A stretch of DNA of 64,000 bases, taken from Alphaproteobacteria bacterium. Its GTDB lineage: Bacteria > Pseudomonadota > Alphaproteobacteria > Acetobacterales > Acetobacteraceae. Both the position numbers and the translations under genes were made by a program. Every line of letters starts with the position of its first letter. The stretch's first letter is position 1. Location of the stretch: the NCBI GenBank assembly GCA_020850755.1, contig JADZEB010000008.1, positions 1-64,000 of the forward strand, read 5' to 3'. Shown here in pieces: positions 1-64,000 of this stretch. The notes under the pieces are model-generated. The model ran no database searches. It was not told the DNA's origin and saw only the letters and a program-made list of their open reading frames with translations.

Positions 1-1
1 C

Positions 2-247
2 GAGTCAGCCCAGCTTCTTGAGACGGTGCTTGAACAAATATCGGCGGCGCTGGAGGCTGGAGAATCTGTTAAAATCAGCAGCTTCGGAACCTTTTCTGTC
101 CGCCAGAAGGGGCGCCGCATCGGGCGCAACCCCAAGACCGGGCAGGAAGTTCCGATCATGCCGCGCCGGGTCCTGGTGTTCCGCGCCTCGCAGGTGCTGA
201 AGGCGCGCGTCAATGGTCAGCCGGTTGAGGGAGACGACGAACAGTGA
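2..247 (+). CDS. ihfA: Integration host factor alpha subunit (5'-truncated)
   Basis: This is the C-terminal part of a bacterial HU/IHF-family DNA-bending protein; the reading frame is open to the left edge, so the true start lies outside the window. The visible protein carries the family core [11 protein letters not shown] and [12 protein letters not shown] followed by the RRVLVFRAS beta-arm region, matching the IHF alpha subunit more closely than HU. IHF bends DNA in the nucleoid and at sigma-54 promoters, replication origins and recombination sites. The stop codon overlaps the GTG start of the following MerR gene (GTGA), so the two are probably co-transcribed and translationally coupled. 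The GTG at 26 is an internal codon, not the start. Confidence 0.95.
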
Positions 248-858
248 GCATCTCGCATGATCGCCCGGCCGGCCCGCCGCGGCCCTCGATGGACAGCGCG
301 CGCGCGCTGCGCGTGAAGAAGGCGCCGGCCGCCTTCCGCACCATCAGCGAAGTCGCCGACGAACTGCACATCCCGCAGCATGTGCTGCGCTTCTGGGAGA
401 CGAAGTTCCCCCAGCTCCGCCCGCTCAAGCGTGGCGGCGGGCGCCGCTACTACCGACCCGAGGACATCGTTCTGCTTCGGCGAATCAGCGATTGGCTGTA
501 TATCCAGGGGTACACGATCAAAGGCGTTCAGCGCCTTTTGCGCGAAGGAGGCGCCCGCGTGGACGATGACCCCAGGGCCGCTGCCGAGGTGGCGGAACAC
601 GAAACCGAGATGCCCGAAAGCCGCGCGGCGGCTGCCGGCGGCCCGCAGCTCAGCCTGCCCGGCGTGCCGCGCCCGGCGGCACCCAAGCCTGCCGTGCGGG
701 TGAAGGCGGTGGGCGAGCACAGCCCGGCGCGCGCCGCGGCTGCCCCGGCCGCTGCGGCCGGCGGCGAGGTGCAGGTGCTGCGCTCGGCGCTGTCCGACCT
801 GGTGAAGGAGCTGGAGGCGCTGCGCAGCACGATCAACCGCCCGTCCGGCCGCGCCTAG
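244..858 (+). CDS. MerR-family transcriptional regulator
   Basis: A 204-residue protein with a MerR-type winged helix near the N-terminus (about residues 28-105). It contains the typical [14 protein letters not shown] helix-turn-helix segment and the [15 protein letters not shown] wing. A low-complexity Ala/Pro linker follows (about 110-180), then a short helical tail (about 180-200) that could dimerise. There is no cysteine cluster of the metal-sensing kind, so the effector is unknown. The GTG start overlaps the ihfA stop. A MerR gene directly behind ihfA is a common alphaproteobacterial arrangement (family knowledge). The gene ends just before a strong hairpin at 884-909. Confidence 0.9.
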
Positions 859-883
859 GCGCGGGACACGGTATCGACCAGAC

Positions 884-918
884 GGGGGCGCGGCGCAGGC
901 CGCGCCCCCGCTGCTTTT
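884..918 (+). terminator. Rho-independent terminator after the ihfA-merR unit
   Basis: A perfect 10-bp GC stem (884-893 with 900-909) closes a 6-nt loop and is followed by CTGCTTTT. It lies 25 bp downstream of the MerR stop codon and probably ends that transcript. The T tract is short. Confidence 0.6.
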
Positions 919-1267
919 CGGCCCCACTGCTTCCTGGCCGGCGCGCCGGGCGGGTGCGATGGACGAAGGCGCATCGCCGGCACGGGCCATCGCCGGCCAT
1001 GCGGCGATACCCCTGCCGGCGCGGTGCCGCTGATCGCCCCTTCTTGCCGGCATCCGTGCGAGGGGCCGCGAGCCGGCATGGCCGCGAGGTAGAAAAACCC
1101 GCCTGTCCCGCGTTGCGCGCCCTGGGGGTGGTGGCTATAGTGCGCGCCCGCGCGGCCGGGGCCTAGCCCTGGCGCGCGCTCGCATCCCGGATTGCCGGCC
1201 CTGCCGGCTTCCCCCTGGCGGCACCTTCACGGACCGCCCTGTGCCGGAGATGCGGGGCAAGCTCGGT
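919..1267. other. Intergenic region before tRNA-Pro
   Basis: About 350 bp without a credible gene; the short ORFs here lack family resemblance. Apart from the terminator on its left side and a weak promoter-like pair near 1113-1140 reading toward the tRNA, I see nothing recognisable. Confidence 0.5.
1113..1140 (+). promoter_or_regulatory. Possible tRNA-Pro promoter
   Basis: TTGCGC (1113-1118), a 16-bp spacer and CTATAG (1135-1140) resemble an alphaproteobacterial sigma-70 promoter. The start of transcription would lie about 120 nt upstream of the mature tRNA. The -35 match is poor and the spacer is one base short, so this is tentative. Confidence 0.25.
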
Positions 1268-1344
1268 CGGAGCGTAGCGCAGCCTGGTAGCGCATCAGTC
1301 TGGGGGACTGGGGGTCGTGGGTTCAAATCCCGCCGCTCCGACCA
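1268..1344 (+). tRNA. tRNA-Pro, anticodon GGG
   Basis: A full 77-nt cloverleaf with encoded CCA. The acceptor stem CGGAGCG (1268-1274) pairs with CGCTCCG (1334-1340), followed by discriminator A and CCA. The anticodon stem TCAGT/ACTGG (one G-U pair) holds the loop CTGGGGG, which gives anticodon GGG. The T arm has GGTTCAAATCC. It follows the ihfA-merR unit, its usual neighbourhood in this group. Confidence 0.97.
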
Positions 1345-1402
1345 TTTCCCGCGTGGGCAACAATCGCCCGCCATGTCTCGGCAGGGACGATCGGCGCCCC
1401 CC

Positions 1403-2485
1403 CTACCTCTGCGTGAACACGTCGCGGCGCATGCGATCGGCGATCTGGCTCATGCGCGGGGCGATCTCCTGCCAGTTCAGCCGCAACAGCTTGTCGAGCG
1501 GCACCACCCGCGCCGCCACCGGCGGATCAAGCTGCACCGTCCTGTTCGACATGCCCGAGACCATGGCGTTGCCGAACGCCGTCTGCGCCTCCTTCGACAG
1601 CGCCCAGTTGACGAACTCCAGCAAGAGGTCGCGGTTGCGCGCCTTCTGCGGCACATGGAAGGACAGGATGCCCACCGGCGCGCCCTCGCGCGGGACGGTG
1701 AACTCCACCGGCGTGCCGCCATCCTTGAGCGCATAGGCGCGCGAGCTGCCGATGCTGGCCACGGATGCTTCGGCCCGCTGCAACAGGTTCATCGCCTCGT
1801 TGGGCGAGCGGAACCAGCGATAGACGTGCGGCGCCAGCGCCTTCAACGCGGCGAAACCGGGTTCGAGGTTGGTCTCGCTGCCGCCATGCAGCTGCGCGGC
1901 GATGACGACCAGCTCATACAGGTAGCCGCCGGAAAGGTCGGGCAGCAGGAGCTGGCCGCGGAAGCGCGGCTCCCACAGACCCTTCCAGGAAACGGGGGGC
2001 TGGCTGACCTTGTCGGTGCGGTAGGCAACGCCGTTCTCCACATAGTTGAAGCCCACGGCCTTGCGGTTGTAGGCGTCGTAGAAGAACGGGTCGATGTCGC
2101 GCAGGTTGGGGATCATCTGCGGCGTGAGGTCGAGGAACAGGTCGGGCAGCGTGATCGCGCGCATCGCCACCGGCAGCGACAGGAAGGGCAGGTCGATCTC
2201 GGGATTGTCCTTGTTGGCGATCGCGTTGGTCAGCCACTCATTGGCCGCGCCGTAGCGGATGACGAAGCGCGCGCCCGTGCGCGCCGTGAAGGGGTCGAGC
2301 ACGGCCTTGCGGTAGTTCTGCTCGTAGATGCCGCCGAACAGGGTGGTGACGATGGTGCGTGTCTGCGCCCGCACGATCGCGGGGAAGCCCAGCGTGAGCG
2401 CGCCGGCGGCGGCAACACCTCCGGCCAGCACGGCACGGCGCGAGGCGGCGGGGCGGGCGGGGCGAATGGCGGAACGGTCGGTCAT
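1403..2485 (-). CDS. ABC transporter substrate-binding protein (spermidine/putrescine-like)
   Basis: A 360-residue periplasmic receptor of the PotD/PotF-like class (extracellular solute-binding family 1/8). The chosen ATG at 2483-2485 is preceded by GGAGG at a suitable distance; a longer upstream reading has no such site. The N-terminus has a twin-arginine-like SRRAVLAG followed by a hydrophobic stretch and a VRAQ cleavage region, so export is likely by Tat. The mature part begins TRTIVTTLFGGIYEQNYRK and contains domain-swapping segments typical of the fold. It is the last gene of a minus-strand unit after two permeases and a cysteine hydrolase. The substrate cannot be read from the sequence; polyamines are only one option. 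Confidence 0.88.
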   Translation of the reverse strand: MTDRSAIRPARPAASRRAVLAGGVAAAGALTLGFPAIVRAQTRTIVTTLFGGIYEQNYRKAVLDPFTARTGARFVIRYGAANEWLTNAIANKDNPEIDLPFLSLPVAMRAITLPDLFLDLTPQMIPNLRDIDPFFYDAYNRKAVGFNYVENGVAYRTDKVSQPPVSWKGLWEPRFRGQLLLPDLSGGYLYELVVIAAQLHGGSETNLEPGFAALKALAPHVYRWFRSPNEAMNLLQRAEASVASIGSSRAYALKDGGTPVEFTVPREGAPVGILSFHVPQKARNRDLLLEFVNWALSKEAQTAFGNAMVSGMSNRTVQLDPPVAARVVPLDKLLRLNWQEIAPRMSQIADRMRRDVFTQR

Positions 2486-2561
2486 GGCGCGAACCTCCAG
2501 GCTGTTCTCGGGGTGTTCAGGCCATCGTGCCGCGACCGCGCGGTAACGGGAAGGGGGCGCG

Positions 2562-3341
2562 TCAGCCACCGACGACGCGGCGCAGGCCCACCAGCCGTTC
2601 GAGCAGCAGGGCGGCGGCAAGCGAGGCGGCGATCAGCATGGTGGACACCGCCGCGACCGAGGGATCGAAATTGTATTCGGCGTAGTTCAGGATCGCGAGC
2701 GGCAGGGTGTTGGTGTGCGCGCTGGCCAGGAACAGCGACAGCGACACATTGTCGAAGCTGACGATGAAGGCGAACACCATCCCCGCGATCAGCCCCGGGC
2801 GCAACAGCGGCAGGGTCACGTGCCAGAAGGCGCGCAAGGGGCTGGCGCCGAGCGTCAGCGCCGCTTCCTCGGTCACGGCATCGATGCGCGCGAGGCTGGC
2901 GATGATCGTGCGCACCATGTAGGGGAAGGTGATCAGCACATGCGCGCCGACCAGGCGCAGGCCGACATCGCGCACGCCAAGCCCCGAGAAGGCCAGCAGC
3001 ACCGCAAGCCCGATCACGATCGAGGGCACCACCAGCGGCGCGAGCAGGAAGGTCTGCAGGCCGTCGCGCCCGGGAAAGGGTATGCGCACGATGGCGTAGG
3101 CGGCCGCGAGCGCGATCGGCGTTGCGATCAATGTCGCCAGGCTTGCCAGCCACAGGCTGTTGATGGCGCTGTCGGTGAAGGCGGTCTCGGCGAGCGCATG
3201 CGCATACCAGCGCAAGGAGAGGCCGCGCGGCGGGAACTCGGGCGAGGGCGTGTCGCTGAAGGAAGCAACCACCACGACGATGATCGGCGCCAGGATGAAC
3301 AGCGCCACGCAGCCCACAATGACGCGCAACAGGCGGCTCAT
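2562..3341 (-). CDS. ABC transporter permease (PotC-like)
   Basis: A 259-residue inner-membrane permease with about six hydrophobic segments. It has a binding-protein-dependent transport motif around EEAALTLGASPLRAFWHVTL, the EAA loop that docks onto the ATPase. Its length and fold match PotC/PotI-type subunits. The ATG overlaps the stop of the upstream permease (ATGA at 3338-3341), so the two are translationally coupled and probably form a heterodimeric channel with it. The receptor gene follows 76 bp downstream. No ATPase gene accompanies the set. Confidence 0.92.
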   Translation of the reverse strand: MSRLLRVIVGCVALFILAPIIVVVVASFSDTPSPEFPPRGLSLRWYAHALAETAFTDSAINSLWLASLATLIATPIALAAAYAIVRIPFPGRDGLQTFLLAPLVVPSIVIGLAVLLAFSGLGVRDVGLRLVGAHVLITFPYMVRTIIASLARIDAVTEEAALTLGASPLRAFWHVTLPLLRPGLIAGMVFAFIVSFDNVSLSLFLASAHTNTLPLAILNYAEYNFDPSVAAVSTMLIAASLAAALLLERLVGLRRVVGG

Positions 3342-4234
3342 GCCTGGGCTCCGGCCCGGCCTCCCGCGCGCGCATCGTGCCGCCCGGCGCCAAGCGCCCC
3401 GGCACGGCTGAGCAGGCGCATGTAGAGGAACACCACCGTCATCGCCACCGCCAGCAGGAGCGCGGCAAGCGCGGCGCCGAACGGCCATTCGAACAGCATG
3501 GTGAACTGCTGGTAGATCAGCGTGGTGATGAAGTTGGGGCCGCTCGGCCCCAGCACCGCCGGCGTGACATAGGCCGAGATCGCGATGCTGAATACGATCG
3601 TCGTGCCGGCACCGATGCCAGGCAGGGCGAGCGGCAGGGTGATGTGCCAGAGAGTGCGGCGCGCATCGGCCCCGAGCGTCGCCGCCGCTTCCGCCAGCAG
3701 CGGGTCGATGCGCTCCAGCGCCGCCAGGATCGACAGCACCATGAAGGGCAGCACGATATGCGTCAGCCCGACCACGATCGCGAACTCGGAATACATCAGC
3801 CGCAGGGGCGTGCTGGTGATGCCGGCCCACATCAGCAGGCTGTTGATCGTTCCGCGGTTCCCCAGCAGCACGATCCAGCCATAGGAGCTGACCACGATCG
3901 AGACCAATAGCGGCGACAGCGCCAGGATGGTCAGCGGTCCGCGCCAGCGCGCCGGCGCCTTCCACATGAAATGCGCAAGCGGATAGCCGAGCGCCACCGC
4001 CAGAACCGTGATGATGAGCGCCATCAGGATGGTGCGCCCGAAGATGCCGAGGAAGAAGCTGTCGGTCAGGGCGCGGCTGTAATGCTCGAGCGTCAACCCG
4101 CCTGCGGCCTGCACGCCGCTCTGCCCCTCGAACAGCGAGAAGCGGATCAGCCAGCCGACCGGCAGCACCAGCACCACCACGATCAGGATTACCGCTGGCA
4201 GCAGCAGCAGCAGGGCGGTGCGGGGGCGGCGCAT
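3338..4234 (-). CDS. ABC transporter permease (PotB-like)
   Basis: A 298-residue membrane protein. The chosen ATG (4232-4234) gives a short N-terminus followed at once by a hydrophobic helix. An upstream extension in the same frame reads through the end of the hydrolase gene and is unlikely. It carries an EAA loop around LLAEAAATLGADARRTLWH and six predicted membrane helices, as in PotB/PotH. It overlaps the second permease by four bases and starts 47 bp after the cysteine hydrolase gene. Together with the neighbouring receptor it would form an importer, but an ATP-binding subunit must come from elsewhere. Confidence 0.9.
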   Translation of the reverse strand: MRRPRTALLLLLPAVILIVVVLVLPVGWLIRFSLFEGQSGVQAAGGLTLEHYSRALTDSFFLGIFGRTILMALIITVLAVALGYPLAHFMWKAPARWRGPLTILALSPLLVSIVVSSYGWIVLLGNRGTINSLLMWAGITSTPLRLMYSEFAIVVGLTHIVLPFMVLSILAALERIDPLLAEAAATLGADARRTLWHITLPLALPGIGAGTTIVFSIAISAYVTPAVLGPSGPNFITTLIYQQFTMLFEWPFGAALAALLLAVAMTVVFLYMRLLSRAGALGAGRHDARAGGRAGAQA

Positions 4235-4281
4235 CGGATGCGGGGGGCGCGGCGCGAGGCAGCGGGGCGGGCGCGGTCGTG

Positions 4282-5637
4282 CTACTCGGCCGCGCGCGGC
4301 TTGGCCCTGGCCGCCGCCGCCTTGTCCCAGAGCGAGGCGACACGTTCGGTCGGCACGATCTCGGCGAAGTAGATGCGCATGGTCTCCAAAGCCCAGCCGT
4401 GCAGGTGGCGCAGCCGCCCGCGCGCGGCCACCGCGTCCTCGGCCACCACCGCGTAGTAGTCGCGGAAGCGCGCCTCGCGCACGGTCGATTCCACGCAGGC
4501 AGGCGTCGCCGTGCCGCACACCACCAGCGAGCGGATGCCGTTCGAGCGCAGCAGCGTCTCGAGATCGGTGTCGATGAATGCGGACAGGCGATGCTTGCGC
4601 ACGATCGGTTCGCCCGGCAGCGGGGCGAGCTCGTCGATCTGGCGTGCACCCCAGCTTCCGGGCAGGCAGATCTCCAGCGTCACGCGCCCGCCATCGGCGC
4701 CGAACAGCGAGGAAGGCGAGCCGCTCGCCGCGCCATAGGCGCCGTTGACATGGATCACCATCACGCCGGCGGCGCGCGCGCTGGCCAGCAGCCGCTGGAT
4801 CGCCGGGATGATGGCGCGGTTGTCGGCCACGTCCTCGCCGCGCCGGGCCATCACGCCGTCGGGGTGGCAGAAATCGTTCTGCATGTCGATCAGCATCAGC
4901 GCGGCGTGGGCGGGATCGGCCATCTGCTCGGGCGTGGTCAGCGCCAGCGCGCGCTTGACCTCGAGCTGCCAGCCGCGCGGCCCCGGTGCGGCCGCGTTCC
5001 AGATCGCGGCCAGGCTCGCCACCTCGCTGACATGGGCCATGGTCTGGCCGAGCTTGGCGAGCGAGGCATCGTGGCGGGCGCGGTCCATCGAGGCGCAGGC
5101 ATCGGCCGCCATCACCACGCGGTAGCCGCGGAAGAAGGCATCGCGCGCCGATGAATCGACGCAGCCCGAGGTGACGACGCCGGTCATCACCACGGTCTTG
5201 ATGCCGTTCGAGCGCAGATAGAGGTCGATGTCGCTGTCCCAGAAGGCGCTGTAGCGGTGCTTGGTCGCCACCACCTCGTTCGGCGCATCAGGCAGCGGGC
5301 GCAGATCGCCCCAGAAATCGGTCTCCCAGTCGCCATCGGGGCAGCGCACCGGGTCGCGCCCGCCCTTGGAAAGCTGCTCGGCCAGCGCCTCGCACTGGTG
5401 GACCAGGTCGTAGGTCGCGCGCACCCAGACGATGAAGGTGCCGGCCTTGCGCGCCGCGGCGACCAGCTCGCGCAGGCGATCGGCCATCGGCGCCATCATC
5501 GCGAGGTTCGATCCGGCCCGGCCGTGATAGCCCTGCGGGTGGCAGAAATTGTTCTGCACATCCACCACCACGAGGGCGGTGTGGGCCGGATCGACGATCT
5601 TCGCGAGTGGCATTGTTTCAGGCGTGAAGCTGCGCAT
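4282..5637 (-). CDS. Tandem two-domain isochorismatase-family cysteine hydrolase
   Basis: A 451-residue protein made of two complete cysteine-hydrolase domains, about twice the family's usual length. Domain 1 (about 15-200) has Asp26 in VVVDVQNNF, Lys126 in TKHRYSAF and Cys159 in TSGCVDSS. Domain 2 (about 235-430) has Asp251 in LIDMQNDF, Lys348 in RKHRLSAF and Cys381 in TPACVEST. Both Asp-Lys-Cys triads are therefore intact. Relatives hydrolyse amides, ureido acids such as N-carbamoylsarcosine, nicotinamide or isochorismate; the substrate here is unknown. It is the first gene of a unit with an ABC importer, which suggests that it processes the imported compound. Confidence 0.9.
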   Translation of the reverse strand: MRSFTPETMPLAKIVDPAHTALVVVDVQNNFCHPQGYHGRAGSNLAMMAPMADRLRELVAAARKAGTFIVWVRATYDLVHQCEALAEQLSKGGRDPVRCPDGDWETDFWGDLRPLPDAPNEVVATKHRYSAFWDSDIDLYLRSNGIKTVVMTGVVTSGCVDSSARDAFFRGYRVVMAADACASMDRARHDASLAKLGQTMAHVSEVASLAAIWNAAAPGPRGWQLEVKRALALTTPEQMADPAHAALMLIDMQNDFCHPDGVMARRGEDVADNRAIIPAIQRLLASARAAGVMVIHVNGAYGAASGSPSSLFGADGGRVTLEICLPGSWGARQIDELAPLPGEPIVRKHRLSAFIDTDLETLLRSNGIRSLVVCGTATPACVESTVREARFRDYYAVVAEDAVAARGRLRHLHGWALETMRIYFAEIVPTERVASLWDKAAAARAKPRAAE

Positions 5638-5722
5638 GCTGGCCCCCGATGCCCGACAGGGCAGGTCGTTGCCCGATCGAGGGTATGGCGCCGGCCTGGC
5701 CGAGGCAACCCGCTGCGCCGGC

Positions 5723-5739
5723 TTGGCACGCGGCCTGCA
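5723..5739 (+). promoter_or_regulatory. Sigma-54 (RpoN) promoter candidate
   Basis: TTGGCACG-N4-CTGCA lies here with GG (5725-5726) and GC (5737-5738) separated by exactly 10 bp, the spacing required by sigma-54. The only departure from the TTGGCACG-N4-TTGCA consensus is one T to C. Transcription would begin near 5750, at the start of the structured RNA below. The short inverted repeats upstream (5650-5663 and 5659-5674) could be activator sites, but they do not match the enteric NtrC consensus well. Confidence 0.65.
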
Positions 5740-5749
5740 TTCCTACCTG

Positions 5750-5841
5750 TGTGTGCCGGTGGCAAGACCGGCATGACTTAGCCTTCCTCGGATCTTGCAC
5801 ACCTTAAGGGGCCGTCGCCTTTGCGACCGGCCCCTTTTTTT
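5750..5841 (+). ncRNA. Candidate small RNA with its own terminator
   Basis: About 92 nt run from the predicted sigma-54 start to a strong terminator, with no ORF. The RNA can fold two ways. One is a hairpin TGCCGGT/ACCGGCA (5754-5760 with 5767-5773). The other is a longer stem, GTGT/ACAC (5751-5754 with 5799-5802) plus GCAAGA/TCTTGC (5762-5767 with 5793-5798), which places CCTTCCTC (5782-5789) in the loop. That octamer is complementary to Shine-Dalgarno sequences, as in several alphaproteobacterial trans-acting sRNAs. It sits divergently from the hydrolase/ABC operon and about 200 bp before cutA. It could instead be a leader, but the terminator argues for a free RNA. Confidence 0.55.
5808..5841 (+). 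terminator. Strong Rho-independent terminator without an upstream coding gene
   Basis: Stem 5808-5818 pairs with 5823-5834 (one unpaired base) around the loop CTTT, and seven T residues follow directly. The poly-T tail exists only on the plus strand, yet no plus-strand gene precedes it for more than 4 kb. It therefore probably terminates the small RNA called here. Confidence 0.85.
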
Positions 5842-6040
5842 CGCCGCGACGCCGGATCGTTCTTCGCCCGTCGGGCGGAAATTGCCGTGCATTCTCGCCT
5901 CCTGCGCGGCGGCGATGGCAATGATATTCCAACCGGGCGCGCAGGAACGCGCAGGAAAGTGCCCGCAGCCCGGTCCGCACCGGCGCGACGAATGCCAATA
6001 TGCGAATCCGAATCCCATCCCGCGAATCCGGAGCGCACAG

Positions 6041-6379
6041 ATGGACACGTCGGATCAATTCTGCCTCGTCTACATCACGGCCGCGGATGGCGAGGAAGCG
6101 CGCCGCATCGCGCGCGCTGTGGTCGAGGAGCGGCTGGCCGCCTGCGCCAATGTGCTACCCGGGCACCGCGCCTTCTACTGGTGGCAGGGCAAGCTCGAGG
6201 AGGGCGAGGAGGGGGCGCTGATCGTGAAGACCCGCCGCGCCCTGCTGGACGCGCTCATCGCACGGGTGAAGGCGCTGCACAGCTACACGGTGCCGTGCCT
6301 CGTCGCGCTGCCGATCGTCGCGGGCAACCCCGACTATCTGCGCTGGCTGGCCGAGGAAACGCGCGGTCCAGGCGCCTAG
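6041..6379 (+). CDS. cutA: Divalent-cation tolerance protein CutA
   Basis: A 112-residue cytoplasmic protein of the CutA1 family, a PII-like ferredoxin fold that forms tight trimers and is linked to copper tolerance; its true role is unclear. The family core is visible: VYITAADGEEARRIARAVVEE, then ERLAACANVLPG, YWWQGKLEE and KTRRALLDAL. The ATG at 6041 is chosen because it gives the normal CutA length and has CCGGAG nearby; the open frame continues further upstream without homology. The TAG stop coincides with the CTAG left end of a 130-bp three-hairpin element. Confidence 0.95.
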   Translation: MDTSDQFCLVYITAADGEEARRIARAVVEERLAACANVLPGHRAFYWWQGKLEEGEEGALIVKTRRALLDALIARVKALHSYTVPCLVALPIVAGNPDYLRWLAEETRGPGA

Positions 6380-6505
6380 AGCAGCGTCCGATCTGGTGGA
6401 ACCGCAGGGCGGTTCCACCAGATCGGACCAAGGTGCTCGCAAACCATAGGTTTCTCGAGCACGAGTTCCGTTCGGCTGATCGAAGCCGAACGGAACGTGC
6501 CCTAG
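6376..6505. repeat. 130-bp three-hairpin element with CTAG ends, copy 1
   Basis: The element starts and ends with CTAG and is almost all secondary structure. A perfect 20-bp stem (6386-6405 with 6409-6428, 3-nt loop) comes first. A stem of 7 bp plus 5 bp follows (6433-6445 with 6449-6462), then a 13-bp stem (6465-6477 with 6484-6496). Copies in inverse orientation occur at 35441-35570 (same length) and, in part, at 30548. It fills the gap between the convergent cutA and ispDF genes, and both stop codons are the TAG of its CTAG ends. It may act as a bidirectional terminator or be a miniature mobile element. Confidence 0.9.
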
Positions 6506-7704
6506 AGGGGCGTCTCGGCCTCCGGCAGCAGCAGCGTCGCCACCGCCTGCGCGGCGATGCCCTCGCCACGACCGGTGAAGCCGAGCCTCTCGGTGGGGGT
6601 GGCCTTGACCGACACCCGACTGGCCGCGATGCCCAGTATCGCCGCGATGCGCGCCCGCATGGCATCGGCGTGGGGCGCGATCTTCGGCCGCTCGCAGATC
6701 AGCGTCACGTCGAGGCTGGCGATACGCCCGCCGCGCGCGGCCACGCGCTCGCCGGCATGGACCAGGAAGCGGGCCGAATCGGCGTCCTTCCAGGCCGCCT
6801 CGCTGGGCGGGAAATGGCGGCCGATATCGCCCTCGGCCAGCGCGCCATAGATCGCGTCGCAGAGCGCGTGCAGCCCGACATCGGCATCCGAATGGCCGGC
6901 GAGCCCCAACGGGTGCGGCACCCGCACCCCGCACAGGACCAGCGGCCGGTCGGGGGCGAAGCGGTGCACGTCGAAACCGGTGCCTACCGCCGGCAGCATC
7001 TGCCCGGCAAGTCCTGCCAGGCGGGCCTCGGCGCGGGGCAGATCCTCGGGACCGGTGATCTTCATGTTCGCCTCCTCGCCCGGCACGAGCGCCACCGCCA
7101 GACCGGCCAGTTCCGCCACCGCCGCATCGTCGGTGAGCAATGCGGCCACTTCGGCCGGCAGCGACGCAGCGGCGCGGTGCGCGGCCAGGATCGGGGCGAA
7201 GCGGAAGGCCTGCGGCGTCTGCACCCGGTATAGCCCTGCCCGCGACAGCGTGCCGGCCACATGCATGCCGGCATCGGCGCGCTTGATCGTGTCCGCCACC
7301 GGCAGGGCGGGGATAGCGCCCGGCGCCTCGGCGAGGGCGTCGACCAGCCGGCCGAGCAGGGCGGCGGACAGGAACGGCCGCGCGGCATCGTGGATCAGCA
7401 CAGCATCGGGCGGGGCGGGGAGAAGGGTGGCGAGCGCCTCCAGCCCCGCCAGCGCGGAGGCCTGGCGCGTCGCTCCGCCGATGATGGGCGGCAGCAGCGC
7501 CAACCCCTCGGCGGCGGCGGCGAAGGCCGCGCCGTCCTCGGGCCCGATCACGGCCGCCACGCCGGCAATGCGCCGATCGCGCGCCAGCAGGGCGAGGCTG
7601 TGGCGGATCAGGGGCAGCCCGCCGAGCGGCAGGTACTGCTTCGGCCGGTCGGCGCCGAAGCGAAGGCCGCGGCCGGCGGCGAGCACGAGGGCGTAGATGC
7701 GCAT
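6502..7704 (-). CDS. ispDF: Bifunctional IspD/IspF isoprenoid enzyme
   Basis: A 400-residue fusion of two MEP-pathway enzymes. The N-terminal half (about 1-225) is the IspD cytidylyltransferase, with [19 protein letters not shown] making CDP-methylerythritol. The C-terminal half (about 230-400) is IspF, with metal-binding [23 protein letters not shown] and the GDIGRHFPP segment, which makes the cyclodiphosphate. The fused form is typical of alphaproteobacteria. The start ATG at 7702-7704 begins right at the IspD core; a longer open frame upstream has no homology. Its stop lies in the CTAG end of the repeat element, convergent with cutA. It is divergent from dusB, with 205 bp between them. Confidence 0.96.
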
Positions 7705-7909
7705 GCGCCGGACCCTATCGGCCCGCTGCGCGGCGAACAAGGGCGGCCGCAGGAGAAGGGAACGGGCAACGAACAGCCCCGCCACTGCCGCTGCCCTGCA
7801 ACGCCGCGCGACGGGCGGACGGGCGCCGCGCCGGCCGTGCGGGAAGGGGCCTGAAATGCCGGTCCTGTTGATTGCATCGGCCGCGCGCTTTCTCTAGATT
7901 GCCCAAATC

Positions 7910-8977
7910 ATGAGCAGCGAGCCCGTCCCCCTTGTTGCGGAGCGGCCACAGCCCGCCCCCGTCGGCCACAGCCATTCGCCGGACCCGCTCCGCCCGATCG
8001 ATGTCGGCGGCGTGCGCATTGACACGCCCGTCATCCTGGCGCCCATGTCGGGAGTCACCGACCTGCCGTTCCGCAGCCTGGCGAAAAGCCTCGGCACCGG
8101 GCTTGTCGTCTCGGAGATGATCGCCTCGCAGGCGATGATCCGCGCGACCCGCCAGAGCATGAAGATGGCCGAGGTGGACAACAGCCAGGGCCCGATGTCG
8201 GTCCAGCTCGCCGGCTGCGAGCCCGAGGCGATGGCCGAAGCCGCGCGGCTCAACCAGGATCTAGGCGCCGCCATCATCGACATCAATTTCGGCTGCCCGG
8301 TGAAGAAGATCGTCAACGGCCACGCCGGCTCCGCCCTGATGCGCGACGAGGTTCATGCCGCGCGCATCCTGGAGGCGACCGTGCGCGCCGTTTCCCGCCC
8401 CGTCACGCTGAAGATGCGCATGGGCTGGGACCATGCCCACCTCAACGCGCCGCGCCTTGCCCGCATCGCCGAGGAGTGCGGCATCCGCATGGTGACGATC
8501 CACGGCCGCACGCGCTGCCAGTTCTACAACGGCACGGCGGATTGGGCCTTCATCCGCTCGGTCAAGGCGGCGGTGTCGATCCCGGTCATCGCCAATGGCG
8601 ACATCTGCTCGCCCGAGGACGCGGCCGAGGCGTTGCGCCAGTCCGGCGCCGATGGCGTCATGGTCGGGCGCGGCGCCTATGGCCGGCCCTGGCTGCCGGG
8701 CCAGATCGCGCATTATCTCCGCACCGGCCAGAGGCTGCCCGACCCGCCCCTGGCCGAGCAATGGCGCATCCTGCTGGCACATTACCGTGCCATGCTGTCC
8801 CATCACGGCGCGGCGGTCGGCGTGCGGCTCGCGCGCAAGCATGTGGCCTGGTATTCGAAGGGTCTGCCCGGCTCGGCGGAGTTCCGCGCCCAGGTCAATG
8901 CCTGCGAGGACGCCGCCGCCGTGGAGCGGCTGATCCACGCCTTCTATACCCCGCTGCTGGAGCGGGCGGCGGCGTGA
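7910..8977 (+). CDS. dusB: tRNA-dihydrouridine synthase B
   Basis: A 355-residue FMN-dependent enzyme that reduces uridines in the tRNA D loop. Visible features are [15 protein letters not shown] at the FMN site, [20 protein letters not shown] with the catalytic cysteine, [22 protein letters not shown] and IANGDI with [16 protein letters not shown] at the phosphate site. About 35 extra N-terminal residues are low-complexity. The stop overlaps the GTG start of ntrB (GTGA). A dusB upstream of ntrBC (also called nifR3) is classic for alphaproteobacteria, so it probably heads the ntr operon. Confidence 0.96.
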
Positions 8978-10308
8978 GGCGCCAGCGCAGCGCGCGCCCG
9001 GCCAGCCGGGCGCACCACGCCCAGGCTGGCCACGCCCAGGCTGGCCACGCCCAGGTTGGCCGCGCCTTCGCGCCGCGGGCCGCCCCGCAATCCGTTCCTG
9101 TCGGCGCGATGCTGGCCGATGTGCTGGCGGCAACGGTCGAGGCTCCCGAAGTCGCGCCCGCGCCGAGAACGGCCGCGCGCGCAGCACCCTTCGAGCCCGG
9201 CCCCGTGCTCGCGGCCTTGCCCGGCGCGGTCGTGGTGGTCGATGCCGAGGCGCGCTTCCGCTTCGCCAACCCGGAGGCCGAGGCGTTCTTCCAGCTTTCC
9301 GCCGGCACGCTGCGTCAGCTCCGCCTGGCCGACCTGTTGCCGCCCGACAATCCGCTGTTCGCGCTGATCGCCCAGGTGCGCGCGACGCAGGCTTCCGTCT
9401 CCGACTACGGGCTGACGCTGGAAAGCCCGCGCCTTCACCGCAGCGGTGTCGCCGTGCATGGTGCGCCCCTGCTCGAGGAAGCCGGCGCGGTGGTGCTGAT
9501 GCTCCAGGACGCGTCCACCGCGCGCAAGCTGGACCGCTCGCTCGATGCACGCAATGTCGCGCGTTCGGTCACCGGCATGGCGGCGATGCTGGCGCACGAG
9601 GTGAAGAACCCGCTCTCCGGCATCAAGGGCGCGGCGCAGCTCCTGGAGCAGTCGGTGGGCGAGGGCGAGCGTGCGCTGACCCAGCTCATCTGCGACGAGG
9701 CCGACCGCATCAACGCGCTGGTCGATCGCATGGAGATCTTCTCCGAACGCCCGATCGAGCGGCAGGCGGTGAACATCCACCAGGTGCTCGACCATGTGCG
9801 CCGCATCGCGCAATCAGGATTCGCGCGCCATGTGCGCTTCCTCGAGCATTACGACCCGTCGCTGCCGCCGGTGCTCGGCAATCGCGACCAGCTCGTGCAG
9901 GTGGTGCTGAACCTGGTCAAGAACGCGGCCGAGGCGGTGCCGGCGATCGGCGGCGAGATCGCGCTCGCCACCGCCTACCAGCATGGCGTGCGGCTGGCCG
10001 CGCCCACGGCGGCGCAGCGCCTGCACCTGCCGCTGACCATCAGCGTGCGCGACAACGGCCCCGGCATCCCCGAGGATCTCCGCCCGCACCTGTTCGATCC
10101 CTTCGTCAGTACCAAGACCAACGGCAAGGGACTGGGCCTGGCGCTGGTGGCCAAGATCGTCGCCGATCATGGCGGGCTGGTGGAGTGCGACAGCCAGCCG
10201 GGCCGTACCATCTTCCGCCTGCACCTGCCGGCGTCGAGCGAAAGCGAGGCGGAGGGCGCGCCGGACGCGCCCGGGCCAACCATGCCAGTGCCGGGCGAGG
10301 GGCCATGA
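8974..10308 (+). CDS. ntrB: Nitrogen regulation sensor histidine kinase NtrB
   Basis: A 444-residue soluble kinase/phosphatase that, under PII control, phosphorylates NtrC in nitrogen limitation. Order: a low-complexity N-terminus with HAQAG repeated three times (about 15-29), a PAS domain (about 70-185), a HisKA region with His208 in [12 protein letters not shown], and a HATPase domain (about 300-430) with N box [16 protein letters not shown] and KGLGLALV. The GTG at 8974 overlaps the dusB stop; an ATG at about 9109 (start of the MLADVL segment) is an alternative that would remove the repeats. The stop overlaps the ATG of ntrC. Confidence 0.93.
9016..9060 (+). repeat. Three tandem 15-bp units inside ntrB
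   Basis: CACGCCCAGGCTGGC occurs three times head to tail (9016-9030, 9031-9045 and 9046-9060, the last with one change). It encodes HAQAG repeats in the N-terminus of NtrB, before the PAS domain. In-frame copy-number change would be tolerated. Confidence 0.9.
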
Positions 10309-11771
10309 CCACGCCCCCGACCATCCTGCTCGCGGACGATGACCGCTCGATCCGCACGGTGCTGACCCACGCGCTCGGCCGCGCCGGCTACCAGGTGCGC
10401 AGCACGGGCAGCGCGGCCATGCTGTGGCGCTGGGTCGAGGAGGGCGAGGGCGATCTCGTCATTACCGATGTGGTGATGCCGGACGAGAACGGGCTCGACC
10501 TCATCCCGCGCATCAAGCGCATCCGCCCCGACCTGCGCGTCATTGTGATGAGCGCGCAAAGCACGCTGATCACGGCGGTGAAGGCGACCCAGCGCGGCGC
10601 CTTCGAGTATCTCGCCAAGCCCTTCGACCTCAAGGTGCTGCTGGCGACCGTGGAGCGCGCGCTCGCCGCGCCGCCGGAGGGCGTTCAGGCACGAGCGCAG
10701 GACGAGGGCGCACGCGCCGAGAACCCGGCCGAGCGCCTGCCGCTGATCGGCCGCTCGCCGGCGATGCAGGAGATCTACCGCGCGGTCGCACGGCTGACGA
10801 CGACCGATCTCACGGTGATGATCACCGGCGAGTCCGGCAGCGGGAAGGAACTGGTCGCGCGCGCCCTGCACGATTTCGGCACGCGCCGCCCCGGGCCGTT
10901 CGTGGCGGTGAACATGGCCGCGATCCCGCGCGAGCTGATCGAGAGCGAGCTGTTCGGCCACGAACGCGGCGCCTTCACCGGCGCGACCCAGCGCGCCACC
11001 GGCCGGTTCGAGCAGGCGGCCTCGGGCACGCTCTTTCTCGACGAGATCGGCGACATGCCGCCCGAGGCGCAGACCCGCCTCCTGCGGGTCTTGCAGCAGG
11101 GCGAGTTCACCACCGTCGGTGGCCGCACGCCGGTGCGCGCCGATGCGCGCATCATCGCCGCCACGCATCGCGACCTGCGCCATCTCATCCGCCAGGGCCT
11201 TTTCCGCGAGGACCTTTTCTATCGCCTTAACGTCGTGCCGATCCGCCTGCCCCCCTTGCGCGAGCGAGCCGAGGATATCGACGATCTCGCGCGCCACTTC
11301 CTGGCCAGGGCCGCGCCGCCGCGCACGATGCCGAAGGCGCTGGATTGGGCCGCGCTCGATCGGCTGCGCAGCTATCGCTGGCCGGGCAATGTGCGCGAGC
11401 TCGAGAACCTGATGCGCCGGCTGGCCGTGCTCTATCCGCAGGAGACGATCGGCGCCGACACGATCGAGGCGGAACTGGCCGAGGCTGCCGCCCAGGCACC
11501 ATTGCCCTTGGCCGCGGCCGAGGCGGGGTCGCTGTCCGAGGCGATCGAGCGGCATCTGCGTGGCTATTTCGCCGCGCACAGGAACGGGCTGCCGCCCGCC
11601 GGCCTCTATGATCGCGTACTCGCCGAACTGGAGAGGCCGCTGATCGAGATCACGCTCGGGGCAACGCGCGGCAACCAGCTTCGCGCGGCCGCGCTGCTGG
11701 GGCTCAACCGCAACACGCTGCGCAAGAAGATACGCGACCTCGACATCGCCGGCGGGAGGGGGAGCGCATGA
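10305..11771 (+). CDS. ntrC: Nitrogen regulation response regulator NtrC
   Basis: A 488-residue sigma-54 activator. The receiver domain (about 1-120) has the phosphoacceptor Asp55 in [12 protein letters not shown]. The AAA+ domain (about 150-385) has Walker A GESGSGKE (175-182), an intact GAFTGA loop (222-227) that contacts sigma-54, and Walker [10 protein letters not shown]. The C-terminus has a Fis-type helix-turn-helix around [12 protein letters not shown]. The ATG overlaps the ntrB stop, and the stop overlaps the ntrY start. Targets would include glutamine synthetase and ammonium transport genes, and possibly the sigma-54 promoter at 5723 in this window. Confidence 0.97.
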
Positions 11772-14153
11772 ACCCCGTGCCCGACCCGCAGGCGGCGGCA
11801 GCCGCCGCAACGCCGGAGGCAGCCGCCCCGGGTGCCGCCGAGCCGGCGCTCACTCGCTGGCAGCGCGCGCGGGCCTGGATGGTGCGCGTGGCGCTCGGCG
11901 GGCGGCTGACGGTAGGGCTGGCGATCGCGGCAATGGCCTCGGGCACCGCGACCTTCTACACCCTTACCGGCGCCGGGCCGTTCGGCCCCAATCCGCGCAC
12001 CGTGTTGCTGCTGATCAATGTCAACCTGGTGCTGCTGCTGCTGCTCGGCGCGCTGCTCGCCTGGCGTTTCGTGCGCGTCTGGACCGAGCGGCGGCGCGGC
12101 TCGGCCGGGGCGCGGCTGCATGTGCGCCTGGTGGCGCTGTTCAGCCTGATCGCGGTCACGCCGACGATCGTCGTGGCGGTATTCTCGGCCACCTTCTTCG
12201 ATACCGGCCTTCAGGCCTGGTTTTCCGAGCGTGTGCGCGTGGCGTTGTCGGAATCGCTGGCGGCGTCGCGGGCCTATCTGCAGGAGCACCAGCAGAACAT
12301 CCGCGCCGAGGCGCTGGCGATGGCCAACGACATCAACCGCGCCGGACCGATGATCGTTGCCGATCCGCGCACCATCACCCGCCTGATGGTCTCGCAGACC
12401 GCCATCCGCAATCTGACCGAATCGGTGGTGTTCGAGGGCGAGAGCGGCCGCTTCCTCGCCCAGGGCGGGATGATCTCGGGCCTTGCCGGGGAGGTCGTGC
12501 CAAGCTGGGCGATCGAGTTCGCGCGCATGGGCGAGGTCGCGGTCATGACCGGAGGAGGCGATACGCGCGTGCGCGCGATCGTGCGCCTGGACGGTTTCGA
12601 CGACCTGTTCCTGCTGATCGGCCGGCCGGTCGATCCCCAGGTGCTCGGCCATATGGAGCGCACCGAGCGTGCGGTGCGGCAGTACCAGGAACTCGAAACC
12701 AGCCGCTCAGGGTTGCAGATCACCTTCGCGCTGGTGTTCGTCGTGGTGGCACTGCTGATCCTGTTCGCTGCGGTGCTGCTTGGCCTGTTGATCGCCACCC
12801 AGATCGCGCGCCCGCTTTCGGCCCTGGCCCTGGCGGCGGAGCGGGTGCGCTCGGGCGATCTCGCCGTGCGCGTGCCCGAAGGCGGACGCGACGACGAGAT
12901 CGGCTCGCTCGCGCGCGCCTTCAACCGCATGACCGGGCAGCTTGAGGCGCATCGCGGCGAGCTGATGGAGGCCTATCGCCAGATCGATGAGCGCCGCCGC
13001 TTCACCGAGACGGTGCTCTCGGGCGTTTCCGCCGGCGTGATCGGCCTTGACGCCCATGGGAGGGTGACGCTGCCCAACCGCTCCGCCGCCGAGCTGCTCG
13101 GCACCACGCCCGATGCGATGCTGGCCCAGGACATCGCCGAGCTGGTGCCCGAGATGGCCGGACTGCTCGACGCCGTGCGGGCCGATCCCTCTCGTCCGCG
13201 CCAGGGCGAGATCCTCACCGGCCCGCCGGCACGCAGGCGCATGCTTCTGGTGCGTATCGGCGCCGAGCTGCGCCAGGGCGAAGCGGTGGGCTATGTCGTC
13301 ACCTTCGACGATATCACCGATCTTCTCGCCGCCCAGCGCAAGGCCGCCTGGGCCGATGTCGCGCGGCGCATCGCGCACGAGATCAAGAACCCGCTGACCC
13401 CAATCCAGCTCTCGGCCGAGCGGCTCAAGCGCAAGTATCTGCGCGAGATCCAGTCCGACCCCGAGACCTTCCGCATCTGCACCGACACGATCGTGCGCCA
13501 GGTCGGCGACATCGGCCGCATGGTCGACGAGTTCTCGGCCTTCGCGCGCATGCCCCAGCCGGTGATCCGCCTCGAGGATGTGGGCGAGATCGCCAGCCAG
13601 GCGCTGGTGCTGCAACGAAACGCGCATCCGGAGATCGCCTATGCCCTGGTGCTGCCGGACAAGCCGCTGCGCGCACCCTGCGACCGGCGCCTGATCGGCC
13701 AGGCGCTGACCAACCTGCTGCAGAATGCCGCCGACGCAGTCGGGCTGCGTCATGCCGGCGAAGGCAACGGCAGCGGGCCCGCCTTGCCGGAAGGGCAGCA
13801 TGCGGGCGAGGGTGCGCCCAGCCCGCAGGGCAACATCACCCTTGTCGTCGCGGCGGAGGGCGGCATTGTGCGCATGGCCGTCGAGGATGACGGGGTGGGC
13901 CTGCCGGCCGAGAATCGCGACAAGCTGGCCGAACCCTATGTCACGCTCAAGGCGAAGGGCACGGGGCTCGGTCTTGCCATCGTCAAGAAGATCATGGAAG
14001 ACCATGGCGGGACGCTTGCGCTTGAGGACGGGGCCGCCGGACGCGGTGCCCGGGTTTCGCTGATCCTGCCGGCCGAGGGGCGCGAGGAAGCCCCGGCGTC
14101 GGATGCCGCGCAGTCCGCCGCGGCGAACCAACCGGAACCTGCGAGGGCAGGGC

Positions 14154-14164
<11 letters not shown>
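11768..14164 (+). CDS. ntrY: Membrane sensor histidine kinase NtrY
   Basis: A 798-residue membrane kinase. Three N-terminal hydrophobic segments (within about 40-145) precede a periplasmic sensor region (about 150-310). A further membrane helix (about 320-350) follows, then HAMP (about 350-400), PAS (about 415-520), HisKA with His537 in [13 protein letters not shown], and a HATPase domain ending near 770 ([11 protein letters not shown]-type N box and [12 protein letters not shown]). NtrY partners NtrX and is linked to nitrogen, redox and envelope responses in alphaproteobacteria. An insertion of about 25 residues rich in Gly lies between the N box and the rest of the ATPase. It overlaps ntrC by 4 bp and ntrX by 11 bp. 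Confidence 0.95.
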
Positions 14165-15614
<1,450 letters not shown>

Positions 15615-15661
15615 GCCGCGCCGCCGCCATCATCTATGCCAGACCAAGAGAGAGAGCACGC

Positions 15662-16528
15662 ATGTCCCGCATCGCCTATGTGAATGGCCGCTACGTCCCG
15701 CAGCGCGAGGCTTCGGTCAATGTCGAGGATCGCGGCTACCAGTTCGCCGACGCCGTCTATGAAGTGGTGCATGTGTTCAACGGCTCCTATGTCGACGAGG
15801 AGCCGCATCTCGACCGGCTGGAGCGCTCCTTGCGCGAGCTGCGCATCCCGATGCCGATGGCGCGCATCGCGCTGAGGAAGGTGCTGCGCGAGGTGGTGCG
15901 CCGCAACCGCATCCGCGAGGGGCTGGTCTATATGCAGGTCAGCCGTGGCGTCGCCAGGCGCGACCACGCCTTCCCGAACGAGCCGATCGCGCCGGCGATC
16001 GTCATCACCGCCAAGCGCATCGCGCCCTACCAGGAGGACATCGGCAAGTGGAGCGGGGAGGCGATCACCCAGCCCGACATCCGCTGGGGCCGCTGCGACA
16101 TCAAGACCGTGGGCCTGCTGCCCAACTGCCTCGCCCGCCAGGCGGCGAAGGAGAAGGGCGCGATCGAGGCGGTGCTGGTGGACGAGAACGGCATGGTCAC
16201 CGAAGGCGCCGCCACCAATTTCTGGATCGTCGATGCCGAGGGGCGGCTGCGCACCCGCCACCTCGACGATCACATCCTCGCCGGCGTCACGCGCAAGGCG
16301 CTGATGGCGCTTCTGAAGGACGAGAACATCGTGTTCGAGGAGCGCGCCTTCTCGCTGGAAGAGGCGCGCCATGCGCGCGAGGCGTTCATCACCTCGGCCA
16401 CCTCCTTCGTCAAGCCGATCCTGAAGCTCGACGGCAAGCCGGTGGGCGACGGCAAGGCCGGCCCCGTGGTGCGCCGCCTGCACGCCCTGTTCACGCGCCA
16501 CGTGAAGGGCGCGCGCAACGCCGCCTAG
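15662..16528 (+). CDS. dat: D-amino-acid transaminase
   Basis: A 288-residue fold-type IV PLP aminotransferase. It opens with YVNGRYVPQREASVNVEDRGYQFADAVYE cut into the usual signature, has the catalytic-lysine segment DIKTVGLLPNCLARQAAKE and the phosphate-binding EGAATNFWIV. The family interconverts D-alanine, D-glutamate and keto acids for peptidoglycan precursors. Its position between ntrX and hfq is conserved in many alphaproteobacteria. It starts 47 bp after ntrX behind a GAGAGAG-rich leader that can serve as a ribosome site. A branched-chain aminotransferase is the nearest alternative but is less likely at this length. Confidence 0.9.
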   Translation: MSRIAYVNGRYVPQREASVNVEDRGYQFADAVYEVVHVFNGSYVDEEPHLDRLERSLRELRIPMPMARIALRKVLREVVRRNRIREGLVYMQVSRGVARRDHAFPNEPIAPAIVITAKRIAPYQEDIGKWSGEAITQPDIRWGRCDIKTVGLLPNCLARQAAKEKGAIEAVLVDENGMVTEGAATNFWIVDAEGRLRTRHLDDHILAGVTRKALMALLKDENIVFEERAFSLEEARHAREAFITSATSFVKPILKLDGKPVGDGKAGPVVRRLHALFTRHVKGARNAA

Positions 16529-16553
16529 CGCCAGTCGGAGGAAACAGCGGCGC

Positions 16554-17234
16554 ATGACCCGCGACACCGTCCCGCTCGGCTGGAACATGCCGCGCGCCAT
16601 CCTGTTCGACTGGGACAACACGCTCGTCGATGGCTGGGCGGCGATCGCGGCGGCGCTCAATGCCGCGCTCACCGCCTTCGGCCAGGCGCCCTGGTCCGAG
16701 GCCGAGGTGAAGGGGCGCGTGCGCCAGTCGCTGCGCGACACCTTTCCCGGCCTGTTCGGCGAGCGCTGGCAGGAGGCGCGCAAGCTCTTCCAGGAAAGCT
16801 ACGGCTCCCGCCACCTGGAGGTGCTGCGCCCGCTCGACGGCGCGGCCGAGATGATCCGTGTCCTGGCCGGGCAGGGACCCTATCTCGGCGTCGTCTCCAA
16901 CAAGACCGGGCATTTCCTGCGCCGCGAGGCGGAATGGCTGGGCTGGAGCGCGCATTTCGGCGCGCTGGTGGGTGCCGGCGATGCTGCGCGCGACAAGCCG
17001 CATGCCGACCCGATCCACATGGCGCTTGGGCCTTCCGGCATCCTGGCCGGGCTTGATGTCTGGTATGTCGGCGACACGGCGCTCGACATGCAGGCGGCGC
17101 GCGCGGCCGGCTGCCGCGCCGTGCTGCTCGGCGATGCATCGCATGATGGCGGCATCGCCGCCGCAGCGCCCGACCTCGCCCTGCCCGACTGTAACAGTCT
17201 GGCAAAAGTGATAGTTTTGCTTGCGGCGCGCTGA
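16554..17234 (+). CDS. HAD-superfamily hydrolase (phosphoglycolate-phosphatase-like)
   Basis: A 226-residue cytosolic phosphatase. Motif I is FDWDNTL with the nucleophile Asp, motif II VVSNKTG, motif III the DKPHADP segment and motif IV YVGDTALDM. An alpha-helical cap (about 25-95) is of the subclass I type. The substrate is not evident; relatives act on phosphoglycolate, pyrophosphate or sugar phosphates. ATG 16554 has GGAGG upstream; an ATG at 16587 nearer motif I is possible. It lies 25 bp after dat and 99 bp before hfq. Confidence 0.88.
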   Translation: MTRDTVPLGWNMPRAILFDWDNTLVDGWAAIAAALNAALTAFGQAPWSEAEVKGRVRQSLRDTFPGLFGERWQEARKLFQESYGSRHLEVLRPLDGAAEMIRVLAGQGPYLGVVSNKTGHFLRREAEWLGWSAHFGALVGAGDAARDKPHADPIHMALGPSGILAGLDVWYVGDTALDMQAARAAGCRAVLLGDASHDGGIAAAAPDLALPDCNSLAKVIVLLAAR

Positions 17235-17333
17235 CGCGCTGCCATATTTCCATCGTCAATGCCCTCCGCCGGGGGAGGGACCAAACGCTAACGCAGCAGG
17301 AATGCGCGGTGGCCAAGAAGAAGGCTAGAGCAA

Positions 17334-17717
17334 ATGGCTAACGACAAGTCGCAGAACGTGCAGGAAGTGTTCCTGAACCACGTTCGCAAGAACAAGACGC
17401 CAGTGACCATTTTCCTCGTCAATGGCGTCAAGCTTCAGGGGATCATCACCTGGTTCGATAATTTCTCTGTCCTGTTGCGCCGCGATGGCCATACCCAGCT
17501 TGTCTACAAGCACGCCATCTCGACCGTAATGCCAGGCGCCCCGATCCAGCTGTTCGATGGCACGCCCGCCACCGGAGCCGCCATCGGGCGCGAGGGTGAG
17601 GGGGCGGCCACCCCCACGGCCGCCCCCACGGCCGCAGCGCCGGCCGCGCCGGCTTCGCCCACGCGCCTGACCATCGGCGCGCGTGCCGCCGCGACACGCG
17701 CCGACAACGACGGTTGA
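17334..17717 (+). CDS. hfq: RNA chaperone Hfq
   Basis: A 127-residue protein. The Sm core (about 5-70) has [19 protein letters not shown] and the family KH-type motif YKHAIS. Hfq forms a hexameric ring that pairs small RNAs with mRNAs. The C-terminal 50 residues are a disordered Ala/Pro/Thr-rich tail, longer than the about 80-residue form usual in alphaproteobacteria. The stop overlaps a TTG that starts hflX. The 99-bp gap upstream may hold its own promoter; none is clear. Confidence 0.97.
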
Positions 17718-19099
17718 TCGCCATCGCCAGGAGCGGTTCCGGCACGGACAGCGCGGCGGGCGCCACCAGCGCCGCCGTGCTGCTGCCTTACGAGCGCACC
17801 CAGCACGCGCCGGAGGAGTCCGAGGCCGCGCGCATCGCGCTGCGCCCGGCCGAGGCGCGGCTGGCCGAGGCGGTGGGCCTGACCGAAAGCATCGGGCTCG
17901 GCGTCGTCCATGCGGCCGTGCTGCCCTTGCGCGCCAAGCGGCCCGCGACGCTGATCGGCAAGGGCCAGCTCGAAGCCGCCGCCGCCACCGTGCGCGAGCA
18001 CGAGATCGGCGTCGTCGTGGTCGATGCCACGCTCACGCCGGTGCAGCAGCGCAACCTGGAAAAGGGGCTCGGCTGCAAGGTGATCGACCGCACCGCGCTG
18101 ATCCTGGAGATCTTCGGCGAGCGCGCGCGCACGCGCGAGGGCATCCTCCAGGTCGAGCTTGCGCATCTCGACTATCAGCGCTCGCGCCTGGTGCGAAGCT
18201 GGACCCACCTGGAACGCCAGCGGGGCGGTTTCGGCTTCCTGGGCGGCCCGGGCGAGACGCAGATCGAGGCCGACCGCCGCCTGATCGGCGAGCGCATCGT
18301 CAAGATCAAGCGCGAACTGGCCGAGGTGCGGCGTACGCGCGGGCTGCACCGCGCGGCGAGGAAGCGCGTGCCCTATCCGGTGGTGGCGCTGGTGGGCTAC
18401 ACTAACGCGGGGAAGTCCACCCTGTTCAATACCCTCACCGGCGCCGGCGTGCTGGCGAAAGACCAGCTTTTCGCCACGCTCGATCCGGCCATGCGCGCGC
18501 TCAAGCTGCCGTCGGGGCGCAACGCCATCCTGTCCGATACGGTGGGCTTCATCTCCTCGCTGCCGCACGAGCTGGTCGCCGCCTTCCGCGCGACACTGGA
18601 GGAGGTGGCGGCGGCCGACATCATCCTGCATGTGCGCGACATCGCCCACCCCGACAGCGCGGCGCAGAAGGCCGATGTCGAGGCCGTGCTGGCCGACATG
18701 GCCTCCGGGCGCGATGCCAGCCTCGATGCCGACTGGCGCGGGCGCGTGATCGAGGTCTGGAACAAGGCCGATCTCCTCACGCCCGAGGAGCATGGCATCA
18801 TCGCCGCCCGCTCGGACCGGCCGGGCGAGGTGCCGCAGATGCTGATCTCGGCCCTGTCGGGAGAGGGGCTTCCCGCCCTCCTTGCCGCGATCGATGCGCG
18901 GCTGTCGGCCCAGGCGGTGCTGCGCGAGGTGACGCTCGACCCCGCCGACGGGGCGGGGCTTGCCTGGCTCTATCGCCACGGCGAGGTGGTCGCGCGCCAG
19001 GACGCCGAGGATGCGATCCGCCTGTCCGTCCGCCTCAGCCCCGAGAACGCCGAGCGCTTCGAACGTCGCCACAAGGCCGCCGCTGATCCGAGCGGTTGA
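17714..19099 (+). CDS. hflX: Ribosome-associated GTPase HflX
   Basis: A 461-residue GTPase that binds the 50S ribosomal subunit and helps rescue or recycle stalled ribosomes. The N-terminal HflX domain (about 25-200) has [10 protein letters not shown] and [13 protein letters not shown]. The G domain (about 205-375) has G1 [13 protein letters not shown]3 DTVGFI and G4 NKAD. The likely start is TTG at 17714, overlapping the hfq stop (TTGA), since no better ATG/GTG precedes the conserved region. The hfq-hflX pair is widely conserved. The last bases of the gene are duplicated just downstream. Confidence 0.95.
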
Positions 19100-19130
19100 C
19101 AGGCGCGGCTGATACGAGCGGTTGACAGGG
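19082..19130 (+). repeat. Tandem duplication across the hflX stop
   Basis: A 23-bp sequence (19082-19104) recurs at 19108-19130 with one mismatch, giving a 26-bp period. The first copy contains the hflX stop. Each copy carries a TTGACA, so the duplication may have placed a second -35-like box in front of groES. Confidence 0.85.
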
Positions 19131-19150
19131 CAGGTCAGTCTCGGCTCAAT
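19122..19150 (+). promoter_or_regulatory. Possible groES promoter
   Basis: TTGACA (19122-19127), a 17-bp spacer and CTCAAT (19145-19150) lie about 80 bp upstream of groES. The -35 is perfect and the -10 weak. No CIRCE inverted repeat and no clear sigma-32 promoter are seen. Confidence 0.3.
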
Positions 19151-19229
19151 CCCGCCCGCTCGGGCGCCGGCGCCGCCGGCCGCCCGCAGGGGTTACTTGC
19201 TTCACGCTGCAACCTTCAAGGAGGGCCAG

Positions 19230-19523
19230 ATGGCCACGAAGTTCAAGCCGCTGGGCGACCGCGTTCTGATCGAGCCGGTGGCCGCCGAGACCAAGACCAA
19301 GGGCGGCATCATCATCCCCGACACCGCCACCGAGAAGCCGCAGCAGGGCAAGGTCCTGGCCGTGGGCCCCGGCGCGCGCGCCGAGGATGGCCGCCTGATC
19401 CCGCTCGATGTGAAGGCGGGCGACATCATTATGTACGGCAAGTGGTCGGGCACCGAGGTCAAGATGAATGGCAAGGACCTGGTGATCCTGAAGGAAAGCG
19501 ACATCATGGGGGTGGTGGGCTGA
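19230..19523 (+). CDS. groES: Co-chaperonin GroES (Cpn10)
   Basis: A 97-residue co-chaperonin. It has [12 protein letters not shown] at the start, the mobile loop [20 protein letters not shown] that contacts GroEL, and the ending KESDIMGVV. The ATG is preceded by AAGGAGG, an ideal ribosome site; the open frame upstream is not coding. In most bacteria groEL follows directly, but here the next gene is an inositol-phosphatase homologue. The groEL partner must be elsewhere, perhaps with a second groES. Confidence 0.96.
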
Positions 19524-19635
19524 TAGAGCCCACCTGCGTGCGGGACACCTTGCCGGGGCGGACGATGCGGGGCGAGGGCGGCGGCGCTCCGGCCTCTGCC
19601 TGGTCGTCGCGCCGGCGAGGGCCGGGCGTCTAGCG

Positions 19636-20517
19636 ATGCCCGTTTCGCGCGCCGAGGCCCATGCCATCGCCGCGATGCTGGGCGAGGTGGCGGTGGCGGA
19701 ACTCAAGCCCCGGTTCCGCCGCCTTGCCGCCGGTCAGGTGCGGACCAAGACCGGCCCGCATGATTTCGTCACCGATGCCGACGAGGCGGCCGAGCGCGCC
19801 CTGGTGGGGGGCTTCTCCAGGCTCCTGCCCGGCGTGCCGGTGATCGGCGAGGAAGCGGCCTCGGCCGATCCCGGCCTGCTTGCGCGCATTGCCGGGGCCG
19901 AGCGCGTCCTGGTGGTCGATCCGCTCGACGGCACGGCCAATTTCGCCGCCGGCCTGCCGCTCTATTGCGTCATGGCCGCGCTGGTCGAGCGCGGGGCCGT
20001 GGTGGCGGCCTGGATCCACGATCCGGTGCGCGCCGACACGGCGATCGCGCTCAAGGGCGAGGGGGCGTGGCTTGCGGACAGCCACGGTCATGAACGGCCC
20101 CTGCGCGTGGCGGCCCCTGTGGCGCCGTCGCTGATGGTCGCGGCGACGAGCGTGCGCTTCCTGCCCCCGCGCCTGCGCGCGCTGGTGGGCAGCCGGGCCG
20201 GGCGGATCGGCAACCTCGTCAACCTGCGTTGCGCCGGCCACGAATACCGCCTGCTGGCCGAAGGCCACGCCCACGCGGTGATGTACTGGAGGCTGCTGCC
20301 CTGGGACCATGCGCCGGGCAGCCTGATCGCGGCCGAGGCAGGCGCCTGTGTGCGCCGCTTCAACGGCGAAGCCTACGATCCCACGGTGCATGGCGGCGGA
20401 CTGCTGGTGGCCCCCGACGCGGCAAGCTGGCAGGCGCTGCGCGATGCGCTGATCGGCCCGGCAGGCGATGCGATCCTGCGCCGCGCGGCGGCCTTGCCGG
20501 CGCCGCATCCGCGCTGA
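19636..20517 (+). CDS. Inositol monophosphatase family protein
   Basis: A 293-residue Mg-dependent phosphatase of the IMPase/FBPase/CysQ superfamily. Metal-site motifs are present: DFVTDADEAAE, GEEAA, VDPLDGTANF and the C-terminal WDHAPG. Relatives act on inositol phosphates, histidinol phosphate or 3'-phosphoadenylate, and the sequence alone does not decide. The gene follows groES by 112 bp and is convergent with mazG, only 28 bp away. Confidence 0.88.
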   Translation: MPVSRAEAHAIAAMLGEVAVAELKPRFRRLAAGQVRTKTGPHDFVTDADEAAERALVGGFSRLLPGVPVIGEEAASADPGLLARIAGAERVLVVDPLDGTANFAAGLPLYCVMAALVERGAVVAAWIHDPVRADTAIALKGEGAWLADSHGHERPLRVAAPVAPSLMVAATSVRFLPPRLRALVGSRAGRIGNLVNLRCAGHEYRLLAEGHAHAVMYWRLLPWDHAPGSLIAAEAGACVRRFNGEAYDPTVHGGGLLVAPDAASWQALRDALIGPAGDAILRRAAALPAPHPR

Positions 20518-20545
20518 CGAAGGCCGGCCGGGCGGGCGAGGCGCC

Positions 20546-21397
20546 TCAGCCCTTCTTCGCCCGCTCCGCCAGCTTGGCCTCGATCCAGAGCGCTTCCATC
20601 TCGTCCAGGCTCGCCTGCTCGGGGGCGCGCCCTTCGGCGGCAAGGCGGCGCTCGATATGGCCGAAGCGGCGCTCGAACTTGGCGTTGGCGTCGCGCAGGG
20701 CCGCCTCGGGGTCGAGGTCGAGCTTGCGGGCCAGGTTCGCCAGCACGAACAGGACGTCGCCCAGCTCGTCGGCGAGCCGCGCCTTGCCGGCCCCGGCATC
20801 GAGCTCGGCCCCGGCATCGAGCTCGGCCTGGAGCTCGGCGGTTTCCTCGGCAAGCTTGGCCATCACCGCGGCGGCATCCGGCCAGTCGAAGCCGACCCGG
20901 CCGGCGCGGCGGGTGAGCTTCACCGCGCGGGTCAGGGCAGGGAGGCCGAGCGGAATATCGGCCAGCACGCCCGGGCGCGCGGTTGGGGCCTCGGGCGCGG
21001 TGCCGGCCCTGCTGGCGCGCTCGGCGGCCTTCTGCGCTTCCCAGGCGCGGGTCTGCTCGGCGGCATCGCGCGCGGCAGCCTCGCCGAACACATGCGGATG
21101 GCGACGCACCATCTTGTCGGCGATCGCGCTGGCGATGGCGGTGAAGTCGAAGCGGCCATCCTCTGCGCCCATCTGGGCGTAGTAGACGACTTGGAACAGC
21201 AGGTCGCCCAACTCGTCGAGCAGCGCCGGCCAGTCCTGGCGGCCGATCGCGTCAGCGACCTCATAGGCTTCCTCGATCGTGTAGGGGGCGATGGTGGCGA
21301 AGCTCTGCTCCTTGTCCCAGGGGCAGCCGCGCTCGGGGTCGCGCAGCGCCGCCATGATGGCGAGCAGGCGCTCGATCGCCGGGCCGGGGGCGCTCAT
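20546..21397 (-). CDS. mazG: Nucleoside triphosphate pyrophosphohydrolase MazG
   Basis: A 283-residue house-cleaning enzyme that hydrolyses NTPs to NMP and pyrophosphate. Two MazG domains are visible. The first (about 10-125) has CPWDKEQSF, TIEEAYEVADAI and DELGDLLFQVVYYAQM. The second (about 150-270) has KLAEETAELQAEL and DELGDVLFVLANLARKL. Each has the EExxE and ExxD metal motif. A six-residue tandem ELDAGA lies just before the second DELGD and comes from an 18-bp DNA duplication. The dif-like sequence lies 38 bp upstream of its start. Confidence 0.95.
   Translation of the reverse strand: MSAPGPAIERLLAIMAALRDPERGCPWDKEQSFATIAPYTIEEAYEVADAIGRQDWPALLDELGDLLFQVVYYAQMGAEDGRFDFTAIASAIADKMVRRHPHVFGEAAARDAAEQTRAWEAQKAAERASRAGTAPEAPTARPGVLADIPLGLPALTRAVKLTRRAGRVGFDWPDAAAVMAKLAEETAELQAELDAGAELDAGAGKARLADELGDVLFVLANLARKLDLDPEAALRDANAKFERRFGHIERRLAAEGRAPEQASLDEMEALWIEAKLAERAKKG
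20789..20824 (-). repeat. 18-bp exact tandem duplication within mazG
   Basis: GGCCCCGGCATCGAGCTC appears twice without a gap (20789-20806 and 20807-20824). It adds six residues to MazG in a linker before the second catalytic motif. Confidence 0.9.
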
Positions 21398-21434
21398 CGG
21401 CGGACCCGCGGGCCTGAGTTTCGCCTTAGTCTGA

Positions 21435-21462
21435 AAGTCGCATAATGTATATTATGGCAAAT
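21435..21462. other. dif-like XerC/XerD recombination site
   Basis: A 28-bp site with the dif architecture: an 11-bp XerC arm AAGTCGCATAA, a 6-bp centre TGTATA and an 11-bp XerD arm TTATGGCAAAT. Against the E. coli dif sequence as I remember it, 22 of 28 bases match, including the whole centre and both inner arms. It is an AT-rich island in about 70% GC sequence, in the intergenic gap between mazG and the MBL gene. Such sites resolve chromosome dimers at the terminus or serve as attachment sites for Xer-dependent elements; no element is integrated here. Confidence 0.75.
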
Positions 21463-21524
21463 ATAGAGATAGTCAGAGGAGCCGGCAAGGGATTGATTCT
21501 GCGGCTGTATGGGCTTGGTTCGGG

Positions 21525-22307
21525 TCATGGCTCCACCTCCAGCCGCATGCCGTCATAGGCTGCCTCCACCCCCGGCGGCAGGTTCGCCCGCATCCAGGCC
21601 CAGTCGAGGTCCGGCCCCATATGCGTGAGGATGGTCCGGCGCGGACGCAGCAGCGCCACCCACTCCAGCACCTGCGCCACGTGCGCGTGGGTCTTGTGCG
21701 GCCGGCGCTGGAAGCAGCCGACGATCCAGGTATCGAGCCCTGCCAGCGCGGCGAGCGCCGCGGCCTCCAGCCGCACGACATCGGTCGAATAGGCGAACCG
21801 CCCAATGCGCAGCCCAAGGCTCGCCATCACGCCGTGATCCTGCACGATGGTCTCGATCTCAAGCCCGGCCGCCGTGAAGCGGCTCCCGGGCACTACCGGC
21901 AGCGGCAGCAACGCCGGCCGCCAGAAACCCACCGGCCCGTCATCCTTGACGAAGGCGTAGTCGAAGCGCCGCGCGATCTCGTCCAGCGTGCCGGCGGCGC
22001 CATAGGCCGGCAGCACCCGCCGGATGCGGCGGTTGACGATGCGCAGATCGTCCAGCCCGGAAACGTGGTCCGCATGGGCGTGGGTATAAACCACGGCATC
22101 GACCTCGCCCACGCCTGCATCCAGCAGTTGCTGGCGGAGGTCGGGCGTGCTGTCCACCAGCAGGCGCCCGCCCGGGTGTCCGACCAGGATCGAGGGGCGC
22201 AGGCGACGGTTGCGCGGCTCGGCCGGATCGCACACGCCCCAGTCGCCGCCGATCAGCGGCACGCCGCCCGAGCCGCCGCAGCCAAGAATGGTGACCGAGA
22301 GCGTCAT
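21525..22307 (-). CDS. MBL-fold metallo-hydrolase (PhnP-like)
   Basis: A 260-residue metallo-beta-lactamase-fold enzyme. It starts MTLSVTILGCGGSGGVP, has the zinc motif THAHADHVSGLDDLR and later DHGVMASLGLRIG, AYSTDVV and ILTHMG segments typical of the PhnP/RNase Z-like phosphodiesterase branch. It is predicted to hydrolyse a cyclic or linear phosphodiester; no phosphonate genes lie nearby. It is the last gene of a minus-strand run metG-tatD-MBL, an order often seen in alphaproteobacteria. Confidence 0.88.
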   Translation of the reverse strand: MTLSVTILGCGGSGGVPLIGGDWGVCDPAEPRNRRLRPSILVGHPGGRLLVDSTPDLRQQLLDAGVGEVDAVVYTHAHADHVSGLDDLRIVNRRIRRVLPAYGAAGTLDEIARRFDYAFVKDDGPVGFWRPALLPLPVVPGSRFTAAGLEIETIVQDHGVMASLGLRIGRFAYSTDVVRLEAAALAALAGLDTWIVGCFQRRPHKTHAHVAQVLEWVALLRPRRTILTHMGPDLDWAWMRANLPPGVEAAYDGMRLEVEP

Positions 22308-22333
22308 GCCGGCAGCGCCCTTGCCCCTACCTC

Positions 22334-23158
22334 TCAGGCCGCATGAGCCTGAGCGCTCACCTTGCTGAAAAGACGCCGGAAATTTCCGGTCGTAAGCGCC
22401 GCCACCTCGGCCGCGGAGAGACCCAGTACCCGGCCCAGCTCGGCCGCTGTGTGGGGCACGTAGGCCGGTTCGTTTCTCTTGCCGCGATAAGGGGTTGGAG
22501 CAAGGAATGGAGCGTCCGTCTCAACCATGAGCCGGTCGCGCGGCAGCGTCTGGGCGATCGCGCGCAGGGCTTCCGACTTGGGAAAGGTCAGGATGCCGGA
22601 GAAGGAGATGTATCCGCCATTTTCTACAGCAAATTTCGCCAGTTCTGCGCCAGAACTGAAGCAGTGGAGCAGGAAATGGAGCGGCCCGCCGGCGGCCATC
22701 TCCTCGGCCAGGATGCGGGCGATGTCGGCGTCCGCGTCGCGGGCGTGGATCGCGAGCGGCAGCCCGGCGGCGCGGGCGGCACGGATGTGGCGGCGGAAGC
22801 TCTCGGCCTGCACCTCGCGCGGCCCGTGCTGGTAGAAATAGTCGAGCCCGCTCTCGCCGATGCCGATGATCTTCGGATGGTCGGCCAGCCGCACCAGTTC
22901 CTCGACCGTGGGCAGCGGCGCCTCTGCCACGTTGTGCGGGTGGATGCCGACCGTGCCCCAGACCGCGGCATGGGCCTCGCACAGCGCCTTGACCTTGGCG
23001 GCTTGGTGGATGCGCGTGCCAATGGTGACCATCAGCCCCACCCCGGCATTGCGGGCGCGGGCCAGGATCGCGGGCAGCTCCTCGTCCTTGTAGTAGTCGA
23101 GATGGCAATGGCTATCGACCAGAAGGCCGGGCGCCAGGGCCGTGGCGGGGACGGACAT
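22334..23158 (-). CDS. tatD: TatD-family metal-dependent deoxyribonuclease
   Basis: A 274-residue TIM-barrel hydrolase. Metal ligands are visible in VDSHCHLDYY, GIGESGLDYF, LPLAIHARDAD, HCFSSG and VETDAPFLAP. TatD proteins are 3'-5' exonucleases tied to DNA repair and D-aminoacyl-tRNA editing. It is placed directly after metG with 3 bp between stop and start, as in many genomes, so the two are probably translationally coupled. The length is standard. Confidence 0.94.
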   Translation of the reverse strand: MSVPATALAPGLLVDSHCHLDYYKDEELPAILARARNAGVGLMVTIGTRIHQAAKVKALCEAHAAVWGTVGIHPHNVAEAPLPTVEELVRLADHPKIIGIGESGLDYFYQHGPREVQAESFRRHIRAARAAGLPLAIHARDADADIARILAEEMAAGGPLHFLLHCFSSGAELAKFAVENGGYISFSGILTFPKSEALRAIAQTLPRDRLMVETDAPFLAPTPYRGKRNEPAYVPHTAAELGRVLGLSAAEVAALTTGNFRRLFSKVSAQAHAA

Positions 23159-23161
23159 CGC

Positions 23162-24799
23162 CTAGCCCCCCTGCCCGGCATCGGGCTTGCTGGCGCCCGG
23201 CGGCGTCTTACCTGGCTTGGTGCCCTTGCCCGGCGCCACAGGGGCGGCCTCGGCCGCGCCGGTCTCGACATAGCGCGGGAATATGCCCGAGGGCGCCGGC
23301 AGGGCGGTCCCTGGCACAAGGGCGCCGGTGGCGAGCAGGTCGAACCCCCTCGCCGCCGCCGGAACCGCGAGCTGGTCGAGCAGCTTGCCCATGCTGTCCG
23401 GCATGAAGGGCTGGAGCAGGATGCCGAGATGCCGCAGCGTCTCGGCCAGGACCAAGAGCACGGTTTCCATCCGCGCCGGATCGGTCTTGCGCAGGGCCCA
23501 GGGCGCCTGGCGGTCGATATAGGCGTTGGCGGCGCGCACCAGCACCCACACGCTTTCGAGCGCCTCGTGGAAGGCCTGCCGGCCCATCTGCGCGCGCAGC
23601 GTGTCGAGCAGCCCGCCCGCCTGGGCCAGGAGCGCGGCATCGTCCTCGCTCAAGCTGCCCTTGGCCGGCACCACCCCGCCCGCATTCTTGGCGATGAACG
23701 AGAGCGTGCGCTGCGCCAGGTTGCCGAGATCGTTGGCGAGCTCGACATTCATCCGCCGCACCATCGCCGCGCGCGAGAAATCGCCGTCATTGCCGAACGG
23801 CACCTCGCGCAGCAGGAAGAAGCGCACGGCATCTAGGCCGTAGGTGTCCACCAGCGCGATCGGGTCGATCACGTTGCCGAGCGACTTCGAGATCTTCTGC
23901 CCCTCGTTCGTCCACCAGCCATGGGCGAAGACGCGCCTGGGCGGCGCCAGGCCCGCCGCCATCAGGAAGGCCGGCCAGTAGACCGCGTGGAAGCGCAATA
24001 TGTCCTTGCCGACCATGTGCAGGTCGGCCGGCCAGAAGGTCTTGAACTCGGCGCTCCCGGTGTCGGGGTAGCCCACGGCGGTGATGTAGTTGGTCAGGGC
24101 GTCGAGCCAGACATACATCACATGCTTGGGCGCGCCCGGCACCTTCACGCCCCAGCCGAAAGAAGTGCGGCTGACCGACAGATCCTGCAGCCCGCTTTTC
24201 ACGAAGGACACCACCTCGTTGCGGCGCGTCTCGGGCAGGATGCGGTCGGGCACAGCGTCATAGTAGGCAAGCAGACGCTCGCCCCAGGCCGAGAGGCGGA
24301 AGAAGTAGCTCTCCTCCTTCACCCATTCCACCGGCGCGCCGGTGGGGGCGAGCCGGGTGCCGTCGGGTCCGGCGATCAGCTCGCTCTCGGCATAGAAGGC
24401 CTCGTCGCGGACCGCATACCAGCCCTCGTAATGGCCGAGATAGATCTCGCCGCGGCTTTCCAGCGCCTGCCAGATCGCCTGGCTGGCGCGGATGTGGCGC
24501 TCCTCGGTGGTGCGGATGAAATCGTCGTTCGAGTAGTTCATGCGCCGGGCGAGCGCGCGGAAATTCTCGCTCACCTTGTCGGTGAAGGCCTTGGGTTCGA
24601 TGCCGGCGGCAGCGGCGGCCTTCTCGACCTTCTGGCCGTGCTCGTCGGTGCCGGTGAGGAACAGCACGCGATAGCCGTCGAGGCGCATGAAGCGCGCCAT
24701 CACGTCGCAGGCGAGCGTGGTGTAGGCGTGCCCGATATGCGGGGAATCGTTCACGTAGTAGATCGGCGTGGTGATGTAGTAGCGCTTTTCGGTGCTCAT
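23162..24799 (-). CDS. metG: Methionyl-tRNA synthetase
   Basis: A 545-residue class I aminoacyl-tRNA synthetase. The HIGH motif is in YYVNDSPHIGHAYTTLA and the KMSKS loop is GQKISKSLGN. An anticodon-binding helical domain follows, ending near 510 with an Ala/Pro/Lys-rich tail. It lacks a C-terminal dimerisation domain, as is usual for this type in alphaproteobacteria. It follows holB and precedes tatD in a minus-strand block of housekeeping genes. It attaches methionine to both initiator and elongator tRNA. Confidence 0.97.
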   Translation of the reverse strand: MSTEKRYYITTPIYYVNDSPHIGHAYTTLACDVMARFMRLDGYRVLFLTGTDEHGQKVEKAAAAAGIEPKAFTDKVSENFRALARRMNYSNDDFIRTTEERHIRASQAIWQALESRGEIYLGHYEGWYAVRDEAFYAESELIAGPDGTRLAPTGAPVEWVKEESYFFRLSAWGERLLAYYDAVPDRILPETRRNEVVSFVKSGLQDLSVSRTSFGWGVKVPGAPKHVMYVWLDALTNYITAVGYPDTGSAEFKTFWPADLHMVGKDILRFHAVYWPAFLMAAGLAPPRRVFAHGWWTNEGQKISKSLGNVIDPIALVDTYGLDAVRFFLLREVPFGNDGDFSRAAMVRRMNVELANDLGNLAQRTLSFIAKNAGGVVPAKGSLSEDDAALLAQAGGLLDTLRAQMGRQAFHEALESVWVLVRAANAYIDRQAPWALRKTDPARMETVLLVLAETLRHLGILLQPFMPDSMGKLLDQLAVPAAARGFDLLATGALVPGTALPAPSGIFPRYVETGAAEAAPVAPGKGTKPGKTPPGASKPDAGQGG

Positions 24800-24836
24800 G
24801 CGGGCGGCCTGGGTTCGGGCGGAAGCGGTCCTGCCG

Positions 24837-26027
24837 CTAGCCGGCGGTGCGCGCGGCCGGCGGCTTCAGCCACTCGGCGGCGGAAAGGATCGCCTGCTTG
24901 CGATCGAGATTGAGGCTCTCGACCTCGTCCGCAAGCCGGCCGATCTTCTCCCACAGGCCACCCCAGTGTTCAAGCGGCGCCTGCGCCAGGAGCCGCGGCG
25001 CGAGGGTGGCCTCGGGCTCGGGCACCCGCTCGGCGATCGCGTCCGCCCTGCCGCGCGCGGCATTGCGCACGAGGCGCGCCAACACGTCGCGCAGCAGGTC
25101 CAGGAAGGCATCGAAGCTGCGATAGCCGGCTTCCGGGTCGGCACGGGCAAGCTGCTCGCCGAGCGCGTGCAGCGCCGGCCGGTCGAGCGCGGGCAGCCCG
25201 CCCAGGATGCGCAGCACGGCGGCATGCAGCGCCGCGCCGCCGATCTCGGCCAGGTCGAGCGCACGCCCGATCGAGCCGCCGGCGAGCCCGACCAGGTTGG
25301 CCCGCTCGGCCTCGGGCAGGTCGGGCCGGTAGCGGGCAAGGAGCGCGGCCACCCGCTCGCGGGCCAGGGGTGCGAGCGCCAGGCGCCGGCAGCGCGAGCG
25401 GATGGTGGGCAGGAGAGCGCCCGGCGCATCCACCGTCAGCAGCAGCAGGAATCGCGTCGGCGGCTCCTCCAGCAGCTTGAGCAGCGCGTTGGCCGAGTTC
25501 GGGTTCAGCCGCTCCGCCCCGTCGACAATGATGACGCGGAACCCGCCCTCGGCAGCGGTCTGGTAGGCGAAGGTCTTGGCCTCGCGCACCTGCTCGACAT
25601 CGATCACCGCGGACAGGCGCCTGGTAGTCTTGCTTTCGCGCCGCTCGATGGTGAACAGGTCGGCGTGTCCCTTGGCGGCGACGCGGCGGAACACCGGATG
25701 GGCGGGATCGAGGAACAGCGGCCCCTCGCCCGCCGCCTGCGCCGCTGCCGGCACGGCGGGTGCGCGCGCCAGCACCCAGCGCGCGATGCGGAAGGCAAGC
25801 GTCGCCTTGCCGATGCCGGGCGGGCCGCCGATGATCCAGGCATGATGCAGCCGCCCCGAGGTCCAGGCAGCGGCGAAAGCGGCTTCCGCCGCGTCATGGC
25901 CTTCGAGATGCGGGTTGGCGCGTGGGAGCGGGGCTTCGCCCGCCCGGGCCCGGTCTCCCGCCTCGACCGCGGGCGCGCGGCTGCGCTGCCCCCTGCCCTT
26001 GCCGCCCGTGCCCTTGCCCTTGCTCAT
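24837..26027 (-). CDS. holB: DNA polymerase III subunit delta'
   Basis: A 396-residue AAA+ clamp-loader subunit. The P-loop region is IGGPPGIGKATLAFR and the arginine-finger segment is TIRSRCRRL; these are the usual degenerate forms for delta'. The N-terminal 35 residues are basic and low-complexity, so a start nearer residue 35 is possible. It overlaps tmk by 4 bp and is followed by metG. The tmk-holB-metG-tatD order is conserved in many proteobacteria. The subunit helps load the sliding clamp at the replication fork. Confidence 0.93.
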   Translation of the reverse strand: MSKGKGTGGKGRGQRSRAPAVEAGDRARAGEAPLPRANPHLEGHDAAEAAFAAAWTSGRLHHAWIIGGPPGIGKATLAFRIARWVLARAPAVPAAAQAAGEGPLFLDPAHPVFRRVAAKGHADLFTIERRESKTTRRLSAVIDVEQVREAKTFAYQTAAEGGFRVIIVDGAERLNPNSANALLKLLEEPPTRFLLLLTVDAPGALLPTIRSRCRRLALAPLARERVAALLARYRPDLPEAERANLVGLAGGSIGRALDLAEIGGAALHAAVLRILGGLPALDRPALHALGEQLARADPEAGYRSFDAFLDLLRDVLARLVRNAARGRADAIAERVPEPEATLAPRLLAQAPLEHWGGLWEKIGRLADEVESLNLDRKQAILSAAEWLKPPAARTAG

Positions 26028-26707
26028 GTCGGCGAGGCGGCGATCGCCGCCGGCCGCAACGCCACGCCGAGCCGCGCCGTCACGGCGGCAAGGATCGCCG
26101 CATGCACCAACTCCGGTGCGGCGGTGGCGTCGATCACGGCGCAGCGCTCGGGCTCGCGCCGGGCGATGTCGAGGAAGCCCGCGCGCACGCGCTCATGGAA
26201 GTCGGCGTCGAAGCGTTCATATCGGTTGGTGGCGCCGCGCGCGCCGGCGCGCGCGAGCCCCACCGCGACCGGCAGGTCGAGCAGCAGCGTCAGGTCCGGC
26301 CGCATCGCGCCCAGCGCGGCGGCGTGGATCGCCTCCACCTGCGTGCGCGGCACGCCCTGCGCGTAGCTCTGATAGGCCATGGTGGAATCGGCGAAGCGGT
26401 CCGACACCACCCAGGCCCCGCGCGCGAGCGCCGGCTGGATCAGGCGCACCACATGCTCGCGCCGTGCCGCGTAATGCAGCAGGGTTTCCGTGACCGGGTC
26501 CCAGCGGTCGGTGCCGCCATTGACCAGCAGGGCGCGGATCGCCTCGGCCCCGGGCGCGCCGCCAGGCTCGCGCGTGCGCAGCGCCTCGATGCCGGCCGCC
26601 GCCAGTGCTGCCACCAGTGTCCCGATCTGGGTCGATTTGCCGGCGCCCTCGCCGCCCTCGATGGTGATCAGCCGCCCGCGCATGATCGCTGGCCGGTGCG
26701 CGCTCAC
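26024..26707 (-). CDS. tmk: dTMP kinase
   Basis: A 227-residue P-loop kinase that phosphorylates dTMP to dTDP. It has FITIEGGEGAGKST-type Walker A (here LITIEGGEGAGKST), the REPGG segment and the DRFADSTMAYQ lid motif. The GTG start at 26705-26707 overlaps the stop of the upstream carboxypeptidase; an ATG eight codons later (MRGRLITIEG) matches the family start better and may be the real one. It overlaps holB by 4 bp. Confidence 0.95.
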   Translation of the reverse strand: MSAHRPAIMRGRLITIEGGEGAGKSTQIGTLVAALAAAGIEALRTREPGGAPGAEAIRALLVNGGTDRWDPVTETLLHYAARREHVVRLIQPALARGAWVVSDRFADSTMAYQSYAQGVPRTQVEAIHAAALGAMRPDLTLLLDLPVAVGLARAGARGATNRYERFDADFHERVRAGFLDIARREPERCAVIDATAAPELVHAAILAAVTARLGVALRPAAIAASPT

Positions 26708-27981
26708 GCGCCGCCGAGCACATAGTGGCGCAAGGCGGCGCCGATGCGCGGGAAGAAACCGAGCGAGCGGACATCAGCCCCGGCCAGCAGGGGGGCGCGG
26801 CGAGTGGGCAGGCCGGGCACGCCGACCGCCACCTCGCCCACCTCGGTGCCGCGCGTCACCGGCGCCGCGATTGGGCCGTTGTAGCGCACCACCACCTGGG
26901 CCGAGGAACGCCAGGTGCGCGGCATGGTCACGATCAGGTCGCGGCCGGTGATCAGCGGCACGGTGGCGCGATCGCCCAGCCAGACCGGCGCTTCCTCCAC
27001 CGTGTCGGCGGCGCGGAACACGGTGACGTTCTCGGTGTTGGCGAAGCCCCAGTTCAGCAGACGCGCCGTCTCCTCGCCGCGCGCGCGCATCGAGGGCAGC
27101 CCGTTCACCACCAGGATCAGCCGCCGGCCGTTCTGCACCGCCGAGGCGGTAAGGCCGTAGCCGGATTCCTCCGTGTGGCCGGTCTTGAGGCCATCGGCGC
27201 CGGGAAAGCGGCCAAGCAACGGGTTGCGGTTTTCCTGGGTGATGTTGCCGTAGCGAAAGTTGCGTTCGCTGTAGTAGCGATACTGCTCGGGGAAGTCGCG
27301 GATCAGCCGGGTGGCGAGTCGTGCAAGGTCACGCGGCGTCATGCGATGGCTGGGGTCCGGCCAGCCGGTCGAGTTGCGGAAGGTCGAGTGCGTCAGGCCG
27401 ATCGCGCGGCCGCGCCGGGTGAGTTCCTCGGCGAAATTCTCCTCGCTGCCCGAGATCGCCTCGGCCAGGACGACACAGGCATCGTTGCCCGACTGCACGA
27501 TCACGCCGCGCAGCAGGTCCTCGACCTTCACGCGCGTGCCCACCTCGACGAACATCTTGCTGCCGCCCATGCGCCAGGCGCGTTCGCTCACCGGCAGTTC
27601 GTCGGTCAGGCGCATCCGGCCTTCCTTGAGCCGCTCGAACACGACATAGACCGTCATCAGCTTGCTCATGGACGCTGGCGGCATGAGCTCGTCCGCGCCT
27701 TTGTCGATCAGCGTTACCTCGGTGTCGAAATCGACCAGCAGGACCGACCGCGCCAGCACATCGACCGAGCCGAAGGGGGTCATGACCGAAGTCGGCTGCG
27801 GGCCGGCGGGCGCCTGTGCCGCCGGACGGCGGGCGGCGGGGGCGGCCGGCGCCGGGCGGCGCTGCGCCGCCGCGCTGGCCGGCAGGAGCGGCAGGAGCGG
27901 CAGTGCGCCCAGCGCGCCCGCGCCCAGGAGCAGGCGGCGGCGTGCAAAGGCCGGCAAGGCAGCGTTGCGGCGTTTGCTCAT
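26704..27981 (-). CDS. D-alanyl-D-alanine carboxypeptidase (PBP5/6 family)
   Basis: A 425-residue class S11 serine peptidase that trims the terminal D-Ala of peptidoglycan stem peptides. A basic start with a long hydrophobic segment (about 15-40) is a signal peptide, possibly Tat-type (ARRRLLLGAG). An Ala/Pro linker follows. The SxxK motif is SMSK with nucleophile Ser104; SGN and KTG complete the active site. A C-terminal PBP5-like beta domain (about 315-425) is present. It lies with rlpA and mltB, forming a small peptidoglycan-remodelling cluster, and runs into tmk with overlapping codons. Confidence 0.94.
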   Translation of the reverse strand: MSKRRNAALPAFARRRLLLGAGALGALPLLPLLPASAAAQRRPAPAAPAARRPAAQAPAGPQPTSVMTPFGSVDVLARSVLLVDFDTEVTLIDKGADELMPPASMSKLMTVYVVFERLKEGRMRLTDELPVSERAWRMGGSKMFVEVGTRVKVEDLLRGVIVQSGNDACVVLAEAISGSEENFAEELTRRGRAIGLTHSTFRNSTGWPDPSHRMTPRDLARLATRLIRDFPEQYRYYSERNFRYGNITQENRNPLLGRFPGADGLKTGHTEESGYGLTASAVQNGRRLILVVNGLPSMRARGEETARLLNWGFANTENVTVFRAADTVEEAPVWLGDRATVPLITGRDLIVTMPRTWRSSAQVVVRYNGPIAAPVTRGTEVGEVAVGVPGLPTRRAPLLAGADVRSLGFFPRIGAALRHYVLGGA

Positions 27982-27998
27982 GTCCCCTCCTCTGCCCC

Positions 27999-29021
27999 TT
28001 ATCGGGCGAAGGTGTCAACCACGATGCGCGCCTCGCCGATGCGCCCGGCATGAACGCGGCGCAGCATCGCCTCGGCCTCGGCATTGCCGGCATAAGGCCC
28101 GATCCGAACACGCCAGAGCGTGCGCCCGGTCTCGCTGGCGACCGGCTCGACCCGCGCATCGCCGAAGCGGCGCAGCCGCGCCGACATGCGCGCGGCGTTG
28201 GCCGGTGCGGCAAAGGCGCCGGCCTGGATGAACAGCGTACTCGGTTGTGGCTGGCCCTGCTCGACCCGCTCGGGCAGGCGGCTTGGCACGGCGCGGGTCG
28301 GCGACGGCGCGGCCATCGCCAGCTCGGTCGTTCGCGCGGCCTGCTCCGCGCCGGGCGTGCCAGGGGCGAACGCGCGGCGGCCCACCCCCGTGCGCGCACC
28401 CGGCGGCGGGGCCAGGCTCTCGGTTGCTACCGATCCTCGCGGCGCGGTCGATACCGCCAGAGGCACCACCGGCCCCTCGCGCGAGGAGCGCAGCGCGCGG
28501 GAGAGACCGCGGCTCTCATCGCCCAGCACCTGCACGCGCACGCGCGCCGCGCCCTGCTCGCGGAAGCCGAGCAGCTCCGCCGCACGCCGCGAGAGGTCGA
28601 TCACGCGGTCGTTGCGCCACGGGCCGCGGTCATTGACGCGCACCACGATCGAGCGGCCATTCTCCAGGTTGGTCACGCGCACGATCGCCGGAAGCTGCAA
28701 GGTCTGGTGCGCGGCGGTGAGGCGGTCGGGGTCGAAGGTCTCGCCATTGGCGGTGCGCTGGCCGCGCCTTTCCTCGCCATACCAGGCGGCGATGCCGGTC
28801 TGGTCGAGCGAGTAGCTCTCCTCGGGGCGGTAGGTCACGCCATCGATCTGGTAGGGCGCGCCGATGACCAGCTCGGCCCCTTCGGTGGCGCGATCCGTTC
28901 CGCCCAGAAGCTTGCCCAGCTGGGCCAGGAAACCCGTCTCGGCGCAGCCGCCCAGCCCGAGCAGCGCCGCGAGCGCGAGGACGCCCAGGACCCGCGTCAG
29001 GCCGCGCATCAGGCCGCGCAT
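27999..29021 (-). CDS. rlpA: RlpA-family septal lytic transglycosylase with SPOR domain
   Basis: A 340-residue lipoprotein. The signal ends with lipobox LGLGGC. The double-psi beta-barrel (about 70-170) has GIAAWYGEERRGQRTANGE and VRVNDRGPW, the RlpA signature. The C-terminal 75 residues form a SPOR domain that binds denuded glycan at the septum. Two start codons lie 12 bp apart (29021 and 29009) because of a 12-bp tandem duplication, giving MRGLMRGL. The start overlaps the mltB stop (ATGA). Confidence 0.93.
   Translation of the reverse strand: MRGLMRGLTRVLGVLALAALLGLGGCAETGFLAQLGKLLGGTDRATEGAELVIGAPYQIDGVTYRPEESYSLDQTGIAAWYGEERRGQRTANGETFDPDRLTAAHQTLQLPAIVRVTNLENGRSIVVRVNDRGPWRNDRVIDLSRRAAELLGFREQGAARVRVQVLGDESRGLSRALRSSREGPVVPLAVSTAPRGSVATESLAPPPGARTGVGRRAFAPGTPGAEQAARTTELAMAAPSPTRAVPSRLPERVEQGQPQPSTLFIQAGAFAAPANAARMSARLRRFGDARVEPVASETGRTLWRVRIGPYAGNAEAEAMLRRVHAGRIGEARIVVDTFAR
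28998..29021 (-). repeat. 12-bp tandem duplication at the rlpA start
   Basis: CAGGCCGCGCAT is present twice in tandem (28998-29009 and 29010-29021), and each copy contains an in-frame ATG for rlpA on the minus strand. The first four codons of rlpA are thereby duplicated. Confidence 0.85.
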
Positions 29022-30013
29022 CAGCCAGCCGGAGCAAGCCGGTCGGCCAGCAGGCCCACCGACAAGGCGAAGAAATTGGACGGGTTCCAGCGCCGGAAGA
29101 CGATGAAGTTGCGATGCACCAGGAATGCCGGCCCGGCGATGCCGGCGGGCAGGATCACCGCCGCCTCGGCCTCGGGCCCCTGCGGGACAGCGCCGGAAAG
29201 CTCGCGCACGCCAAGGCGCACCCAGTCGGCCACGGGGCGCAATGCGCGATGCCCGGCGAGGTCGGCATCGAAGCCTTGCGGCAGCAGCACTTCGCGTCCC
29301 CAGCTTTCATCGGCGCGCCAGCCGGAGCGGCCGATATAGTTGGCGATGGAGGCGAGCACGTCGGCGCGGCTGGCCCAGATGTCGCGCCGCCCGTCGCCAT
29401 CGTGATCGACGGCGAAGCGGAAGAAGCTGGTCGGCATGAACTGGGTCTGCCCCATCGCGCCAGCCCAGCTGCCTTTGAACTGCGCCGGGGCGATGTGGCC
29501 TTCTTCGAGGATGCGCAGCGCGGCCAGCAGCTCGGCGCGGAAATAGGCCGCACGCCGCCCCTCCCAGGCCAGGGTGGCCAGTGACTCGACGATCGAGAAA
29601 TTGCCGGTGAAGGAACCGTAGGAGGTCTCGAGGCCCCATAGCGCCACGATGAACCGACCCGGCACGCCGCTGACGCGGGTGACATCGGCCAGGAGCGTAT
29701 CGTTCTCGGCCAGGAGCGCCCGGCCGCGGCTGATGCGCGTATCGCTCAGCCGTCGGCCGATATAGTCGTCCCAGGTGATGGTGAATTCCGGCTGGCGGCG
29801 ATCCTGCTCGATAACGCGCTGGTTCGCGCGCAACCCGTCGAGGACGCGCAAGGTCGCCTCGGAGATGCCGCGCCGGCGCGCCTCGGCGCGGAAATCGCGC
29901 AGCCACGCGTCAAAGGAGCGCGACTGGGCGAAGGCCACGGGCACGAAGGCGCCCGCCCCGCCGGCGAGGGCGAGGCTTGCGGCGGCGGCAGCGAGGAGAT
30001 GGCGGCGGTGCAT
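29021..30013 (-). CDS. mltB: Membrane-bound lytic murein transglycosylase B-like
   Basis: A 330-residue GH103-family transglycosylase. The ATG at 30011-30013 gives a signal peptide (MHRRHLLAAAAASLALAGG) ending near FAQ; the longer open frame has no coding signal. Catalytic Glu lies in VALWGLETSYG, and GAMGQTQFMPTSF with the DHDGDGRRDIW segment identify the family. It lacks a lipobox, so it may be periplasmic. It cleaves the glycan backbone, giving anhydro-muropeptides, and is coupled to rlpA by overlapping codons. Confidence 0.93.
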   Translation of the reverse strand: MHRRHLLAAAAASLALAGGAGAFVPVAFAQSRSFDAWLRDFRAEARRRGISEATLRVLDGLRANQRVIEQDRRQPEFTITWDDYIGRRLSDTRISRGRALLAENDTLLADVTRVSGVPGRFIVALWGLETSYGSFTGNFSIVESLATLAWEGRRAAYFRAELLAALRILEEGHIAPAQFKGSWAGAMGQTQFMPTSFFRFAVDHDGDGRRDIWASRADVLASIANYIGRSGWRADESWGREVLLPQGFDADLAGHRALRPVADWVRLGVRELSGAVPQGPEAEAAVILPAGIAGPAFLVHRNFIVFRRWNPSNFFALSVGLLADRLAPAG

Positions 30014-30182
30014 GGCGAATACCCGATCATGGCCGGGCGCGACTCGGCGCCCGGCCTTCATCCTCTGTGACATGGTGCGGGCGCGCGGCGCAACCAGGGG
30101 AGCGCGCGGGAAAGGGCGCGCACGTGACCAGGTGGTGACGGAGCTGTTACAACTCAGTCCTGCCCAACGACGGAGCGCCGGC

Positions 30183-30551
30183 ATGCCCACCGCCGCCTAC
30201 CCGCAGCTTTTCGTGCGCGACATCCGCGCCGCCTGCGACTGGTTCGGGCGTGTGCTGGGCTTCGCCACCGTTTTCCAGCATGGCGAGCCGCCCTTCTACG
30301 CCCAGGTGGCGCGGGAGGGCGCGCGCATCAATCTGCGCTGCGTCGACCAACCGGTATTCGTCGAGGGCATCCGCGAGGCCGAGGTCCTGCTCTCCGCCTA
30401 TCTGGTCGTCGATGACGTGGACGCGCTGTTCGCCGAGATGCGGCGAAGCGGTGCCGAGTTCCAGCAGGAACCGACCGAGCAGCCCTGGGGCGTGCGCGAC
30501 TTCGTCGTGCGCGACCCGGACGGCAACCTGTTGCTGTTCGCCTCGCGCTAG
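30183..30551 (+). CDS. VOC-family (glyoxalase/bleomycin-resistance-like) protein
   Basis: A 122-residue protein with the paired beta-alpha-beta modules of the vicinal oxygen chelate fold: PQLFVRDIRAACDWFGRVLGF and later AYLVVDDVDALFAEM with VRDPDGNLL. Members include glyoxalases, dioxygenases and antibiotic-binding proteins; the function here is not evident. It is divergent from mltB. The TAG stop is part of the CTAG end of a partial copy of the 130-bp hairpin element. Confidence 0.88.
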   Translation: MPTAAYPQLFVRDIRAACDWFGRVLGFATVFQHGEPPFYAQVAREGARINLRCVDQPVFVEGIREAEVLLSAYLVVDDVDALFAEMRRSGAEFQQEPTEQPWGVRDFVVRDPDGNLLLFASR

Positions 30552-30625
30552 GGCACGTTCCGTTCGGCTTCGATCAGCCGAACGGAAGTCATGTCCGAGA
30601 AACTCAAGGTTTGCGCGCAGCCGGT
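30548..30625. repeat. 130-bp three-hairpin element, partial copy 2
   Basis: Starts with CTAG and matches the right half of copy 1 in reverse complement over about 70 bp, including the TTCCGTTCGGCT/AGCCGAACGGAA hairpin. The 20-bp hairpin half is absent. Its CTAG supplies the stop of the VOC gene, and its other side runs into the 3' end of the YdcF-like gene. Confidence 0.8.
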
Positions 30626-31446
30626 GCGGCAAGGGCGGGCGCGGGAAACAGCTCGGGAATGCGCCCCATCAGGTAGTAGGCCGCCATGCCAACGCTCTCG
30701 CGCACGGCCAGCCGCAGCCGCTCCATGCCTGCCGTCAGCACCCCGCCGCCGAGATCGACCGAGATCCAGTCGGTTTCCTCGGGCGGGCGGGCGCGCCAGT
30801 CGGTCGGCCAGGCATGGATGCCGGTCCAGCCGGCCTGGCGGAAGCAGCCGATCGCGCGCGGCATGTGCACTGCCGAGGTGACCAGGAGCCAGGTCTCGCC
30901 CGGCGCGGGCCGGATCGCGGCGAGGCTGTTGCGGGCATTGTCCCAGGTGTTGCGCGAGTTGGTCTCGTGCTCGAGCCGCCGCCCCTCGGGGCCGAGCAGC
31001 GGCCAGACGCGTTCCAGTTCCAGCGCCTCGCGTGCGGTGCCGGGCACCAGTTCGCCCGTGCCGCCCGACATGAACAGCCGCGCCTCGGGGTAGCGGCGGG
31101 CCAGCATCAGGAAGGCCGTGATGCGATCGCCCGAGGCGTTGAGCTGCATCTCGCCCCGCGCCTGGCCGATCACCAGGTCCTGCGCCCCGCCCAGCAGGAT
31201 GATGCCATCAACCCGTGCGGGCGGCGGATCGGGGCGGGCGAAGCGATCCTCCAGCAGGGCGAGCGCGCGGTCGGGCGCGGGCGTGAACCCGATCACGAAC
31301 CAGGCGGCGAGCACGAAAAAGACCAGCGCCCGCCCGGCCCGCTTGCGCTGCCGGCGCAGCAGCAGGAGCCCGACCAGCAGCAGGAGCAGCAGGATGTTAT
31401 CGGGTGCCACGAACAGGAACAGCACCTTGGACAGGATGAAGTCCAC
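30604..31446 (-). CDS. YdcF/ElyC-like DUF218 membrane protein
   Basis: A 280-residue protein with two N-terminal membrane helices (about 5-25 and 40-57) and a DUF218 Rossmann-like domain (about 75-240). The domain has GIILLGGAQDLV, FMSGGTG and a TSAVHMPRAIGCFRQAG segment. ElyC/SanA relatives affect peptidoglycan and envelope integrity. The last codons overlap the remnant of a repeat element, so the C-terminal tail (APAARKP) may be newly acquired. The start codon is in a region divergent from the MmgE/PrpD gene. Confidence 0.87.
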   Translation of the reverse strand: MDFILSKVLFLFVAPDNILLLLLLVGLLLLRRQRKRAGRALVFFVLAAWFVIGFTPAPDRALALLEDRFARPDPPPARVDGIILLGGAQDLVIGQARGEMQLNASGDRITAFLMLARRYPEARLFMSGGTGELVPGTAREALELERVWPLLGPEGRRLEHETNSRNTWDNARNSLAAIRPAPGETWLLVTSAVHMPRAIGCFRQAGWTGIHAWPTDWRARPPEETDWISVDLGGGVLTAGMERLRLAVRESVGMAAYYLMGRIPELFPAPALAAPAARKP

Positions 31447-31638
31447 TTCTGCGCGCTCCTTTCCTTCCCGTCCCCTCGCCCGCCCGGCTCCGGCCCGGGC
31501 CTGAGCACCCGCTCAGCCCCGGCGCGCCGCCCCGGCTTCCCGCCCGCCGGGCCATCGGCTAAGGTTCCGGCCATCGGGCCGGCGCGCGGGGGTGCGACTC
31601 CCCGCCGGCCGGTGACGCCTTCAGCCGGAGCAATTGTC

Positions 31639-33012
31639 ATGGCCAACGAAACGAAGCAACTGGCAGAATATTGCGCCAACCTCAACCTCGATGCGGTGCC
31701 CAAGGACGTGGTCACGCGCGCCAAGTTCCTGATCCTCGACCTGGTCGGGATCATGGTCCGCGCCCGCCACGACGCCGAGAGCACGCCGGCCATGTTCCAG
31801 GCGGCCAAGGCGCTCGGCTTCGAGGGCGGCGCGGCCAGCGTGTTCGGCGACGCCAAGAAGTACAGCCCGGCGGCGGCGGCGATGCTGAATGGCGCGCTCG
31901 GCCACAGCCTCGATTTCGACGACACCCACGCCGAAGGCTCGCTCCACCCCGGCTGCCCGGTGATCGCGGCGGCCTTCTCCGCTGCCGAGATGGTCGGCGC
32001 CTCGGGCAAGGAGGTTCTGGCCGGCGTGATCGCGGGCTACGAGGTCACCTGCCGCCTGTCGATGGCGCTGGTGCCGGGCGACCACTACGACCGCGGCTAC
32101 CACCCAACCGCCACCTGCGGCGCCTTCGGCGCGGCGGCGGCGGCGGGGCGCATCTTCCGCATGTCGGCCGAGCAGATCGAGAACGCATTCGGCATCGTTC
32201 TCAGCCAGGCGGCGGGCTCGATGCAGTTCCTGGTCAACGGCGCCTGGACCAAGCGCTTCCAGGTGGGCTGGGCCGCGACCAACGGCCTCGTTGCCGCCAG
32301 CCTCGCGCGCGAGGGCTATATCGGCGCGGCGGAAGCGGTGGAGGGCCGGCACGCCTTCCTGCACGCCTACGCCCCCAACGCCAGGCGCGAGAAGGCGGTG
32401 GCCGAGCTCGGCTCGGTCTACGAGCTGATGAAGACCGCGGTGAAGCCCTACCCCTCCTGCCGCTACGGCCATGCCGCGATCGACGCCGCGCGCATGCTGC
32501 GCGCCGAGAAGGGCCTCAAGGCCGACGAGATCCTGAAGGTCGAGATCGGCCTGCCCGAGAAGGGCATGCTGCTGATCGGCGCACCCTACGAGAAGAAGGC
32601 CAGCCCCGAGAACGTGGTCGATGGCCAGTTCTCGGCCAATTTCGTGGTCGCCTCCGCGCTCGCCACCGGCCAGATGACCTGGGACAGCTACGAGCTGATC
32701 AGCGACCAGGCGGTGCAGGGCCTGTGCAAGAAGATCACCTCGGCGGTCGATGCCGAGGTGCAGGCCGAGTTTCCGCGCAACATGGCCGGCAAGGTGACGG
32801 TCACCACGCCCCGCGGCACCTTCACCAAGTTCGTCTCGATCCCGAAGGGCGAGCCCGAGAACTTCCTCACCGCCGAGGAGCTGAAGGACAAGTTCGCGGG
32901 CCTGGCCGATTCGATTCTGGGCAAGCAGAAGGCCGCGCAACTGGCCGATGCGATCCTGAACATGGAGCAGGCGAATGACGTGTCGGGGCTGATGCGCCTC
33001 GGCGCGCGCTGA
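31639..33012 (+). CDS. MmgE/PrpD-family protein
   Basis: A 457-residue enzyme of the 2-methylcitrate dehydratase/cis-aconitate decarboxylase superfamily. Typical segments are LGHSLDFDDTHAEGSLHPG, GYEVTCRLSMAL, YHPTATCGAFGAAAAAG, and TAVKPYPSCRYGH near the active site. No prpB or prpC is nearby, so a methylcitrate role is not supported; many members have unknown dehydratase or isomerase roles. The ATG at 31639 gives the standard length. The 3' side adjoins an AT-rich insert. Confidence 0.9.
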   Translation: MANETKQLAEYCANLNLDAVPKDVVTRAKFLILDLVGIMVRARHDAESTPAMFQAAKALGFEGGAASVFGDAKKYSPAAAAMLNGALGHSLDFDDTHAEGSLHPGCPVIAAAFSAAEMVGASGKEVLAGVIAGYEVTCRLSMALVPGDHYDRGYHPTATCGAFGAAAAAGRIFRMSAEQIENAFGIVLSQAAGSMQFLVNGAWTKRFQVGWAATNGLVAASLAREGYIGAAEAVEGRHAFLHAYAPNARREKAVAELGSVYELMKTAVKPYPSCRYGHAAIDAARMLRAEKGLKADEILKVEIGLPEKGMLLIGAPYEKKASPENVVDGQFSANFVVASALATGQMTWDSYELISDQAVQGLCKKITSAVDAEVQAEFPRNMAGKVTVTTPRGTFTKFVSIPKGEPENFLTAEELKDKFAGLADSILGKQKAAQLADAILNMEQANDVSGLMRLGAR

Positions 33013-33076
33013 GCGCCCGCGCCCGCTTCCCCGGTCCGAACGAAGCCGCCCCGGTCGCAAGGTCGGGCGTGCGAGG

Positions 33077-33697
33077 TCATATTTTTGAGTGCGTGATGTA
33101 TTCTTTGACGCTGTTAGTCACATTCTGCTGTGCCGCAATAAGTTTCTCTTGGTATGGAGAACTTCCGGTTGAAAATATAATACCCGATAGTTCTTGTGGC
33201 CTTTCATTATTGACGCCAGCTATCTCGGGGGCGTGAGCGCTTGTTCCATACGCTCGGATCGCAGAGTCAAGTTCCTGATGTAGGTTAATTATGTCCTGTA
33301 AGGATATCGCCACAGAGTCATCAAGTAAAATAGCAGACATTTCTTTGTATTGTCGTAATTTATCAATGTCATTTCGAATCAGAAAATATCTTGCGGCGTA
33401 CAATCCAATTCCACGGAAATCCATTCTAATTTCCGTGTAACCTTCTTGTTCTAATTTTTTCAATATTAATTTTTCTTCTGCGCTATCGCTACCTAATTGG
33501 CGAACGCCCCTTATATTTTGTAACGCGTCGAGCCCGATCCGCAGACATTCCTCGGCTAATTCGCTTCTTCGCTTTGCGACGGCCTGCTTGCGCCAGCTCT
33601 TGAGGCCAAGCCAGAACACCAATAGAGCGGCAAGAAAGGGCGCCAGCGCAGAAACAGCTATCTTGGCAATTTCAAGCCAGAACTGTGTGTCTGTCAT
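33077..33697 (-). CDS. AT-rich hypothetical membrane-anchored protein
   Basis: A 206-residue protein that I do not recognise. It has an N-terminal membrane helix (about 8-32, EIAKIAVSALAPFLAALLVF), then a basic LKSWRKQAVAKRRSELAEE helical start and an alpha-helical cytosolic part with no catalytic motif. Most of the gene (33080-33560) is far richer in A+T than the surrounding 70% GC DNA and uses codons such as AAA, TTA and ATA, so it is probably recently acquired. It starts 9 bp after the TPP-enzyme stop on the same strand. Helical membrane-anchored proteins of this kind often sit in accessory islands, but no partner gene is present here. Confidence 0.75.
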   Translation of the reverse strand: MTDTQFWLEIAKIAVSALAPFLAALLVFWLGLKSWRKQAVAKRRSELAEECLRIGLDALQNIRGVRQLGSDSAEEKLILKKLEQEGYTEIRMDFRGIGLYAARYFLIRNDIDKLRQYKEMSAILLDDSVAISLQDIINLHQELDSAIRAYGTSAHAPEIAGVNNERPQELSGIIFSTGSSPYQEKLIAAQQNVTNSVKEYITHSKI

Positions 33698-33706
33698 CTG
33701 CTCACC

Positions 33707-35353
33707 TCACGGATCCCACGGCCCGAAGGGGGTGATGTCGCGCGGGTCGGTCTTCACATGCACCAGCGCCGGCCCGTCATGCTTGAGCGCGGCGGCGAAG
33801 GCGGGGGCGAATTCCTCGGTCCGCTCGACGCGGAAGCCGGCCGCGCCATAGCCCTCCGCCAGCCGCACGAAGTCGGGCGCGGCGAGCGTCGTGCCGAACG
33901 CGCCCTCGGCGCCATACTTGCCGCGCTGGCTCTGCATGATCGAGCCCCACACGCCATTGTCGGCGACGATCACCTTGATCGGCAGGCCATTGTCCACCGC
34001 CGTCATCAGCTCCTGGCCGGTCATCTGGAAGCCGCCATCGCCGGCGACCGCGATCACGGTCTTGCCGGGCCGCGCGAGCTGCGCCCCGACCGCGCCGGGC
34101 ACGGCATAGCCCATCGAGCCCGCCGCGCTGCCTGCCTGGGTATCGGGCCGGGCGTAGGGGTGGTAGCGATGCACCCAGCGGGCGAAGGTGCCGCTGTCGG
34201 TGACCACGGTGGCATCCGCCGGCGCGAGCCGGCCCATCTCGGCCACGACGCGGGCCATGTCCACCGCGCCCTGGATCGGCACATCGCCCGGCGTGACGAA
34301 ACGCTCATGCCTGGCACGCGCCTCCTGCCGCCAGGCGAGGCGATCGGGCGGCGGCGCGAAGCCCGCCAGCGCCGCGCGCAAGGCCGCGACCGCCGGCTTC
34401 ACATCGGAGAGCATCGGCACGGCGGCGGTGAAGCGCGCCAGCACCGTCGGGTCGGGATAGACATGGACCAGCGCCTGGTCGGGGCGGATCGCGGTGTGCC
34501 GCCCCGCCGTCGCGCCATCGAGGCGCGTGCCGAGCGCCAGCACCACATCGGCCTCGGCCCATTGCTTCTTCTGGTAGGGCGGGCCGTTCAGCTCGATATG
34601 GCCGAGATAGGCCGGATGGTCGGAGGGGAAGGAATGGGCGCAGCGATAGGCGGCCATCACCCCTGCCCCGAGCGCCTCGGCCAGCGCCACCACCTCGGCC
34701 TGGGCCTGCTCCCAGTTGACCAGCTCGCCCACCAGGATCATCGGCGCGCGCGCCCCGCGCAGGAGGGTCGCCGCCTCGGCCAAGGCGGCCGGATCGGCCC
34801 CGGCCGGGGCGCGGCGGCCGACGCGCGGCAAGGGCTTGTCGCCGGCATCGCCCTCGGTCACGTCGCGCGGCAGCACCAGCACCACGGGCCCCGGCCGGCC
34901 CGCGACCGCGAGCCGCAGCGCACGCGCGGTGGAGGCGCCGACCAGGTCGGGCGCCTCGGGTTCGATCACCGCCTTGGCGATCTTGCCGAACATCTGGTGG
35001 TAGTCGATCTCCTGGAACGCCTCCAGCCCCTTGTCGCGCGTCGGCACATGGCCGATCGCCATCACCAGCGGGATGCTGTCCTGCGCCGCCGAGTGCATCG
35101 CCACCGCCGCATTGCCGGCGCCGGGGCCGCGCGTGACCATCACCAGGCCGGGGCGGCGGGTGAAGCGCGCATAGGCGTCGGCGGCGAATGCCCCGCCGCT
35201 CTCGTGCCGGCAGGGCAGCCAGCGGAAGGCGTTGCGGTTGCGCCGCATCGCTTCCAGTACGGCAAGGTAGCTCTCGCCCGCGACGCCGAAGGCGGCGTCG
35301 ATGCCGTGCGCGATCAGGGTGTCCACCAGGGCGTCGCCGCCGGTGCGGGGCAT
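33707..35353 (-). CDS. Thiamine-pyrophosphate-dependent enzyme (acetolactate-synthase-like)
   Basis: A 548-residue protein with the three-domain TPP fold. N-terminal GVAGESYLAVLEAM and the catalytic Glu in PCRHESGGAFAADAYAR form the PYR domain. A central FAD-like domain follows, then the PP domain with GDGGFQMTGQELMTAVDNG and the distal Asn of ADN, which bind Mg-TPP. It resembles acetolactate synthase, benzoylformate decarboxylase and sulfoacetaldehyde acetyltransferase. No small regulatory subunit is nearby, so a biosynthetic AHAS role is less likely and a catabolic decarboxylase or ligase role is possible. Confidence 0.88.
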   Translation of the reverse strand: MPRTGGDALVDTLIAHGIDAAFGVAGESYLAVLEAMRRNRNAFRWLPCRHESGGAFAADAYARFTRRPGLVMVTRGPGAGNAAVAMHSAAQDSIPLVMAIGHVPTRDKGLEAFQEIDYHQMFGKIAKAVIEPEAPDLVGASTARALRLAVAGRPGPVVLVLPRDVTEGDAGDKPLPRVGRRAPAGADPAALAEAATLLRGARAPMILVGELVNWEQAQAEVVALAEALGAGVMAAYRCAHSFPSDHPAYLGHIELNGPPYQKKQWAEADVVLALGTRLDGATAGRHTAIRPDQALVHVYPDPTVLARFTAAVPMLSDVKPAVAALRAALAGFAPPPDRLAWRQEARARHERFVTPGDVPIQGAVDMARVVAEMGRLAPADATVVTDSGTFARWVHRYHPYARPDTQAGSAAGSMGYAVPGAVGAQLARPGKTVIAVAGDGGFQMTGQELMTAVDNGLPIKVIVADNGVWGSIMQSQRGKYGAEGAFGTTLAAPDFVRLAEGYGAAGFRVERTEEFAPAFAAALKHDGPALVHVKTDPRDITPFGPWDP

Positions 35354-35440
35354 GGCCGTCTCCTTGCCGCGAGGATGCTCGAACGGCGCGGAGCCTAGCG
35401 GCGGGCGGAGGGGCCGGCAATCCGGCCCATGATGGCGGTC

Positions 35441-35570
35441 CTAGGGCACGTTCCGTTCGCGCTGAATCAGGCGAACGGAAGTCGTGCGCGGCAAACCTAA
35501 GGTTCGCTTGCAGCCTGGCCCCATCCGGCGGAAGCGCAGCCCGGTTCCACCGGACCGGACGCTGCTCTAG
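35441..35570. repeat. 130-bp three-hairpin element, copy 3 (inverse orientation)
   Basis: Exactly 130 bp between two CTAG ends, in the opposite orientation to copy 1. The TTCCGTTCGC/GCGAACGGAA stem is kept although several bases differ from copy 1 and both arms have changed. The large hairpin has decayed (GGTTCCACCGG remains). Its right CTAG (35567-35570) supplies the stop of the small minus-strand gene that follows. Confidence 0.88.
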
Positions 35571-35920
35571 ATGCCCGGCTGCGCCAGGTCCACATAGCCG
35601 CGCGCGATCGCCCGCTGCACGGCCGAGAAGGCCGCCACCCCCTCCTCGTAGGCGAGGCGCATCGCCTGGAGCGTGCGCAGCTCGCTGTCGGAGATGGTGC
35701 GTCGCGCCGCCCCGTCGCGCCCGAAGCGCAGCGCGGCGGCGAGGTAGTCGGCGCGCAGGGCGGCAACGGTCGCGGCCAGCCGCAGCACCGCGTCGCGATC
35801 CAGGCCCGGCACGCGCTCATGGATGATCTGGCGGTTGGCCGCGCGCACGCCATGCTCGATCTCGTCGAGCAGCCGTTTCTGGGCGCGCAGATAGCCCGGA
35901 TGATCAAGGCTCAATGGCAT
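35567..35920 (-). CDS. Small conserved-looking hypothetical protein
   Basis: A 117-residue acidic and helical protein (DEIEHGVRAANRQI, then two long helices with ALRADYLAAALRFGRDG). No membrane segment or catalytic motif is seen, and I do not recognise the family. The start ATG at 35918-35920 is chosen because the protein then begins MPLSLDHPGYL; the longer open frame extends across the esterase gene on the opposite strand and is a shadow. The TAG stop is the CTAG end of the repeat element. It is divergent from the esterase-like gene. Confidence 0.6.
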   Translation of the reverse strand: MPLSLDHPGYLRAQKRLLDEIEHGVRAANRQIIHERVPGLDRDAVLRLAATVAALRADYLAAALRFGRDGAARRTISDSELRTLQAMRLAYEEGVAAFSAVQRAIARGYVDLAQPGI

Positions 35921-36046
35921 GCGGACGCTGATCCCTTGCCGCCATCCTGCCGGGCGAAGGTAAATGTTGCGTTTGCGCCCGGCCGGGCCGGCAGCTAGCC
36001 TGCACGAAAGCAACCAGGGCAGCGCGCCCGGACCGGGGAGAAGGCC

Positions 36047-37171
36047 ATGACCAACCCGCAGGACAAGGACCAGTTGCGCGCGCGCGGCATCCGCCGGCGC
36101 ATGGCGGCCAAGGCCGCGCTCGGCGCGCTGGCGGCGGCGACCACGGCGGCCGGTGCCACACTCTCGCGGGCAGCGCAGGCCCAGCCCGCCGGCATGCCGA
36201 GCGGCGGGCCGATCATGCTCAAGGCGATGGGCAGCTTCCATGTCGGCGGCAAGCAGGTGGAAATCTCGGGCCGCCCGGTGCGCGAGGTGGTGTTCACCCC
36301 CGGCGGCGTGCCGGCGCGGGTCGATCCGAACGGCTCGTACATGGTCGGGCAGATGTATGCGCAGTACTACGTGCCCGAGCCGGCGCGCGGGCGCTTCCCG
36401 CTGCTGATGTGGCATGGCGGCGGCCTGACCGGCGTGAGCTGGGAAACCACGCCCGACGGGCGCGAGGGCTGGATGCACTATTTCCTGCGCCGCGGCTGGC
36501 CGGTCTATGTCTCGGACGCGGTCGAGCGCGGGCGCGCCTCCTGGGCGATGTATCCCGACCTGCTGCCGGGCGAGCCCTTGTTCCTCACCGTCGCCAATCC
36601 GTGGGAGCGGTTCCGCATCGGCGCTGGCGCGGGAAGCTGGAACGCGGAGGCGGCGCAGCGGCGCCAGCTTCCCGGCAACCAGTTCCCGGCCGACGGCTAC
36701 CTGAACTTCGTCAAGCAGATCGTGCCGCGCTGGACCACCACCGACGCGCTGATCCTCGATGCCTACACGGCGCTGCTCGACAAGGTCGGTCCCTCGGTGC
36801 TGGTGGTGCACAGCCAGGGCGGGCAGTTCGGCTATCGCGCGACGCAGGCGCGCCCGGACAAGGTGCGCGCGCTGGTGCTGATCGAGCCGGCGGGCCTGGG
36901 CGATCCGAGCAAGATGGAGGTGTTCCGCAACATCCCCCAGCTCCTGGTCTATGGCGATCATATCGAGCAGGACAGCCGCTGGCCGACGATCCGGCGCAAC
37001 GGCATCGCCTTCGCCGAGCGCGCCAAGCAGTATGGCGGCAGCGTCGATGTGATCGACCTGCCCGCGCGCGGCGTCCGCGGCAACTCGCACATGCTGATGA
37101 TGGACCGCAACTCGGACGCCGCGGCGGCCCTGGTGCAGGAGTGGCTGGCGGCCAAGGGCCTCTGGAGCTAG
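36047..37171 (+). CDS. Exported alpha/beta-hydrolase (esterase-like)
   Basis: A 374-residue protein. An N-terminal export signal includes RRRMAAKAALGALAAAT and ends around AAQAQP. The hydrolase fold shows LLMWHGGG at the oxyanion region, the nucleophile elbow VVHSQGGQFG with Ser, and RGNSHMLMMDRNSD with the catalytic His. This resembles secreted esterases of unknown substrate. GGGGAGAAGG precedes the start. The last bases are duplicated downstream in a 19-bp tandem repeat. Confidence 0.85.
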   Translation: MTNPQDKDQLRARGIRRRMAAKAALGALAAATTAAGATLSRAAQAQPAGMPSGGPIMLKAMGSFHVGGKQVEISGRPVREVVFTPGGVPARVDPNGSYMVGQMYAQYYVPEPARGRFPLLMWHGGGLTGVSWETTPDGREGWMHYFLRRGWPVYVSDAVERGRASWAMYPDLLPGEPLFLTVANPWERFRIGAGAGSWNAEAAQRRQLPGNQFPADGYLNFVKQIVPRWTTTDALILDAYTALLDKVGPSVLVVHSQGGQFGYRATQARPDKVRALVLIEPAGLGDPSKMEVFRNIPQLLVYGDHIEQDSRWPTIRRNGIAFAERAKQYGGSVDVIDLPARGVRGNSHMLMMDRNSDAAAALVQEWLAAKGLWS

Positions 37172-37193
37172 CGCGGGCCTCTGGAACTAGCGC
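37156..37193 (+). repeat. 19-bp tandem duplication across the esterase stop
   Basis: Two 19-bp copies (37156-37174 and 37175-37193) differ at one position. The stop codon of the esterase gene lies in the first copy. The arrangement closely parallels the duplication at the hflX stop. Confidence 0.85.
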
Positions 37194-37232
37194 GGCGGGC
37201 GGGCGCCCTGCCCGCCGGTCCGCGCCGCCGGA

Positions 37233-37838
37233 TCAGGTCTTGGCCGGCGGCAGGGTCTGCACGAAGGAGGGGCGCGCCAGCATCGCCTCGCCCCATGCCT
37301 TCAGCCGCGGGCGGCCGGCGCGCCAGTCGAGCTTGACGCGCTCCTCGCCGGTGTAGAGCGACACCGCGCGCACGATGTCGCCGATATCGGGCGCGGCCTC
37401 GATTGTCTGCGGCAGTTCCTTGTCGAAGCGGTCGAGAGTGCGCGCGGCGCGCGCCTTCTCCAGATCGAGCAGCGACTGCGACACCAGTTCGACCGGCCGG
37501 CGCGCCTCGCGCAGCCAGGCGACCACGCCTTCCATGAAGCCGAGCGCGGTGCCGAGCGCGGCATTGGCCTTGGCGTCGGCCGGGCCGGGGAAGAGCTGGC
37601 GGCCCGGCAGCGTCGCGTCCAGGTAGCGTGCGATCAGGATCGTCTCGGTAAGGATGGTGCCGTCAGCGAGCCTGAGCGTCGGCACGCGCCCCACCGGATT
37701 GTGCGGCAGGAGCGTGCTGGCCGGATCGCGCAGTGTCACCTCGGTGTGCTTGACGCTGGACAGCGGCACGCCCTTCTCGATCAGCAGGATGCGCACGATG
37801 CGCGCATAGGGCGAGGTGGGAACGGTGAACAGTTCCAT
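37233..37838 (-). CDS. Glutathione S-transferase family protein
   Basis: A 201-residue GST. The thioredoxin-like N-domain has MELFTVPTSPYARIVRI and NPVGRVPTLRLADGTILTET, where the ETI turn binds glutathione. An all-helical C-domain follows (about 90-200). The ATG at 37836-37838 fits the family start; an upstream extension has no homology. It is convergent with the esterase gene. The electrophilic substrate is unknown. Confidence 0.9.
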   Translation of the reverse strand: MELFTVPTSPYARIVRILLIEKGVPLSSVKHTEVTLRDPASTLLPHNPVGRVPTLRLADGTILTETILIARYLDATLPGRQLFPGPADAKANAALGTALGFMEGVVAWLREARRPVELVSQSLLDLEKARAARTLDRFDKELPQTIEAAPDIGDIVRAVSLYTGEERVKLDWRAGRPRLKAWGEAMLARPSFVQTLPPAKT

Positions 37839-37938
37839 CTGCGGCGATCCTTGCTCGGGCGAAACGCTTGGCGACAAGCGCGCATCCTAGGCGCGGCTGG
37901 CGGCCTTGCCAATCCGGCGCCAGGCCCTGGCGCCAGCC

Positions 37939-39030
37939 TCAGAACCGCAGCGAGACCGAGATCGCACCCCACTGCGACAAGCCGCGCTGGTTGACGAACT
38001 CGCGCGTGCGCAGCACATGCGTGTAGCTGACCCGCACATCGCCCAGCATCACCACCAGCCCGCCCTGGAGGTCGGCCACCACCGGGATGCGCGAGACCCC
38101 GCGCGAGCCCTCGCGGAAAGTGTTGCCGTCGAGGAAGACGTCGCGTGCCACGAACCGCCCCTCGGCCCCGGCATAGACATACCAGGAGAAGAAGCGGTCG
38201 TTGGGACGCTCGAAGAAGGCCGAGCCGGCCAGGGCCGGGCGGATGCGCGGCGGGCCGAAATCGGCGGCGATCCCCTGCCCCAGCCGGATCGCGAAGCCGC
38301 CGCCGGCATAGGTCTGCACATTGCCGAGGCTTGCCACCATGTGCGGCGTGACATCGAGCCCGAGCCCGCCATTGCTGCGGTCTCCGAGCAGCAGGCTCGC
38401 GCGCCACTTGCGCTCGGCGACCAGATTGATGCCCGGCTCGTTGCGCAACTGCCGCGACCAACCCAGCGCGCGGGCATCGCGGATCAGGTCGTGGAAATTG
38501 TTCTGCACCTGCTTGCCGAGCGCATAGGGTCCGACCACCCCGAAATTGAGTTCGAGGGTGTTCATCTGGTGCTCGGTATAGCCCACCAGCGAGATCGCGC
38601 CGTAGAGCCAGCCGGCATAGGGTCGGTCGCGCGGATCGGGCTCGCGGCGCAGCGTGTCCTCGGGCGTGTAGATGTTCTGGCCGAGCGCGATGCCCCAGCG
38701 CAGGTTGGCACCCTCGCCGAAGAAGGGCTGGCCGAGATCGGCCACCCAGCGCAGCCATTCCGGCGGATCCTCGGAGGGCGAGAGCCAGCTCAGCCGGAAG
38801 CCCTGGGTGAAGTAGCGGTCGGTCTTGGCGAAGAAGTCGTTCTCGATCGCGAGCGAGAAGGTGCCGCGCGGATCGGGCGGCGGGGCGGCGGCCTGGTCGC
38901 CGGCGAGCGAGGGTACCGTCACCGGGGCGCCCCCCGGCGCGGCGGCGGTCTGTGCGAACACACCCTGGGCGGCCAGGAGCGACGCAAGGCCAGTGACAAG
39001 GCTGGTCGCGGCCAACCGGGCGCCGCGCAT
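37939..39030 (-). CDS. Lipid A deacylase LpxR-like outer-membrane protein (DUF2219)
   Basis: A 363-residue protein. The chosen ATG (39028-39030) gives a clear signal peptide, MRGARLAATSLVTGLASLLA, cut near FAQ; start codons further upstream are possible. The mature part shows the LpxR/DUF2219 pattern SLAIENDFFAKTDRYFTQGF, DRPYAGWLYGAI, VGPYALGKQVQNNFHDLI and a C-terminal beta-strand ending in Phe (SVSLRF), as expected for a barrel. LpxR removes the 3'-acyloxyacyl chain of lipid A in enteric bacteria. Whether this homologue does so is not known. Confidence 0.85.
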   Translation of the reverse strand: MRGARLAATSLVTGLASLLAAQGVFAQTAAAPGGAPVTVPSLAGDQAAAPPPDPRGTFSLAIENDFFAKTDRYFTQGFRLSWLSPSEDPPEWLRWVADLGQPFFGEGANLRWGIALGQNIYTPEDTLRREPDPRDRPYAGWLYGAISLVGYTEHQMNTLELNFGVVGPYALGKQVQNNFHDLIRDARALGWSRQLRNEPGINLVAERKWRASLLLGDRSNGGLGLDVTPHMVASLGNVQTYAGGGFAIRLGQGIAADFGPPRIRPALAGSAFFERPNDRFFSWYVYAGAEGRFVARDVFLDGNTFREGSRGVSRIPVVADLQGGLVVMLGDVRVSYTHVLRTREFVNQRGLSQWGAISVSLRF

Positions 39031-39264
39031 GGGACACCAGCGGCGAGACGGGGCGCAGGGATGGTTCACGGTGCGCATCATGGCTTGCACGATGCCGCCT
39101 CGGCGTGCGGGATGCAACCGCAAGTAGGCGCATCCACTGCCGGCGGGAACCGTAACCGCCGGTCAGCCAGGCCGCGGCCTGCTGGACGCGAGGGGGCTTC
39201 GCGCGCTAAGGGATCGATCGCGCAGGGTCCAAGGCCACGACGCCAGGGGCGCTACGGCGCACGC

Positions 39265-39352
39265 GGATGGGTGGCCGAGCGGTTTAAGGCACCGGTCTTG
39301 AAAACCGGCAGGCGGCAACGCCTCGTGGGTTCGAATCCCACCCCATCCGCCA
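39265..39352 (+). tRNA. tRNA-Ser, anticodon TGA
   Basis: An 88-nt cloverleaf with a long variable arm. Acceptor GGATGGG (39265-39271) pairs with CCCATCC (39342-39348), followed by discriminator G and encoded CCA. The anticodon loop CTTGAAAA gives TGA. The T arm is GGTTCGAATCC. The two flanking genes are on the opposite strand, so it has its own transcription unit. Confidence 0.97.
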
Positions 39353-39393
39353 CTGGCTGAGGCCCGGGCGCAGCGTTTGCCGCGCCGGTAGGC

Positions 39394-40338
39394 TCAGCGT
39401 CCGGCCGCAGCGCCGCCGAGGCCATAGAGACCCACGAGCCGCGCCTGCTGTTGCTGCGGCCCGGCAGACGGGCCGGGCGCATAGGCCGCCTTGATCCAGA
39501 CCGGCGCATCCCCGCCCGGCGCGAAGCGTGCCGGCATCGCCGATACGACAAAGCCGCCCGGGAAGACGCGATGGCGCGTCGCCTCGCTCGCCATGGCAAG
39601 GCCCCGGCGGTCGGCCGACGCGCCGAGCGATACCGTCGCCCCGCGCGGCAAGGCATCGCGCCAGAACGCCATCACCACAAGATCCGCCGGCGCGCGCGGC
39701 AGCGCTTGCGCCTGGCGCATCGGCAGCCCGTGCCGCCTCGCCGCGAGATAGAGTCGCTCCCAGCTCGCGTCACGCCGGACAAGTTCGGGCTCCATCGCCG
39801 CGGCCGGGACGACATAGAGGCTCACGCGCGGGGTCAGGGCCGGCAGCGGACGCCATCCGCCGCTTTCGATCGCGAGGCGTCGGCCGGCCGCCGAGTAGCG
39901 CACCGCAACCTGCGCCGAGGCCGACCGCCCGAGCCGATCCTGGAACCCGACCAGGGCAAGCGCCGTCGCCACCCCCTCGCGCGGCGGGGGCGCCGGCTGG
40001 TGGACGATGCTGCGCACCGCGAAGCCCTGGTAGCGGAAACTGCCCGCAGGCGCGGCGATGCGGCCCGCGCCGCTGGCACCAAGACGCCGCTCGATCTCGG
40101 CCTCGCTCTTGCCTTGCATGCGCGCGACCACGGCCGCCACCGCAAGCCGCGTCGAGGCCGGCACGGTGCGGGCAACCGCGCCCCCGCGCGCGGGCAGTGT
40201 CGGTTCGTCCGCCGTGGCGGCGGCGCTTCCGCCGGGCTGGGCGCCGGCCAGGCCCTGCGGGCCGCAGGCAGCAAGGATGGCCGGCACGGCCAGCAGCACG
40301 AGGAAGGCGGCCCTGCCGCGGAACCGGAGCGCGCTCAT
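39394..40338 (-). CDS. Hypothetical lipoprotein
   Basis: A 314-residue protein with a signal ending in lipobox ILAAC (about residues 20-25), so it is predicted to be anchored in the outer or inner membrane. The rest is Ala/Arg-rich with no motif that I recognise; a central segment SLYVVPAAAMEPELVRRDASW may form a folded domain. The ATG overlaps the stop of the upstream secreted-protein gene (ATGA), so the two are coupled and probably act together. It lies directly after tRNA-Ser on the opposite strand. Confidence 0.7.
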   Translation of the reverse strand: MSALRFRGRAAFLVLLAVPAILAACGPQGLAGAQPGGSAAATADEPTLPARGGAVARTVPASTRLAVAAVVARMQGKSEAEIERRLGASGAGRIAAPAGSFRYQGFAVRSIVHQPAPPPREGVATALALVGFQDRLGRSASAQVAVRYSAAGRRLAIESGGWRPLPALTPRVSLYVVPAAAMEPELVRRDASWERLYLAARRHGLPMRQAQALPRAPADLVVMAFWRDALPRGATVSLGASADRRGLAMASEATRHRVFPGGFVVSAMPARFAPGGDAPVWIKAAYAPGPSAGPQQQQARLVGLYGLGGAAAGR

Positions 40339-41351
40339 TGCCGCCCCCCTGCCCGCCCGGTCTGCGGCGCGGCCTGGTTGGTGGGTGTCTTCTGGCGCTC
40401 GAGCTCGGCGCGCGCCTCGGGTGTGCCGAACTCGCGGATCGCGGATTCCAACAGCGCGCTGTCCTCGCTCTGTAGCGCGCCACGGATCTGGGTTTCGAGC
40501 CCGGACGGCGTGTAGCGCACGCCGAGTTCAAGACCCTGGAAGCGCGGCGTGAAGAACGTCCTCCTGTTGCCATCGTCAGGCGTGCCGGTGGCCGGTCGGG
40601 GCGATGGCGGCGGCGACGTGCCTTGCGTTGGCGGATCGGTGGAGGCGCCCCGGAGGAGCGGGCCGCTGCCATACTGGAACTGGACCGATTCCTCCGGCGC
40701 CTGGGCCTGCCCGTTGCGCCCGGCGCTTCCCGCGCGTCCGGGACGCGGCGGATTGGGCGGCACGCGGAAGGGCGGGTCGCTGCCATAGTAGTCGCGATAG
40801 GCGCGCGCGGCGGCCTCGAAATCCGGCACGCCGTCGGTCACGAAATCCTCGCGCACCAGCAGGCTGACCTCGCCGGTTGCCTCGTTCACCCGCAGCATCA
40901 TCGGCGGGCCCTTGGGCACGGTGGCGGCCTCGGCCGGCGGCGACAGATCGACCCGTGCGCCATAGCTCAGCCCGTTATCGGATACGCCGCCGGACCAGCG
41001 CAGGTCCAGCCCGTCGCGTGACCCGGAGGATCCGTTGGGCGGGGTGTCGGGGATCTCGATGCGCGTGCCGAAGGTCAGGCCATTGTCGGCGACGAAATTG
41101 AAGCTGAACCCGCGCGACAAGCTGCTCTCGGTCTGCCAGTCCGCCAAGTCGTTATAGAACCCTCCCCGCAGCGCAGGCCGCCGCGTCGCGGCTGGCGGGC
41201 CATCGCCGGGCAGTGCCGTTGCGGCCGATCCGCCCGGGCTGTCGCCGCCGCCTTCTGCCAAGGCCGGCAAGCCGACGCACGCCATGCCGAGCGCGAACAC
41301 GCTCGCATGCAGGATGGTCCGATAGGATTGCGGATTGGAACAGTTGCGCAT
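40335..41351 (-). CDS. Hypothetical secreted protein
   Basis: A 338-residue protein. The N-terminus (YRTILHASVFALGMACVGLPALA) is a signal peptide. The mature protein contains two similar segments, GFSFNFVADNGLTFGTRIEI and GVSDNGLSYGARVDL, which look like beta-hairpins of a porin-type or beta-rich surface protein. A Pro/Gly-rich linker and a C-terminal stretch (GLELGVRYTPSGLE) follow. I do not recognise the family. It is coupled to the following lipoprotein gene by a 4-bp overlap. Confidence 0.7.
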   Translation of the reverse strand: MRNCSNPQSYRTILHASVFALGMACVGLPALAEGGGDSPGGSAATALPGDGPPAATRRPALRGGFYNDLADWQTESSLSRGFSFNFVADNGLTFGTRIEIPDTPPNGSSGSRDGLDLRWSGGVSDNGLSYGARVDLSPPAEAATVPKGPPMMLRVNEATGEVSLLVREDFVTDGVPDFEAAARAYRDYYGSDPPFRVPPNPPRPGRAGSAGRNGQAQAPEESVQFQYGSGPLLRGASTDPPTQGTSPPPSPRPATGTPDDGNRRTFFTPRFQGLELGVRYTPSGLETQIRGALQSEDSALLESAIREFGTPEARAELERQKTPTNQAAPQTGRAGGRQ

Positions 41352-41453
41352 GGCGGCCCCCCATGCCTCCAGGGACCATCTCGGGTCCCCGTTCGCGCCG
41401 TGCAGGGAAGATAGACGGCGTGCAATACTATGGCAGCGGTAAACGTTCCGGCA

Positions 41454-41498
41454 ACAAAAAGAACGCGGCAGCCCGGTGGTTGGCGGGCCTGCGCTGCC
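41454..41498 (-). terminator. Terminator of the tct-amidase-BKACE operon
   Basis: On the minus strand a GC-rich hairpin (41467-41498; outer GGCAG/CTGCC with inner GCCCG/CGGGC) is followed by TTCTTTTTG. It lies 11 bp after the BKACE stop codon, so it probably ends the catabolic operon. Confidence 0.6.
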
Positions 41499-41508
41499 AG
41501 GCCGGCAC

Positions 41509-42393
41509 TCAGCGCGTGATGCCGAGCATGGCGCGGGCCTCGTCGGTGGTGGCGACCTCGCGGCCCATGGCGCGGCCAAGCTCTGCCATGCGCGCGACCA
41601 GCGCTTCGTTGCTGGGGCAGCCGAGTTCCGGATAGGGATAGTCGCCGATGCCGGGTGCGACATGCCCGTCGCGCTCGATCGCCACGGCAGCGGCGGAAAA
41701 CAGGTTGCCCTCCTTGCAGCAGACCGTCCATTCGATGCGATGGCGCGTCGGCATGAAGTCGAGATAGGCCTCGACCCCCTTCACCGTGGCCGGGTGGCCG
41801 CCGAGGATGCCGCCCTCGGTCAGCACGAGCTGCACATAGGCCGGCTGCTCGACCGCGCCCATGTCGAGGAAGGCATCGACCGTGCGCAGGAACGGCACCG
41901 CCCAGACGGACAGGTGTGGCTTCACGCCCGATTCCCGGATCTTGCGGGCGAGGAACAGGCAAGTCTCGGTGGCGTTCCGATAGACCTTGTTGGTGGTGAC
42001 GAAGCGGTGCGCGGCGAAATCGTAGGCGTCGATGTTGGTGCTCCCGGTGTCGAGCGCGGCGAAGTCGGGCTTCGGCGTGCCTGCCCCGCCCATGTGTTCG
42101 ATATGCGCCACGCGCGCTGCATCTTCCTTGACCGTGATCTGGCCCAGGGTGCTGTCGATCAGCACGTCGGTGCGGGCGCGGATCTTGGCGACGATCTCGG
42201 CATAGACGGCCGGATCGTGGCTCGGCGAGCCGTCCGGGTTGCGGGCATGGAAGTGGATGAGAGAGGCACCGGCGGCGCGGCATGCGGCCGCCGTTTCCGC
42301 GATCTCGTCCGGCGTGAAGGGCACGTGCGGGTTGGGCTGGCGCGGCATGTATTCGTTGATGCGGGCGGTGATGATCAGCTTCTTGCGCGCCAT
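41509..42393 (-). CDS. 3-keto-5-aminohexanoate cleavage (BKACE/DUF849) family protein
   Basis: A 294-residue zinc-dependent TIM-barrel enzyme. The zinc-site motif LIHFHARNPDGSPSHD and the later LTEGGILGGHPATVKG region are characteristic. The family condenses a beta-keto acid with acetyl-CoA to give acetoacetate and a new CoA ester. This is the last gene of the TctCBA-amidase-aldolase operon, which suggests cleavage of a beta-keto acid formed in the same pathway. Confidence 0.9.
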   Translation of the reverse strand: MARKKLIITARINEYMPRQPNPHVPFTPDEIAETAAACRAAGASLIHFHARNPDGSPSHDPAVYAEIVAKIRARTDVLIDSTLGQITVKEDAARVAHIEHMGGAGTPKPDFAALDTGSTNIDAYDFAAHRFVTTNKVYRNATETCLFLARKIRESGVKPHLSVWAVPFLRTVDAFLDMGAVEQPAYVQLVLTEGGILGGHPATVKGVEAYLDFMPTRHRIEWTVCCKEGNLFSAAAVAIERDGHVAPGIGDYPYPELGCPSNEALVARMAELGRAMGREVATTDEARAMLGITR

Positions 42394-42447
42394 TGCCTTC
42401 TCTCCTGCTGTTTGTTCGTCCTGCCGTGCCGCGCCGCCGCCGGCCGT

Positions 42448-43218
42448 TCAGCCCTCGCGGAACGCCACCAGCCGGCGCACCGCATGCATGAACACCAGCG
42501 CATCGGTGGCGAAGACCAGCATCTGCACGCCGCGCTCGGACAGCATGCGGCTATAGGCCGGTTCCTGGCGGTCGCCCACCGTGGTCATGACATGCTTGCC
42601 GTGCCGGCGCGCCGCCGCCACCACCTTGTCCAGCGCCGCGCTCATCACCGGGTGGTCGAAGCCCACGCCCGGCACCCCGGCCGACACCGACAGGTCGTAG
42701 GGGCCGATGAAATAGCCATCGAGCCCGGGCATGGCGGCTAGCGCCTCGAAATCATCGAGCGTCGCCACATCCTCGATCAGGGGAATGACCATCACCTCGC
42801 GGTTGGCCGTGGCGGCATAGGCGTTCCAGTCGCCCGGCCAGTAGCGCGTGGCGCGCACGATCGGGCAGGCGCCGCGCTCGCCATCCGGCGCATAGCGCGC
42901 GGCGCGCAGCGCGGCGGCGCAGTTCTCGCGGTTGGCATGCGGGATGGCGATGCCCATGGCGCCGAGGTTGAGCACCTTCTTGATCAGCGCCGCATCAACC
43001 TCCGGCACGCGCACGAAGGGCGTGAGCCCGGCGGCATCGGCCGCGCGCATGAGATGGCCGAGGCGGTCGAGATCAAGCGGGCAATGCTCCATGTCGATGA
43101 TCGCGAAGTCGAGGCCGGCGGCGGCCATCACCTCGATCATCATCGGGCTGCCGGTGAAATGGATCATGCCGGTGACTGTCTCGCCGCGGCCCAATGCCGC
43201 CAGGATGCGGTTCTGCAT
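42448..43218 (-). CDS. HpcH/HpaI-family aldolase
   Basis: A 256-residue class II aldolase. Motifs FAIIDMEHCPLD, GAMGIAIPHA and the IPLIEDVATLDDF with GYFIGPYDLSVSAG segments are typical of 2-keto-3-deoxy acid aldolases. The ATG at 43216-43218 has an AAGGGG-type ribosome site; an ATG seven codons upstream (43239) is the alternative. It lies between the amidase and BKACE genes, so it is probably involved in carbon-chain cleavage of the operon's substrate. Confidence 0.9.
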   Translation of the reverse strand: MQNRILAALGRGETVTGMIHFTGSPMMIEVMAAAGLDFAIIDMEHCPLDLDRLGHLMRAADAAGLTPFVRVPEVDAALIKKVLNLGAMGIAIPHANRENCAAALRAARYAPDGERGACPIVRATRYWPGDWNAYAATANREVMVIPLIEDVATLDDFEALAAMPGLDGYFIGPYDLSVSAGVPGVGFDHPVMSAALDKVVAAARRHGKHVMTTVGDRQEPAYSRMLSERGVQMLVFATDALVFMHAVRRLVAFREG

Positions 43219-43251
43219 GCCCTGCCCCTTCCCTTCCATGCGCTGACCTGT

Positions 43252-44682
43252 TCAGCCCATCGTCTCGTCGAGCCAGCGCGCCACGGCACAGAGCCGGTAG
43301 TCGCTGTCCGGCGCGCCGAGCAGTTGCAGGCCGAGCGGCATGCCATCGACCGCGAACAGCGGCAGGCTGAAGGACGGGCCGCCGACCATCGACCAGGGCG
43401 AGAGGAAGCTGCGGCTGCCGGTGCGCAGATGGGCGTCGGCGCGATCCTCCTGGCTGCCATCCAGCAGGCCGTCGATCGGCGCGGGGCCGGAGGAGGCGAA
43501 GGTGATGAACCCGTCCACCCGCGCGGCGATGGCGCCAACCGCGCGGCGGATCGCATCGCGCCCGGCCAGTGCGGCGCGATAGTCCTGCGCCGTCATTGCC
43601 AGGCCCCGGCGCAGGCGCGCGAGGCCGGTTTCGCTGATCTTGCCGGCATGCCGTCCCTCGACATAGGCGGCCATCGGCCAGCGCGCCTCGTACATCACGA
43701 TGTCGTTCGACAGCCGGTCGGCCTCCAGCAGCAGCGTTTCCAGCTCGGCCACTGCACCATCATTGCCGGCCTCGACGATGCCCACCCCCGCCGCCTCCAG
43801 CGCCGCGAGCAGCTGGCCGAACACGGTTCGGCTTGCCTCGTCGAGCTGCGCCCAGCCCAGCGTGCGCAGCCAGCAGAGCCGCGCCGGGCGCAGGCTGCGC
43901 GGCGGCTCGGCCGTGCCGGTCAGGCCCGGATGCCCGCCATGCCCGCCGGCGCGGTCGGAGATCTCCCAGGCCGTGCGCCAGGCATCGTCGAGCGAGGCGG
44001 CCATCGGCCCGATATGGTCCTGGCTCGCCGCGATCGGGTGCATGCCGCCGATGTTGAGCGCGCCATGCGTGGGCTTGAAGCCGTAGATGCCATTGAACGA
44101 GGAGGGTCGGATCAGCGAGCCGCCGGTCTGGTTGCCGATCGCCACCGGCACCATGCCCGCGCCCACCACCGCCCCGGAGCCCGAGGAGGAGGCACCGGCG
44201 GTGCGGCGCGGATCATGCGGGTTGCGCGTGGGCGGCGGCAGGCCGAGTGCCAGTTCCGGCACCCAGGTCTTGCCCAGGATCACCGCGCCCGCCTGGCGCA
44301 ACGCCAGCACGCAGGCCCCGTCATGGCCCGGCACATGGCCCTTGAAGATAGGGCTGTTCATCTCGGACGGCATGTCACGGACATCGATCGTGTCCTTGAT
44401 GCCGACCGCGCAGCCATCGAGGGCCGAAAGCGGGCGGCCCGCTTTCCAGCGCGCCGTGGACTGGTCGGCCGCGGCTCGCGCGCCGGCAAGATCGAGATGA
44501 CAGAAGGCATGCACGCCGGGCTCGCGCGCGGCGATCACGGCGAGCCTTTCCTCCAGCCATGCGCGCGGCGTGCTGGCGCCGGCGGCGAAGGCATGGCGGG
44601 CGGCGGCGAAGTCGGCCAGGCGCGCGGCCGGGTCATAGCCGCCGCGCGATGCTCCGGGATTCTCGGCGATGAAACGCGGCAT
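43252..44682 (-). CDS. Amidase-signature family amidase
   Basis: A 476-residue enzyme. The Ser-cisSer-Lys triad is visible: Lys in GIKDTID, cis-Ser in ASSSGSGAVVG and nucleophile Ser in GNQTGGSLIRPSSFNG. It hydrolyses a carboxamide and releases ammonia or an amine. The start ATG at 44680-44682 gives MPRFIAENPG; longer in-frame extensions cover the transporter gene and are not coding. It lies between the transporter genes and the aldolase. An allophanate-hydrolase-like role is possible but no partner is seen. Confidence 0.92.
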   Translation of the reverse strand: MPRFIAENPGASRGGYDPAARLADFAAARHAFAAGASTPRAWLEERLAVIAAREPGVHAFCHLDLAGARAAADQSTARWKAGRPLSALDGCAVGIKDTIDVRDMPSEMNSPIFKGHVPGHDGACVLALRQAGAVILGKTWVPELALGLPPPTRNPHDPRRTAGASSSGSGAVVGAGMVPVAIGNQTGGSLIRPSSFNGIYGFKPTHGALNIGGMHPIAASQDHIGPMAASLDDAWRTAWEISDRAGGHGGHPGLTGTAEPPRSLRPARLCWLRTLGWAQLDEASRTVFGQLLAALEAAGVGIVEAGNDGAVAELETLLLEADRLSNDIVMYEARWPMAAYVEGRHAGKISETGLARLRRGLAMTAQDYRAALAGRDAIRRAVGAIAARVDGFITFASSGPAPIDGLLDGSQEDRADAHLRTGSRSFLSPWSMVGGPSFSLPLFAVDGMPLGLQLLGAPDSDYRLCAVARWLDETMG

Positions 44683-44738
44683 GCGGCTGGCTCCTTGGTG
44701 GCATGGCGGGCTCGTGGTGCCGTGGCGTCGGCGGCGGA

Positions 44739-46238
44739 TCAGCGCTGCCCGTCGCGCCGACGCATGAGGGCGCCGAGGATCGGCACGGCAAGCGAGAGAA
44801 GCGCGAGGGCGATCAGGATGATACTGATCTGGCTGGCGAAGAATATCTCGTGCCCGCCGATCCGTACCGCGCGCAGATAGTTCGCTTCCAGGAGCGGGCC
44901 GAGGATGAAGGCCAGCAGGAAGGCCGGCACCGGATAGTTGGCGGCGCGCATCGCCATGCCAAGCAACCCGAACAGCACCATCACCAGAAGATCGAAGGCC
45001 ACATAGCGGTTGGCATAGGCCCCGATCAGCAGCAGCAGCAGCACAATAGGCACGAGATAGTGGTTGGGTACGAATACGACGCGGCGGAACCAGCGCGCGC
45101 AGGTGAGCCCCACCACGAAAATCAGTCCCGCGGAGACGAAGAACGACCACAGGATCGTGTAGGACTGGACCTGGAACTCGGCGAAGAATTGCGGCCCCGG
45201 ACGCACGCCGTGCAGGATCATCGCCGCGAGCATGACGGTGGTCGAGGCGCTGCCGGGCAGGCCCAGCGTCAAGAGCGGGATCACCGCGCCGCAGGCGACC
45301 GCATTGTTGGCGCAGTCCGTAGCGACCAGCCCCTCCGGCTCGCCCTTGCCGTAATTGTCCCGCCGCGAGGAGACCTGGCGCGAGAACCCGTAGCTGATGA
45401 AGCTGCCGATCGCTGCCCCGGCGCCGGGGATGATGCCGATGATCAGCCCGATCACCGAGGAGCTGGCCAGCGTCATGCGGTAGCGGAATGCCTCGATGAA
45501 GCCGCGGCCGAAATCCTGGTCGAGGCTGGAGGCGGTGTCGGCATCCGTCGCGGCGATGGTCTGCCGGCGCAGAAGGTCGATCAGTTCCGGCACACCATAG
45601 AGGCCGAGGATGACGGGAATGAGCGAGAAGCCATCGACCAGCGGCAATATGCCGAAGGTGGTGCGCTCGTGCCCGGTGTTGGTATCGGTGCCGACGAACG
45701 CCAGCAGCAGGCCAAACAGCACGGCGATGGTCGCGCGCAGGAGATCGGAGCCCGCCAGCGCGCCCACCACGCTGACGCCGAACACGGCCAGCAGGAACAG
45801 CTCGGCCGGGCCGAAGCTGAGGGCGAACATGCCCAGGATCGGCGCCACCAGCAGCGATGCGATCGCGCCGAACAGCGCGCCGAAGGTGGATGCGCCGATC
45901 GAGATGCCGAGCGCGTAGCCGCTGCGCCCCTGGCGCGCGAGCGCGTAGCCCTCGATCGTGCTGGCGGCGTTGCCGCCGGTGCCTGGGATGTTGATCAGGA
46001 TCGCGGGGATCGACCCCGCCGCCTGCGCCGAGAAATAGAGCGCCGACATCAGCACGATCGCGTCGGTCGCATCCAGATAGATGGACAGCGGCAGGAGGAT
46101 CGCCATCAGGTTGGCGTCGTTGAAGCCCGGGATCGCGCCGACGATGAAGCCGAGCGTGAAGCCCACCACCAGCGCCAGCAGCAGGTGGAACTGGAACAGG
46201 TTGGCCAGCCCCTGAAGGGCCATGTCCGTGTCGATCAT
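44739..46238 (-). CDS. Tripartite tricarboxylate transporter, large permease TctA
   Basis: A 499-residue membrane protein with about 12 helices. TctA segments include FIVGAIPGFNDANLMAILLP, INIPGTGGNAASTIEGY and GIIPGAGAAIGSFISYG, the Gly-Pro loops typical of this family. With TctB and the receptor it forms a sodium-coupled importer of carboxylates. It lies downstream of the receptor and TctB genes (order C-B-A) and upstream of catabolic enzymes. Confidence 0.95.
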   Translation of the reverse strand: MIDTDMALQGLANLFQFHLLLALVVGFTLGFIVGAIPGFNDANLMAILLPLSIYLDATDAIVLMSALYFSAQAAGSIPAILINIPGTGGNAASTIEGYALARQGRSGYALGISIGASTFGALFGAIASLLVAPILGMFALSFGPAELFLLAVFGVSVVGALAGSDLLRATIAVLFGLLLAFVGTDTNTGHERTTFGILPLVDGFSLIPVILGLYGVPELIDLLRRQTIAATDADTASSLDQDFGRGFIEAFRYRMTLASSSVIGLIIGIIPGAGAAIGSFISYGFSRQVSSRRDNYGKGEPEGLVATDCANNAVACGAVIPLLTLGLPGSASTTVMLAAMILHGVRPGPQFFAEFQVQSYTILWSFFVSAGLIFVVGLTCARWFRRVVFVPNHYLVPIVLLLLLIGAYANRYVAFDLLVMVLFGLLGMAMRAANYPVPAFLLAFILGPLLEANYLRAVRIGGHEIFFASQISIILIALALLSLAVPILGALMRRRDGQR

Positions 46239-46311
46239 CGCGGGCAGGTCCGTTGCAGCGTGCGGGCGTGGCCGGTCACCGGAGCGGCATGGCCCACTGG
46301 AACAGCGCGGG

Positions 46312-46746
46312 TCACTGGAACAGCATCGGCGTGGGCAGGTTGAAGCCGAGTGCCACGGCCAGGCCGGACACGAGGCCAGCCGTGCCGAGCGCGACGATCA
46401 GCGTTGTCTTCAGTCCCGGCCGCAGGATCGCCAGGATCGCGAGCAGGAACAGCAGGTTCGAGATGTGGAACCCGACCAGCACGAAGGACGGGTAGTAGGC
46501 AAGCAGCGCCAGCACCGCAAACGTCCGGTCGCGATCCAGTGCCATCCCGCCCCTGCTCCGCCATGCGCCTGGCGCGAGCACGAACACGCGCAACGCTTCG
46601 AGGGCGGCGATGGCGGCCAGCACGAAGGCAACCCCGGTCGGCACGACACGCGCGGTGCGCGGCGCCTCCTCAAGGTCAAGGATGAAGGCAACCGCCCAGA
46701 ACAGCGCCAAGAGCGGGATCAGCGCCAATGTGGCAATGCGTGCCAT
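46312..46746 (-). CDS. Tripartite tricarboxylate transporter, small subunit TctB
   Basis: A 144-residue membrane protein with four hydrophobic segments (about 5-25, 38-58, 80-103 and 112-138), the standard size and layout of TctB. Sequence identity in this family is low, so the call relies on length, topology and location between TctC and TctA genes. Confidence 0.88.
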   Translation of the reverse strand: MARIATLALIPLLALFWAVAFILDLEEAPRTARVVPTGVAFVLAAIAALEALRVFVLAPGAWRSRGGMALDRDRTFAVLALLAYYPSFVLVGFHISNLLFLLAILAILRPGLKTTLIVALGTAGLVSGLAVALGFNLPTPMLFQ

Positions 46747-46824
46747 GTGCCTCGCGCTCCCGTGGCAGGCGGCGGGATCGCGCCCGCCGCCGCCGATACG
46801 GAATGCAATCGCCGCCCGTTGCCG

Positions 46825-47841
46825 CTACATGTCGCGAAGATCGCGCTCCATCGCCGGCCGCAGGCTCTCGACCAGCTTGATGTAGTCGCCCATGAACTTG
46901 TCGCAGGCCGCCCCATCCATGTCGACGAGGAAGGGGGCCAGCTGCTCGCGATCGGCCACCGACCGGAACCCGGCCGACTTCGTGGCTGTCGTGAGTGTCG
47001 AGACAAGGCGCTCATACACGGCCGGGTTCTGCTGCTTCACCGCGGTGGCGCAGAACATGGCGTAGGGCTCTTCCAGGTGCGGGATCGGCGTCGACAGCAT
47101 CTGGTTCACGGGCAGGGGCTGCCAAAGGTTCGGCGCCGGGTTGCGGTCCTGGAAGATGCCGATCGCCTTGGTCAGGGTCAGCGCATTGATCGCCGACCAG
47201 TAGGGCGCGATGCAGCCATCGACATGCCCGCCGGCCACCGCGTTGCGGGCCGGGCCGCCGCCGCCGAAGGGTACGGCCTTGAGGTTGGCGCCCGTGCGCT
47301 CGCGCAGCAGGACGGTGGCCGCATGCGCGGCCGACATCGGCGTCGAGACACTGATCGTGAAGGGGCGCGGCGAGCGCTTGGACTCGTCGATGAACTCGTC
47401 CAGACGGTTCCAGCGCGCATCCTTCTTGACCAGGAACACATTGGGATCGGAGAACAGCGCGCCGAGCCAGGTGATGTCCTGGTAGCGGTGGCCGCGTACC
47501 TTGTTCAGCGTGAACTCCCAGGCGATGTGCGGGATCGGGAAATACATCAGCGTGTGGCCATCGGGGCGCGCGCGCAGCATGTGCAGCATCGCCAGCACAC
47601 CCGAGGCGCCGGGCATCGAGGTGTAGGTGATGGGGTGGCGGCCGCCCATCGCCTCGGCCCAGGGCGGGCCGATCAGCCGCACCGAGCGATCGACGCCGCC
47701 GCCAGGGGCGACGCCGATCAGGATCTCGACCGGCTTCGAGGGGAACGCGGCACCACCTTGCGCGCCTGCCTGGCCCGGCAGGGCGGCGGCGGCCGTGGCG
47801 GCGAGGAAAAGGCGGCGTGACAGAATGGAACGTGATGACAT
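46825..47841 (-). CDS. Bug-type tricarboxylate receptor (TctC)
   Basis: A 338-residue periplasmic binding protein. The ATG at 47839-47841 has GGGAGG upstream. A Tat-like SRRLFLAATAAAALPG signal ends near AGAQ. The Bug fold shows KPVEILIGVAPGGGVDRSVR, the phosphate-loop-like start, and later a VPFGGGGPARNAVAGGHVDG segment that forms the ligand pocket. It is the first gene of the operon and delivers the substrate to the TctAB permease. The ligand is unknown; many Bug proteins bind carboxylates or amides of them. Confidence 0.93.
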   Translation of the reverse strand: MSSRSILSRRLFLAATAAAALPGQAGAQGGAAFPSKPVEILIGVAPGGGVDRSVRLIGPPWAEAMGGRHPITYTSMPGASGVLAMLHMLRARPDGHTLMYFPIPHIAWEFTLNKVRGHRYQDITWLGALFSDPNVFLVKKDARWNRLDEFIDESKRSPRPFTISVSTPMSAAHAATVLLRERTGANLKAVPFGGGGPARNAVAGGHVDGCIAPYWSAINALTLTKAIGIFQDRNPAPNLWQPLPVNQMLSTPIPHLEEPYAMFCATAVKQQNPAVYERLVSTLTTATKSAGFRSVADREQLAPFLVDMDGAACDKFMGDYIKLVESLRPAMERDLRDM

Positions 47842-48079
47842 GACAACCTCCCAGTGCTCGCCCGGCGGCGCATTGCCGCGCTCTTGGACGGATCCGCCGT
47901 TCTTCGAGGCGTGATCCATATGGGCAGTCTAGCGCCGAACCGGGGCGGTTCAAGGGTGCGCGCGGAGATGCGGGCCACACGCAACCGGCGACACGGCACC
48001 GCGTTGGCGTTCCCGCAGCCCGATGCCCCCGCCGCCCTGCACCATGCGGCGGGAGCCTTGATGTCGTCGGACGCTGGCG

Positions 48080-49039
48080 CTAGCGGATGGTGACGCCCTT
48101 CTCGGCGTAGAAACGCGCGGCGCCGGGATGGATCGGCACCACCATGCTGCGCCCGCCATTCTGGGTGCGGAACTCGCCGGCCGCCGGATGGATCGCGCGC
48201 AGTTCGGCATGGTGCGTGTCCAGCAGCGCCTTCGTCACCGCATAGACGAGGTCGTCCGGCACGTCCGCGCGGGTGACCAGCAGGATCGGGTTGAACAGGG
48301 TGCTAACCGCCTCGGTCTGGCCCGGATAGGTGTTGGCCGGAATCGCATCGAAGTAGAAGAACGGATGGGTCTGGATCACCTGGTTGGCGCGCTCACGGTC
48401 GATCGGGACGAAGCGGACCGGACGGGAGGTGGCAAGGTCCGTGATCGCCGGCGTCGGTGCCGCACCTGAATAGACCGCGGCATCGATGTTGCCGTCGCGC
48501 AGCGAATTCATCAGCTCCGCCGCCCGCAGCAGGAATTGCTGGAACCGGCCATTGATGCCGTAGGTCTCGGCGACGCGCGGGAACCAGTCCTGGCCGGTCA
48601 CGCCCACCAGAACGCCGACGCGCTGGCCGGCGAGGTTGGAGATCGAGCGCAGGTTCGAGTTCGCCGCGACGATGATCTGGAACGGCGAGGAGTAGCCGGT
48701 GGCGACATAGCGGATATTGTCGTACTTCTCGTTGGCGAAGGCGCCCTTGCTGTGGGCGGCGTTGAACGGCCCGTCCGAGGCGGCGAGCGCGAACTCGATG
48801 CGGCGCTGGCCGAGAAGCCGCGTATTCTCGATCGTCGCGGCGGTGACGCGCGCCGTGGCGCGCACGTTCGGTACGTTCTTTTCCACCACCCGCGCCATGC
48901 CGGCCGAGATCACATGGAAGGCGCCGCCGGTGCTGCCGCCGCCGAAGGTGATGAAGGTCTGCGCCTGCGCGGGCGCCGCGCCAAGGATCGCGCCGATGGC
49001 CGTTGCCGCCGCAAGGACGGCCAGGTTGCGTCTGTGCAT
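48080..49039 (-). CDS. TAXI-family TRAP transporter receptor
   Basis: A 319-residue periplasmic protein with a signal peptide ending in AQAQ. FITFGGGSTGGAFHVISAGMARVV opens the mature chain, matching the TAXI (TRAP-associated extracytoplasmic immunogenic) group. Later LAGQRVGVLVGVTG and FNPILLVTRADVPDDLVY complete the pattern. GGGAGG precedes the start. It is the last gene of the IclR-DadA-TRAP-HyuA-HyuB operon, separated from the permease gene by both hyu genes. Confidence 0.93.
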   Translation of the reverse strand: MHRRNLAVLAAATAIGAILGAAPAQAQTFITFGGGSTGGAFHVISAGMARVVEKNVPNVRATARVTAATIENTRLLGQRRIEFALAASDGPFNAAHSKGAFANEKYDNIRYVATGYSSPFQIIVAANSNLRSISNLAGQRVGVLVGVTGQDWFPRVAETYGINGRFQQFLLRAAELMNSLRDGNIDAAVYSGAAPTPAITDLATSRPVRFVPIDRERANQVIQTHPFFYFDAIPANTYPGQTEAVSTLFNPILLVTRADVPDDLVYAVTKALLDTHHAELRAIHPAAGEFRTQNGGRSMVVPIHPGAARFYAEKGVTIR

Positions 49040-49092
49040 CGAGGTTCCTCCCTTTGTAGTGGTTGCTGGTTGGCTTCCGGTGCTGTGCCCCT

Positions 49093-50862
49093 CTAGCGAT
49101 CGGTCGAGACAATCGCGAAGGTGGCGGGATCGACGCGTACGCCGTAGATCGAGGCCGCGGCCTCCGGCGAGACCAGACCCGCCTCGACATCAGCGAGCAC
49201 ACGCTCCGCTTCGCGTTCGCGCGGCGCGCCGTAGCCGCCGCCGCCCGGCGTGTAGTGCGTCACGGTGTCGCCCTCGGCCAGCTGCTCGATCTCGCCGATG
49301 GCGAAGGCAAGCCGCCGTTCGCCGGGCCTGTCCTCGTTGATGACCCAGCGCCCGCCATCGCCGGGCTGCCCGCCGACGACGCCCTGCGGCAGCGAGACCG
49401 ATTTCTGCGAGGTGTGGTGGAGTTGCGGGTCGGCACCGAGAATCAGATAGGTCAGCGCCTGCCCCACCCCGCCGCGGTTGCGCCCCGGCCCGCCGGAATC
49501 GGTGCGCAGTTCGCGGCGCAGGTAGCGCACCGGCGCCTCGGTCTCGATCGCCTCGATCGGCGGGATATGGCAGTTGGTAACGTGGCAGGCCATGACATTG
49601 ATGCCGTCCGCGCCGGCGGTGGCGCCGATGCCGCCCGGCACCACCTCGCCGAACATCACGCGGCGGCCCGAGCGCGGCTCGATCGCCATGCTGTAATTGT
49701 AGAGGCAGCCGCAGGAATCGCCCATCACCCGCTCGGGCACGGCCTGCGCCAGCGCGCCCATCACCAGATCGACGATCGAGTGGCACACGACCATGCGCTG
49801 CATCACGGCGGCGGGAAAGCTCGCATTCACCAGCGTGCCGGACGGCGCCACGACGCTGATCGGGCGCTTGCAGCCCTCGTTGGTCGGGATCTCGGCCGCG
49901 GTGATGCAGCGGATCGTGTAGTAGATCGCAGCCAGAGTGGTGGCGAGCGGGCTGTTGATCGGCCCCTTGATCTGCGGGTCCGTGCCGGTGAAATCGAGCA
50001 GCAGGTCGCTGCCCTTCTTCACCACCTTCAACCGCAGCCAATAGGGGCCGCCGCAGGCGCCATCGTCCAGCACCGGCTCGGCATGGCTGTAGGTGCCGTC
50101 GGGGATGCGCGCGATCTCCTCGCGCGTGCGACGCTCGGAATAGGCCATCAGGTCGTCGAGGCAGGCCTGCATCGTGTCGCGGCCATACTTGCGGTAGAGC
50201 GCGAGCACGTCCTCGGCCGCCACCTGCACGCTCGACAGCTGCGACAGCACGTCGTTCTCGTGCACCTCGGGCGTGCGGGTGTTGGTGAGAATGATCGCCA
50301 TCACCTTCTCGTCGAGCTTGCCGCCCTCCACCAGCTTGAGCGGCGGGATGCGCACGCCCTCCTGGAAGATCTCGACGCCCCAGCCGCGCGTTCCCATGTG
50401 CATGGCGCCCACATCCATGTGGTGCACCATCAGGCCGGTGAAGGCGACCAGCTCGCCCTCGAAGAAGACCGGGTGGAAGACGAGATAGTCGTTGCCGTGC
50501 GTCGCCGCGAGCGAGCCGCCGCCGGCGAAGGAATCATTGGTCAGAACGACATCGCCCGGCTTCCAGCTCTCCTTCGGGAAATAGTGCTTGAGGATGGTCT
50601 TGAGGCAGATGCCGACCGTGTTGAGCTGGATCGGCGGGCCTGCCTCCTCGGCGAGCAACTGGCCGTCGGCATCGAGGATCGAGGCCGAGCAATCCTCCAT
50701 CTCCTTGACGATGAACGAGTTGGCCGAGCGGATCATGCGCCGCGTGATGCGCCGGGCGGCGGCGCGCAACCCGTTGCGGATGATCTCCTGTGTCACCGGA
50801 TCGACGCCCCGGCGCGCTGCGCCGGCAAGGCCGCCCGTGGCCGCCATGCTGCCCGTGTCCAT
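49093..50862 (-). CDS. hyuB: Hydantoinase B/oxoprolinase family protein
   Basis: A 589-residue subunit of an ATP-dependent ring-opening enzyme (HyuB/OPLAH C-part). Motifs are NDSFAGGGSLAATHGNDYL, MVHHMDVGAMHMG, PTNEGCKRP and RTDSGGPGRNRGGVG, all typical. With HyuA it opens hydantoins, 5-oxoproline or related rings. The start overlaps the hyuA stop. The N-terminal 20 residues are variable, so the exact start is uncertain. Confidence 0.92.
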   Translation of the reverse strand: MDTGSMAATGGLAGAARRGVDPVTQEIIRNGLRAAARRITRRMIRSANSFIVKEMEDCSASILDADGQLLAEEAGPPIQLNTVGICLKTILKHYFPKESWKPGDVVLTNDSFAGGGSLAATHGNDYLVFHPVFFEGELVAFTGLMVHHMDVGAMHMGTRGWGVEIFQEGVRIPPLKLVEGGKLDEKVMAIILTNTRTPEVHENDVLSQLSSVQVAAEDVLALYRKYGRDTMQACLDDLMAYSERRTREEIARIPDGTYSHAEPVLDDGACGGPYWLRLKVVKKGSDLLLDFTGTDPQIKGPINSPLATTLAAIYYTIRCITAAEIPTNEGCKRPISVVAPSGTLVNASFPAAVMQRMVVCHSIVDLVMGALAQAVPERVMGDSCGCLYNYSMAIEPRSGRRVMFGEVVPGGIGATAGADGINVMACHVTNCHIPPIEAIETEAPVRYLRRELRTDSGGPGRNRGGVGQALTYLILGADPQLHHTSQKSVSLPQGVVGGQPGDGGRWVINEDRPGERRLAFAIGEIEQLAEGDTVTHYTPGGGGYGAPREREAERVLADVEAGLVSPEAAASIYGVRVDPATFAIVSTDR

Positions 50863-52940
50863 CAGCCTTCCCTCCGTTCGCAGCGCGCGTTCAGCATCTC
50901 GTCCATCTCCACCGACCAGCCGGGCGGCACGAACAGGGTCGAGCCGGGATACTCGATCAGCGCCGGCCCGGCGAAGCGATGGCCGGGACGGAGCGAGAGG
51001 AAGCGATAGATCGGCACCCGCTCGGTGCGGCCCGCCTCCAACAGGACCATGCGCTGCTCGGCCGGCTCGGGGCTGCCGGCGGCGCGCGGCTGGCGCGGCC
51101 AGGTGATCTCGGGCATCACGCCGAGCGCCGCGACGCGCAGGTTGACGATCTGGATCGGCCGCGACGCCAGGTGATAGCCATAGGCGATGCGGTGCTGCTC
51201 GTGGAAACGCTCGGCCAGCGTCGCGGTGCGGCCCTCGTCCAGCAGATCCGGCGAGATCGGCAGGTTGAGCTCGTAGTTCTGGCCCTGGTAGCGCAGATCG
51301 ACCGAATGGAGCAGCACGCGGCGATCCTCGGGCACGCCCTCGCCCGCCAGCGCCGTGATCGCCTCACCGGTCAGTTCGCCCAGCACGCCGAGCAGGCGAT
51401 CGCGGTCGGCGGCGGCAAGGTCGGTGACGATGGTGCGCACGAGATCGTGGCGAACATCGGCCAGCACGAGGCCGGTGGCCGACAGGTTGCCCGGCGCCGG
51501 CGGCACCAGCACGCGGCGCATCGACAAGGCCTCGGCCAGCGCGATCGCGTGCAGCGGCCCCGCGCCGCCGAACGCCACCAGCGTGAAGTCGCGCGGATCG
51601 ATGCCGCGCTCGACCGAGACAAGGCGCATGGCGTCCACCATCTGCGCCTCGGCGATCGCCATCACGCCGAGTGCCGCCTCCTCGAGCCCGAGGCCGAGTG
51701 GCTGGGCGATGGTGGAGCGCAGCACCGCGCGCGCACGCTCGCTGTCCAGCTTGCGCGCCCCGGCCAGGAAGTAGCCCGGGTTGAGCCGGCCGGCGAGCAG
51801 GTTGCAGTCGGTGACGGTGGCCGCCGTGCCGCCCTGGCCGTAGCAGGCGGGGCCGGGCACCGAGCCCGCGCTGCGCGGCCCCACGCGCAGCTTCTCGCCG
51901 CGTTCGAGCCAGGCGATCGAACCACCGCCGGCGCCGATCGTCACCAGATCGAGCATCGGGATCAGCAGCGGATACGGGCCGATATGGCTCTTGTCGGTCA
52001 GCACCGGCGTGCCGCCCGATACGAGCGAGATGTCGGCGCTGGTGCCGCCCATGTCGAGCGTGATGATCTCGGACAGGCCGCAGGCCTTTGCCAGTGTCGT
52101 GCCGCCGATGATGCCGCCCATCGGCCCGGAATGCGCCAGCGCCACCGGCACGCCGACCGCGCTCTGGAAGGTGGAGACGCCGCCATTGCCGCGCATCACA
52201 TAGGCCGGCGCGGCAATCCCGCTGCGGTCGAGTTCCTGGCGCAGCGCGCCGAGATGGCCGGCCAGCGGCCGCTTGACGAAGGCGTTCACCCCCGTGGTGC
52301 TGGTGCGCTCGTACTCGCGGAACTCGCGCACCACGTCCGAGGAGATCGACATGGCGATGCCGGGGCAAATCCCGGCGGCAAGCTCGGCGACGCGGCGTTC
52401 GTGCGCGGGATTGGCATAGGCATGCAGGAATGAAACGGCGATCGCCTCGCAGCCGGCGGCGGCAAGGGCAGAGAGCGCGGCGCGCGCCCCGGCCTGGTCC
52501 AGCGGCTCCAGCACCTCGCCCTTCGGGCTGATGCGCTCACGCACGGTCAGGCGCAGCGGGCGCGGAACCAGCGGCCGGGCTGGGCGCCAATGGATGTCGT
52601 AGACATCGGGCTTGCGCGAGGCGCGCCCGATCTCCAGCACGTCGCGGAATCCGGCGGTCGTGATCAGGCCGATGCGCGCCGACTTGCCCTCGACGATCAG
52701 GTTGGTGACGTAGGTCGTGGCATAGACGAAACGCTCGATCCCGTCGGCGGCAAGGCCCGCCTGGTCGAGGATGCGCGCAACACCTTCGACAATCCCGCGC
52801 GTGAGATCCTCGGGCGTGCTCGGTACCTTCAGCGTGACCAGCCTTTCGCGATCGAACAGCACCACATCGGTATGGGTGCCGCCGGTGTCGACGCCGATCG
52901 CCACCGGCGATGGCCTGTCCTTCGTCGTGACCGTGTTCAT
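50862..52940 (-). CDS. hyuA: Hydantoinase A/oxoprolinase family protein
   Basis: A 692-residue subunit with an N-terminal ATPase-like domain that starts IGVDTGGTHTDVVLFD, a nucleotide site of the actin-like type. Other motifs are NGGVSTFQSAVGVP and LDMGGTSADISLVSGG. It binds ATP and phosphorylates the ring carbonyl of hydantoin or 5-oxoproline before HyuB cleaves it. It overlaps the TRAP permease stop (ATGA) and the hyuB start. Confidence 0.93.
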   Translation of the reverse strand: MNTVTTKDRPSPVAIGVDTGGTHTDVVLFDRERLVTLKVPSTPEDLTRGIVEGVARILDQAGLAADGIERFVYATTYVTNLIVEGKSARIGLITTAGFRDVLEIGRASRKPDVYDIHWRPARPLVPRPLRLTVRERISPKGEVLEPLDQAGARAALSALAAAGCEAIAVSFLHAYANPAHERRVAELAAGICPGIAMSISSDVVREFREYERTSTTGVNAFVKRPLAGHLGALRQELDRSGIAAPAYVMRGNGGVSTFQSAVGVPVALAHSGPMGGIIGGTTLAKACGLSEIITLDMGGTSADISLVSGGTPVLTDKSHIGPYPLLIPMLDLVTIGAGGGSIAWLERGEKLRVGPRSAGSVPGPACYGQGGTAATVTDCNLLAGRLNPGYFLAGARKLDSERARAVLRSTIAQPLGLGLEEAALGVMAIAEAQMVDAMRLVSVERGIDPRDFTLVAFGGAGPLHAIALAEALSMRRVLVPPAPGNLSATGLVLADVRHDLVRTIVTDLAAADRDRLLGVLGELTGEAITALAGEGVPEDRRVLLHSVDLRYQGQNYELNLPISPDLLDEGRTATLAERFHEQHRIAYGYHLASRPIQIVNLRVAALGVMPEITWPRQPRAAGSPEPAEQRMVLLEAGRTERVPIYRFLSLRPGHRFAGPALIEYPGSTLFVPPGWSVEMDEMLNARCERREG

Positions 52941-55051
52941 TCCGCCGCGTCGCTCCGTTTAGTGGCAATGGCAGGGCCGGCCGGCGCCGCTTTCCGCGCC
53001 ACAAGCTCGAGCCCGAGCAGTGAGCCGAGTATCACGATGCCCGCGATGTCGGTCGCGAGGTCGCCGAAGATCAGGCAAAGGCCGCCCACCGCACACAGCG
53101 CGCGCATGAGGGGCGACAGCTCGCGCAGCAGGTATCCCTCCAGCGCCGCGGCCAGCGCCGATGCGCCGACCAGGCCGGTGACACTGACCTGCATGATCTG
53201 CCAGGCGCTGCCTTCCAGGATCATCGCCGGGTGATAGACCATGATGAAAGGCACGATGAACACCGGCACGCCGAGGCGCACGGCGGTAAGGCCGGTGCGC
53301 ATCGGATGCGCGCCGGATATGGCGGCGGCGGCGAAGGCTGCCATGCACACGGGCGGGGTGATCGCCGAGATGACGCCGAAATAGAAGATGAACAAGTGCG
53401 CGGCGAGCGGCTCGACGCCGAGCTGCACCAGCCCGGGCGCCACCAGGATCGCCAGCACGATATAGGCGCCGAGCGTGGGCACGCCCATGCCCAGGATCAG
53501 CGAGGCGATCATCGTCAGCACCAGGAGCAGCGGCAGGCTGCCGGCGGCGAGATCGACCAGCAGCCCCGAAAGCCGCAGGCCCAGCCCGGTGAGCATCAGC
53601 ATGCCGATGATGATGCCGGAGCTGGCGCAGGCCACCGCCACCTCGAGCGAGCCGCGCGCGCCCGCGCGCAGGGCCTCGGCCAGCACCAGGATGCGTGCGC
53701 GCAGGAACGACAGCGCGGGCCAGGCGCCGCCGCGACCGAGCACCACCGCCGCCACAAGAATCGTGATATAGGCGAGGCCGGCTGGCCGCGCGCCCGCCAC
53801 CTGCCCGAGGGCATAGACCGCGAGATGCAGCAGCACCAGCAGGATGGCGGCGGGGAGCGCGCCCGGTTCCGCCCTGCCAACCACGAATTCGCGCATCACA
53901 TAGAGCAGCGCATTCATGCCGATCGTCCAGATCGCCGCCTTGAGCGGCGAGTAGCCGAACACGGCCAGCATCACCACCAGCATGGTCGGCACCAGCATCA
54001 GGTAGGCGCCCTGGCGCAGCACCGGCCCGAGCGGGGGCAGCTCGCTTCGCGGCTGGCCGCGCAGGCCCATCCGCGCCGCGCGCAGATCGACCGAGACGAA
54101 CAGGGCCGCATAGTAGAGCAGCGCTGGGATCAGCGCGCCGGCAGCAACGCGCAGATAGGGGATCGACAGCGTCTCGGCGATGACGAAGGCGGCCGAGGCC
54201 ATCACCGGCGGCATGAACTGCCCGCAGGAGGACGCCACCGCCTCGACCGCGCCGGCGAAGCGCGCCGAGAAGCCGAGCCGCTTCATCAGCGGGATGGTCA
54301 GCACGCCGGTGCTGGCGACATTGGCCACCGCGCTGCCGCTGATCATGCCGAACAGGCCGCTTGCCACCACCGCCACCTTGGCCGGGCCGCCGCGCACCTG
54401 CCCGAACAGCGCATAGGCGAGGTCGGAGAAGAACTGCGCCGCGCCGGTTGCCTGCAATACCGCGCCGAGCACGATGAACAGCACGATGTAGGTGGCAGAG
54501 ATCGCCAGCGGCACGCTGAAAATGCCCTCGGTCGTGAGGTAGAGCGTGACCGTGACATCCTCGAACGTGAAGCCGGCATGCGCGATCGCGTTCGGCAGCC
54601 ACTGGCCGGCGAAGGCGTAGGCGATCGACAGGGCGGCCAGCAGCGGCAGGGCGAAGCCGGCCACGCGCCGGGTCGCCTCCAGCAGCACCACCACCAGGAT
54701 CGCGCCGAGCACGATGTCGCGCTGGTAGGCGATGCCCATGCGCATGTCGAGGACAGCATCCTCGAACACCAGGTAGACCGAGGGCACGAGCGAGAGGATG
54801 CAGAGCGCGATATCGAGCAGATGCGGCGTGCGGCGCGCGCCGAGCGGGCGGCCGAGGAAGATCAGCACCAGCGCGAAGCCGAGATGGATCACGCGCTGCT
54901 GCATCCCTTCCAGGATGCCGATGGTTGCCGTGTAGAGATGGAACAGGGCGAAGGCGAGCGCGATCAGGTCGAGCACGCCGCGCCAGGCGCCCAGCAGCGG
55001 GGCCGGCTCATCGCTGAGCGGCGCTGCCGTGGCGTCGCCCGCGCCTGTCAT
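52937..55051 (-). CDS. TRAP transporter fused permease (DctQM type)
   Basis: A 704-residue membrane protein with about 17-18 hydrophobic segments. The N-terminal four (about 25-160) correspond to the small DctQ part and the rest (about 170-650) to the large DctM part with GMISGSAVANVASTGVLTIP and FGVISAITPPVCMAAFAAAAI. Such fused permeases are the usual partner of TAXI receptors. It starts at the stop of the FAD-oxidoreductase gene and overlaps hyuA, so the operon is tightly packed. Substrate uptake is sodium-coupled. Confidence 0.93.
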   Translation of the reverse strand: MTGAGDATAAPLSDEPAPLLGAWRGVLDLIALAFALFHLYTATIGILEGMQQRVIHLGFALVLIFLGRPLGARRTPHLLDIALCILSLVPSVYLVFEDAVLDMRMGIAYQRDIVLGAILVVVLLEATRRVAGFALPLLAALSIAYAFAGQWLPNAIAHAGFTFEDVTVTLYLTTEGIFSVPLAISATYIVLFIVLGAVLQATGAAQFFSDLAYALFGQVRGGPAKVAVVASGLFGMISGSAVANVASTGVLTIPLMKRLGFSARFAGAVEAVASSCGQFMPPVMASAAFVIAETLSIPYLRVAAGALIPALLYYAALFVSVDLRAARMGLRGQPRSELPPLGPVLRQGAYLMLVPTMLVVMLAVFGYSPLKAAIWTIGMNALLYVMREFVVGRAEPGALPAAILLVLLHLAVYALGQVAGARPAGLAYITILVAAVVLGRGGAWPALSFLRARILVLAEALRAGARGSLEVAVACASSGIIIGMLMLTGLGLRLSGLLVDLAAGSLPLLLVLTMIASLILGMGVPTLGAYIVLAILVAPGLVQLGVEPLAAHLFIFYFGVISAITPPVCMAAFAAAAISGAHPMRTGLTAVRLGVPVFIVPFIMVYHPAMILEGSAWQIMQVSVTGLVGASALAAALEGYLLRELSPLMRALCAVGGLCLIFGDLATDIAGIVILGSLLGLELVARKAAPAGPAIATKRSDAAE

Positions 55052-56313
55052 CAGCCGAACCGCGACAGCGCGTAGGGCACCGGATCGACCGGCGGAACGG
55101 CCCCCGCCGCCAGCGCGGCGACGATCTCCCCGGTCAGGGGCGCTCCGGTAAGCCCGGTGTGGCCGTGCCCAAAGGCGTAGAAGACATTGGCGGCGCGGCT
55201 GGCGCGGTCGATCACCGGTAGGCTGTCGGGCGTCGAGGGACGGCTGCCCATCCAGAATTCCGCGCCCTTGTCGTTGAGGCCGGGATACATGCGCTTGGCC
55301 ACCGCCAGCATGGCGCGCGGGCGCCGCTCGTCCATCGGTGCGTCGGGGCTGGCGATCTCCACCGTGCCGGCCATGCGCACGCCATGTTCCATCGGCGTCA
55401 GGCCGAACATGTGGTCGCGATTGCTGATCTTGATGCGCGGGCGAACGCCCGGCTCGGGCAGCATGACATGGTAGCCCCGCTCTGCCTGGAGCGGGACGCG
55501 ATCGCCGAGCGTGCGGGCGAAGGATTTCGAATCGATACCGGCCGCGAGCACGAAGGCATCGCCCGCGATGGTCTGCCCGTCGCAGCGCAACCCGCTGGCG
55601 CGGCCGTTCTCGACCACGAAGCCCTCGGCCGTGCCGCGCAGGATGCGCCCGCCCTCCTCCTCCAGCATCGCCGCCAGTGTCTGGACCAGCCTGAGCGGAT
55701 TCAGGGTGTGGCCGTTCTCCGGGAAGTAGAGGCCGCGTATGAAGCCGGGCTCCAGCGCCGGGTCCATCTGCCGGATCTCGTGCGCGGCAAGCACGCGCGC
55801 CTCGACGCCGTGGCTTTCCCGGATGCGCTGCGACAGGGCCTCGGTCGGGCCGGCGGCCTGGCTGCGCCAGACATAGATCTGGCCGGTCATCTCGATCAGG
55901 CCGGAGGCGCGATCGCCCAGGATCTCTCGATAGCGGGCATAGCTCGGCGCGTGCAGGGCGCGCAGGGCGCGGGCATAGGCTTCGACGCGATCAAGCCGGC
56001 CGGCGCGGACCCAGCGGATCAGCCAGGGCAGCGCGGCGGGCAGGTGGCGCCAGCGCACGACCAGCGGCCCTTCCGGGTCGAGCAGCCATCCCGGCACGCG
56101 CCTGAGCATGCCCGGCAGCGCGATCGGCACGCAGAAATCCGGGCTGATCGCCCCGCCATTGCCGTAGGAGCAGCCGCGCCCCGGTTCGTCGCGATCGACC
56201 AGGGTCACGGCGAAGCCCTGGCGTTGCAGCGCAAGGCCTGTCATCACCCCGACGATGCCGGCGCCCAGCACAACGGCGCGCCGCGCGTGTCCGCCTTCTG
56301 CCGCCTCGCTCAT
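55051..56313 (-). CDS. FAD-dependent D-amino-acid dehydrogenase-like oxidoreductase
   Basis: A 420-residue DAO/DadA-family protein. The dinucleotide-binding motif VVLGAGIVGVMTGLALQRQGF is near the start, with a C-terminal FAD site around VFYAFGHGHTGLTGAP. ATG 56311-56313 overlaps the IclR gene stop (ATGA). The family includes D-amino-acid dehydrogenase, sarcosine oxidase and glycine oxidase. In an operon with hydantoinase genes it could oxidise the D-amino acid or N-methylamino acid released by ring opening. Confidence 0.9.
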   Translation of the reverse strand: MSEAAEGGHARRAVVLGAGIVGVMTGLALQRQGFAVTLVDRDEPGRGCSYGNGGAISPDFCVPIALPGMLRRVPGWLLDPEGPLVVRWRHLPAALPWLIRWVRAGRLDRVEAYARALRALHAPSYARYREILGDRASGLIEMTGQIYVWRSQAAGPTEALSQRIRESHGVEARVLAAHEIRQMDPALEPGFIRGLYFPENGHTLNPLRLVQTLAAMLEEEGGRILRGTAEGFVVENGRASGLRCDGQTIAGDAFVLAAGIDSKSFARTLGDRVPLQAERGYHVMLPEPGVRPRIKISNRDHMFGLTPMEHGVRMAGTVEIASPDAPMDERRPRAMLAVAKRMYPGLNDKGAEFWMGSRPSTPDSLPVIDRASRAANVFYAFGHGHTGLTGAPLTGEIVAALAAGAVPPVDPVPYALSRFG

Positions 56314-57113
56314 GATGCCCTCCGCGTTGGTAGCGGGCGCCGTGCCGACAACGCGGCCCCGATCCGCGCCGCGGCGGCGCGCACGGCACGCGCATGGGCC
56401 GCCCGGGCACGGGCGAAGCGCCAGGTGGGCCCGATCAACGCAAGGCCCGCGACCGCGCGCCCGCTGCCGTCGCGGATCGCCGCGGCAACGCCGGCAGCGC
56501 CCGCCACATGGCCATCGACGGTGTGCGCATAGCCACGTGCCGCCGCGGCGCGCACGGCCTCGCGGATGCGGCGGATCCCGGTCGGCGTGGCGGGCGTCCA
56601 GGCCCGCGGCTCCAGCCGCGCGAGATAGGTCTCGAACTCGTCCTCGGCGAGGTCGGCGAGCAGGATCTGCCCGATCGAGGTGCAATAGGCTGGCCGCGTC
56701 TGTTCGAGCGCGCCGTCATAGCGCACCGGGCTCGCGCACAGCGCCTTGTGCAGGTAGCGTACCTCGCACGCAGGAGTGAGCACGCCGAGAAATGCCGATT
56801 CCCCGCTGGCCGCGGCAAGTTCGGCCATCTCCGGACGGGCGAGCGAGAGCAGCAAGCCTGCATCGCCCGCGATCCAGCCCTGGCCGGCGAAGCGCTCGAC
56901 CAGGCGGAAGCCTTCGGGCCCCTCCTCGGCATAGCCTTTCGCCACCAGCGTCCCGAGCAGGGCGAAGGCGCTGCTTTTCGGGATCGCCAGCCGCTCAGCG
57001 ATCGTCGAGAGCCGCAACGGCCCGGACGCGCAGGCCAGCACCTCCAGCAGGTCGAGGACGCGCGCGGCCGACTTGACCAAGCTTGTTCGCATATGTGAAC
57101 GCTGTTCGCCCAT
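56310..57113 (-). CDS. IclR-family transcriptional regulator
   Basis: A 267-residue regulator with an N-terminal winged helix (about 14-75; ARVLDLLEVLACASGPLRLS and IPKSSAFALLGTLVAKG) and a C-terminal ligand-binding domain ending in the family pattern. It is the first gene of the operon with DadA, TRAP and Hyu genes and is translationally coupled, so it probably controls its own transcript. The start is either ATG 57111-57113 or ATG 57090-57092. Two palindromes in this region are likely operators. The ligand is probably the operon substrate or a product. Confidence 0.9.
   Translation of the reverse strand: MGEQRSHMRTSLVKSAARVLDLLEVLACASGPLRLSTIAERLAIPKSSAFALLGTLVAKGYAEEGPEGFRLVERFAGQGWIAGDAGLLLSLARPEMAELAAASGESAFLGVLTPACEVRYLHKALCASPVRYDGALEQTRPAYCTSIGQILLADLAEDEFETYLARLEPRAWTPATPTGIRRIREAVRAAAARGYAHTVDGHVAGAAGVAAAIRDGSGRAVAGLALIGPTWRFARARAAHARAVRAAAARIGAALSARRPLPTRRAS
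57085..57100. promoter_or_regulatory. Palindromic operator candidate 1 (IclR)
   Basis: GTTCGCATATGTGAAC is a near-perfect 16-bp palindrome that covers the second possible start codon of the IclR gene. Its centre-to-centre distance to the similar site at 57104-57120 is about 20 bp, two helical turns, so two regulator dimers could bind one face. Confidence 0.55.
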
Positions 57114-57120
57114 ACGGAAC
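57104..57120. promoter_or_regulatory. Palindromic operator candidate 2 (IclR)
   Basis: GTTCGCCCATACGGAAC shares the GTTCG...GAAC arms with the site at 57085-57100 and lies just upstream of it, over the first possible start codon. Tandem sites like this fit autorepression. Confidence 0.5.
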
Positions 57121-57272
57121 GCTGCATCGGCATCGCAACGAAGTCAAGTCCGCCGCCGCCTTTGCACGCTGGCGCGTGCTTCTGCCGATGTGCAGGCGGC
57201 CGGCGATCGATGCTGGACGGCGGCCCCTGGCCTGCGGGTGCAGACAGCAGGGGCGCGGCGGCGGATCGCGCT

Positions 57273-59514
57273 TCAGTGCAGGCGCGGCAACCCTGGCTCG
57301 AACGAGATCTGGGTGAAGGTGATCGCACCTTCCGGATACTCGGCCAGCAGCGACACGGCCCGCGGATCGGGGCGAAGGACACGGCCAGCCGCACGGGGAG
57401 GCGCTCCTGGCGCGGAACGGGCGCCGCATCCACGGATACCGCCCCGCCCTCTCCTGCAACGGCGCGGCAGTGGCAGCGCATCGCGACGAAGGGATGCGGC
57501 AGGAACGGCCAGAGCGAACGGCCGAGCCAGGTATCAAGGCCGGGCGGCGGCGCCAGCGCCTCATGGTCCCACCCCATGCCCGGGCTGGCAGCGAATGGCA
57601 GTACCGGCACGGCCATCGCCAGAAGCGCGAGCAGCGGCTGCCCACCACCGCCGAGCGCAACCGGACGCCAACCATCGGCGTCGAGATGCGACAGAAGCCA
57701 GGCCCCGCTATCCGTGCAGCGATGACGGTATCGCCCGGCGGGATCGAGCGTAGTCCGCAGGCGCACGGAAAGCGGCAGGCACGCGCCTATCCCCGGCGGC
57801 AGCGTCCCGCTCGCCTCGACCGACCAGGTGGCGCTGCCGGGCGCCATGCCGGCGAGCAGCGCGTGCACGGCGGGGTTCGGCACCGCGCCGGCAAGCACCC
57901 TGCCCTCCTCGGGTATCTCGGCCGCGTGCCAGCGCAGGAAATGTTCGCCCGGCGCTTCCGCGGTCAGGAAGTTGGCGAGGCGGAAGGGCTGCGTCGGCTG
58001 TCCCAGCCCGCCGCCCGGTTGCGCCTGCAAGTGCAGATGCGGCGCGGGCGAGCGTCCCGAATTGCCGACGCGCCCAACAAGCGTGCCGAAGCCCACGCGC
58101 TGTCCCGGCACCACGGCGAGCGTCCACTGGCGCAGATGTGCCAGCATGGCGTAGCCGCCCTGGTCGAGCCGCAGCATGACGTGGTTGCCCCAGTTCTCGG
58201 CGAAGTTGACAACACCGAGCGGATTGTCGGGCACATCGTCGCGCGTGTGCTCGACCACGCCCGGCGCGGGTGCGAAAACCGGCGTGTCCCAGAGGCTTTC
58301 ACGCAGGTCCGGCGCGGCACCATCGGCAAGCGGGCGCTGGGAATCGAGCGCATGGCACCAGTCCCCGGCATGGCTCAGCGTCCCGCCGAAGCCCTGGGTG
58401 ATCTGCAAGGCGCCGCCCATCGGCACGACCAGGAGCGGCTCGCCCGTGCCCCAGCGGCGCGCGGCGATGCGCTGGCCGGGCCAGGCATCCTCCGGGGCCT
58501 GTCGCGGATCCTGGTTGCCACGAACAGGCCGTTCGTCGCCGTGCGGCGCAGCGACCCGATACCCACCCACACGCTGAGGCCGAACGGGATCGGCAGGTAG
58601 GCCGCTGGAGACCAGGCAAGCATGTACTGCATGCCGATCGAGACGACGGAGGCAAACGCGCCCGCCGCAGCCACCAGCACCAGCGTGCGGCGTGCAGGCA
58701 GGAACACGCTCGCCCCGAGCGCCATGCCGGCCAGGAAGAAGTTGTAGGAAGCCGGCAGCCAGCAGAACCGCTCGCCCAGCGCCAGGAAGCCGAGCGCCAC
58801 GAGCACGCCCGCGGCCCAGCCGATCAGTCCGCATGCGAACATGATCCGCGACCACGCAAGGATCGCCAGGGCGATGGCCATGCCCGCCAGCGGATTGGGC
58901 GAGAACAGGAAGGCGCCGAAGGAACGAAGCAGCGCCGACCACCAGTCGGCCATGCTGGCCGGCGCCTGGCCCCAGTCGGTGGCCAATATCGCGCGCAGCG
59001 CCCATTCCGGGAACAGCCCGAACAGAAGGGCCGCCGTCGCGCAGTAGGCCCAGACCATGGGCGGCAGGGTCGTGCCGGCGAGCGCGCGGCGCAAGGCAAG
59101 CGCAAGCACCGAAGCCATCGCCGCCGCGCCGAGGATCAGCACCAGCTCGGCCACGATGCCCGCACCGGAAAACCGCGTGATCCACGCCGCGGCGAGGCCC
59201 GCCAGGAAGGCGTTGGTGCCGATGCTGCCACCCGGGATGGAGTTCGCCTCGTCGCGCAGGGCCTGGCGCAACCCGTGCCCCACCGCGAGGCCAAGCAGGC
59301 CGCCCAAGGCAAGACGCGGGTCGAGCAGCAGCACAAGCCACACCGGCAGGGCCAGGCGTGGATCACCCAGCAACAGGATGCCGGCGACCGGGCGCAAGAA
59401 CGCTTCGGACAGCATTGCGCCCGGCGGCATCACCCGGTCGAGCCATCGCGCCGCGCCGCGCCCGGCAGCCACCGCCTGCCGGCGCGCACCCGGAAGGGAT
59501 GCGGGCGGGATCAT
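57273..59514 (-). pseudogene. Urea transporter/M23 peptidase fusion with two frameshifts
   Basis: The 5' part (from ATG 59514 to about 58520) encodes a urea-transporter-family membrane protein with two homologous halves. These are seen in GGSIGTNAFLAGLAA and in FLFSPNPLAGM with ASYNFFLAGMALGASVFLP. The middle part, in another frame (about 58520-57375), is an M23 metallopeptidase with QITQGFGG, HALD and the zinc motif HLH. A third frame (57370-57273) ends with VSLLAEYPEGAITFTQISFE. Each shift is repaired by adding one base; the second lies at a four-base G/C run (57369-57372). The gene is therefore broken or carries sequencing errors. Its start overlaps the truncated decarboxylase stop. Confidence 0.75.
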
Positions 59515-60596
59515 CGCTCTTTGGCGATCTCCACCAGCGAGCGCTCCGGCCCGTTGAAGTCCTCGACCGTCTCGCGCCGGCGCATCAGGCCGACCGCACC
59601 GTTCCGGCCGACCATCACCATGGCGGGGCGGGGATCGTTGAACTGCATCGCCTGGTTGCTGTTGGCTGCACCGACGGGATGCAAGGTCAGGAGGTCGCCG
59701 GTCTCGAGCGGCGGCAGGTCCACCTCCTCGCGCACCACGTCGATCGCCATGCAGAGCGGACCGTAGAGCCGCGAGGGGACATGCCGCGCGCCCGTGTCGC
59801 GTGCGGGGACGGCATCGATGCGGAACCACGCGGCCGTGTAGAGCAGATTGATGCCCGCATCGATCACATAGCCGACGCGTGAGTCCGTGCCGAGCAGCGC
59901 CTGCTGCTTCTGCGCCAGGCCGGTAAGGTCGGGTGCCGCGGCGAAGGACGGACGCATCCCCTTCACCGCGACGACCGAGGTGAGAAGGTAGCCCGCATCG
60001 TCGACCAGATGCCGCCCCGTCTCCAGCCGCAGGAGTGGCCTGCGCCCCTTTGGCAGGCGCGCAAGCTCGGCGGTGATGGCCTCGGCATAGGCGTCGATCT
60101 GCGGCACCTCGCGCTCGGCCGGCCCGGCCATCGTGTGCAGCAGGCTGTTGGAGGCGAAGCCGCCGCCGAGATTGAGGCACGCCATCCTGTGGCCATGCTC
60201 GCTCTCGATCGCGTCGAGCAGCGCGACCAGGAGCTTCGTCGCCGTGCCATAGGCCTTGGCGTCGAGGATGTAGGTGCCGATATGGGTGTGCAGCGTGTGC
60301 AGGCGAAGATTCGGGTTGGCGATGATGCGCGCCGCCGCGCGCGCGGCCTCGCCGGTCGCCAGCATGAAGCCGAACTTGGTCCAGGCCGGGCGCACCCCGG
60401 CATCGAGGCAGACGCGGATTCCGACATCGATCGGGCCGGGCAGCGTTGCGACGATCTCCTCGACCAGGGCAAGCTCGTCCCAGTTGTCGATCTGCACCAG
60501 CGCGCCTTCGGAGAGAGCGCGCACCAGCGAGGCGCGGCTCTTGCTTGGCCCGTTGAAGACGATGTTGCCCGCCGGCTGGCCGAGCGCGCGCGACGA
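59511..60596 (-). pseudogene. PLP-dependent decarboxylase (Orn/DAP/Arg type) lacking its N-terminus
   Basis: About 360 residues of a fold-type III decarboxylase. Visible segments are NIVFNGPSKSRASL, LHTHIGTYILD, LNLGGGFASN, LRLETGRHLV and GPLCMAIDVVREEVD, ending in a GAANSNQAMQF segment. The N-terminal part with the PLP-binding lysine is absent: near 60590 homology stops and a dienelactone hydrolase fragment begins on the other strand. No start codon upstream fits. It overlaps the urea-transporter gene, so they were once one operon. It is probably inactive. Confidence 0.75.
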
Positions 60597-60900
60597 CTGG
60601 ACCCCACCCGAGCAATGCGAGCGGTTCCGTTCGGCCGGGGCGCCGGTATCCGTGACGGTCTATCCCGATGCCGCCCATTCCTTCGACGTCGGGCTGCCGG
60701 TGCACCGCTATCTCGGCAAGCTGGTCGGCTATGATGACGCCGCCACGCGCAACAGCCGCAACGCGATGCTCGCCTTCTTCGGTGCCGAGGGGCGCGCGAC
60801 CGAGTTGGCCGATGCCGGCACACGGGGCGCAGGCGCCGCGGACGGGCCGCGGCGCGCCCGCTCCTCGCGCCAAGGCGGCACGCGCGCGCAGCACAACTGA
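60586..60900 (+). pseudogene. Dienelactone hydrolase C-terminal fragment
   Basis: About 90 residues of an alpha/beta-hydrolase end start at DDWTPPEQCERF, followed by VTVYPDAAHSFDV with the catalytic His and a GLPVHRYLGKLVGYD segment that is typical of the dienelactone hydrolase family. The nucleophile and oxyanion part are missing, and the first bases overlap the truncated decarboxylase. A long unusual tail (GAGAADGPRRARSSRQGG) follows. There is no ribosome site, so it is a remnant. Confidence 0.75.
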
Positions 60901-60993
60901 CGCCGCGCCCCTCGTCCCTGGCCGAGCAGCCGCCGCAGCCTGAGTCCGTCGGGCTTGGTCTGCGTGTTCCCCTCCTTGCACCCTGCCGGCATA

Positions 60994-61022
60994 TTGACAT
61001 GTCCGGCCTCCGCGTCTAAACG
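60994..61022 (+). promoter_or_regulatory. Sigma-70 promoter of the Bug receptor gene
   Basis: TTGACA (60994-60999), a 17-bp spacer and TAAACG (61017-61022) lie about 87 bp upstream of the receptor gene. The -35 is perfect and the -10 moderate. Confidence 0.45.
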
Positions 61023-61108
61023 CGACTTCTCCCGCTACCGCAACGATCAGGCCTGCTCCACGGAGTACTGGCCGGCATTGCGATCGGGCGATCCAGAGGG
61101 GCCTTCAT

Positions 61109-62089
61109 ATGCGCTGCACAGACCTGTTCCGCCGTGGGCTCGGCCGCGTCGCCGTAGCTGCCGCAATGCTGGCTTCCTGCGCCCAGCCCGTCTTTGCCTT
61201 CCCCGAGAGGCCGATCCAGTTCCTGGTCGGCTTCTCCGCCGGCGGGCCGCTCGACATCGCCGCGCGCACGCTTGCGCCGTTTCTCGAACGCCATCTCGGC
61301 GGCGGGGCGAACATCGTCGTCGTCAACAAGCCTGGCGCCGGGGGCGAGATCGCGCTGGTCGATCTCATCAACAGCCGACCCGACGGGCATACGGTCGGCA
61401 TGGTGACCACGCCCGCCTTCATCTCGCTTTCGATGGAACGGCGCGTGCGCTACACGCTCGACAGCTTCGATTACATCGCCATGTATGGCGACGACGCTGC
61501 GACGCTCTATGTCCGCGCCGACAGCCCGATCAAGTCCCTGGCCGATCTGGTCGCCTTCGCGCGCCAGCGCCAGGGTGGCCCGACCATCGCCACCGCCGGG
61601 CTCGGCAATTCCATGCACATCATGATCCTCAACTTCGCGCGCATGGCCGACATGCCGCTGACCTGGGTGCCGGTGCGTGGCGGCGCGGATGTGCGCACCA
61701 ATGTCCTGGGCGGGCATGTCGATCTCGGCACCGTCTCGGCCAGTACGACGATGCCGCTGCATCGCGAAGGCGTGGTGCGCGTCCTGGGCATCGCCCGCAC
61801 CGAGCGCTGGAACCTCGCCCCCGACGTGCCGACCTTCCTCGAACAGGGCTTCCGCCTGATCGGCGGTTCGAACCGCGGCATCGCCGGCCCTCGCGGCATG
61901 CCCGAGGCGATCCGCAAGCGCTGGGAGGACGCGATCCGCGCCACGGTGGCCGACCCGGAGTTCCAGCAGGTCGCGACGCGCGAATTCATCGCGCTCGAGT
62001 TCCGCGACGGCGCGGCCTTCCGCGCCCATGTCGATGAGATGGCGCGCGAACTGGCTGAACTCTGGCGCGTGAGCCCCTGGCGGCGATAG
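61109..62089 (+). CDS. Bug-type tripartite tricarboxylate receptor (orphan)
   Basis: A 326-residue periplasmic receptor of the TctC/Bug group with an N-terminal signal (GRVAVAAAMLASCAQPVFA). The core has RPIQFLVGFSAGGPLDIAAR, VVNKPGAGGEIALVD, and VPVRGGADVRTNVLGGHVDL for ligand binding. AGAGGGG lies upstream of the ATG. No tctA or tctB gene is adjacent, so it may share the TctAB permease near 45 kb or another. It is convergent with an amidohydrolase gene. Confidence 0.92.
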   Translation: MRCTDLFRRGLGRVAVAAAMLASCAQPVFAFPERPIQFLVGFSAGGPLDIAARTLAPFLERHLGGGANIVVVNKPGAGGEIALVDLINSRPDGHTVGMVTTPAFISLSMERRVRYTLDSFDYIAMYGDDAATLYVRADSPIKSLADLVAFARQRQGGPTIATAGLGNSMHIMILNFARMADMPLTWVPVRGGADVRTNVLGGHVDLGTVSASTTMPLHREGVVRVLGIARTERWNLAPDVPTFLEQGFRLIGGSNRGIAGPRGMPEAIRKRWEDAIRATVADPEFQQVATREFIALEFRDGAAFRAHVDEMARELAELWRVSPWRR

Positions 62090-62111
62090 CGGATCGGGGC
62101 TCCCCTCCGCG

Positions 62112-63296
62112 CTACTGCGCCGAAAGATGGTCGTAGCGCACGCCGCCCTTCAGGATCAGGCCGACATTCCGTAGCGCGCCGATCTCGGCCAGCGGGTTGC
62201 CGCGCACTGAGATCACGTCCGCGTGCTTGCCGGGCTCGAGCGTGCCGACACTGTCCTTGAGCCCGATCGCCTCAGCCGCGTTGCGCGTCACAGCCGCAAG
62301 CGCCTGCTCGGCGGTGGCGCCGAAATCGACCGCCTTCTGCGCCTCGAACCACAGCAGGCCGTGCATGGAATCCGTGCCCAGCGCCCAGCGCACGCCGGAA
62401 TTCAGCGCCAGGCGGAACGTGCCGGGCGAGCGCTCGCGCGAGATCTTCAGCTTGGCCATGATCTGCGGGTTGCCGCCATCGCCCTTCTCGATCCCGTCCG
62501 GATGGAAGGCGATGGCGTGGTTGCAGACCAGCCAGGTGCCGGCGTTGCGCATCAGTTCAAGGTCGGCGGCGGTGGCAAGCTTGCCATGCTCGATCGTGTC
62601 CACCCCCGCTTCGACCGAGTAGCGGATCGCCGGCCCGCCATGCGCATGCACGGCGGCGGGGCGCCCGTCGCGATGCGCTTCCTCGACGATCAGGCGGATC
62701 TCCTCGGGCGAGTAGAAGCACGTATCGGCGGCGGCGCGCGCGCTCGATGTGCCGCCGGTGGCGAAATACTTGATCAGGTCGGCCCCGGCGGCGAGGTTCT
62801 CGCGGATGTGGCGGCGGATCTCCTCCGGACCGTCCGAGGCGGTCAGCGCCGTGCCGTGGCCGTGGCGCGCGGCGATCGGGCGCGTTGCCACCAGCAGGCG
62901 CGGCCCCGGAATGCGCCCGGCATTCACCGCCGCCTTGATGTCGATGTCGAGGAAATGCTCCTCGCCCACCACGCGCATGGTGGTGACGCCCGAGAGGAAG
63001 TCGGTGCGCATGTTCGGAATGGCGCGCAAGGCGGCCTGGGCGGCATTGCTGCGCAGCTGCCCGATCTGGTGGCCGAGGCCGGGGATGATCGACAGATGCG
63101 TATGCGCATCGACCAGGCCCGGCAGGATCGTCTCGGGGCCGAGATCGATCACGGCGGCGCCCTCGGGCACGCCGATATCGGCGGCGCCCCCGACGGCGCG
63201 GATGCGCCCGTCCTCGATCAGCACCGCGCCGCCCTCGATCGGCGTCCGCCCGGTGCCGTCGATCACCAGCGCGCCCTTCACAACGGTTGCCGCCAT
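62112..63296 (-). CDS. Amidohydrolase family protein
   Basis: A 394-residue metal-dependent hydrolase. DAHTHLS supplies the HxH metal motif near the start of the barrel, and AAVHAHGG, GVDTIEHG and ALGTDSMHG provide further ligands. The beta-sandwich at both ends (GALVIDGTGRTP and GTLEPGKHADVISVRGNPL) is of the imidazolonepropionase/prolidase-like type. The ATG at 63294-63296 starts the typical N-terminus. The substrate is an amide or cyclic amide that I cannot specify. It is convergent with the Bug receptor and follows the CapA-like gene by 49 bp. Confidence 0.9.
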   Translation of the reverse strand: MAATVVKGALVIDGTGRTPIEGGAVLIEDGRIRAVGGAADIGVPEGAAVIDLGPETILPGLVDAHTHLSIIPGLGHQIGQLRSNAAQAALRAIPNMRTDFLSGVTTMRVVGEEHFLDIDIKAAVNAGRIPGPRLLVATRPIAARHGHGTALTASDGPEEIRRHIRENLAAGADLIKYFATGGTSSARAAADTCFYSPEEIRLIVEEAHRDGRPAAVHAHGGPAIRYSVEAGVDTIEHGKLATAADLELMRNAGTWLVCNHAIAFHPDGIEKGDGGNPQIMAKLKISRERSPGTFRLALNSGVRWALGTDSMHGLLWFEAQKAVDFGATAEQALAAVTRNAAEAIGLKDSVGTLEPGKHADVISVRGNPLAEIGALRNVGLILKGGVRYDHLSAQ

Positions 63297-63345
63297 GGCC
63301 CGTTCCCTTCCTTGTCGCAATGCGATGTGATGCCTGCCGTCCGGC

Positions 63346-64000
63346 TCAGCCGCCCATGCGCATCTCGGCCCGCCCCTCGCCCAGCGCGAGCGCGGTGCCG
63401 AAGGGGCGGCAGAGGGCGGCGAAACGCTCCAGGATCGCCTGGCCCTCGGCGCCGAGCGCAAGCCGCGGCCGGCCGCGTCTGTGCGGCGGCTCGCCGAAGC
63501 CCATCGTCACCGGATGGAGCGTGATTCCGGCCAGCCTGGTGCCCTCGTAGCGGCAGACCGGCAGCACCGTCTCCCAGTAGCGGCGATCGGCGGGGAAGCC
63601 CTTGCGGTCATTGTCGGCGCGGGTGGAATAGACCTTGCCCGGCGTCTGGTCCTGGCCGACGCGGAACAGGTCGTAGGAGTCGGCCGGCAGCTTGTAGGTG
63701 AGCTCGTTCTGGCCGACGAAATTGCCCAGACTGTAGAAGATCGGCTTGCCGCGATAGAGCTCGGCCCCGCGCAGGAGATGCGGCCCGTGGCCCACCACCA
63801 TGTCGGCGCCCTCGTCGATCATGCGGCGCGCGAAGACACCCAGGAACTCGGCCGGATCCTCGATCGTCACGCCCTGCTCGTGGGCGTGCAGGCTGACGAT
63901 GACGATGTCCGCGCGCCCGCGCGCCTCGCGCACCCATTTTGCGATCGCCTCCATGTCGCGCGCGCGTGCTGTGTAGCGGATGGCCGGGCGCTCGGCGGCG
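63346..64000 (-). CDS. CapA-family (poly-gamma-glutamate synthesis-type) protein, truncated by the window
   Basis: The C-terminal 215 or so residues of a calcineurin-like metallophosphatase-fold protein. The segments IVIVSLHAHEQG, DMVVGHGPHLLRGAELYRG and PIFYSLGNFVGQ are diagnostic of the CapA/PgsA group. The frame is open to the right edge, so the start lies outside; the ATG at 63952-63954 is internal. Members outside capsule loci have unknown hydrolase functions. It precedes the amidohydrolase gene on the same strand. Confidence 0.88.
   Translation of the reverse strand, partial: AAERPAIRYTARARDMEAIAKWVREARGRADIVIVSLHAHEQGVTIEDPAEFLGVFARRMIDEGADMVVGHGPHLLRGAELYRGKPIFYSLGNFVGQNELTYKLPADSYDLFRVGQDQTPGKVYSTRADNDRKGFPADRRYWETVLPVCRYEGTRLAGITLHPVTMGFGEPPHRRGRPRLALGAEGQAILERFAALCRPFGTALALGEGRAEMRMGG

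Follow-up and report, generated by a model that had tools for sequence, protein, structure and literature searches.

A probable sigma-54-dependent small RNA gene beside cutA and the ntr locus in two genera of an alphaproteobacterial family

Genes surrounding the element

The window (the whole 64,000-nucleotide stretch of DNA that was analysed) contains a short non-coding element that follows a divergent operon and precedes cutA. The divergent operon, at 1403-5637, encodes an ABC transport system with a solute-binding protein and two permeases, and no ATPase was seen among its genes. Its lead protein of 451 amino acids has two isochorismatase domains in tandem, and the gene for it, on the minus strand, is the nearest upstream of the element. 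Downstream, the order is cutA (CutA1, PF03091; 6041-6379, plus strand), ispDF on the minus strand, dusB, ntrB, ntrC (10308-11771, plus strand; PF00158/PF00072), ntrY, ntrX, an aminotransferase-like gene, hfq (17334-17717, plus strand; PF17209, E 1.5e-31) and hflX, where the aminotransferase-like and hflX assignments were read from the sequence. These gene calls agree with the original prediction that NtrBC and Hfq are encoded close by.

Which of these neighbours belongs with the element? It had been described as divergent from an amide hydrolase/ABC operon, and this orientation holds, but the neighbours conserved with the element are cutA and the ntr locus and not that operon. An association with the isochorismatase/ABC operon was rejected because relatives of the 451-residue protein (44-70% identity), which come mainly from uncultured alphaproteobacteria, have different genes upstream and lack an element of this kind. 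Between the operon and the element there is a palindrome, TGCCCGACAGGGCA, at 5650-5663; this is possibly a regulator site, with a spacing unlike that of NtrC sites.

A sigma-54-type promoter

A putative -24/-12 promoter, TTGGCACGCGGCCTGCA, is located at 5723-5739 on the plus strand. It has the layout TTGGCACG-CGGC-CTGCA, in which the GG at 5725-5726 and the GC at 5737-5738 are separated by N10, and it agrees with 12 of the 13 informative positions of YTGGCACG-N4-TTGCW. When both strands of the window were scanned, this was the one site scoring at least 12; the reversed window, used as a control, had zero. RpoN is encoded in the source genome (PF04552, E 1.7e-67). The near-consensus promoter with GG-N10-GC spacing, as first described, is thus upheld.

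How much can be read from such a motif? Genome-wide, the looser pattern TGGCAYR-N5-TGCW gave 10 matches versus 18 in the reversed control; being no commoner than in the control, the motif by itself is weak evidence. Some sigma-54-like motifs of the source genome fall inside genes. Yet one of the 10 matches is the bona fide glnK promoter, and the motif therefore does have predictive value. Another sigma-54-like site, TGGCACACTCATTGCA, is intergenic and lies upstream of TadE-like pilus assembly genes (contig C15, 103763-103778, minus strand).

Anatomy of the predicted RNA

The start of the RNA was placed at about 5750, 12 nt past the C of the -12 element. From here a predicted small RNA of about 91 nt extends to the T-run that ends at 5841, and the fold of the whole RNA has a z-score of -4.5. 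It begins with a 7-bp hairpin, TGCCGGT-GGCAAG-ACCGGCA, at 5754-5773 (-12.9 kcal/mol, z -4.19). This is followed at 5777-5789 by the core CTTAGCCTTCCTC, a putative anti-Shine-Dalgarno seed whose anti-Shine-Dalgarno segment, CCTTCCTC, occupies 5782-5789. A Rho-independent terminator spans 5806-5841 (-22.5 kcal/mol, z -4.85), with the hairpin at about 5806-5834 and seven T residues at 5835-5841. A simple terminator scan missed it, probably owing to a bulge. The claim of an ORF-free, structured RNA running from about 5750 into a strong terminator is consistent with these values. The terminator has no plus-strand gene upstream of it, as was noted at the outset, since the preceding isochorismatase-domain gene is on the minus strand.

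The anti-Shine-Dalgarno sequence pointed out at the outset lies in this core. In the minimum free energy structure of the window RNA the core is partly paired within a long stem, so that the segment is half hidden, and the 5' hairpin competes with this stem. Enforcing the hairpin gives -39.2 versus -43.2 kcal/mol, a cost of 4 kcal/mol. The predicted fold of a second copy of the element, described below, leaves the core unpaired between two stable hairpins. Comparison of both folds suggests a shared architecture of 5' hairpin, open core and terminator. A small ORF or peptide was considered and rejected, because no reading frame is kept between the two copies.

A second copy in another genus

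Homologues of the element were sought through its neighbour. A CutA search covered 200 genomes of the family, after which the DNA upstream of the best 30 hits was read. One of these 30 loci, L203, from a genome of another genus in the same family (G126), has a 12/13 sigma-54 motif and a poly-T. The L203 promoter, GTGGCACGGGGGTTGCT, lies at the orthologous place, and the distance from promoter to poly-T is 115 nt, compared with 112 nt in the window. Between the promoter and the terminator, the core CUUAGCCUUCCUC is identical at 13 of 13 positions. A 5' hairpin is predicted directly before it, in the same position as in the window and with a different sequence; CTTGC and a terminator beginning GGGGCCG are also present. 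The flanking DNA has diverged while the spacing of the cassette agrees, and the proteins of the two loci are just 55-74% identical. The downstream order is that of the window: cutA, ispDF, dusB, ntrB, ntrC, ntrY and the start of ntrX. The gene upstream differs: in G126 it is a transporter gene on the plus strand, immediately before the element, and the terminator could also serve it.

L203 was reached via cutA, and its sigma-54 motif and poly-T were the features by which it was singled out from the 30; it is the 13-nt core that therefore counts as a wholly independent confirmation. When the 250 nt preceding the L203 cutA were shuffled, a shared 13-mer occurred in 11 of 20,000 and a promoter scoring at least 12 in 33 of 20,000. 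If the two events are independent, they would coincide with a probability of about 1e-6 per locus and about 4e-5 over the 39 cutA loci read, and a chance origin of the likeness therefore seems unlikely on these sequence statistics. Conservation of the -24/-12 motif in relatives, on whose absence the original prediction was to fall, was found, in two genomes in total. The finding of a conserved copy at an orthologous place strengthens the case for a sigma-54-dependent small RNA.

How widely is the element distributed? Across the 983 kb of loci compared, a core followed by a poly-T, allowing two mismatches at most, occurs at these two loci only. The element is absent from 12 further loci where cutA adjoins ispDF, and it is thus either lineage-restricted or sited elsewhere in those genomes. 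BLASTN with 151 nt against 100 relatives gave short chance matches only. The covariance search that had been suggested, run with a single-sequence model on 397 genomes of the family, found nothing beyond the element itself; this model also failed to report the L203 copy that was found via cutA, and its misses are weak evidence. The pattern GCCTTCCTC-N25-55-TTTTT proved too loose in the 397 genomes, and among the matches listed most were due to chance. The core pattern had 14 matches in viral contigs, without a promoter or terminator. When both elements were aligned over their full length with MAFFT, the core was misplaced; the two were therefore compared by the exact 13-mer and the order of features.

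Alternative explanations

Is the element a member of a known family? The best Rfam match of both copies is RF00519 (suhB/MmgR, also called alpha-r8), and the strongest rival explanation, though still an unlikely one, is that it is a strongly diverged member of that family which has kept the RpoN/NtrC control known for Sinorhizobium meliloti MmgR. The matches cover the full length of the model, with 27.5 bits for the window copy and 32.1 bits for L203, and only seven RF00519 matches above 17 bits exist in the whole source genome. The anatomy is alike, with a short 5' helix, an unstructured conserved segment and an intrinsic terminator. However, both scores fall under the curated cut-off of 41 bits, and the conserved core of the family, GUUUCCUCCC, is not found in the candidate. 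UUUCCUCCC is present in 30 of 30 above-cut-off RF00519 loci examined and absent from both copies. Without the terminator, the likeness to the suhB core is not significant, being equalled by 1258 of 5000 shuffles (25%) for the window and 239 of 5000 (5%) for L203. Membership was rejected on the grounds of the score, the missing UUUCCUCCC and this terminator-free test. Moreover, the source genome has a proper copy elsewhere (contig C44, 75727-75801), a genuine suhB/MmgR RNA with 57.8 bits and a complete GUUUCCUCCC core, which has no -24/-12 motif within 130 nt upstream. Further sub-threshold relatives, which have a CCUCCC- or UUUCUUCCC-like core, are located in the same genome at C52:67300, C44:79466 and C35:23528. 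The element was originally held to be unrelated in sequence to Pseudomonas NrsZ, as far as could be told. The Rfam scan gave no family at or above its cut-off, and calling the element unrelated in sequence calls for the caveat that suhB/MmgR is the sub-threshold best match of both copies.

Alternatively, the element might act in cis as a leader of cutA, with transcription starting from the sigma-54 promoter at 5750 and the terminator being passed or obeyed to attenuate cutA. This is somewhat less probable again. cutA does lie downstream in both genomes, but its distance past the terminator varies from 56 nt in G126 to about 200 nt in the window, other cutA genes lack the element, and the conserved core resembles a seed rather than an aptamer. 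When the terminator was forbidden, no alternative fold engaged its arms in either RNA; an attenuator was rejected, since neither copy is predicted to form a structure that competes with the terminator.

It is very improbable that a real small RNA is made from a sigma-70-type promoter and that the -24/-12 motif is coincidental. The comparison with the reversed control leaves room for this, but a sigma-70-like site for the small RNA was looked for and none was found, and L203 retains the motif at 12/13 despite its diverged flanks. Least likely, by a small step, is that there is no transcript but a chance promoter-like motif and an unrelated terminator; the transcript is a prediction from sequence and intragenic motifs of this type exist, but motif, 13-mer, terminator and gene order are jointly kept in L203.

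Proposed function of the small RNA

The best-supported explanation, held with reasonable though incomplete confidence, is a free-standing gene for a sigma-54-driven, trans-acting small RNA from about 5750 to about 5841. Sigma-54 RNA polymerase would transcribe this region into an RNA in which a 5' hairpin is followed by a pyrimidine-rich, mostly unpaired core and a U-tailed terminator. The RNA would most likely work in trans, probably with Hfq, and the core would pair with the purine-rich Shine-Dalgarno regions of target mRNAs, so that their translation is blocked. Its synthesis would require an active sigma-54 activator, for which NtrC during nitrogen limitation is the most plausible candidate. 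We infer each of these steps (transcription, Hfq binding, action in trans, repression and nitrogen control) from the features of the two loci.

Which regulator could activate the promoter? Both NtrBC and NtrYX had been named. A GAFTGA loop is required for contact with sigma-54, and NtrC carries one. NtrX (14157-15614) does not; it reads ELFGVESADAVQPRRIGA at that place (ELFGVESADAVQPRR) and thus probably does not activate sigma-54. NtrC is therefore the sole possible sigma-54 activator of these two nearby regulators. The glnK promoter of the source genome, CTGGCACGAGCGATGCA (contig C39, 28009-28024, minus strand), would be a ready-made positive control for NtrC and sigma-54 in this species: TGC-N11-GCA occurs there twice in tandem, at -99 and -80 relative to the promoter. 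A search for exact matches to TGC-N11-GCA found none within 250 nt upstream of either copy of the element, and the link to NtrC is correspondingly weaker. The NtrC half of the earlier proposal is consistent with the GAFTGA loop and the NtrX half is not. Nitrogen control of the small RNA is plausible.

Because the core CCUUCCUC complements Shine-Dalgarno sequences, many start regions are predicted to pair strongly with it. Among 47 genes of the window, hfq comes 9th in predicted pairing, and 87 of 1,000 shuffled cores do equally well. The ribosome-binding region of hfq, GAAGAAGGCUAGAG (17320-17334), has eight contiguous bases complementary to the core (GAAGGCUA), a match that is not significant against shuffled cores. 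Target pairing in the window is not specific, and no target is claimed. The 3' end, with U7 after the stable terminator hairpin, fits an Hfq-type RNA.

On balance, the element probably encodes a real trans-acting small RNA under sigma-54 control, belonging to a new family that is restricted to a lineage and was seen in two genera. The wider proposal is more tentative: that a new alphaproteobacterial family has been retained by more than one genus beside cutA-ispDF-dusB-ntrBCYX and provides a post-transcriptional arm of sigma-54/NtrC control by masking Shine-Dalgarno sequences. If true, a non-coding arm of the nitrogen response would have arisen again in another lineage. A compact RNA that two genera of a single alphaproteobacterial family share beside ntrBC is also a simple gene to delete and test.

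Comparison with known small RNAs

The kind of RNA is already known, and what is new is probably the family and its retention beside cutA-ispDF-dusB-ntrBC. In the literature searched, few small RNAs have their own sigma-54 promoter (NrsZ and MmgR). The small RNA GlnZ of Enterobacteriaceae belongs to the NtrC regulon and depends on RpoN (PMC9731577). It is processed from mRNA, being cut from the glnA 3' UTR, whereas the candidate has a promoter of its own. NfeR1 of Sinorhizobium meliloti is, like the candidate, an alphaproteobacterial small RNA linked to NtrBC (PMC10746234). In contrast to the candidate with its sigma-54 motif, NfeR1 is repressed by NtrC and activated by LsrB, and a sigma-54 promoter does not drive it.

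In Pseudomonas, the RpoN/NtrC small RNA NrsZ is encoded beside ntrC; in P. aeruginosa it is about 226 nt long, processed, located between ntrC and PA5126, and NtrC-dependent by experiment (PMC8395346; PMC9731577). The candidate resembles it in being a small RNA near ntrBC with an RpoN promoter, which in its case is assigned by sequence. It differs in its length of about 91 nt, its position ahead of cutA and about 4.5 kb upstream of ntrC, and the absence of a visible NtrC site. The suhB RNA is short, with a 5' helix, an unstructured conserved anti-Shine-Dalgarno core and a terminator (PMC1273637), and S. meliloti MmgR is Hfq-dependent, NtrC-induced and listed with RpoN (PMC7143759). The candidate shares the helix, open core and terminator with this family, whereas its score, its lack of UUUCCUCCC and a core likeness that is not significant after control for composition set it apart. 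By analogy, MmgR and NrsZ would be close functional parallels of the candidate.
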